Shown here: piece by piece, positions 1-26,849 of the stretch | How the letters are laid out: each line of letters starts with the position of its first letter | Numbering within the stretch: position 1 is the first letter of the stretch | IMG/VR virus record: IMGVR_UViG_3300035666_000136 | Coordinates: 1-26,849 of that record | Strand: one strand, 5' to 3' | Origin: a virus | Length of the DNA stretch: 26,849 nt | Position numbers and translations under genes: made by a program | Notes under the pieces: generated by a model | Seen by the model: the letters and a program-made list of their open reading frames with translations, nothing else | Told to the model about the DNA's origin: nothing | Databases searched by the model: none

Positions 1-13
1 AAGCCAGGAGTTG

Positions 14-205
14 ATGATCAAGACTACGGAGCTTTTCAACAATGAGGATGCTGACACGGTCATGTACGTGATGACTTGGTTGATGGGTGTCTACGTGCAT
101 GGTCTTGTCGATCGTGAGCTGATGAGCAAAGAGCAGGCTTTGCAATCGATTTATGAGCTTGTTGATTCAGCCTATATTGCTCAAGGGGAGAACGACGATG
201 ACTGA
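14..205 (+). CDS. Hypothetical small phage protein (5' end uncertain)
   Basis: A 63-residue acidic reading frame that stays open to the left edge of the window, so the true start may lie outside. The ATG chosen here follows an AGGAG at 6-10 with only 3 bases between, which is short; a TTG at 11 is the alternative. The middle is helical and hydrophobic (a run with MTWLMGVYVHGLV) and the C-terminus is a string of Asp. I recognise no family. The stop overlaps the next start by 8 bases, which indicates translational coupling in the early operon. Confidence 0.55.
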   Translation: MIKTTELFNNEDADTVMYVMTWLMGVYVHGLVDRELMSKEQALQSIYELVDSAYIAQGENDDD

Positions 206-362
206 CGATCACGAAGCCATCCTCCGCGTTATCCACGTGGCCTTGGACCATCACGAGTGGCGGCTTGTGCGCCACTTAACACGGCTCATTGAAATGCTGG
301 ATGCGGATGATGCAGAGCACCTCGCTAACCCGCCGTCTTTTCTGGCGCGTAGTGAGGAGTAA
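198..362 (+). CDS. Hypothetical small phage protein
   Basis: A 54-residue protein starting at ATG 198, preceded by GGGGAG at 185-190 with 7 bases spacing. An upstream in-frame start at 153 would lie deep inside the preceding gene and has no ribosome site. The protein is predicted helical and rich in His, Leu and Asp (EAILRVIHVALDHHEWRL), with no recognisable motif. The frame overlaps the previous gene by 8 bases and ends 2 bases before the next start. Function unknown. Confidence 0.6.
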   Translation: MTDDHEAILRVIHVALDHHEWRLVRHLTRLIEMLDADDAEHLANPPSFLARSEE

Positions 363-364
363 TC

Positions 365-613
365 ATGAAAGGCATGGCGTCATTTGAGAACCGTGAACTG
401 ATCCTGGAGCTTCGCTCACGGGCCAAGGACCACGGGTTCAAGGAACTGCGTAAGATCAACAAGCAGTGGGTCGTCTACGAGATAGATGAACGAGCGCTTG
501 CCAAGCTTGTCAGGAACATGGTGGAAGAGGAGCGTGAGACTTGCGCACAGATTGCAGATCCCGTGGCAGCGCGGGGTGTTGCGGACTTAATTAGAGGACG
601 ATCATCATGTTAA
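365..613 (+). CDS. Hypothetical phage protein with C-terminal RExCAxIAD...IRxR module
   Basis: An 82-residue protein whose ATG follows AGGAG at 356-360. The N-terminal half is basic and helical (ELILELRSRAKDHGFKEL). The C-terminal part, EEERETCAQIADPVAARGVADLIRGR, is a variant of a module seen at the end of many short proteobacterial phage proteins and again in this window in the gene ending at 2636 (EREREACARVCEIL...CAAAIRAR). The shared tail suggests module shuffling among accessory genes; no biochemical role is known to me. It overlaps the next gene by 7 bases. Confidence 0.65.
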   Translation: MKGMASFENRELILELRSRAKDHGFKELRKINKQWVVYEIDERALAKLVRNMVEEERETCAQIADPVAARGVADLIRGRSSC

Positions 614-882
614 CGACTAAAGTCATGGCGATCACGGCTCCCGAGCCTGTGTTCGTCTTAAATGGCATAAGCTACCTGCCCCACTACAGCAGGCCCTGTT
701 GGGTGCAGCCAGGGGCTTTTACATCGACTTTTAACATCATAAGGGAGATGGAAGAGCATGCCGAGAATGTAAGCATGCGGCTTTCGGCCTCGGAGCTCTT
801 TGCCATGGGAGCCAAGGTCGAAGAGCAACCCTTGTGGCCTCGGGAGTGGACGAAGAACTGGCAGAAGTGGTTGAGGCCTTAG
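607..882 (+). CDS. Hypothetical phage protein
   Basis: A 91-residue protein starting at ATG 607 behind AGAGGA at 593-598 (8 bases spacing). A second in-frame ATG lies six codons in. The sequence has an aromatic and proline-rich N-terminal half (FVLNGISYLPHYSRPCWVQPG) and a helical middle (IIREMEEHAENVSM), ending in a Trp-rich tail. I do not recognise a family. Its overlap with the preceding gene and the 2-base gap to the next place it inside the same transcription unit. Confidence 0.6.
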   Translation: MLTTKVMAITAPEPVFVLNGISYLPHYSRPCWVQPGAFTSTFNIIREMEEHAENVSMRLSASELFAMGAKVEEQPLWPREWTKNWQKWLRP

Positions 883-884
883 TC

Positions 885-1070
885 ATGAGCCCTGCATATA
901 AGTTTGCGATGCTCGCAGCATGGCTCGAAGGTTATGCAGAGGGCCTGCCGGATTACTGCACGGCAGAGAAGTTCAAGATTAAAGAGGCAGCAGAGTTGCT
1001 CATGGAAGTTTACGAGCAGCGGATGCAGGGCAACGATGGCTGGAAGCAGCATGCAGGGGATCGGGCGTGA
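885..1070 (+). CDS. Hypothetical small phage protein
   Basis: A 61-residue, mostly helical protein. I chose ATG 885, two bases after the preceding stop and 8 bases after GAGG at 873-876, over an in-frame GTG at 834 that would overlap the neighbouring gene by 49 bases. The body (FAMLAAWLEGYAEGL, then EAAELLMEVYEQRM) suggests two amphipathic helices. The stop is shared with the next gene through a GTGA overlap. No family recognised. Confidence 0.55.
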   Translation: MSPAYKFAMLAAWLEGYAEGLPDYCTAEKFKIKEAAELLMEVYEQRMQGNDGWKQHAGDRA

Positions 1071-1393
1071 ACAATGCCGAGATCCTTAAGCTAGCTCGGC
1101 GAACAGGCGTGTTGTTATCGGGGAGGGCAGAGCATGAGGAGGCGGTCAAACGCTTTAGCAAGCTCTTGCTCAACCAGCACAAGGCGCTGACGCCTGCGCA
1201 AAATCGATACCTACAAGCGCTTGATGATTGGATGTCGCTTGCAGACTTAGCCAAAAGTTTTAGTTGTACGCCGCAAAATGCGCTCAAGATGATGAGAGCG
1301 CTCGAAGCAAAAGGTCTAGTCGATAAGACGAAGCTATTTAAAAGGCTCACGGACCACGGGGCTTGGGCGTTTTACTACAGGAGAAAGTTATGA
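1067..1393 (+). CDS. Winged-helix DNA-binding protein (putative regulator)
   Basis: A 108-residue protein started by GTG at 1067, which overlaps the previous stop (GTGA); AGGGGA at 1055-1060 lies 6 bases upstream. Residues 1-15 (NNAEILKLARRTGVLL) match the xIxKLARxxG module that begins other short proteins here. From about residue 48 the pattern TPAQNRYLQAL..WMSLADLAKSFSCTPQNALKMMRALEAKGLVDK fits a MarR-like winged helix: a helix-turn-helix, a recognition helix and a conserved turn before a wing. I infer DNA binding; target and sign of regulation are unknown. It is coupled by ATGA to a second winged-helix-like gene. Confidence 0.65.
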   Translation: MNNAEILKLARRTGVLLSGRAEHEEAVKRFSKLLLNQHKALTPAQNRYLQALDDWMSLADLAKSFSCTPQNALKMMRALEAKGLVDKTKLFKRLTDHGAWAFYYRRKL

Positions 1394-1704
1394 CTCTGAT
1401 GCCAAAGGAGCTCCGAAAGCAGATGATCTTCGATTACCTGCGTGGGCTCAAGAATCCCGTTACGGCAGAACATGTCGGGGAGAAGTTCAAGATTACCAAG
1501 CGCCGTGCTGATCAGTTGCTGGTTGAATTAGCCGCAGATGATCTTGTCATCAAGACAAAGGGCTACAAACAGCAGGAAGTGACCTGGAAGCGGACGATGG
1601 TGATCTGCTTTGCAGTCAAGGATGAATACCGGACCTACAAGAAGCGTGAGCCCAAGGTAGCGAGGTCTTGGCACGATCCCTTTGGCATAGGGGCGCGGAC
1701 ATGA
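1390..1704 (+). CDS. Winged-helix-like DNA-binding protein
   Basis: A 104-residue basic protein. ATG 1390 overlaps the previous stop as ATGA and has AGGAG at 1379-1383 six bases upstream; an in-frame start at 1363 is less likely. Residues about 6-55 (RKQMIFDYLRGLKNPVTAEHVGEKFKITKRRADQLLVELAADDLVIK) read as a winged helix with helix 2, turn and recognition helix, followed by a beta wing. The C-terminal third (about 60-104) is basic and shows no known motif. Tandem placement with another winged-helix gene suggests a regulatory pair. No family name can be given. Confidence 0.6.
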   Translation: MTLMPKELRKQMIFDYLRGLKNPVTAEHVGEKFKITKRRADQLLVELAADDLVIKTKGYKQQEVTWKRTMVICFAVKDEYRTYKKREPKVARSWHDPFGIGART

Positions 1705-2033
1705 ATAATTTTGAGTGCCCACGCTGTGGTCATTGCTGCCATGTTGAAGAAGAACACATGAGCAGAGAAGCTATGCAGCAGGCTCTGGAGGCGTTGGAGA
1801 GTGATCCAATAAGTCATGCTGGGATCGTTAGCAGAAAGCAAGCCATCACTGCCCTACGGCAAGCACTTGTCGATGCTGACGACACATCGCAGAAACGTGT
1901 CGATGAAAAGGCAAAACGTGAACATGAATGGGTTGGTCTGACGGATGAGGACATGGAAGCACTTTTCTTGAATGAGGACGGTGTGAGGTTTGCCCGATAC
2001 ATCGAAGCCAAGCTGCGGGAGAAGAACGCATGA
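1701..2033 (+). CDS. Mosaic small phage protein with zinc-knuckle-like N-terminus
   Basis: A 110-residue protein starting at ATG 1701 (ATGA overlap). Three blocks can be seen: a short CPRCGHCCH cysteine cluster at residues about 6-14 that could bind zinc; an REAMQQALEALE...RKQAITALRQAL module at about 21-55; and a C-terminal WVGLTDEDMEAL...FARYIEAKLREKN module at about 75-109. The middle block recurs in the gene at 2830 and the last block in the gene at 2030. An internal ATG at 1758 would remove the cysteine cluster. Function unknown. Confidence 0.65.
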   Translation: MNNFECPRCGHCCHVEEEHMSREAMQQALEALESDPISHAGIVSRKQAITALRQALVDADDTSQKRVDEKAKREHEWVGLTDEDMEALFLNEDGVRFARYIEAKLREKNA

Positions 2034-2296
2034 GCACACAACCCAAAGCCCTGCGGCTGGCTGATGCGCTGGACGCTGAGTTTGTGCAAGGACGAATAAG
2101 CAATAGCACGGGCAGGGAATCAGCCGTCGAACTGCGCCGATTGGCACTGAAGCAATGGGTTTGGCTGACGGATGATGAGATTGAAGATCTGAGTTATCTG
2201 TCTCAGAAAATCGACGAAGGTAATGCACCCTGGTTTGATAGGTTGGAATTCGCACGAGCCATCGAAGCCAAGTTGCGGGAGAAGAATCATGGATAG
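2030..2296 (+). CDS. Hypothetical phage protein, ALRLADALD / FARAIEAKLREKN type
   Basis: An 88-residue protein with an ATGA start overlap and GGGAG at 2017-2021. It begins with PKALRLADALDAEF and contains AVELRRLAL, a pairing I associate with numerous short Burkholderiales phage proteins. It ends in WVWLTDDEIEDL...FARAIEAKLREKN, nearly the same C-terminal module as the upstream gene. The repeated ends indicate recombination or duplication between neighbours. No activity is known for either module. Confidence 0.65.
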   Translation: MSTQPKALRLADALDAEFVQGRISNSTGRESAVELRRLALKQWVWLTDDEIEDLSYLSQKIDEGNAPWFDRLEFARAIEAKLREKNHG

Positions 2297-2636
2297 AGAA
2301 GACATCATCAAGCTGGCGCGGGAGGCTGGGTTCAAAGTTGATTGGCAACACGCAGACGTTGCTGAGATTAAAGCGAAAAGGTACGAATACTTCTCCGCAC
2401 TTGTCGCTGCTGCCGAGCGTAACAAGCTGGCCGCGTGGATGATAGAGCGTGGCTACGCAACAGGGCATGGCGATAGCACTGAAGATTTGCTGAAAGAGCT
2501 TGAGTGGCAAATCGCGGAGCGAGAGCGTGAGGCGTGTGCGCGGGTGTGTGAAATCTTAGGAGCTGAAGATGACAGTTTTTATGCTGAATTTTCAAGAGCG
2601 AAAGACTGCGCCGCCGCCATACGAGCAAGGACATGA
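2289..2636 (+). CDS. Hypothetical phage protein, IIKLAREAGF / EREACA...AAAIRAR type
   Basis: A 115-residue protein; ATG 2289 follows GGGAG six to nine bases upstream and overlaps the previous gene by 8 bases. A longer frame from 2223 is unlikely because it would overlap by 74 bases. The N-terminus, DREDIIKLAREAGF, and the tail, EREREACARVCEIL...CAAAIRAR, are two widespread phage modules found separately in other genes of this operon (1067, 3412 and 365). The centre is helical. Function is unknown; the architecture is modular. Confidence 0.7.
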   Translation: MDREDIIKLAREAGFKVDWQHADVAEIKAKRYEYFSALVAAAERNKLAAWMIERGYATGHGDSTEDLLKELEWQIAEREREACARVCEILGAEDDSFYAEFSRAKDCAAAIRART

Positions 2637-2833
2637 AAGACTACCTCGCGGGTGAAGCTTCATGGCGCACGGCTCAGGAACAAGCGCCACCGCTGGGGGT
2701 GAAGCTATTGCTATTGAACCCAGGGGGCACTTGCGTGATCGGGACTTGGGGCGATTGGGCACTGGCTTGGGCGCCACTGCCCAAGGTCCCTGATCACATT
2801 AAGAAACTACTTTTAAAAGGGGATAAATCATGA
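2633..2833 (+). CDS. DUF551-like small protein
   Basis: A 66-residue protein coupled by ATGA at both ends. The pattern SWRTAQEQAPPLGVKLLLL...GTCVIGTWGDWALAWAPLPKVP resembles the DUF551 family of phage and prophage proteins, in which an early Trp, a PP-x-G-x-x-VLL strand and a final W-x-PLPxxP are the main conserved points. DUF551 has no established function. The match is by eye and is good at both ends but shorter in the middle. Confidence 0.6.
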   Translation: MKDYLAGEASWRTAQEQAPPLGVKLLLLNPGGTCVIGTWGDWALAWAPLPKVPDHIKKLLLKGDKS

Positions 2834-3072
2834 ATATAGAAGAAATGCGTATTGCATTGGAGGCCTTAGAAGCCGATCCGAACTGTGACCGGTTAACTAA
2901 CGCTGATTGGGCTTTTGATACCCTGCGTGGAGGTCTTTTAAAGGCAGAGAAAGAAATGCAAGAAATGACTCCCGTTGCTGTTTATTTGCCCGAGGGTAGT
3001 TATAGCCTGGAAAAGCTTGAGCGCATTGTTGAGTCGCTACAGAAAGTTATAAAGGATATAGGACATGACTGA
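2830..3072 (+). CDS. Hypothetical phage protein, IALEALEADP type
   Basis: An 80-residue acidic protein starting at ATG 2830 (ATGA overlap). Residues 1-40 (NIEEMRIALEALEADPNC...WAFDTLRGGL) resemble the QALEALESDP...AITALRQAL module in the gene at 1701. The C-terminal half (SYSLEKLERIVESLQKVIKDI) is a predicted amphipathic helix. The frame overlaps the next gene by 8 bases. No function known. Confidence 0.6.
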   Translation: MNIEEMRIALEALEADPNCDRLTNADWAFDTLRGGLLKAEKEMQEMTPVAVYLPEGSYSLEKLERIVESLQKVIKDIGHD

Positions 3073-3415
3073 TAAAGAACTCATCATCAAGGCCGCTAAA
3101 GCGGCTGGCATTACCGGGGTGTGGCACAAGGAAGACAACATGTTCATCCGCACTCAGGACACAGGGTCCATACTGCCTTTTTGTTCACGTTGGGATCCAT
3201 TGATTCACGCCGATCAGGCCTTACAGATCGTGATCGATTTGAATTTAAACGTGAAACACGGCTGGACAGAGACCGAAGGCAAGCCTTTAGCGATGGTTGT
3301 GGTCTCAAATCAAGAGGGCACGGTCACTTACGGCGAATTCAAACAGGATAATGCCCGCCGCGCCATGCTCCGAGCGATTGTCCAGGTTGCAGCGGAAATG
3401 GGGAAAGCAGCATGA
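3065..3415 (+). CDS. Phage ABA-sandwich-like protein
   Basis: A 116-residue protein. Residues 1-20 (TDKELIIKAAKAAGI) are another copy of the operon's N-terminal module. The rest, with WDPLIHADQALQIVIDLNLNVK near residues 43-63 and ARRAMLRAIVQVAAEMGKA at the end, has the look of the short phage proteins grouped as the phage ABA sandwich domain (a 'P-x-x-D-G/A-D-A-x-x-L' helix, beta strands, then a RRAI-x-x-AAxxG helix). The family has no assigned activity. Start and end are both coupled to neighbours. Confidence 0.6.
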   Translation: MTDKELIIKAAKAAGITGVWHKEDNMFIRTQDTGSILPFCSRWDPLIHADQALQIVIDLNLNVKHGWTETEGKPLAMVVVSNQEGTVTYGEFKQDNARRAMLRAIVQVAAEMGKAA

Positions 3416-3690
3416 GCGGTGATCACAACGCACACCAAAAGGCCAAGTCCTTTGTCGATGAAAAGCACAGTCCTGTTGAGCCCTTTTCCTTTGATACGTT
3501 CAAGCTGGCAAGACAGGCCGGGATTACCATCAGCAAGAACATCCAGTCTCAGACAAGATTCCACGCCGATATGGCCAGCCTGGATAGCTTTGCTTTTGAC
3601 GTTGGAGAGCGTAGGCTTGACCATTGCCTTAAAGCGCTCAGGCAAGCGGGCTACGATGAGGCTGCGGACTATTTACAAGGCGTCGGCTGA
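3412..3690 (+). CDS. Hypothetical phage protein
   Basis: A 92-residue protein with an ATGA start overlap; it is the last of the tightly coupled early genes. A central FDTFKLARQAGITISKN echoes the KLAREAG module, here displaced to about residue 27 instead of the N-terminus. The C-terminal half (DSFAFDVGERRLDHCLKALRQAGYDEAADYL) is helical. Another frame overlapping it from 3419 is less convincing in composition and start. Function unknown. Confidence 0.6.
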   Translation: MSGDHNAHQKAKSFVDEKHSPVEPFSFDTFKLARQAGITISKNIQSQTRFHADMASLDSFAFDVGERRLDHCLKALRQAGYDEAADYLQGVG

Positions 3691-3846
3691 CAAGATGTAG
3701 GGTGGTACAGCAGGGGCACTAGCATGGCAGATGTGAGCGTGCCCTTGCGCGGCATCCAGTGAACGTGATGCTGCGACATCAGGCATGAGACGGGCATGTA
3801 ATCTGCCTTTCCCGTCACTTTATTTAACCTAACCAGGAGCAGTACC
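3691..3846. other. Intergenic region with two imperfect hairpins
   Basis: This 156-bp gap is the first real break in the early operon. It contains an imperfect stem (AGGGGCAC with GTGCCCTT) around 3712-3747 and a second stem, GACGGG at 3789-3794 with CCCGTC at 3811-3816, followed by a weak ACTTTATTT tail. Neither is a convincing intrinsic terminator. They may be RNA structures that process or attenuate the transcript. No tRNA-like fold or reading frame is apparent. Confidence 0.35.
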
Positions 3847-4038
3847 ATGCAAAAGACTTTATTTGACGACTACGCTATGGCCGCGATGCAAGGGGCGATT
3901 GCCGCCTATGGCAAAGAAAACATTGAACTGCTTATGCAAAACGAAATCTACCGCGACCGTGTGGCCATCCTGGCCTTTTCGATGGCGGAGAACATGATCG
4001 AGCGCCGCAACGCTATGCAAGAGGCTAGCGTTTTATAG
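3847..4038 (+). CDS. Small phage protein of the DYFA...AxxMxxxRN type
   Basis: A 63-residue protein; ATG 3847 lies 7 bases after AGGAG at 3835-3839. The layout LFDDYAMAAMQGAI, a short variable segment, then RVAILAFSMAENMIERRN, matches a common small phage protein in which a DYFA-like helix precedes an A-x-x-MADAM-x-xR helix. I know of no function. Its TAG stop overlaps the first arm of an intrinsic terminator. Confidence 0.65.
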   Translation: MQKTLFDDYAMAAMQGAIAAYGKENIELLMQNEIYRDRVAILAFSMAENMIERRNAMQEASVL

Positions 4039-4057
4039 ACGCTCTGGGCGTCTTTTT
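4037..4057 (+). terminator. Intrinsic terminator
   Basis: AGACGC at 4037-4042 pairs perfectly with GCGTCT at 4048-4053 around a TCTGG loop, and a run of five T follows from 4053. The stem begins inside the stop codon of the preceding gene. The next gene starts 17 bases downstream, so it depends on read-through or on RNA from another promoter. Confidence 0.75.
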
Positions 4058-4073
4058 ATAAGGAGTAAGGGGT

Positions 4074-4310
4074 ATGGACCTTAATGATCTAGAAAACCTC
4101 CCAGAGACGATCCTGGAGGCTTTTGGCTTTGAAAAAGACGTCCAGGTGCTCTACGTCACGCTTGCCGATGGGCAAAAAATGATCTTCCTGGGGCCCGCTA
4201 TGACAGCAGCAGACGTTGAGGGGGTGCGCGAGATCACTTTCGGTGAGCACGTCCATGCAGCAACCCTGCACTACACCAACAAAAGGCATAAGCAACTAGC
4301 GGTGCAGTAG
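4074..4310 (+). CDS. Hypothetical small phage protein
   Basis: A 78-residue protein with AGGAG at 4061-4065 eight bases before ATG 4074. The N-terminus is acidic (MDLNDLENLPETILEAFGFEKD). Two beta-strand-like segments follow (VQVLYVTLADGQKMIFLGPAM and THE..HAATLHY-like), and the tail is basic. I recognise no family. It sits between an intrinsic terminator and the repeat array, and its TAG stop directly abuts the first 10-bp repeat unit. Confidence 0.6.
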   Translation: MDLNDLENLPETILEAFGFEKDVQVLYVTLADGQKMIFLGPAMTAADVEGVREITFGEHVHAATLHYTNKRHKQLAVQ

Positions 4311-4370
4311 GCGCGCATAGGCAAGCATAGGCAAGCATAGGCAAGCATAGGCAAGCATAGGCAAGCATAG
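4311..4370 (+). repeat. 10-bp tandem repeat array (GCAAGCATAG)
   Basis: Six consecutive decamers: the first is degenerate (GCGCGCATAG) and the next five are identical GCAAGCATAG. The last also forms the beginning of the first 53-bp repeat unit. Every unit ends in TAG, and the array begins immediately after the TAG stop of the preceding gene, so it may have grown from that point by slippage. Confidence 0.9.
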
Positions 4371-4519
4371 GCAAAACATCCTCCGTAACCGGGTTACAGG
4401 GGAGATTTGGTAGGCAAGCATAGGCAAAACATCCTCCGTAACCGGGTTACAGGGGAGATTTGGTAGGCAAGCATAGGCAAAACATCCTCCGTAACCGGGT
4501 TACAGGGGAGATTTGGTAG
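4361..4519 (+). repeat. Three perfect 53-bp tandem repeats with internal palindrome
   Basis: Units 4361-4413, 4414-4466 and 4467-4519 are identical. Each starts with the decamer GCAAGCATAG and contains the 13-bp odd palindrome GTAACCGGGTTAC (at 4385-4397, 4438-4450 and 4491-4503). The palindrome is flanked by CTCC and GGAG, which can extend the hairpin across a small bulge. Perfect identity suggests recent amplification or active conversion. Repeated palindromes are compatible with protein-binding iterons, an origin or an RNA stability element; none can be shown. Confidence 0.9.
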
Positions 4520-4520
4520 G

Positions 4521-4577
4521 CCCGTGAGGCAAGGTCCAAGGATTAAGGTCCAAGGATCAAGGCTCACGGGTCTTTTT
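4521..4577 (+). terminator. Long-loop hairpin terminator
   Basis: CCCGTGAG at 4521-4528 pairs perfectly with CTCACGGG at 4563-4570, followed by TCTTTTTGTTT. The 34-nt loop carries two copies of a GGTCCAAGGAT-like sequence. The 8-bp GC-rich stem and T tract are typical of an intrinsic terminator, but the loop is unusually long, so it may also serve as a binding or processing site. It would end transcription of the early operon. Confidence 0.6.
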
Positions 4578-4592
4578 GTTTGGGGAGGGGAT

Positions 4593-4634
4593 CAAGGCTC
4601 ATGGACCAAGGCTCATGGACCAAGGGTCATGGGG
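4593..4634 (+). repeat. 14-bp direct repeats (CAAGGCTCATGGAC)
   Basis: Two exact adjacent copies at 4593-4606 and 4607-4620 are followed by a diverged third copy, CAAGGGTCATGGGG. The repeat shares the words AAGG and CTCA with the adjacent terminator loop, suggesting local duplication. Confidence 0.8.
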
Positions 4635-4762
4635 ATCGCTATAGGTTTTTGAGGCGGTGGGAGGGGATGGGCGGAGGTTAAAGGGTGATGAGCGGTAGAA
4701 AAGGGTCAAAAAAGGGTGTAATAAACGTATGTGTATAGAAGCGTGGTTTTGGGGTGAAGTTC

Positions 4763-4894
4763 ATGATAAAAAAGTATAGCAGTGGGGAGGGGGTGGGAGT
4801 TATTACATCCAGAGGCGTATTAGATGAACTTTCTGTGTTTGAAATTTTTTTTTTTCAAAACTTTGAAAGTATAGTAATAGACGTAATGCCGTAA
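4763..4894 (+). CDS. Possible 43-residue peptide (doubtful)
   Basis: ATG 4763 opens 43 codons ending at TAA 4892-4894. The product would begin MIKKYSSGEGVGVITSRG and then pass through the T11 tract as a Phe-rich segment (VFEIFFFQNFE). There is only a weak purine-rich sequence (GGGGTGAAG) upstream. The frame could be fortuitous in AT-rich DNA, although its length without a stop is mildly unusual there. Confidence 0.2.
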   Translation: MIKKYSSGEGVGVITSRGVLDELSVFEIFFFQNFESIVIDVMP

Positions 4895-4953
4895 GAAGTA
4901 CCGTAGTTATTGGGCTGCTATATGACAGTACTTTTTTCATTACGGTAATGGAG

Positions 4954-4983
4954 TTGCTATTTGTATGTATATAAACTTATAAT
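4954..4983 (+). promoter_or_regulatory. Candidate sigma70-like promoter
   Basis: A perfect -10 hexamer TATAAT at 4978-4983 lies 18 bases after TTGCTA at 4954-4959, which matches the -35 consensus in four of six positions. The palindrome CATTACGGTAATG ends 3 bases upstream of the -35 and could be an activator or operator site. It would drive the genes from 5249 onward with a leader of about 260 bases. Confidence 0.45.
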
Positions 4984-5045
4984 GCACTTATTACGTTAAA
5001 AGTTCATTATTACGTTGAATTACAGTGTTGTTTTTAAGGGACGAG

Positions 5046-5159
5046 ATGGATTTCCTTAATAGAATCAATGAGTTACAGAACATTACAGTGTATTACTATA
5101 CTTCTGAAAAAAAAAAAAAAAAAAAAAAAAAAACGCTAGAAGTTCACTTACTAATCTGA
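5046..5159 (+). CDS. Possible 37-residue peptide crossing the A27 tract
   Basis: ATG 5046 has a good ribosome site (AAGGGA at 5036-5041, 4 to 5 bases upstream). The frame reads MDFLNRINELQNITVYYYTSE, then eight Lys codons made by the A27 tract, then TLEVHLLI and a stop. Any change in A-tract length would shift the frame, and polyadenine codons are prone to ribosome and polymerase slippage. Whether this is expressed cannot be told; it may simply be leader sequence. Confidence 0.25.
   Translation: MDFLNRINELQNITVYYYTSEKKKKKKKKTLEVHLLI
5073..5102 (+). promoter_or_regulatory. Candidate sigma70-like promoter before the A27 tract
   Basis: TTACAG at 5073-5078 and TATACT at 5097-5102 are separated by 18 bases. 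Transcription would begin at about 5109, inside the A27 tract at 5107-5133, where initiation slippage could add extra A residues. The assignment is by hexamer similarity only. Confidence 0.3.
5107..5133 (+). repeat. Homopolymer tract A27
   Basis: Twenty-seven consecutive A residues. Tracts of this length are rare in phage genomes and are unstable in replication and sequencing. The exact length in the natural molecule is therefore uncertain, and an assembly or library artefact must be considered. Confidence 0.9.
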
Positions 5160-5248
5160 AATGGTGTCAACGTAATGGTTGGGAGTGAGCGGTAGTAGGG
5201 TGTGGATGAACGGTCGGTGTTATAGCTTTTGAAAAAGGAGGTTTTTTG

Positions 5249-5512
5249 GTGAGCAAAGCGAAAGATGAAGAGATCCGTTTGCCAGGGATCACGCCTCGGG
5301 ATTGGGGTGTTGTTTTCGGGCCTACGGGAAGGGCAAAGTATCCTTTTGCCAAGATGTTGATTGGCGATTACTTTGTTCTAAGATCGATGGGCGAGGCCAG
5401 TGCTGTTCGATCAGGGTTGCAGTCGTTTTATGCAAGGCATCCAGGAAGGCAGTTCTGGGTGCGCCAGAGCAGTTCTGCTGAAGGGGAATGGGTATGCAGA
5501 AGGATTCGGTGA
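5249..5512 (+). CDS. Small phage protein with YPFxxMxxGDYF motif
   Basis: An 87-residue protein. GTG 5249 is 7 bases after AAGGAGG (5235-5241), the strongest ribosome site in the window; a TTG at 5246 is too close. The body has KYPFAKMLIGDYFVL near residue 30, then VRSGLQSFYARHPGRQFWVRQ, then GEWVCRRI. This order resembles short phage proteins (DUF7303-like) in which a 'YPF..M.VGDSF.V' turn precedes a helix and two strands. Function unknown. It heads the packaging gene group and overlaps the small terminase gene by 19 bases. Confidence 0.6.
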   Translation: MSKAKDEEIRLPGITPRDWGVVFGPTGRAKYPFAKMLIGDYFVLRSMGEASAVRSGLQSFYARHPGRQFWVRQSSSAEGEWVCRRIR

Positions 5513-6312
5513 ATTCAGGGGATGGGAGCGGTTCTGAGGGGGTTTCTGGGGGTGTTGGCGTTGGTGCTTCGGTGTTCGACGTGAGCACGGGCGTAGTCAC
5601 GCCTAAAGTGCCGCTTCGGGATCAGAAGCCTCTGTTAGACCAGATCCCCTTGATGCGGCCTGAGGTTGTTGAAAAGCGTATTACTGCGCCATTGCCGAAG
5701 AAAGTGCGAAGGAAAGCGTTGACCAAGCAGGAGTGGACTTTTGTCAGGGAATACGTGACCGGAGACGGCGAAGTAACGCTCGCTGAGGCGGCAAGGCGAG
5801 CAGGGTATCGTGAGTCGAATCTCAAGTATTGGGGCAACCGGCTAACGGATCCGCACAAATCCCCGCACATTGTCCAGGCTATCCAGGAGTTGAGAACGGA
5901 GCTTGCCGTTAAGCATGGCACTTCGTTTGAACGGCATATGAAGGACATGCAACGGATCAGGGACATGGCCCTGGCTGCGGGTGCTTACTCGGCTGCGGTT
6001 GCGGCTGAATATCGCCGAGGACAGGCCCTGGGGACGATCTACGTCGAGCGTAAGGAAATCAGGGTTGGCACGATTGATTCGATGAGCAAAGAAGAGGTCA
6101 TGAAAAAGCTTGAGGAAATCAGCAAGCTTTATGGGGGCAGCAAGCCCGCTATTGTGTCCGACCAGGGTGAGGTGCTGGACGTAGAACCCGTTGCACCGTC
6201 GAAGCCTACCGTTTTGGAAAGGTTGAGCAATGCCGAGAAAATTAGAAAAGGACTTTTGGAAAAGGGTGCAGCCCCAGTTGAAAGGCCCTTGTTCCATAGC
6301 GATGAGGATTGA
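5494..6312 (+). CDS. terS: Terminase small subunit
   Basis: A 272-residue protein. ATG 5494 is chosen over ATG 5488 because AAGGGG at 5481-5486 gives 7 bases spacing. A Gly/Ser-rich N-terminus (about 8-25) leads to the core, LTKQEWTFVREYVTGDGEVTLAEAARRAGY (from residue 76), a helix-turn-helix DNA-recognition region common in small terminases. It continues with SPHIVQAIQELRTELAVKHG and a helical oligomerisation part, and ends in a long acidic-to-basic tail that may contact the large subunit. The role is to recognise phage DNA and regulate the packaging motor. The large subunit lies 2.1 kb downstream, separated by accessory genes. Confidence 0.8.
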   Translation: MQKDSVNSGDGSGSEGVSGGVGVGASVFDVSTGVVTPKVPLRDQKPLLDQIPLMRPEVVEKRITAPLPKKVRRKALTKQEWTFVREYVTGDGEVTLAEAARRAGYRESNLKYWGNRLTDPHKSPHIVQAIQELRTELAVKHGTSFERHMKDMQRIRDMALAAGAYSAAVAAEYRRGQALGTIYVERKEIRVGTIDSMSKEEVMKKLEEISKLYGGSKPAIVSDQGEVLDVEPVAPSKPTVLERLSNAEKIRKGLLEKGAAPVERPLFHSDED

Positions 6313-6646
6313 GTGCAAATCGCCCCTGGGTTTCCCTGACGTCATGATCGCGCTCGAGGGGCGCATCATGTTGCTGGAATTGAAGGTGGTGCGCGCCGGG
6401 GCGAAGGTTGCGCTCTCACCCCATCAGATCGCCTTTGCCCATCAGGCAAGCGAAACAGGCATTGGCTATGCTTTGCTTGTGCATCATTGGCCCGCGAGCG
6501 TGTTGCGCTCGGTCGATACTGATGTTTATGGCTATCGTGCTAATCGCGTGATTGAAGTTGCCAAGCGAGGGATAAGCGAAAAACCGAATGCTGTTTGGCG
6601 AGTCGGCGATGCGGAGGGGTTGCACGGGTTTTTAAAAAGTGTATAG
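6230..6646 (+). CDS. PD-(D/E)XK (VRR-NUC-like) nuclease
   Basis: A 138-residue protein. ATG 6230 follows GAAAGG at 6217-6222 and gives an 83-base overlap with the small terminase gene. A shorter start at 6302 would lose the N-terminal helix with Glu6, which such nucleases usually keep. The catalytic pattern is clear: GFPDV with Asp37, then LLELKV with Glu50 and Lys52, then LSPHQIAFAHQA, the typical Q-containing helix. This matches VRR-NUC/Holliday-junction-resolvase-like nucleases. Location next to terminase suggests processing of branched DNA before packaging; that role is inferred. Confidence 0.75.
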   Translation: MPRKLEKDFWKRVQPQLKGPCSIAMRIECKSPLGFPDVMIALEGRIMLLELKVVRAGAKVALSPHQIAFAHQASETGIGYALLVHHWPASVLRSVDTDVYGYRANRVIEVAKRGISEKPNAVWRVGDAEGLHGFLKSV

Positions 6647-6681
6647 TTAAGGCTCGATTCTCAAGAAAGGAAGAAAGCATT

Positions 6682-6876
6682 ATGGAATGGAACTCATCAA
6701 TTGAACTCGGCCAATACGGGCGCATAACGCTCAGCGACTATGAGAGCGGCTTGTGGCTCACCATTTGGAAAACTCAGGCTCATTGCTCTAGCCCTTTGAC
6801 TCGCGAGCAGGCGATCGCCCTTCGGGATTGCTTAGACCAGTGGCTTGTGAAGGAATCCGAGCATGCATCAATCTAA
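6682..6876 (+). CDS. Hypothetical small phage protein
   Basis: A 64-residue protein. ATG 6682 is chosen because the frame upstream (from 6595) overlaps the nuclease gene; the purine-rich AGAAAGGAAGAAAG at 6664-6677 supplies the ribosome site. The sequence begins MEWNSSIELGQYGRITLSDYE and continues GLWLTIWK...LTREQAIALRDCLDQWL. This pattern of beta strands followed by a helix recurs in small phage proteins without known function. It is followed by an intrinsic terminator. Confidence 0.6.
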   Translation: MEWNSSIELGQYGRITLSDYESGLWLTIWKTQAHCSSPLTREQAIALRDCLDQWLVKESEHASI

Positions 6877-6961
6877 ATGGGCCCTTATCTGGGCATTGTT
6901 TCGTAATTTTCTTTTGATGTCCGCCCTTCGGGCTTTCACTAGTGATAAGAAAAGGCGATAA
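6863..6961 (+). CDS. Possible 32-residue hydrophobic peptide (doubtful)
   Basis: ATG 6863 overlaps the previous gene by 14 bases and has AAGGA at 6850-6854 upstream. The product would have a hydrophobic stretch, KWALIWALFRNFLLMSALRAF, long enough for a membrane helix, and a basic tail DKKRR. It includes a small GCCC-TTC-GGGC hairpin in its DNA. Its length and overlap make it uncertain. Confidence 0.25.
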   Translation: MHQSKWALIWALFRNFLLMSALRAFTSDKKRR

Positions 6962-6975
6962 TTCCGCAAGCCTTG

Positions 6976-6996
6976 AAAGCCCTTCGGGGCTTTTTT
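6976..6996 (+). terminator. Intrinsic terminator
   Basis: AAAGCCC at 6976-6982 and GGGCTTT at 6987-6993 form a perfect 7-bp stem around TTCG, followed by a T tract ending at 6996. The UUCG tetraloop is exceptionally stable. It isolates the packaging-proximal genes from the accessory gene that follows. Confidence 0.85.
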
Positions 6997-7002
6997 ATTT
7001 TC

Positions 7003-7030
7003 TTGCAAAATTCCCTGAAAAGTGTATATT
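7003..7030 (+). promoter_or_regulatory. Candidate promoter for the Gp88-like gene
   Basis: TTGCAA at 7003-7008 and TATATT at 7025-7030 are separated by 16 bases. A TG at 7023-7024 lies immediately before the -10 instead of one base further upstream, so it is not a standard extended -10. The site falls just after a strong terminator and 47 bases before the next start codon, which is where an independent promoter would be expected. Confidence 0.5.
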
Positions 7031-7076
7031 TAGATTTCAGCAAGCCGATGCGGCTCGCACCATACCGGAGAAAGCC

Positions 7077-7796
7077 ATGTTAAAAACTGTGAAAGTTTCG
7101 ACTAATCGAAAAACCGGACCGATCGCCGTCACGTATCGCTCAGGCGAGCATAACGTGTTCGGGACATGTCCGAAAACTTGCGGGTTAAACCCAGCGGGTG
7201 AGCATTCAGCCGGGTTAGTCGATAGCCCTTACTTAGCCGCTATCGTGGACTCGGTCCCACGTGGGGGGCTTGCGTGGACGTACAGCCATTTCGCTTTGAA
7301 GCTTTTGCCCAAGCCGCAAGCCGGGAAAACCGTTATTAATGCATCGTGTGATACCGAAGCCCAAGCCGTGCAAGCCGTAAAAGCCGGTTACCCGGCCACA
7401 CTTGCGGCTTCATCGGACTCAGCCGAACAATGGCCGAAAATTATTGATGGGGTACGCTTTGCTCGGTGCCCCGCTGAATTGTCCGAAAGCTTCACATGCG
7501 ACGATTGCGGGGGCGATCGCCCATTGTGTGCCCGTGGCGATCGCGATTATGTGATTGTTTTTGTCGGCCATGGGACCGGGGCTAAATTAGTCGGAGCCGA
7601 TGAAAGTGGGGGATGTTACGGGGCTCAGGGTTTCGTTCGCATGGTGTGGAATAACACCAAGAAAACCGGAGCCCGTGACGATGCGAAAACCGTTAAAGCC
7701 TTTGCTGAAAGCTTGCCCGTGGGCTCGAAACTTCGCCACCATATTGTTGGGGACGTGGGGCTTGCACAATCAGCCGCACAGCCCGTGGGCGCCTGA
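7077..7796 (+). CDS. Gp88-like cysteine-rich phage protein
   Basis: A 239-residue protein; ATG 7077 follows GGAG at 7067-7070. Cysteines occur in motifs: GTCPKTC (Cys31, Cys35), NASCDT (Cys91), ARCP (Cys131) and CDDCGGDRPLC (Cys141, 144, 151), followed by DYVIVFVGHGTGAK. AWTYSHF and the strand VINASCDTEAQAVQA sit between. This order resembles the Gp88 family of actinophage proteins and related DUF7227-like proteins, in which conserved cysteines probably bind a metal or cluster. Function is unknown. The gene has its own promoter and is flanked by terminators, like a moron (independently expressed accessory gene). Its DNA is enriched in the word AGCC, shared with the downstream non-coding DNA. 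Confidence 0.6.
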   Translation: MLKTVKVSTNRKTGPIAVTYRSGEHNVFGTCPKTCGLNPAGEHSAGLVDSPYLAAIVDSVPRGGLAWTYSHFALKLLPKPQAGKTVINASCDTEAQAVQAVKAGYPATLAASSDSAEQWPKIIDGVRFARCPAELSESFTCDDCGGDRPLCARGDRDYVIVFVGHGTGAKLVGADESGGCYGAQGFVRMVWNNTKKTGARDDAKTVKAFAESLPVGSKLRHHIVGDVGLAQSAAQPVGA

Positions 7797-7798
7797 GT

Positions 7799-7870
7799 AT
7801 GGACTGGTTTATTGCTTTTATTTTCGGCGTGGGGCTAGCCTGCGCCTTGTTTTTCGGGTTTTTCTTGTAA
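7799..7870 (+). CDS. Possible 23-residue single-pass membrane peptide
   Basis: ATG 7799 begins three bases after the preceding stop and encodes MDWFIAFIFGVGLACALFF followed by GFFL and TAA. The whole product is one hydrophobic helix with an acidic N-terminus, which is typical of tiny phage membrane peptides. There is no strong ribosome site, but coupling to the upstream stop could supply initiation. An intrinsic terminator follows 22 bases later. Its length makes it uncertain. Confidence 0.35.
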   Translation: MDWFIAFIFGVGLACALFFGFFL

Positions 7871-7892
7871 GCCGTCCGATTGCCCCAGCCTG

Positions 7893-7919
7893 AGCCCGGC
7901 CATTGAGCCGGGCTTTTTA
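7893..7919 (+). terminator. Intrinsic terminator
   Basis: AGCCCGGC at 7893-7900 pairs perfectly with GCCGGGCT at 7907-7914 around a CATTGA loop and is followed by five T. This is a strong terminator closing the Gp88-like unit. Confidence 0.85.
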
Positions 7920-8086
7920 TTGTATTTTACGCCCCAGCCCGAGCCCTTATTTATCGGCTCGATAGGACCGCGAGCCTTTATCGGTTTTTTCACTAAATCG
8001 AAACCTGCCCCGTGGTCCCCGCCCCGGGATCCGGTCCCCGTGAGCCCCGTTAGCCCGAGCCCCGTTAGCCCGCCCCGCTGGGGACC

Positions 8087-8114
8087 TGAGCCCTGAGCCC
8101 TGAGCCCTGAGCCC
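8087..8114 (+). repeat. 7-bp tandem repeat (TGAGCCC) x4
   Basis: Four exact consecutive copies of TGAGCCC. Near-copies occur on both sides (GTGAGCCCCGTTAGCCCGAGCCCCGTTAGCCCG at about 8040-8071 holds two GTTAGCCCG units). The pattern suggests slippage-driven growth. Confidence 0.85.
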
Positions 8115-8120
8115 TGCCCC

Positions 8121-8197
8121 GTGGACCGGTGGCCATGGGCCCCGATATCCCAGCCCCTAAGCCCGAGCCGTGGTCCGGTGGCCGTGGTCCGGTGGCC
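8121..8197 (+). repeat. 14-bp repeats (GTGGTCCGGTGGCC)
   Basis: Two exact adjacent copies occupy 8170-8183 and 8184-8197. A third copy with one substitution (GTGGACCGGTGGCC) is at 8121-8134. The core GGNCCGGTGGCC is partly palindromic. Confidence 0.85.
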
Positions 8198-8234
8198 TTG
8201 GGCCCCCGCCCCCGGGGCGAGTCCCGGTGCTAAA

Positions 8235-8266
8235 TTCTAGAATCGACTAGGTTCTAGGTTCTAGAA
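8235..8266. repeat. Paired TTCTAGAA palindromes
   Basis: TTCTAGAA occurs at 8235-8242 and 8259-8266, with the related TTCTAGG at 8252-8258 between them. Two identical 8-bp palindromes 24 bp apart (just over two helical turns) upstream of the large terminase could be an operator for a dimeric repressor. No regulator is assigned. Confidence 0.5.
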
Positions 8267-8349
8267 TCCAGCGCGATGGCCCGTGCCTCGCAGCGGACGC
8301 CGACCTTGGCCCGGTTTCGCAAAAACAACTAGGGCCTAAAACAGTTTTC

Positions 8350-8358
8350 TGATATAAG
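8350..8358 (+). promoter_or_regulatory. Candidate extended -10 promoter for the large terminase
   Basis: TGATATAAG at 8350-8358 reads as an extended -10 (TG, one base, TATAAG). No good -35 hexamer lies at the proper distance, which extended -10 promoters can tolerate. The start codon of the large terminase is about 80 bases downstream. Confidence 0.35.
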
Positions 8359-8440
8359 TACACTTTTCTCGTTTCCAGAAACCCACCCCCTTGTTCTTGA
8401 ACACGATTTCCCTGAAAATTTTTTGCAAATTTCAAAACCA

Positions 8441-10933
8441 ATGACCCTTCCCGCCGACGTTGAAGCCGAGAGGCTGCGCCTTGAGCTAAGGCTCAGGATC
8501 CTTGATGCTCAAGAAAAGAGCACTCAGTCATTCTTGGACTTTGCTCGTTATGTTTGGCCGGAGGCGATCTTCAGCGCCCACCATCAAAAAATGGCCAACG
8601 CTTTTGACCGCATCATCAATGGCGAGTTAAAGCGCTTGATCGTGAATATGCCTCCACGTCATGCTATAATGACCAGCATGAAGATCCCGACGACGCAAGG
8701 GTGGAAGACCATGGCCGAGCTCCAGGTCGGTGATTCGGTGTTCTCGGTCGATGGCTCGCCCGCCAAAGTTATTGGAAAATCAGAGGTATTCCGTGGCAGA
8801 ACGCTTTATCGTGTGACGTCCGACGATGGTGCATCGTTAGTTGTGGATGGCGAGCATCTGTGGACCGTGAGGCTTGATCGAAAGCACGGGATTTATCATG
8901 ACTACACCACGGAGGAGTTGTGGCGAAGGCAGCATGGTGAGGTCTTGAGAAAGACGCGTGGTGGTAAGACAGAGTTTTTGAAGGGTAAGCGAGCGATAGA
9001 CGTTCGACTTCCAAGACTGCCAGATGTGAAACCTGTTCAGTACGAGGAAAAAGACCTTTCGGTTGACCCGTATGTACTGGGTGTATGGCTTGGGGATGGT
9101 TCGAAAAACTCAGGGATTATTACGGCGGATGATAAGAATATGGTGTTTTTGCGCCAGGAGTTCGAGCGCCGTGGGACAAGAACCACGGATCAAGCGACAC
9201 GAAAAACCTTCGGCACGCTTGACCTTCAAGTAAAGCTTAAAGAGCTGGGTGTTCTTGGTAATAAGCATATCCCAGGGTCTTATATGCTCGGATCGGTGGC
9301 ACAGCGGCTTGATCTGTTGCGTGGGTTGATGGATACGGACGGGTGTGTGAGCAAAAAGGGACAGTGTTCGTTTGCTCAAAGCGATTGGCGCATGGCGCAG
9401 GATGTTGCGCAATTAATCCGAAGCCTTGGCACAAAGGCCTCGATCCTTGAGTCAGAGGCCAAGATTGGTGATAAGTCGTACGGCCCAACGTGGCGTGTGT
9501 CGTTTTACCACAGTGACTGTTGTTTGTTGCCTGAAAAGCGTGAGCGTCTTTTGACGGGCGAGCGTACCTTTGGTAGATACATTGCCGTAGAAAGGCTTCA
9601 TGAGACAGGCAGTACACAATGCATCAAGGTTGATCGAGAGGACGGGTTGTTTTTAGCGGGCGATGGGTATTTGTGTACGCACAACACAAAGAGTGAGTTC
9701 GCCTCCTACCTCTTGCCTGCCTTTGCCATGGGCCGTGAGCCAAGATCCAAGATCATTCAAGCCACGCACAATGGCGAGTTAGCGGTGCGCTTTGGCAGAA
9801 AGGTTCGTAACCTGATGGATCAGGACAACTACAAGGCTTTGTTCCCGGCGGTGAGTTTGAAGGCGGATTCAAAGGCTGCGGGTCGGTGGGACACCAATGG
9901 TGGTGGGGAGTATTACGCAGTGGGTGTCGGTGGTGCGATGACAGGGCGCGGTGCGGATCTTTTGATTATTGACGATCCGCATTCCGAACAGGACGCTTTG
10001 TCAGAGCTTGCCTTGGATAACGCTTGGGAGTGGTACACCTCGGGCCCTCGGTCACGGTTGCAGCCCGGAGGGGCGGTGGTGGTTGTGATGACGCGCTGGG
10101 GGATGAAGGATCTGACGGCACGGTTGATCAGGTCGCAAGCGGAGCCCAAGTCGGATCAGTGGGAAGTGATTGAGTTTCCGGCGATATTGAATGAGCATAC
10201 CGAGGACGAAAAGCCCCTTTGGCCAAGCTACTGGAGCCTTGATGAGTTACAGAAGGTCCGGGCGACGTTGTCGGTGCAGAAGTGGCAGTCGATGTATCAG
10301 CAGCAGCCCACCAATGATGAGGGGGCGATTTTAAAGCGTGACTGGTGGAGGATCTGGGAACATGACTACACCCCCGAAGTTGAATATGTTATCCAGAGTT
10401 ATGACACTGCATACAGCAAGAAGGAGACAGCTGACTTTTCAGCCATCACCACCTGGGGTGTATTCCGTCCCAGCTCGGACGACGGACCTGCCATTATTCT
10501 CCTCGATGTTAAAAAGGGGCGTTGGGACTTCCCGGAGCTAAAGCGTGTGGCAAGAGCCCAGTACGATTACTGGCGACCGGACAATGTATTGATTGAGGCC
10601 AAGGCCACGGGGACGAGTTTGCAGCAGGAGCTTCGGCGCGTGGGGATCCCTGTGACGACCTATTCGCCTGGGGGCAGGAAAAAGAACCAGGATAAGATTG
10701 CCCGCGCGAATGCTGTTGCACCCGTGTTTGAGTCGGGGATGGTCTGGGCACCGCAAACGAAGTGGGCAGAAGAGTTGATTGAGGAGTGCGCAGCTTTCCC
10801 CAAGGGCGATAATGATGACTTGGTCGATAGCACGGTGCAGGCCATCAGCCGGTTCAGGGCCGGGAACTTTGTGGCGTTGGACGATGATGAGGCCGATGAG
10901 CCATCAACGCAGCTTGAGTTTGAGTATTATTGA
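8441..10933 (+). CDS. terL: Terminase large subunit, intein-containing precursor
   Basis: An 830-residue precursor; removal of the intein at residues 75-415 leaves a 489-residue terminase of normal length. ATG 8441 lacks a clear ribosome site; TTG 8423 in frame is the alternative. The joined exteins read MPPRH/TKSEF, a Walker A variant. The Walker B motif is LLIIDDPH (Asp511-Asp512), and the coupling-like segment is VVVMTRWG. The C-terminal RNase H-like nuclease shows SYDTAY (Asp655), IEAKATG (Glu719) and NDDLVD (Asp792-Asp796 region). It is the packaging ATPase and headful/end-generating nuclease that acts at the portal with the small subunit. Activity depends on splicing, because the ATPase P-loop is interrupted. 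Confidence 0.92.
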   Translation: MTLPADVEAERLRLELRLRILDAQEKSTQSFLDFARYVWPEAIFSAHHQKMANAFDRIINGELKRLIVNMPPRHAIMTSMKIPTTQGWKTMAELQVGDSVFSVDGSPAKVIGKSEVFRGRTLYRVTSDDGASLVVDGEHLWTVRLDRKHGIYHDYTTEELWRRQHGEVLRKTRGGKTEFLKGKRAIDVRLPRLPDVKPVQYEEKDLSVDPYVLGVWLGDGSKNSGIITADDKNMVFLRQEFERRGTRTTDQATRKTFGTLDLQVKLKELGVLGNKHIPGSYMLGSVAQRLDLLRGLMDTDGCVSKKGQCSFAQSDWRMAQDVAQLIRSLGTKASILESEAKIGDKSYGPTWRVSFYHSDCCLLPEKRERLLTGERTFGRYIAVERLHETGSTQCIKVDREDGLFLAGDGYLCTHNTKSEFASYLLPAFAMGREPRSKIIQATHNGELAVRFGRKVRNLMDQDNYKALFPAVSLKADSKAAGRWDTNGGGEYYAVGVGGAMTGRGADLLIIDDPHSEQDALSELALDNAWEWYTSGPRSRLQPGGAVVVVMTRWGMKDLTARLIRSQAEPKSDQWEVIEFPAILNEHTEDEKPLWPSYWSLDELQKVRATLSVQKWQSMYQQQPTNDEGAILKRDWWRIWEHDYTPEVEYVIQSYDTAYSKKETADFSAITTWGVFRPSSDDGPAIILLDVKKGRWDFPELKRVARAQYDYWRPDNVLIEAKATGTSLQQELRRVGIPVTTYSPGGRKKNQDKIARANAVAPVFESGMVWAPQTKWAEELIEECAAFPKGDNDDLVDSTVQAISRFRAGNFVALDDDEADEPSTQLEFEYY
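8663..9685 (+). mobile_element. Class 3-like intein with LAGLIDADG homing endonuclease
   Basis: 341 residues in frame within the large terminase, from Ala75 to Asn415 of the precursor. The start AIMTSMKIPTTQGWKTMAEL followed by VGDSVFSVDG is a typical intein block A region but without a Cys/Ser/Thr nucleophile at position 1. Block B ends in GEHLW (His139, Trp141). The endonuclease has two LAGLIDADG motifs: VLGVWLGDG (Asp219) and LLRGLMDTDG (Asp300). Block F has CIKVDREDGLFLAGDG (Cys394), and block G is CTHN (Thr413, terminal Asn415) before Thr+1. The Trp, Cys and Thr match the WCT signature of class 3 inteins. All motifs look intact. Confidence 0.9.
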
Positions 10934-11003
10934 TGTATGCGCTTGCGCGCCTCGCCCCGCTAGAGCGATAATCCCTTCATCTTAACCCTGGCCAGGGGAA
11001 ACA

Positions 11004-14000
11004 ATGAACGCTAGACAGATGATTGCCCGCTTTGCCGACGGTGGTCCAACCTTTAAGACTGAAGATCTTGTTGCTCAGGCCGTCAAGAATATTCAATCGG
11101 GTGCCTTTCAAGATCTTGAAGACATTAACCGTGCTGCGGAGCAGCTAAGAAAGGCAGGAAATGTCATCACCGATGAGCAGGTTCAGGCTGCTTACAGTGC
11201 AGGCAAGCGTGCGCAAGACGAGGCCATTGCAAGCTTTATTGCATCAACAACGTCCAACCCCATGGATCGCACAAATCCGCGAGGATCCTCGGCGGCAGAA
11301 GCATTGGACTTGATGAAGACCGCCTATCCTGGCATTACGCAAGGGGAAATTGCAGCCAGTGATCCATACAAAGCACTTTCGGCAGCGTCACAGTATGCGT
11401 TGTTTCATACGGGTTTGGGCGGTGAAGGCGCACCGGGAGCCATGGCAGGTGGCATTGGCGGCATGGACGTTAATATCAGGGCACGGCTTGAAGATGCTGC
11501 TAGACAGGCGCAAGCGGGCACGTTGACCAAGGCGCAAGTTGAGGATTTTATCAGCAGTAACATAGGCCAGGGAAAAGATTTCAGTGAGCAGGATCTCATA
11601 CGTGCCACAGGCAAGACCTCTGCACAGCTGCTTGCCGAGATGCAATTTAAGCAGCCGGTAGTCACAAAACCGCCGGTAGTCATACTGCCACCCACAAAAC
11701 CTTTGCCTGATCTGACCGAGGAGTTTGTTGCACCCACAGCCCCACCCCCTCAAGCACCTCCTGTTGCGCTAACCGCAGGACAAGAGGGCCTTGATCCAAG
11801 TACCGCGATCGTGGGAAAGATCCCCGAAAGCGAGCGCGTTAAGATCCCTCAGCTTGATACCGAGTTCAGAGCCTCTGAGCCAAGAACTGCGACCTATGAT
11901 CGCTTCGGGCGCATCACGGGCTATAACTACAGCCCTGCTGCCAAGCTGACCCCTGCCACAGGGACGAATGTATTTAACTGGACGCCTCCAGGCATCACGA
12001 GCCGCCCACGGTCGCTGCTTAATCTTGGCGATGTACCGGGGGTCATGGTCGATCCGGTCACAGGCCAGATGCGTTTGCCGTTATCCGCAAGCCAACAGTT
12101 TGCGCGGGATCGGTCAACGCTGGATAACCAGTTCAGGCAGCTTTACGCCCGGGCAGCAGCCGGGGATAAAAGCCTCCCGACCCAAGCACCCACAAGTGCA
12201 GCGGCGGCGTTTCGTAATTTTGTGATGAGCGGCGAAGATCCCATGTTGCAGAATAAGTTGCGCTTCAGGGACATTGAGCAGCAGAAGTACGATCCGACCA
12301 AAGCCGATCCCGCCTTGCGTGCCCAGTACGGGCAAAGTGCGTTTGTCTCGGATCTTGCAGCGGCGTTTGACCCCTTCCTTGCCCGCAACCGCGCAGCCCT
12401 TACTTCCCTGGCCGAGCAACAGACGCCTAAGAGTTACTCGGAGCAGTACCCGGATATTGCTGAGGCCTACGCCAAGCTCTCGGAGGCGGACAAAGCAAAG
12501 TTCCCTACGCTAAGGGACTACGAGCTTTACCACTTTGATACCTATGGCAGCAAGGAAGGGCGAACGTCGCCTCTTTTAGGAATGGGCGCGTTGCAAAGCC
12601 CGTATGCCACGGCGTTCTTCAGCAAAGGCGGTGAAGCCAGCACGGAGGACTTTATAAAAAAGCAGTCGGGCGGTGATGTTTCACGTGAAACAGCATCGCC
12701 CAATACGGCAGAAGTCCCCAAGCTTGATACTGAGGGCAGGTTGATTGATGAGCGTGAGGAGATCCGCTCGGAATCCCAGCGCATGTTGAATCGCTTGCAA
12801 AGTCAGCCAAGCAAACTGCCGCCGGGACTCAGGCGCACCATCGCTGCAACAAAAGAGCAAGGCAAGGAGTCGATGTTCCCTGCCGCTGCGCCTGCAAGGG
12901 ATCTTTTGTCCGGGATCCTTGGCGCAAGTCCCACGGCCCCCGGGTCTGAGGCGTATCGGACGGGGCAGGCCATTGCCAACATGCCGCCCGTACAGGCCGC
13001 TGCTGCCATACCGGCAAAGATTGCCGCTTCTGCGGGCGACGCTGCCACAGCACTTGCTGCCATGGGGCCAGCCGTGGGTGCAGTCATCAAGCCCAAGGGC
13101 GGGAATTGGATCAGGAACCAGCCTGGGAACTATTTGCGAACACTCAAAAACACGCCTGACGTAGATCAAGATATTGTCATGGCGCAAGAGCGATTGGCTG
13201 ATCTAGAAAACACGCCGTCGCCGTTTAATACAGAGCCCATGCGCCGCGAGCTAAAACAAGAGTTGGCGGGATACGAAACCGAGAAGTCCCTTAACAATTG
13301 GATTGATACCAAGCTCGGCAAGTACGTCAAAAATGAGATGGGTACGCCTGAAGACCCATTGAGAAAGCTTGCTGAACGGGGTGTTTTACATATCGATCCC
13401 GCACACGACTGGGACACGTACCTTTTAACGTACAGACGTCGAGACGAGGGATTTCCTGAAAAAGGCATTGCTCAAGGTGAACTGGCCAAACGCTGGGAAA
13501 ACATAGTCGATTACGACATCGAAATAGAAAAACAAAAGCACTTTGTAAAAAATGCGGATGAATTTAATTTTCCCAGTGCGCGAAGGTTTATAGCGGGCAA
13601 CCCGTGGGTTAAAAATTTAGACCCAGAGACCTCGCTGTATTCTATATTACCCCTTGCAGGTGAGGACAGATTAGGTTTTGTACACCTAATCGATGAGTTA
13701 CGAAACGCTAGTAACCCTCAATCAGGCTTACCACAAAATCTCCAGGTAGACCCCAGGAAGCTCGATAGGATCTCCGTGCCTCAAGCGGTCGAGCTCGTTG
13801 ACAAGATCAACAAGTGGCGCGTGGAGAATGTTAAGAACCTCCAGCTTGAAGAGACGCTCAAGGCTGATCTCTACAAGGCTTACCCAGAGCAAAATTATCG
13901 TTGGGTGCAACTCAATAGGCCCGGGCAGTTTGCAGCCGAGTCCGATGCCATGGGTCACTCGGTCCGTGGTTATGAGCCCCCGGACAAGGGAGGCAGTGAC

Positions 14001-14795
14001 TACTACGGGCTTGGTGGCTTTAAAGCCATTGAGTCAGGAGAGGCCAAGGTTTACTCCCTTCGCGATGAGAAGGGTCAGCCGCATGTGACGATTGAGGTAG
14101 GACAAGGTAGCAGACTTCCTAGGCACCAGGAGATTCTTGACGAGATGGAACGCTCTGGATTGAATCCGCGTTCAATGGGTCAGGATGAATACAACACGGC
14201 CTATCGTGAGGCACAGAGAACTTTAGAGGATCGTCAACCTTTGCGAATCACACAAATCAAAGGCAAGGGCAACGCAATGCCTGCTGAGAAATACATGCCT
14301 TTTATTCAAGATTTTGTAAAAAGTGGCAATTGGACTGAAGTTAACGACCTACAAAACACTGGATTGATTCGATTAGGAAACGAGTACCTAACGTCCAAAG
14401 AAATCAAACCATTGGTTGAGCAATCCATGCGATACCTTGAGCAATCGCCTGCGCTTGAGCCTCACCGCCAAGCAAGACGAGCTCTTAACGATTACTGGAA
14501 CACAAGTAGCTCAGTTCATTCATCAAGATACAGAGAACTTGAGAACCAAGCAGGTATGCAAGTACACCCTGACATACCCTACACCTACGGTGAAATGCTC
14601 AGTATTTTTCAAGATCCTGGTTCTTATGATCCAAGTTCGCTCAGGGAGAATCTTGAGCGTGTTAATCGCTTGCGCCAACTTTACGGTGAGGAAGGCTTCA
14701 AAAAAGGCGGCCCCGTCGATGTTCCACGTGAAACATCGACTTCCAAGCAACAACTCGATAAACTCGCGCAGGTAAGTCAGCGCAAAAAGGCCTAG
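11004..14795 (+). CDS. Large protein of unknown function carrying two parS-like sites
   Basis: A 1263-residue protein between terminase and portal. ATG 11004 follows AGGGGA. Visible parts: an N-terminal helical region; a Pro-rich linker (about 219-255, with KPPVVILPP and APPPQAPP); an Ala-rich, weakly hydrophobic segment (about 652-697); a charged region with WIDTKLGKYVKNEMGTPEDP; and YSLRDEKGQPHVTIEV (1017-1032) followed by QIKGKGN (1084-1090), a pairing I have seen in large phage 'polyvalent' proteins. Short GG motifs (ADGGP, SKGGE, KKGGP) recur. It may be an injected or internal virion protein, which is inference. Its gene contains two exact parS consensus sequences. Base composition becomes more AT-rich after about 13.3 kb, suggesting a composite origin. 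Confidence 0.75.
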   Translation: MNARQMIARFADGGPTFKTEDLVAQAVKNIQSGAFQDLEDINRAAEQLRKAGNVITDEQVQAAYSAGKRAQDEAIASFIASTTSNPMDRTNPRGSSAAEALDLMKTAYPGITQGEIAASDPYKALSAASQYALFHTGLGGEGAPGAMAGGIGGMDVNIRARLEDAARQAQAGTLTKAQVEDFISSNIGQGKDFSEQDLIRATGKTSAQLLAEMQFKQPVVTKPPVVILPPTKPLPDLTEEFVAPTAPPPQAPPVALTAGQEGLDPSTAIVGKIPESERVKIPQLDTEFRASEPRTATYDRFGRITGYNYSPAAKLTPATGTNVFNWTPPGITSRPRSLLNLGDVPGVMVDPVTGQMRLPLSASQQFARDRSTLDNQFRQLYARAAAGDKSLPTQAPTSAAAAFRNFVMSGEDPMLQNKLRFRDIEQQKYDPTKADPALRAQYGQSAFVSDLAAAFDPFLARNRAALTSLAEQQTPKSYSEQYPDIAEAYAKLSEADKAKFPTLRDYELYHFDTYGSKEGRTSPLLGMGALQSPYATAFFSKGGEASTEDFIKKQSGGDVSRETASPNTAEVPKLDTEGRLIDEREEIRSESQRMLNRLQSQPSKLPPGLRRTIAATKEQGKESMFPAAAPARDLLSGILGASPTAPGSEAYRTGQAIANMPPVQAAAAIPAKIAASAGDAATALAAMGPAVGAVIKPKGGNWIRNQPGNYLRTLKNTPDVDQDIVMAQERLADLENTPSPFNTEPMRRELKQELAGYETEKSLNNWIDTKLGKYVKNEMGTPEDPLRKLAERGVLHIDPAHDWDTYLLTYRRRDEGFPEKGIAQGELAKRWENIVDYDIEIEKQKHFVKNADEFNFPSARRFIAGNPWVKNLDPETSLYSILPLAGEDRLGFVHLIDELRNASNPQSGLPQNLQVDPRKLDRISVPQAVELVDKINKWRVENVKNLQLEETLKADLYKAYPEQNYRWVQLNRPGQFAAESDAMGHSVRGYEPPDKGGSDYYGLGGFKAIESGEAKVYSLRDEKGQPHVTIEVGQGSRLPRHQEILDEMERSGLNPRSMGQDEYNTAYREAQRTLEDRQPLRITQIKGKGNAMPAEKYMPFIQDFVKSGNWTEVNDLQNTGLIRLGNEYLTSKEIKPLVEQSMRYLEQSPALEPHRQARRALNDYWNTSSSVHSSRYRELENQAGMQVHPDIPYTYGEMLSIFQDPGSYDPSSLRENLERVNRLRQLYGEEGFKKGGPVDVPRETSTSKQQLDKLAQVSQRKKA
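12677..12692. other. parS-like site 1 (canonical ParB-binding palindrome)
   Basis: TGTTTCACGTGAAACA is a perfect 16-bp palindrome and is identical to the chromosomal parS consensus described for Bacillus subtilis and conserved across many bacteria. It is read in frame within the large protein gene as part of D558-V-S-R-E-T563. No parA or parB gene is visible in the window, so a host ParB is the likely partner if the site is used. Confidence 0.85.
14715..14740. other. parS-like site 2 inside a 26-bp palindrome
   Basis: The core TGTTCCACGTGAAACA at 14720-14735 fits the degenerate parS consensus TGTTNCACGTGAAACA. Symmetry continues for five more bases on each side (GTCGA and TCGAC), giving a 26-bp palindrome with a single mismatched pair. 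It is read as D1239-V-P-R-E-T1244, 19 codons before the end of the gene, and lies 2,043 bp from site 1. Confidence 0.85.
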
Positions 14796-14797
14796 AC

Positions 14798-17209
14798 ATG
14801 CCCATCGACAAAGCCCTCTACGAAGCCCCGCAGACCTCGATCGAGATCGAGTCGGGTGATGCGCCTGATATCGAGATCATCCTTGATGAGGATGGTGGTG
14901 CGACGATCGAGATCGGGGAAGACGAAGGCGATGATGTTGACTTCTACGCCAATCTGGCAGAAGTCCTGGACGATGACATCTTATCCAAGATCGCCATTGA
15001 CCTTTCTGCCTTCTTCGAGGCCGATAAGTCCAGCCGCTCGGACTGGGAGCAGACCTATGCCAAGGGCCTTGAGCTCTTAGGCATGCGGTTTGAGGAGCGC
15101 ACCAAGCCATTTCGAGGCGCGGCAGCGGCAACTCATCCATTGCTCATGGAAGCTGTGGTCCAGTTCCAAGCGCAAGCGACCAAGGAACTGATGCCCGCCA
15201 ACGGCCCTGTGCGCACGGAGATCCTGGGCAAAGAGACGTTAGACAAGTTCCAGCAGGCAGGGCGCGTGCAGGACTTCATGAACTACCAGATCACAACTGT
15301 CATGAAGGAATACACGCCTGAGTTTGATCAGGCGATGTTCTATCTGGGCTATGGCGGCTCGGTGTTCAAGAAGGTTTACTTCGATGCCCAGTTAGATCGG
15401 ATGGTATCGAAGCTTGTGCTGGCAGATGACGTGTTTATCCCGTACTACGGATCAAGCGTCATGAGCCAATGTCCACGGATCACGCATCGTATTGCGATGG
15501 ACTCCAACGAATACCGCAAGCGCGTGGTCGCAGGCGAGTATTTGGATGTGATTGTGGAAAGCGAGCTCTATCCATCGGATGCAAGCCAGATCCGTTATCA
15601 GGTGGATAAGCAAACGGGTGTCGTGGAAACCGGTGCGCCCGAAGAAATCTTCTTGCTTGAGTTCCAAGTGGACTACGATTTGCCAGGATTTGAGGACACG
15701 GACGACAAAGGCGAGCCCACAGGCATCAAATTGCCCTATGTGATCACGATTGATGAGGCGACCAAACGCGTTATTGGCGTTAAACGCAACTGGAAAGAGG
15801 ACGATGAGCGCAAAAACAGGCGCAATTACTTCGTTCACTACGTCTTAATCGAGGGCCTTGGGTCGTATGGCTTGGGTTTTGTGCATTTGGTGGGTGGTTT
15901 ATCGAAAACGGCCACTGCTGCACTGCGTCAATTGCTTGATGCAGGCACCTTATCGAACCTTCCAGCAGGGTTCAAGGCCAAAGGCGCACGGATCGCGGAC
16001 CAAGACAACCCGATTCAGCCTGGAGAATGGCGCGATATTGACGTGGGTGGCGCGGAATTGCAGCAAAACATGCTGCCTTTGCCCTACAAAGAGCCTTCGC
16101 AGACGCTTTTTGCCCTACTTGGGTTCTGTGTAGACGCCGGAAGACGTCTTGCCAGCATCGCCGACATGCAAGTTGGCGAGGGCAACCAAATGGCGCAGGT
16201 CGGAACGACGCTTGCACTGCTTGAACGCGGCACGCAGGTCATGTCGGCCATCCACAAACGGCTGCATTACGCATTAAAAGAGGAATTTCAGCTGCTGGCT
16301 GAGGGTTTTGGCATGTATTTGCCAGATGAGTACCCCTATGACGTGCCAGGAGCGTCGAGAAAGATCAAAAAAGCGGACTTCAACAACCTTGTTGCCGTCC
16401 AACCGGTCTCAGACCCCAATATCTTCTCCTCGGCCCAGCGTCTGACGCTTGCCCAGATGCAGTTGCAGATGGCGCAGACCGCACCGCAGATGCACAACCT
16501 CTATGAGGCCTACTATCGCGTCTACACCGCGATGAATGTGCGCGATATTGACAGCATTTTGAAGCCGCAGCGCACACAAATGCCCAAGGATCCGGCAACG
16601 GAGAACGGGGATGTGCTGGATGCGATGGAATTGAAGGCTTTTGCAGGGCAACAGCACGATGCGCACATTGCATCGCACCTGATGATGGGTTTATCGCCCA
16701 TGTTGCAGGCGCAACCTATGGCCGCGATGATTTTGCAAAAGCACATCCTTGAGCATGTGCGCTTGAAGGCCGAAGAAGCGACCGAAGCCGAGCTCTTTAT
16801 GGCCTATGGCAAAGATCCTGACCGCATGGTGTCTGATTTACAGCGCGAAGCGTCGATTGCGCTAAAGACTGCCATGTACATGCAGGAGATTCGCGATCTC
16901 CAAAACCAGTTGATGGGCAACCAAGGCCAGGGCCCTGATCCGTTGGTCTTGCTCAAAGAAAAAGAGCTCCAGATCCGTGCGCAAGACGACCAAGCCCAGC
17001 AGCAAATCGACAGGCAGCGCCTGTTGGTCGAGCAGCAGCGCACGCAGGCCAATCAACAAGCCAATCAGGCTCGTATTCAGTCGCAAGAGCGTATTGCTGC
17101 CGAGCGTGCTACGGTTGCACGCGAGCGTGCAGCTATGATGGATCAAAACGCCCGCCGCGCGCAGCAAGTGCAGGCGATCAACCAACGGAGAAGTCGCGAT
17201 GCCGCTTAA
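14798..17209 (+). CDS. Portal protein (P22-like)
   Basis: An 803-residue protein beginning 2 bases after the preceding stop, with AAAGG at 14785-14789. The first 55 residues are strongly acidic. The middle (GFRG-type 'ERTKPFRGAAAATHPLLMEAVVQFQAQATKELMP', then SVFKKVYFD and 'GLGSYGLGFVHLVGGLSKTATAALRQLLDAGTLSNLPAG') matches P22-type portal proteins in aquatic phages. The last 100 residues are a Gln/Arg/Ala-rich coiled coil (QQQIDRQRLLVEQQRTQ). Twelve subunits would form the DNA-entry ring at the capsid vertex that docks the terminase. Length is typical for this group. It overlaps the next gene by 11 bases. Confidence 0.88.
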   Translation: MPIDKALYEAPQTSIEIESGDAPDIEIILDEDGGATIEIGEDEGDDVDFYANLAEVLDDDILSKIAIDLSAFFEADKSSRSDWEQTYAKGLELLGMRFEERTKPFRGAAAATHPLLMEAVVQFQAQATKELMPANGPVRTEILGKETLDKFQQAGRVQDFMNYQITTVMKEYTPEFDQAMFYLGYGGSVFKKVYFDAQLDRMVSKLVLADDVFIPYYGSSVMSQCPRITHRIAMDSNEYRKRVVAGEYLDVIVESELYPSDASQIRYQVDKQTGVVETGAPEEIFLLEFQVDYDLPGFEDTDDKGEPTGIKLPYVITIDEATKRVIGVKRNWKEDDERKNRRNYFVHYVLIEGLGSYGLGFVHLVGGLSKTATAALRQLLDAGTLSNLPAGFKAKGARIADQDNPIQPGEWRDIDVGGAELQQNMLPLPYKEPSQTLFALLGFCVDAGRRLASIADMQVGEGNQMAQVGTTLALLERGTQVMSAIHKRLHYALKEEFQLLAEGFGMYLPDEYPYDVPGASRKIKKADFNNLVAVQPVSDPNIFSSAQRLTLAQMQLQMAQTAPQMHNLYEAYYRVYTAMNVRDIDSILKPQRTQMPKDPATENGDVLDAMELKAFAGQQHDAHIASHLMMGLSPMLQAQPMAAMILQKHILEHVRLKAEEATEAELFMAYGKDPDRMVSDLQREASIALKTAMYMQEIRDLQNQLMGNQGQGPDPLVLLKEKELQIRAQDDQAQQQIDRQRLLVEQQRTQANQQANQARIQSQERIAAERATVARERAAMMDQNARRAQQVQAINQRRSRDAA

Positions 17210-17459
17210 ACAAGGCAAGAGCCAGAAGGTCATCTCAGGCAATATTGGTGAGATGATCAAGAAGTACAAGGAAACGGGGTCGATCGGCACCAGCAAGCCC
17301 AAGAACAGGGGCGCTGCCATCAAGCAGGCTGCTGCCATTGCCTACGCTACGGCAGGTAAGCCAAGAAAGTACAAGGCTGGCAGCACGCCTGCCGGTGTGC
17401 AAGGTCCGTTTATGACGGTCAAGAAAAAGGACGGCAATCGTCCTGTGAAAATCTACTAG
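17199..17459 (+). CDS. Basic small protein, DUF6496-like
   Basis: An 86-residue, Lys-rich protein; GGAG at 17187-17190 is 8 bases before ATG 17199. The text KVISGNIGEMIKKYKETGSI...NRGAAIKQAAAIAYATAGKPRK resembles the DUF6496 pattern (a helix followed by 'G..I...KQAIAIAL..A'). Such small basic proteins occur around portal genes of aquatic phages. Strong positive charge suggests contact with DNA or the capsid interior; no function is established. Confidence 0.65.
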   Translation: MPLKQGKSQKVISGNIGEMIKKYKETGSIGTSKPKNRGAAIKQAAAIAYATAGKPRKYKAGSTPAGVQGPFMTVKKKDGNRPVKIY

Positions 17460-17470
17460 GAGCATTAATT

Positions 17471-17668
17471 ATGGCTGCACCAAAGGAAAAGCGTTTTCCT
17501 TCACTGGAAGACATGAAGAAAGCGGACAAGGATGTTTACACCGAAGACAAAGGTCCCCCGCCTTCGCCTCCCGACATGGGATCGGTACAAAAGAAAGCCA
17601 AAGGTGGTCTTGTGACCAGCCGTGGCCAGGGCAAGGTCATGCGGACAAAGCAAACCCGCATTTGCTAA
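17471..17668 (+). CDS. Small KGG-motif protein
   Basis: A 65-residue basic protein; AGGAGC at 17458-17463 is 7 bases before ATG 17471. The end, KKAKGGLVTSRGQGKVMRTKQTRIC, is highly typical of a tiny protein next to portal genes in uncultured aquatic phages, with a KGG followed by SRGxG and a C-terminal Cys. The proline stretch PPPSPPDMG precedes it. Function unknown. Confidence 0.7.
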   Translation: MAAPKEKRFPSLEDMKKADKDVYTEDKGPPPSPPDMGSVQKKAKGGLVTSRGQGKVMRTKQTRIC

Positions 17669-17682
17669 TTCCGAGCCCTTCT

Positions 17683-17708
17683 GGTGGGGGCAAAACCACC
17701 TGCTTTTT
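17683..17708 (+). terminator. Weak hairpin with T tract
   Basis: GGTGG at 17683-17687 and CCACC at 17696-17700 can pair around an 8-nt loop and are followed by TGCTTTTT. The stem is only 5 bp. It may attenuate rather than stop transcription, since structural genes continue downstream without an obvious new promoter. Confidence 0.3.
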
Positions 17709-17722
17709 CATGGGCTGTGACC

Positions 17723-17911
17723 ATGCTTGACTTAGTCGAACGCATACTGAGAGAAATTAGAACACTACGTGAGAGCACGGAAGGACTCGTGCTTAACGGA
17801 TCGGTTCCTGATATGGAACGATATCGTTTTCTGATGGGTCGCTTAGAGGCACTCAAGCTTGTTGAGGTCACGGTCAAAGATCTTTTAAACGAGCGAGAGG
17901 AGAATCTCTGA
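17723..17911 (+). CDS. Hypothetical small helical protein
   Basis: A 62-residue protein from ATG 17723; a GTG at 17684 in frame falls in the hairpin and is rejected. The sequence MLDLVERILREIRTLRES, then VPDMERYRFLMGRLEALKLVEVTVKDLL, is two amphipathic helices. The 'S-x-x-Y-x-x-L-x-G-x-L-x-x-L' style is common in a small protein upstream of the GroES-like gene in aquatic phages. Its TGA overlaps the next ATG by one base (TGATG). Role unknown. Confidence 0.6.
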   Translation: MLDLVERILREIRTLRESTEGLVLNGSVPDMERYRFLMGRLEALKLVEVTVKDLLNEREENL

Positions 17912-18363
17912 TGGCATTGACGGCACTTGAACAAAAGTGGCAGGAGCAAGAAGCCCAGCGCAAGCCCGCGTTGGACGATGCGTATGACAAAGAAGGCAAC
18001 TTTGATCCGCAGTTGATTGAAGGCAGCGTCCTGAGTCGTTTGCCACGACCAACCGGATGGCGCATCGCTATCCTGCCTTATCGCGGCGCACAGAAAACCA
18101 AAGGCGGCATTGCCTTGTCTGAGGAAACCCAAAAGCGCACCCAGGTGGCTACCACCGTGGGCTACGTGCTGCATTTAGGACCGCTTGCCTACTACGATCA
18201 GGAGAAGTTTCCTGACGGCCCGTGGTGCAAGGAAGGTGATTGGATCATCTTTGGTCGTTACGCAGGTGCGCGCATCCCGATTGACGGCGGCGAGATTCGC
18301 TTCATCAACGATGATGAAGTGCTCGGCGTGATCAATGACCCGCAAGATATCGTCCACATGTAA
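17911..18363 (+). CDS. GroES-like co-chaperonin protein
   Basis: A 150-residue protein with GAGGAGA upstream of ATG 17911. After an N-terminal helix (1-40), LPRPTGWRIAILPYRG...KTKGGIALSEETQKRTQVATTVGYVLHLGP marks the GroES barrel, with KGGIALSEET aligned to the mobile loop. GDWIIFGRYAGARIPIDGGEIRFINDDEVLGVI completes the fold. Phage GroES homologues (such as T4 gp31) cap host GroEL so that the capsid protein can fold. The position directly before scaffold and capsid genes supports a head-assembly role. It is longer than cellular GroES by an N-terminal extension. Confidence 0.75.
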   Translation: MALTALEQKWQEQEAQRKPALDDAYDKEGNFDPQLIEGSVLSRLPRPTGWRIAILPYRGAQKTKGGIALSEETQKRTQVATTVGYVLHLGPLAYYDQEKFPDGPWCKEGDWIIFGRYAGARIPIDGGEIRFINDDEVLGVINDPQDIVHM

Positions 18364-18373
18364 GGAACAACCC

Positions 18374-19300
18374 ATGGCCAATGAACAACTGGAATTTAAG
18401 CTAGGCGAAGACGAAGAGTCTGCTACCGTTGCCATCAATGAAGACGGCACCGCAGAGCAGCTTGAAAAGCCTGAACCGCCTGCGGTTGAAACACCCAGGC
18501 AACAACAAACCACAAGCGATGACCTTGATCAGTACAGCGACAAGGTTCAAAAGCGTATTGATAAGCTAACTGCACGCCTGCGCGAAACCGAGCGCCGTGA
18601 GCAAGAGGCAATTCGCGTGGCGCAAGAGATGCAAGCCCGCATCAAGGATGCCGAGCAGCGTTACGCGCACGCGGACACGCAGCGCATGGGCGAGGCAAAG
18701 GGTCGCATCGAGACACAGGTTCTTGCGCTTAAGCAGATTATGAAAAAGGCCCGTGAGGAAGGTGACATTGACACCGAAACGGAAGCCCATGAGCGTTTGA
18801 CCGCTATCCTCGTTGACCAACGCCGTTTGCAAGAAGAAGCCGCACAGCGTGAGGCGTATGAACAGCAGCGCACAGCCCAGGCTCAACAGCAGCAGGCTTA
18901 TCAGCAGCAACAAGCCGCTCGTCCGCAGCAGCCCCAGCCCGATCCGCGTGCTGAGGAATGGGCCGAGAAGAATGAGTGGTTTGGCAAGGACGTTGCAATG
19001 ACGGCAGCAGTCCGAGGCATCCATATTCAGCTGGTATCGCAAGAAGGTTTTGATCCGCGAGGCGATGATTACTACGAAGAGTTGGATCGACGCATCAAAG
19101 ACGCCTTCCCACATAAGTTTCGTTCTGATAGTATGAACCGTTCAGCCAACCGTCCCGTGCAAACGGTTGCTCCTGCGTCACGCTCTTCGGGTGTGAACCA
19201 AAGCGCACGCCGCACTGTGAAACTGACCCCGAGTCAGGTCGCAATTGCCAAAAGACTAGGTGTTCCGCTTGAGGAATACGCAAAGTACGTGAAGGAATAA
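18374..19300 (+). CDS. Scaffolding-like protein
   Basis: A 308-residue acidic, highly helical protein; AAGGA at 18362-18366 precedes ATG 18374. Residues about 50-190 are coiled coil (RIDKLTARLRETERREQEAIRVAQEMQARI), followed by a Gln-rich stretch (QQQQAYQQQQAARPQQPQ). The C-terminus, VKLTPSQVAIAKRLGVPLEEYAKYVKE, forms a short helical end found on many scaffold-like phage proteins and could bind the capsid. Order (GroES-like, scaffold, decoration, capsid) fits. It has no protease motif. Confidence 0.7.
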   Translation: MANEQLEFKLGEDEESATVAINEDGTAEQLEKPEPPAVETPRQQQTTSDDLDQYSDKVQKRIDKLTARLRETERREQEAIRVAQEMQARIKDAEQRYAHADTQRMGEAKGRIETQVLALKQIMKKAREEGDIDTETEAHERLTAILVDQRRLQEEAAQREAYEQQRTAQAQQQQAYQQQQAARPQQPQPDPRAEEWAEKNEWFGKDVAMTAAVRGIHIQLVSQEGFDPRGDDYYEELDRRIKDAFPHKFRSDSMNRSANRPVQTVAPASRSSGVNQSARRTVKLTPSQVAIAKRLGVPLEEYAKYVKE

Positions 19301-19303
19301 ACC

Positions 19304-19813
19304 ATGGAACATGAGCAAACCACAGAGGTTTCTGCAACCGCGTTGCCGAAATTACGCCGTGAATCACGAGCTGCAATCACTCGTGAGAAGACTGCGCGCC
19401 GCAAGCCCTGGGCCCCTCCTTCTAAATTAGACGCTCCTCCGGCACCGGATGGATATAAGCACCGTTGGATTCGTCGCGAGACGATGGGATTTGATGATCG
19501 GATGAATGTCACAGCAAAGCTGCGCGAGGGTTATGAGCTCGTGCGGGCTGACGAGCATCCTGACTTCACCTCTGCATCGATTGAAGACGGCAGACATGCT
19601 GGTGTGATTGGCGTAGGCGCTTTAGTCCTTGCCCGTATCCCCGAGGAAACCGCTCAGGAACGCAACGCGTATTACCTGAACCGAGCACGCGATCAACAAA
19701 GAGCGATCGACAACGAGCTGTTGAAATCCAACGCGCATGATTCGATGCGCATCAACGCTCCTGAACGCCGCTCTCGCACGACGTTTGGCAGCCGACCTTC
19801 GGCTGAAACTTAA
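19304..19813 (+). CDS. Conserved phage structural-region protein of unknown role
   Basis: A 169-residue protein, ATG 19304 just after the preceding stop with AAGGA upstream. A basic N-terminal part (RRKPWAPPSKLDAPPAPDGYKHRWIR) leads to REGYELVRADEHPDFTSASIEDGRHAGVIGVGALVLARIPEETAQERNAYY. This arrangement is familiar from aquatic phage genomes between scaffold and capsid genes, where it is annotated as hypothetical. It may have an assembly role. Confidence 0.65.
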   Translation: MEHEQTTEVSATALPKLRRESRAAITREKTARRKPWAPPSKLDAPPAPDGYKHRWIRRETMGFDDRMNVTAKLREGYELVRADEHPDFTSASIEDGRHAGVIGVGALVLARIPEETAQERNAYYLNRARDQQRAIDNELLKSNAHDSMRINAPERRSRTTFGSRPSAET

Positions 19814-19834
19814 CTCTTTTGAAAGGAACGACAA

Positions 19835-20404
19835 ATGGCTAATACCAATAAGCCTTTTGGAATGCGTCCACTCGGAAACCTGTCCGCAACAGGGGCGCAA
19901 AAGCAGTACGGTTACCTGATCAAAGAGGACTACGGCACCAATATTTTCCAAGGTGACTTAGTCCGTATTGTTGGTGGCTACATCGAGCGCGTCAGCGCAA
20001 ACACCCAGTCTTCGGTTGGCGTGTTTAACGGGTGCTATTACAACGACCCTGTGACTGGCAAACCCACTTGGTCCAACAAGTTCATCTCCAATGCTGCGTT
20101 TACCGCTGACATTCAGGCTGATATTGTTGATGACCCAAGCCAGTTGTTCTTGATTCAAGCTGACAGCACCGTAATTGCCCAGACCGACATTGGCAAGAAC
20201 GTGTATGTGGCTTATGGATCAGGTAGTACGACCACAGGCCAATCAGCCATGACGACCAGCGGTGCCCCTGCCAATACAGCAGGTCTTACGCTGAAAATCA
20301 TTGGCTTGTATGCCGATCCGGCCAACGAGTTTGGCGCATATGCCCAACTCGTTGTGAAGATTAACAACCACAGCTACAGCAGTGGCGGCGTGGCAGGCGT
20401 TTAA
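19835..20404 (+). CDS. Putative head decoration protein
   Basis: A 189-residue beta-rich protein; AAAGGA at 19822-19827 precedes ATG 19835 by 7 bases. It begins MANTNKPFGMRPLGNLSATG and contains GDLVRIVGGYIERV, SSVGVFNGCYY and LKIIGLYADPANEFGAYAQLVVKINNH, the layout of proteins that precede the major capsid gene in many aquatic phages. I infer an outer capsid stabilising role from position and beta-barrel-like composition. A minor capsid role is possible. Confidence 0.6.
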   Translation: MANTNKPFGMRPLGNLSATGAQKQYGYLIKEDYGTNIFQGDLVRIVGGYIERVSANTQSSVGVFNGCYYNDPVTGKPTWSNKFISNAAFTADIQADIVDDPSQLFLIQADSTVIAQTDIGKNVYVAYGSGSTTTGQSAMTTSGAPANTAGLTLKIIGLYADPANEFGAYAQLVVKINNHSYSSGGVAGV

Positions 20405-20415
20405 GGAGCTAAATC

Positions 20416-21324
20416 ATGGCAATTTCACGTGCCCAACTGGTTAAAGAACTTGAGCCTGGACTCAATGCTCTTTTTGGCCTGGAGTATAAGAACTACGAGA
20501 ACGAACACTTGCAGATCTATGCTGTCGAGTCTTCTGATCGTGCGTTTGAAGAGGAAGTCATGGAATCCGGGTTTGGTGAGGCTCCGGTCAAGACTGAAGG
20601 CGCTGGTGTCGCATACGACAACGCGCAAGAGGTTTACACCGCTCGCTACACCCATGAAACCATCGCTTTGGCATTCTCGCTAACTGAAGAAGCCGTTGAG
20701 GACAACCTCTACGACCGTCTTGCAGCGCGTTATACCAAGGCTTTGGCTCGTTCCATGGCGCAAACCAAGCAGATCAAAGCTGCTGCGGTGCTCAACGGCG
20801 CTTTCACCACCTCACTCGGTGGCGACGGCAAGCCCTTGTGCGCGCTTGATCACCCGACCCTTGGCGGTCCTGATCTTGCTAACGAGCTGGCTACCCCTGC
20901 TGACCTTTCGGAAACTTCGCTTGAGCAGTCCTTGATCGACATCGCAGCGTTCACCGATGAACGTGGCTTGAAGATCGCTGTTCAAGGTTTGAAGCTGATC
21001 ATTCCGAAAGAGCTCATGTTTACGGCTGATCGCATCATGAAGTCCACGCTGCGTGTTGGAACGGCAGACAACGACATCAATGCCATCAAAAACATGGGCA
21101 TGATTCCGCAGGGTTACGTGGTCAACCACTTCCTGACCGACCCGGATGCATACTTCATCAAGACGGATGCACCTAACGGCATGAAGATGTTTGAGCGTGT
21201 GGCTATGCGTACAGGGTTCGAAGGCGACTTCGACACCGGTAACGTAAGGTACAAGGCGCGTGAGCGGTACTCGTTTGGGTTCAGTGATCCACGAGGCCTC
21301 TTTGGAAGCCCTGGAGCTGCATAA
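20416..21324 (+). CDS. Major capsid protein (Mu gpT-like, HK97 fold)
   Basis: A 302-residue protein with AAGGAG at 20403-20408, 7 bases before ATG 20416. Key stretches are YTARYTHETIALAFSLTEEAVEDNLYDRL, FTTSLGGDGKPLCALDHPTLGG, LKLIIPKELMFTADRIMKS and YFIKTDAPNGMKMFER, which match the Mu-like major head subunit gpT group and the HK97 fold. It would form hexamers and pentamers of the head after folding and scaffold-guided assembly. Length is normal. A strong double hairpin follows. Confidence 0.82.
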   Translation: MAISRAQLVKELEPGLNALFGLEYKNYENEHLQIYAVESSDRAFEEEVMESGFGEAPVKTEGAGVAYDNAQEVYTARYTHETIALAFSLTEEAVEDNLYDRLAARYTKALARSMAQTKQIKAAAVLNGAFTTSLGGDGKPLCALDHPTLGGPDLANELATPADLSETSLEQSLIDIAAFTDERGLKIAVQGLKLIIPKELMFTADRIMKSTLRVGTADNDINAIKNMGMIPQGYVVNHFLTDPDAYFIKTDAPNGMKMFERVAMRTGFEGDFDTGNVRYKARERYSFGFSDPRGLFGSPGAA

Positions 21325-21345
21325 AATCAAGCACTTAGCTTGATT
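21325..21345 (+). other. Perfect hairpin after the capsid gene
   Basis: AATCAAGC at 21325-21332 pairs perfectly with GCTTGATT at 21338-21345 around ACTTA. It lacks a T tract and lies just before a true terminator, so it may stabilise the 3' end of the capsid mRNA. Confidence 0.6.
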
Positions 21346-21350
21346 GCGAG

Positions 21351-21378
21351 AGGCCGCCTTCGGGCGGCTTTTCTTTTT
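21351..21378 (+). terminator. Intrinsic terminator after the capsid gene
   Basis: AGGCCGCC and GGCGGCTT form an 8-bp stem (one G-T pair) closed by a TTCG tetraloop, followed by TTCTTTTT. This strong terminator ends the capsid transcription unit just before a homing endonuclease gene. Confidence 0.9.
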
Positions 21379-21416
21379 GCCGTATGTGGGTTAAACTAGT
21401 CCCAAAGGAGTGGTAG

Positions 21417-22007
21417 ATGCCATACGCCAATGAGCTTACAGGGGTATACAAAGTAGCTAACAAAGTCACCGGACATTGTTATGTCGGGCAATCAACCCGC
21501 GTCAAAAAACGTGTCCATGAACATTTTCGATTGCTTCGAAAAAACATACACCCAAATCCAAATCTTCAGGCATCTTTCAACGAATGCGGAGAACAGGCTT
21601 TTTATTGGTCATTAGAGGTCACATGCGAAGACCCACAAGATCTAGATCAATTAGAGGAAACCTTTCTTCAAGGCCATGCATGGTTTGATGAAAAGAAGCT
21701 TTTCAATATCTCAGACTTTGCTAAGTCTCCGATGAAGAGTCGGCAGCACTCGCCTGAAGTGAGAGAACGAATCAAACGTGGAAGGCAAGCCGCTAACTTT
21801 AACTATGCCTCAAACAGTTATCGAAAGAAGCTACAGGACGCTAGGCTCAAACAGTGGCTTTCTAAGCCTGAGTTTGTTGCTAAAGTTCAATTTATAGTTG
21901 ACAATCCAAGCATGTCTTATGCGGAGCGCGGGCGTGTTTTGGGGATGGATACATCATCTGTCCGTAAACTTGCGCTTCGCTACAGTCCCTTGAAAGGAAC
22001 ATTCTAA
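21417..22007 (+). CDS. GIY-YIG homing endonuclease, free-standing
   Basis: A 196-residue protein; AAGGAG at 21405-21410 is 6 bases before ATG 21417. The catalytic domain starts with GVYKVANKVTGHCYVGQS (Gly9-Val-Tyr11 and Tyr22-Val-Gly24), then TRVKKRVHEHF with the conserved Arg/His helix, and LQASFNECGEQAFYWSLEV with a glutamate. Downstream are HSPEVRERIKRGRQ, like a NUMOD3 DNA-binding element, and a C-terminal helix-turn-helix (SYAERGRVLGMDTSSVRKLAL). Such genes spread by cutting alleles that lack them. It sits between the capsid terminator and structural genes, and its stop overlaps the next ATG by one base. Confidence 0.85.
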   Translation: MPYANELTGVYKVANKVTGHCYVGQSTRVKKRVHEHFRLLRKNIHPNPNLQASFNECGEQAFYWSLEVTCEDPQDLDQLEETFLQGHAWFDEKKLFNISDFAKSPMKSRQHSPEVRERIKRGRQAANFNYASNSYRKKLQDARLKQWLSKPEFVAKVQFIVDNPSMSYAERGRVLGMDTSSVRKLALRYSPLKGTF

Positions 22008-22597
22008 TGGCACAGACACGCTTCTCCGGGCCAGTGGCATCGGACAATGGCTTTATCTCCGGTACAGCAACTTCTGAAATCGCTGTAACCACCGCATCCA
22101 ACGTCTCTTCTTCTTACGTTACCGCGTCCAATACCACGGGCGATGTTCGTTTGAACTACAGCCGTTTGACATTCACCTCCACAGGTTCTGGCGAGACCGC
22201 TCGGTTCTTGACCCGTGTGACGGGAGCCGGTGCTGCTACCGGTGGCACCGTGAATGGTGCGCACATTTCCCTGTCAATTAACGGCTCAGGCACCATTTCT
22301 GGCGCAGGTAACGCGCTTCGCGTGACACTAGGTGGTACATCAACAGCCCCTGGCGGCACAATCTCTGCCATCCAGCTTGATTCTGACTTTGCTTCTGGTG
22401 GCTCTTGGTCCGGGGCTACTTATCTGCGTTGTACCAACAGTGGTACAGGCACGGTTGGGGCGCTGCTTCGCGTACCCGCTCCTGCTGTTGCTGGCGTATT
22501 CCGTGCAGCGGTAGGCTCACCAGTCGTGACTCACACGATTCCCGTGATCAGTGATAACGGCACGACGTACTACATTATGTGTAGCACGGTTGCCTAA
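22007..22597 (+). CDS. Gly/Ser/Thr-rich structural protein
   Basis: A 196-residue protein; AAAGGA at 21993-21998 precedes ATG 22007. The opening MAQTRFSGPVASDNGF is familiar from a protein adjacent to capsid genes of aquatic phages. The rest is low in charge and made of beta strands rich in Gly, Ser, Thr and Val (TVNGAHISLSINGSGTISG), as in fibres or surface decorations. A virion role is inferred from composition and position. Its stop overlaps the next small gene (TAATG). Confidence 0.6.
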   Translation: MAQTRFSGPVASDNGFISGTATSEIAVTTASNVSSSYVTASNTTGDVRLNYSRLTFTSTGSGETARFLTRVTGAGAATGGTVNGAHISLSINGSGTISGAGNALRVTLGGTSTAPGGTISAIQLDSDFASGGSWSGATYLRCTNSGTGTVGALLRVPAPAVAGVFRAAVGSPVVTHTIPVISDNGTTYYIMCSTVA

Positions 22598-22764
22598 TGA
22601 AGATTACGCGTGAATTTCTTGAGGCAGAGATGGAAAACATGGAAAAGCAACGGGCACATGCCCATGAGGTAGCCGTTGCTTGCCAAGCTGCAATCGATGT
22701 CATGAAAGGCTTAATTGCTCGTTTGGATCTTCCAGAGGATCCACCTAACGGAGAGTCGCAATGA
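22597..22764 (+). CDS. Small coiled-coil protein
   Basis: A 55-residue protein coupled on both sides (TAATG start and ATGA end). The sequence MKITREFLEAEMENMEKQR and AHAHEVAVACQAAIDVMKGLIARL forms a single long amphipathic helix. The FLEAEM-x-x-ME-x-QR...A-x-A-x-QGAI pattern is common in small phage proteins encoded among structural genes, with no known function. It may be a chaperone-like or tail-assembly peptide, but this is speculative. Confidence 0.65.
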   Translation: MKITREFLEAEMENMEKQRAHAHEVAVACQAAIDVMKGLIARLDLPEDPPNGESQ

Positions 22765-23063
22765 GCGCCAGTAATATTCAGGCAGTCACCAAGACTGCCG
22801 ATGCCCACGCAATTGCTGGGCGCACGCGGGTGATTGGGGTGTATTTCACCAATACGGCCACAGCATCGTCATTTGCCTTGAAGAACGGTAGCACCTCTTC
22901 AGGCACTGCGTTAATGACCATCAACACGCCTGCTGCGGCAGGGGCTAGTGACCTTATCATTCCTGATATGGGTATCTTGTTTGATGATGGCGTGTTTATT
23001 GACGTGAATGATGCTCAGGTGACGAGCGTAACGCTGCTTTTTTACGGTGGAGCCGCGCAGTAA
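22761..23063 (+). CDS. Small beta-rich structural-like protein
   Basis: A 100-residue protein; GGAG lies 7 bases before ATG 22761. It has low charge and many beta-strand segments (TRVIGVYFTNTATASSFALKNG, TVTLL-like ending VTSVTLLFYGG). The pattern resembles small virion proteins annotated in aquatic phages. Role inferred only from context. Confidence 0.55.
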   Translation: MSASNIQAVTKTADAHAIAGRTRVIGVYFTNTATASSFALKNGSTSSGTALMTINTPAAAGASDLIIPDMGILFDDGVFIDVNDAQVTSVTLLFYGGAAQ

Positions 23064-23350
23064 TGGCTAAGTCCAAGGGCATGGGCATTGCGACGTCGGT
23101 CAAGAGCGGTAATTTCCGACCGACCAAGCAAGGCGCAGGCATGACGCAAAAGGGCGTTGAAGCCTATCGCCGTGCCAACCCTGGGAGCAAGCTCAAAACA
23201 GCGGTAACCTCGGACAATCCGGGCCCCAAGGATGCTGCGCGAAGGAAGTCATTTTGTGCTCGTTCAGCGGGCCAGATGAAACAGTTTCCTGAAGCAGCCA
23301 AAGACCCAAACAGCCGTATACGGCAGGCTCGACGCAGATGGAAGTGCTAA
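23063..23350 (+). CDS. DUF6321-like basic protein
   Basis: A 95-residue basic protein whose ATG overlaps the previous stop (TAATG). Conserved features are KQGAGMTQKGVEAYRRANPGSKL, a middle AVTSDNPGPKDAARRKSFCARSAG, and a C-terminal RRRWKC. They match DUF6321, a small domain of aquatic phages with conserved SFCAR and terminal W-x-C. The cysteines may bind metal or a partner. Biochemical function unknown. Confidence 0.7.
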   Translation: MAKSKGMGIATSVKSGNFRPTKQGAGMTQKGVEAYRRANPGSKLKTAVTSDNPGPKDAARRKSFCARSAGQMKQFPEAAKDPNSRIRQARRRWKC

Positions 23351-23602
23351 ATGGATACGGGCGTTTTAGTTTGGAACCTAGTCACATCGTTTTTTGTGGC
23401 CTTAGTCATGATGATGCTTAAAAACGCATCCGACGAGCAAAAGCGTATTCAAATTTTGCTTAACAAAACGAGGGAGGAAATCGCTCGTGATCACATCACT
23501 CGTGCAGAGGTTCGTGCGGACCTTGAAAGAATTATGGAACGGTTTGATGCAGGCTTTGAAAGGCTTGAGTCAAAAATTGATGCCCTCGCGAAAAAAGGAT
23601 AG
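23351..23602 (+). CDS. Membrane-anchored coiled-coil protein
   Basis: An 83-residue protein starting immediately after the preceding stop. Residues about 5-23 (VLVWNLVTSFFVALVMMML) form one membrane helix. The rest, from KNASDEQKRIQILLNK to RFDAGFERLESKIDALAKK, is a coiled coil. The shape suits a small spanin- or holin-associated protein or an inner-membrane tether, but no family is recognised with confidence. Confidence 0.6.
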   Translation: MDTGVLVWNLVTSFFVALVMMMLKNASDEQKRIQILLNKTREEIARDHITRAEVRADLERIMERFDAGFERLESKIDALAKKG

Positions 23603-23607
23603 TGAGG

Positions 23608-23769
23608 ATGGCCACTAAACCAGGGCTCTATGCCAATATCAACGCCAAGCGCAAGCGTATCGCCGCTGGATCGGGCGAAAAGATGCGCAAAGTTGGTTCC
23701 AAGGGTGCTCCTACGGCGCAAGCTTTTAAGGAGTCTGCAAAAACCGCAAAAAAGGTAAACAAATCATGA
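23608..23769 (+). CDS. Small conserved basic protein (KPGLYANINAKR type)
   Basis: A 53-residue protein with AAGGA at 23595-23599, 8 bases before ATG 23608. The sequence MATKPGLYANINAKRKRIA, then SGEKMRKVGSKGAPTAQAFKESAKTAKK, is a strongly conserved tiny protein in aquatic phages. It is extremely basic and likely unstructured. A DNA- or capsid-interior-binding role is possible. It overlaps the next gene by 4 bases. Confidence 0.75.
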   Translation: MATKPGLYANINAKRKRIAAGSGEKMRKVGSKGAPTAQAFKESAKTAKKVNKS

Positions 23770-23921
23770 TGAAGGGCTACGAAAAAGGTGGCATGGCCGA
23801 CAAAATGGGCCGTGCAGTCAAGCGCAAGACCAAGGATGCGATGGGTCGTGCAATGCCTAAAATGCCTCCCATGCCCATGGGCATGAAGAAAGGCGGCAAA
23901 GCGATGAAGAAGGGGAAGTGA
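23766..23921 (+). CDS. Met/Lys/Gly-rich mini-protein (KKGGKAMKKGK)
   Basis: A 51-residue protein coupled by ATGA to the gene before. It has 11 Met and many Lys, with short repeats KGGMADKMG, PKMPPMPMGM and KKGGKAMKKGK. The KGG motif resembles those in other genes here. Such low-complexity products are easily dismissed but are recurrent in aquatic phages. Whether the RNA or the peptide matters is unclear. Confidence 0.6.
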   Translation: MMKGYEKGGMADKMGRAVKRKTKDAMGRAMPKMPPMPMGMKKGGKAMKKGK

Positions 23922-23923
23922 TC

Positions 23924-24121
23924 ATGGCTGGACGTGGCATGGGCGCGGCAACGCGTGGTGGCGGTGCGGTCACTTCAGGACCGCGCAACAAGATGCTGAG
24001 TAAAACCAGCGACAAGACAGGCCCTGTATTGATGGCTAACGGTGGGCTGGTTAACCAGCACAAGCGTATGGCCATGAAGGGTGTCAAGAAAATGAAAATG
24101 GGCGGCTCTAGCTGCGCGTAA
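23924..24121 (+). CDS. Small GRGMGAATRGGGAV protein
   Basis: A 65-residue basic protein from ATG 23924; AGGGGA lies 7 bases upstream. An in-frame GTG at 23918 is rejected. The start MAGRGMGAATRGGGAVTSGP, the middle KTGPVLMANGGLV and the end MKGVKKMKMGGSSCA are the hallmarks of a small conserved protein near connector genes in aquatic phages. It contains GG motifs and a terminal Cys. Its TAA is immediately followed by the next ATG. Function unknown. Confidence 0.72.
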   Translation: MAGRGMGAATRGGGAVTSGPRNKMLSKTSDKTGPVLMANGGLVNQHKRMAMKGVKKMKMGGSSCA

Positions 24122-24787
24122 ATGGCAACTTCAGGAACGACCGACTTTAACCTCTCGATTGATGACTTGATCGAAGAGGCTTTTGAGCGCTGCGGCATGC
24201 GTCCCACAGCGGGATATCAATTGTCGTCTGCGCGACGGTCGTTAAACCTGCTCTTTTTAGACTGGGCCAATCGGGGGCTGAACCTCTGGACCATTGAGCA
24301 AGCGTCTTACACCTTGTCTCCTGGGGGATACGAAATCACCTTGAGCCCTGACACGGTCAACGTGCTTTCGGCGGTCATTCGTTTGCCTGGAGTTAGCCCG
24401 CAGCAGGACATCACGCTTGATAGGATCAGTCGCGAGGAGTACTTAGACCTGCCTGACAAAACGGTACAGGCCCAGCCTGCACAGTTGTACGTACAACGTG
24501 CTAACACGTTCAAGGTCTTTTTGTACCCATCGCCCAATCTTGCTTACACGCTGGTCTACTATCGCATTCGCCGGATCCAGGATGCAGGCGTCTACACCAA
24601 CACGGCAGACGTCAACTTCCGTTTTCTACCTTGCCTTGCTTCCGGGCTTGCTTATCAGATTTCGTTGAAATATGCGCCTGAACGGACGGTCATGCTGAAG
24701 CAGATCTACGAAGAAGACTTCGCACGCGCAGCGGCAGAAGATCGTGACACAGCAAGCGCACTCTTTATCCCTGACTTCGGGCAGTAG
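24122..24787 (+). CDS. Head-tail connector / head completion protein (P22 gp4-like)
   Basis: A 221-residue protein starting directly after the preceding TAA. LSIDDLIEEAFERCGMRPTAGYQLSSARRSLNLLFLDWANRGLNLWTIE forms the helical adaptor core. It is followed by beta-strand-rich YEITLSPDTVNVLSAVIRLP and LYVQRANTFKVFLYPSPN, and a C-terminal helical part. This order resembles P22 gp4-like tail accessory factors that bind below the portal. It probably forms a 12-subunit ring sealing packaged DNA. Family assignment is by pattern and context. Confidence 0.68.
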   Translation: MATSGTTDFNLSIDDLIEEAFERCGMRPTAGYQLSSARRSLNLLFLDWANRGLNLWTIEQASYTLSPGGYEITLSPDTVNVLSAVIRLPGVSPQQDITLDRISREEYLDLPDKTVQAQPAQLYVQRANTFKVFLYPSPNLAYTLVYYRIRRIQDAGVYTNTADVNFRFLPCLASGLAYQISLKYAPERTVMLKQIYEEDFARAAAEDRDTASALFIPDFGQ

Positions 24788-24790
24788 GCC

Positions 24791-25153
24791 ATGGCCTTTG
24801 CAACAGGCAAATTCTCCTTCGGCCTGTGTGATTACTGCGGTCAGCGGTACTCCTACAACACCCTGCGCAAGAACTGGCGCGGGTTCATGGTCTGTCCTGA
24901 TGATTACGAGCCTAAAGAGCCGCAACTCTATCCGCTTAAGTACCGGGGCGATGCGATTGCGCTTAAAGACCCTCGCGTTGATCGCATCGAGCCGGTTACA
25001 ATCTACCTCGGAACCCCTGGTTTTAGCGCGCCGTTCCAAAGCATTGGTTCTGGGTTCAGTACGGTTAATCGCACAGACATGCAGCCCTACCCACCCCAGA
25101 CCTTTGTCACAGGATACGGGTTTGTTGGCAACGTCACCATTGTGATTACCTGA
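24791..25153 (+). CDS. Zinc-ribbon-containing structural-region protein
   Basis: A 120-residue protein starting 4 bases after the preceding stop; no good ribosome site is seen. Residues 11-36 hold CDYCGQRY...FMVCPDDYEP, a probable metal-binding knot with Cys-x2-Cys and a third Cys. A beta-rich tail follows (VTIYLGTPGFSAPF, YGFVGNVTIVIT). It lies between two adaptor-like genes, where similar short proteins with a 'CD.CG.RY' start occur in aquatic phages. Role unknown. Confidence 0.62.
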   Translation: MAFATGKFSFGLCDYCGQRYSYNTLRKNWRGFMVCPDDYEPKEPQLYPLKYRGDAIALKDPRVDRIEPVTIYLGTPGFSAPFQSIGSGFSTVNRTDMQPYPPQTFVTGYGFVGNVTIVIT

Positions 25154-25155
25154 TC

Positions 25156-25818
25156 ATGACTTACGACGAACTCGTCACCAACATTAGGAACTACACTGAG
25201 GTGAACAGCAACGTGTTCACGGCCTCGGTAATCAACACGTTCATCACAATGGCCGAGAACCGCATGCTGCGGGACATTGACTTGGATTACTTCAAGAAAG
25301 AGTCCACAGCGTCGATGACTTCAGGCAATAAGTTCTTGACTGCGCCACCGGATATCTTGACACATCGGTACATGATGATTACGGTCCCGTCCACAGGTGA
25401 TCAGGTTTTCCTTGACTTCAGGGACACGTCCTTCATGAAAGAGTATTGGCCCGATGGCAGTGATACGGGGGTCCCAAAGTACTACTCGGTATGGGATCAA
25501 AACACCTTTTATGTCGCTCCGACCCCGAATGCAAACTTTACGGTTGAGTTGGGCTACATTTATCGTCCTGCACAGCTCTCCAGCACAAACACGACAACCT
25601 GGATAAGTCTGAACGCGCCCGAAGCCCTTTTGTATGCCTGTTTGATCCAGGCCTACAGCTACACCAAGGGTCCGCCTGACATGTTGAGTTACTTTAACCA
25701 GAGTTATCAGCAAGCTATTCAGGGTCTTGGCATCGAGCAGCAGGGACGCCGTAGACGTGATGAGTACAGAGATGGCATGATTCGTCTACCCATTAAATCG
25801 GAGAGCCCTGGGCCATGA
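25156..25818 (+). CDS. Phage adaptor protein (head-tail)
   Basis: A 220-residue protein. The N-terminal MTYDELVTNIRNYTEVNSNVFTASVINTFITMAENRMLRDI, the middle FLTAPPDILTHRYMMI, and PKYYSVWDQNTFYVAPTPNANFTVELGYIYRPAQL followed by WISLNAPEALLYACLIQAY are the standard order of the SU10-type adaptor proteins. They form the first ring below the portal. ATG 25156 follows a stop at 25151-25153. The stop overlaps the next start (ATGA). Confidence 0.75.
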   Translation: MTYDELVTNIRNYTEVNSNVFTASVINTFITMAENRMLRDIDLDYFKKESTASMTSGNKFLTAPPDILTHRYMMITVPSTGDQVFLDFRDTSFMKEYWPDGSDTGVPKYYSVWDQNTFYVAPTPNANFTVELGYIYRPAQLSSTNTTTWISLNAPEALLYACLIQAYSYTKGPPDMLSYFNQSYQQAIQGLGIEQQGRRRRDEYRDGMIRLPIKSESPGP

Positions 25819-26102
25819 TTGGATCTGCTGGCGGTGCGTTACTTGGTGAATTTAAAGTCAGTCATGTTTCTGGGCGTGGCTTTTCGCCTGAAGAAGTAGC
25901 TGAGATGGCGCTTGAGAAGATCGTCTACGTAGGCTCAAGCTCCCACCCCGTTATTCGCGATCAGGCAGAGGCGTTTAAGGCTCAGATACGGGAAGTGCTT
26001 GTTCGCTACATGCGTCAAGCGGTCGCCTCACACAATACGACACTTATGAACCGTTTTCGGGACGCAGGGCATCCTGAATTGATTAAGCTTTTGGAGAATT
26101 GA
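25815..26102 (+). CDS. Hypothetical small phage protein (FSPEEVAEMALEKI type)
   Basis: A 95-residue protein with ATGA overlap. The segment RGFSPEEVAEMALEKIVYV...HPVIRDQAEAFKAQIREVLVRYMRQAV is helical and recurs in small proteins next to adaptor genes of aquatic phages. The C-terminal part has DAGHPELIKLLEN. No biochemical function is known; genomic place suggests tail or connector assembly. Confidence 0.62.
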   Translation: MIGSAGGALLGEFKVSHVSGRGFSPEEVAEMALEKIVYVGSSSHPVIRDQAEAFKAQIREVLVRYMRQAVASHNTTLMNRFRDAGHPELIKLLEN

Positions 26103-26103
26103 A

Positions 26104-26568
26104 ATGCCTATTTCTGTAACAACTGCAATGCCGACTTCGTTCAAAGTTGAGATCCTTAAAGCGGTCCACAACTTCACCGCCTCTACAGGTAACACATTCA
26201 AGCTTGCTTTGATGAAGGCAACGGCTGCTGGATCCGGCACGTATGGCGCTGCAACCACGAGCTATGACACCCTGGTTAGCAACTCGGATGAGGTGCCCAA
26301 CGGGAGTGGCTATACTACCGGAGGTAATACGTTGACCTCGGTAACGCCCGTGGCGGATGGCACTACAGCCGTTTGCGATTTTGATAACACCACATGGTCA
26401 TCAGCAACCTTTACAACCTGTGGTGGCATCATTTATAACGATACGGCTTCTGGAAACCCAGCATGTGCGGTTTTGAGTTTTGGCGGTGATCAATCGGTTA
26501 GCTCAGGCGACTTCCAGATTCAGTTCCCCTCTCCTGCTGCTTCGACCGCGATTATTCGCATTGCTTAA
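26104..26568 (+). CDS. Tail/structural protein, beta-rich
   Basis: A 154-residue protein; GGAG at 26093-26096 precedes ATG 26104 by 7 bases. It begins with SFKVEILKAVHNFTASTGNTFKLALMKATA, then GSGYTTGGNTLTSVTPVADGTTAVCDFDNTTW and CGGIIYNDTASGNPACAVLSFGG. The KVELM-x-A-HNF...TFK-AL start and GY-x-x-GG motif are shared by a tail or virion-surface protein of many aquatic phages. Predicted all-beta. Role inferred from context. Confidence 0.65.
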   Translation: MPISVTTAMPTSFKVEILKAVHNFTASTGNTFKLALMKATAAGSGTYGAATTSYDTLVSNSDEVPNGSGYTTGGNTLTSVTPVADGTTAVCDFDNTTWSSATFTTCGGIIYNDTASGNPACAVLSFGGDQSVSSGDFQIQFPSPAASTAIIRIA

Positions 26569-26585
26569 ATGAGAAGGAGTAGCCA

Positions 26586-26849
26586 GTGGCTTTCGTGCTT
26601 GCTGATCGTGTACAAGTTACTGTATCTGCGCCGGGGTCGGCTACAACTATAACCCTGGGCGCGGCGGTAACTGGATTCCAAGACTTTGCAGTCATTGGTA
26701 ACGGTAATAGCACTTATTACACAATAGCTGATCAATCTGGTTCTAACTGGGAAGTTGGAATTGGAACCTACACATCTTCTGGTACAACGCTGTCAAGGGA
26801 TACAGTCCTGTCAAATTCTGCCGGAAACACAAGCAGAATAAATTTTAGC
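26586..26849 (+). CDS. Tail-fibre-region protein, 3' end outside the window
   Basis: A GTG start at 26586 with AAGGAG at 26574-26579 opens 88 codons that run to the right edge, so only the N-terminus is visible. AFVLADRVQVTVSAPGSATT..LGAAVTGFQDFAVIGNGNSTYYTI and GSNWEVGIGTYTSSGTTLSRDTVL are typical of the start of phage tail fibre or receptor-region proteins in aquatic phages. The remainder may carry receptor-binding domains. Partial. Confidence 0.65.
   Translation, partial: MAFVLADRVQVTVSAPGSATTITLGAAVTGFQDFAVIGNGNSTYYTIADQSGSNWEVGIGTYTSSGTTLSRDTVLSNSAGNTSRINFS

Follow-up and report, generated by a model that had tools for sequence, protein, structure and literature searches.

A tandem array of hairpin-bearing repeats in a viral contig most likely reflects a lineage-specific expansion of an older hairpin at the end of an operon

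The locus studied here raises the question of whether an array of perfect tandem repeats between two phage gene modules is an origin or a binding-site array, or an ordinary repeat expansion. The window, i.e., the whole stretch of DNA analyzed, is a 26.8-kb (26,849 nucleotides) IMG/VR virus record with genes for TerS, TerL, portal, and major head proteins in that order; with an insertion left out, its large terminase and that of Phage DSL-LC04 share 76% identity. As a preliminary description had placed it, the array separates a series of small early-type ORFs from the packaging/head genes. By direct reading, six decamers (five perfect copies of TAGGCAAGCA and one variant) stand in front of three identical 53-bp units (4358-4516), and Tandem Repeats Finder confirmed both the decamer array (period 10, 6.0 copies, 100% matches, 4315-4374, score 120) and the 53-bp array (period 53, 3.1 copies, 100% matches, 4358-4521, score 328), with scores far above chance. 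Each 53-bp unit contains the perfect 13-bp palindrome GTAACCGGGTTAC once, at 4385, 4438, and 4491. The array opens with a TAG that is also the stop codon (4308-4310) of a 78-aa ORF, a point absent from the preliminary description; after the decamers, the spacing from TAGGC to TAGGC is 43+10+43+10+43 bases up to 4516, and the TAGGC that follows opens the stem of a terminator. The 10-bp repeat is nested within the 53-bp repeat, and the fifth perfect decamer forms the first 10 bp of unit 1, which bears out the common origin proposed earlier for the two arrays. A coding array was rejected because neither period (10 or 53) is divisible by three and TAG stops come with each unit; a host-derived repeat or REP/MITE was rejected after a pattern scan of GTDB genomes gave no hits.

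Table 1. Features at and around the repeat array (window coordinates)
Feature	Coordinates	Strand	Remarks
78-aa ORF	4074..4310	+	Last of the small ORFs upstream; 12 IMG/VR contigs have homologues (59-97% aa identity)
Variant decamer TAGGCGCGCA	4308-4317	+	Sequence split at each TAGGC
Five perfect decamers TAGGCAAGCA	4318-4367	+	Tandem Repeats Finder and direct reading; fifth is part of 53-bp unit 1
53-bp unit 1	4358-4410	+	Imperfect hairpin 4379-4403 (TCCTCCGTAAC-CGG-GTTACAGGGGA)
53-bp unit 2	4411-4463	+	Hairpin 4432-4456
53-bp unit 3	4464-4516	+	Hairpin 4485-4509
Intrinsic terminator of upstream operon	4518..4577	+	Long stem AGGCCCGTGAG...CTCACGGGTCT, then T tract
Conserved non-coding core, outside array	4640..5200 (560 bp)	+	Between terminator and late genes
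Terminase small subunit (terS)	5488..6312	+	Near start of downstream packaging/head operon; phrog_51, E = 1.4e-10

The 78-aa ORF matched neither Pfam nor PHROG families. Downstream of the array, a stable hairpin followed by a U tract, as expected of an intrinsic terminator, has a folding energy of -34.1 kcal/mol (z = -5.7), with the T tract reaching 4577, and both stem and T tract are retained in relatives. The terS ORF also matches Terminase_2 (E = 3e-4, below the Pfam cut-off). The non-coding region had no match among the named phage records of INPHARED, and portal homologues in bacterial genomes identified no host. Elsewhere in the window, the TerL ORF (8423-10933) has an insertion with LAGLIDADG homing-endonuclease domains that is absent from the TerL of DSL-LC04 and is likely an intein, a GIY-YIG endonuclease ORF (21417-22007) lies directly 3' of the major head protein gene, and a G+C-rich, non-coding stretch ahead of terL (7880-8260) is dense in short tandem repeats (GAGCCCCGTTAGCCC, CCTGAGC, and GCCGTGGTCCGGTG).

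We compared the locus among the 12 IMG/VR contigs with the 78-aa gene, in 11 of which the downstream sequence is readable. The window has three units, L085/L097 and L086/L093 have two, L094, L095, L096, and L007 have one, and L012, L087, L088, L089, and L090 have none while keeping the terminator; pattern and protein searches of the viral collection found only these carriers. Gene order is unchanged in sister phages with two, one, or no copies. Thus, near-identical copies stand head to tail and their number is unequal among close relatives at one locus (3, 2, 1, 0), as in a VNTR. The three perfect 53-mers leave a 111-bp internal repeat, and a short-read assembler needs a longer word to count the copies, so that the exact count of three may be mis-assembled. 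The duplication itself is real because two other contigs hold two units with mutually different sequences: in L086/L093 as well as in L085/L097, the first bases differ between the copies.

In a tree built on the adjacent non-coding core and rooted with L020/L021, the window and the two-copy contigs group together (bootstrap 100, branches under 0.003, <1% divergence), the one-copy contigs fall outside this group, and the zero-copy group is sister to all carriers. The copy series along the tree is therefore 0/1, 1, 2, and 3, with the step from two to three within <1% divergence. This topology suggests the gain of one hairpin (or its loss in the L012 group), then a doubling in the common ancestor that the window shares with L085/L086, and finally the addition of a third unit and of the decamer stutter in the window lineage. 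Judging from the tree, a single copy is the older state among carriers. The recent expansion or homogenization suggested by the preliminary description agrees with these data, as the closest relatives have <1% flanking divergence, yet contain two units with one decamer per unit. Moreover, a CAGAGGAG to CAGGGGAG substitution is present in all three copies of the window and in no relative, and a GCGCGCA variant is in the first decamer of the window but at the start of the second unit in L085/L086; together, the shared change and the shifted variant point to homogenization or unequal exchange. TAGGC borders the unit on both sides in the two- and three-copy forms, and the extra copies look like the result of recent slippage or unequal recombination between these microhomologies. 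Copy number itself is probably neutral.

Across carriers, the constant part of the array is one 25-nt hairpin (consensus TCCTCYGTAAC / GTTACAGRGGA) located between the stop codon and the intrinsic terminator of the operon. The spacer 5' of the hairpin is not conserved, whereas the hairpin is. In the aligned carriers, which form a small sample of six distinct hairpin sequences, the hairpin has 11 pairs, and 94% of cells are paired versus 36-50% with the partner strand slid. One G-C pair is C-G in L007, i.e., changed on both sides, another pair is U-A in two lineages and C-A elsewhere, and a third becomes U-G in the window. In a shuffle control, 80/500 shuffles reached the observed level, with the signal coming from the one double change, and the covariation is therefore suggestive only. 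Loop and arms retain sequence beyond the needs of pure structure. The unit hairpin of the window alone is of unremarkable strength (z = -1.2), while that of L094 is longer, with a 15-pair stem containing one C-A mismatch (-19.6 kcal/mol, z = -4.3).

On the plus strand, the hairpin of the 53-bp unit is followed by AUUUGG and gave no hit in terminator prediction, which marks the unit on the minus strand only; lacking a U tract on the plus strand, the unit alone is not a canonical intrinsic terminator. Rfam gave no match above the gathering score in the window, and the palindrome GTAACCGGGTTAC is absent from DSL-LC04. At the corresponding place in the more distant L020/L021, we read by eye two hairpins with T tracts (CGCTTTTT and GGGGCTTTTTT), so that the operon may originally have ended in a double hairpin. 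Hairpin and terminator are separable elements, as in L094 they are parted by a small gene (362-872) to which neither Pfam nor PHROG assigned a family. This gene has a near-consensus sigma-70-like promoter, as read by eye, and two parS-like sites.

Based on these observations, we propose, at a probability of roughly 60%, that tandem expansion within one lineage created the array in the 3' UTR of the gene that closes the early/small-gene operon, that the older, conserved element is a single RNA hairpin between the stop codon and the operon terminator, and that this hairpin has an accessory role at the 3' end of the transcript. The comparison itself shows where the hairpin lies, that a clade conserves it, how the copy number varies, and that the last step was recent, whereas function and mechanism we infer from sequence. 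The hairpin may act as an accessory 3'-end element, namely, the first, U-poor hairpin of a tandem-terminator arrangement, which may slow the polymerase or shield the 3' end from exonucleases. The TAGGC on either side of the unit would permit duplication by slippage or unequal recombination, and the TAGGCAAGCA stutter would be produced by the same route. Extra copies would be tolerated because the array is flanked by a stop codon upstream and by a separate strong terminator downstream. We found nothing useful in the literature on repeat-bearing tandem terminators in phages. We consider it highly improbable that readthrough from the early operon towards the late genes is tuned by an adjustable count of hairpin units; if so, repeat slippage would make the timing of packaging or lysis vary heritably.

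The hairpin and repeats might instead be functionless and spread by slippage, as the L012 group has no hairpin, its terminator suffices there, and copy number and spacer are variable. We regard this as unlikely, given that the window and L007 share ~87% identity in the hairpin but 69% in the 78-aa gene, and given the paired double change. A protein-bound DNA dyad would likewise yield symmetrical changes, and the 13-bp palindrome could be an operator for a phage regulator, with tandem copies raising local occupancy at the early/late boundary. Its perfect form in each unit and the keeping of sequence as well as pairing are in line with this idea, and a small HTH/MarR-like protein is encoded upstream (window 1067-1393; match below the Pfam cut-off). 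However, no promoter is predicted over the palindrome or the rest of the unit, two sister contigs of 50 and 55 kb have no further copy of it within one mismatch, and a covariance model of the unit, searched against 647 kb of related sequence, found no match above noise outside this locus. Also, three lineages manage with one copy and a fourth with none, and the palindrome is altered to CTAACCGGGTTAG in L007. An operator is thus doubtful in our view, somewhat more so than functionless repeats.

The reading as iterons or tandem protein-binding hairpins, put forward in the preliminary description, was not supported: the array is missing in close relatives whose organization is unaffected, which is the outcome that the description itself had set against its reading, and the unit lies in a 3' UTR without a promoter. 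The direct repeats do adjoin non-coding DNA that is A+T-rich and contains long A and T tracts, but an iteron origin consists of multiple conserved direct repeats for initiator binding, and here most relatives have one or no copy. Neither the window nor the 55-kb sister contig has a GC-skew switch, at this site or elsewhere, and the polymerase and primase genes are ~7-13 kb distant; a replication origin made of these repeats is barely credible. Equally hard to credit is a packaging (pac/cos) signal ~1 kb upstream of terS, since the array is absent in relatives with TerS 82-85% identical and the conserved non-coding core makes the stronger candidate.

Judged by its conservation, this core outranks the array as a candidate functional element and could be a late promoter, origin, or packaging site. 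Its nucleotide identity to L012, which has no array, is 85% (78-aa gene, 76%; terS, 84%) and to L020 73% (78-aa gene, 66%; terS, 76%). The motifs ATTACGT (4; expected 0.16) and AAGTTCA (4; expected 0.12) are over-represented, with these counts reached in 0/1000 shuffles in a post hoc test of motifs picked before testing. T11 and A27 tracts are also found in the core, as is an imperfect inverted repeat (4818-4855/5116-5153).

Separately, we observed matches to the bacterial chromosomal parS (TGTTTCACGTGAAACA, 0-2 mismatches) at 12677-12692 and 14720-14735 of the window, within the ORF after terL. Similar sites lie at 13996, 15034, and 15715 in L117 and at 362, 399, 10881, and 11919 in L094, as well as upstream of terS matches in a more distant group (L067, L071, L072, L077, and L080-L083). 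By our own estimate with uniform bases, the chance of a site with 0-1 mismatch in 27 kb is ~3e-4. Because ParB_N had no match in six long records, a host ParB might read these sites; a literature search on parS in phages without ParB returned nothing useful.

The locus serves mainly as a caution, since a conspicuous array of perfect repeats where one operon ends has proved to be a very recent expansion. Comparison with sister contigs separates what is old (one hairpin, the terminator, and the 560-bp core) from what is probably noise (copy number), and it provides a case from an environmental phage in which the growth of nested repeats from 5-bp microhomologies can be dated. Among known systems, the array resembles minisatellites/VNTRs in its perfect tandem units, copy number varying among close relatives, border microhomology, and homogenized copies, but differs in that its unit bears a conserved hairpin and that a 10-bp repeat nests in the 53-bp repeat. 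It shares with tandem intrinsic terminators the order of last ORF, hairpin, and strong terminator, and L020/L021 have two T-tailed hairpins here, whereas its unit hairpin has no U tract and occurs up to three times. With the iterons of plasmids and phages it has in common direct repeats adjoining A+T-rich DNA, but the repeats are spaced at 53 bp, their multiplicity is unconserved down to zero, and they are not accompanied by a skew switch.
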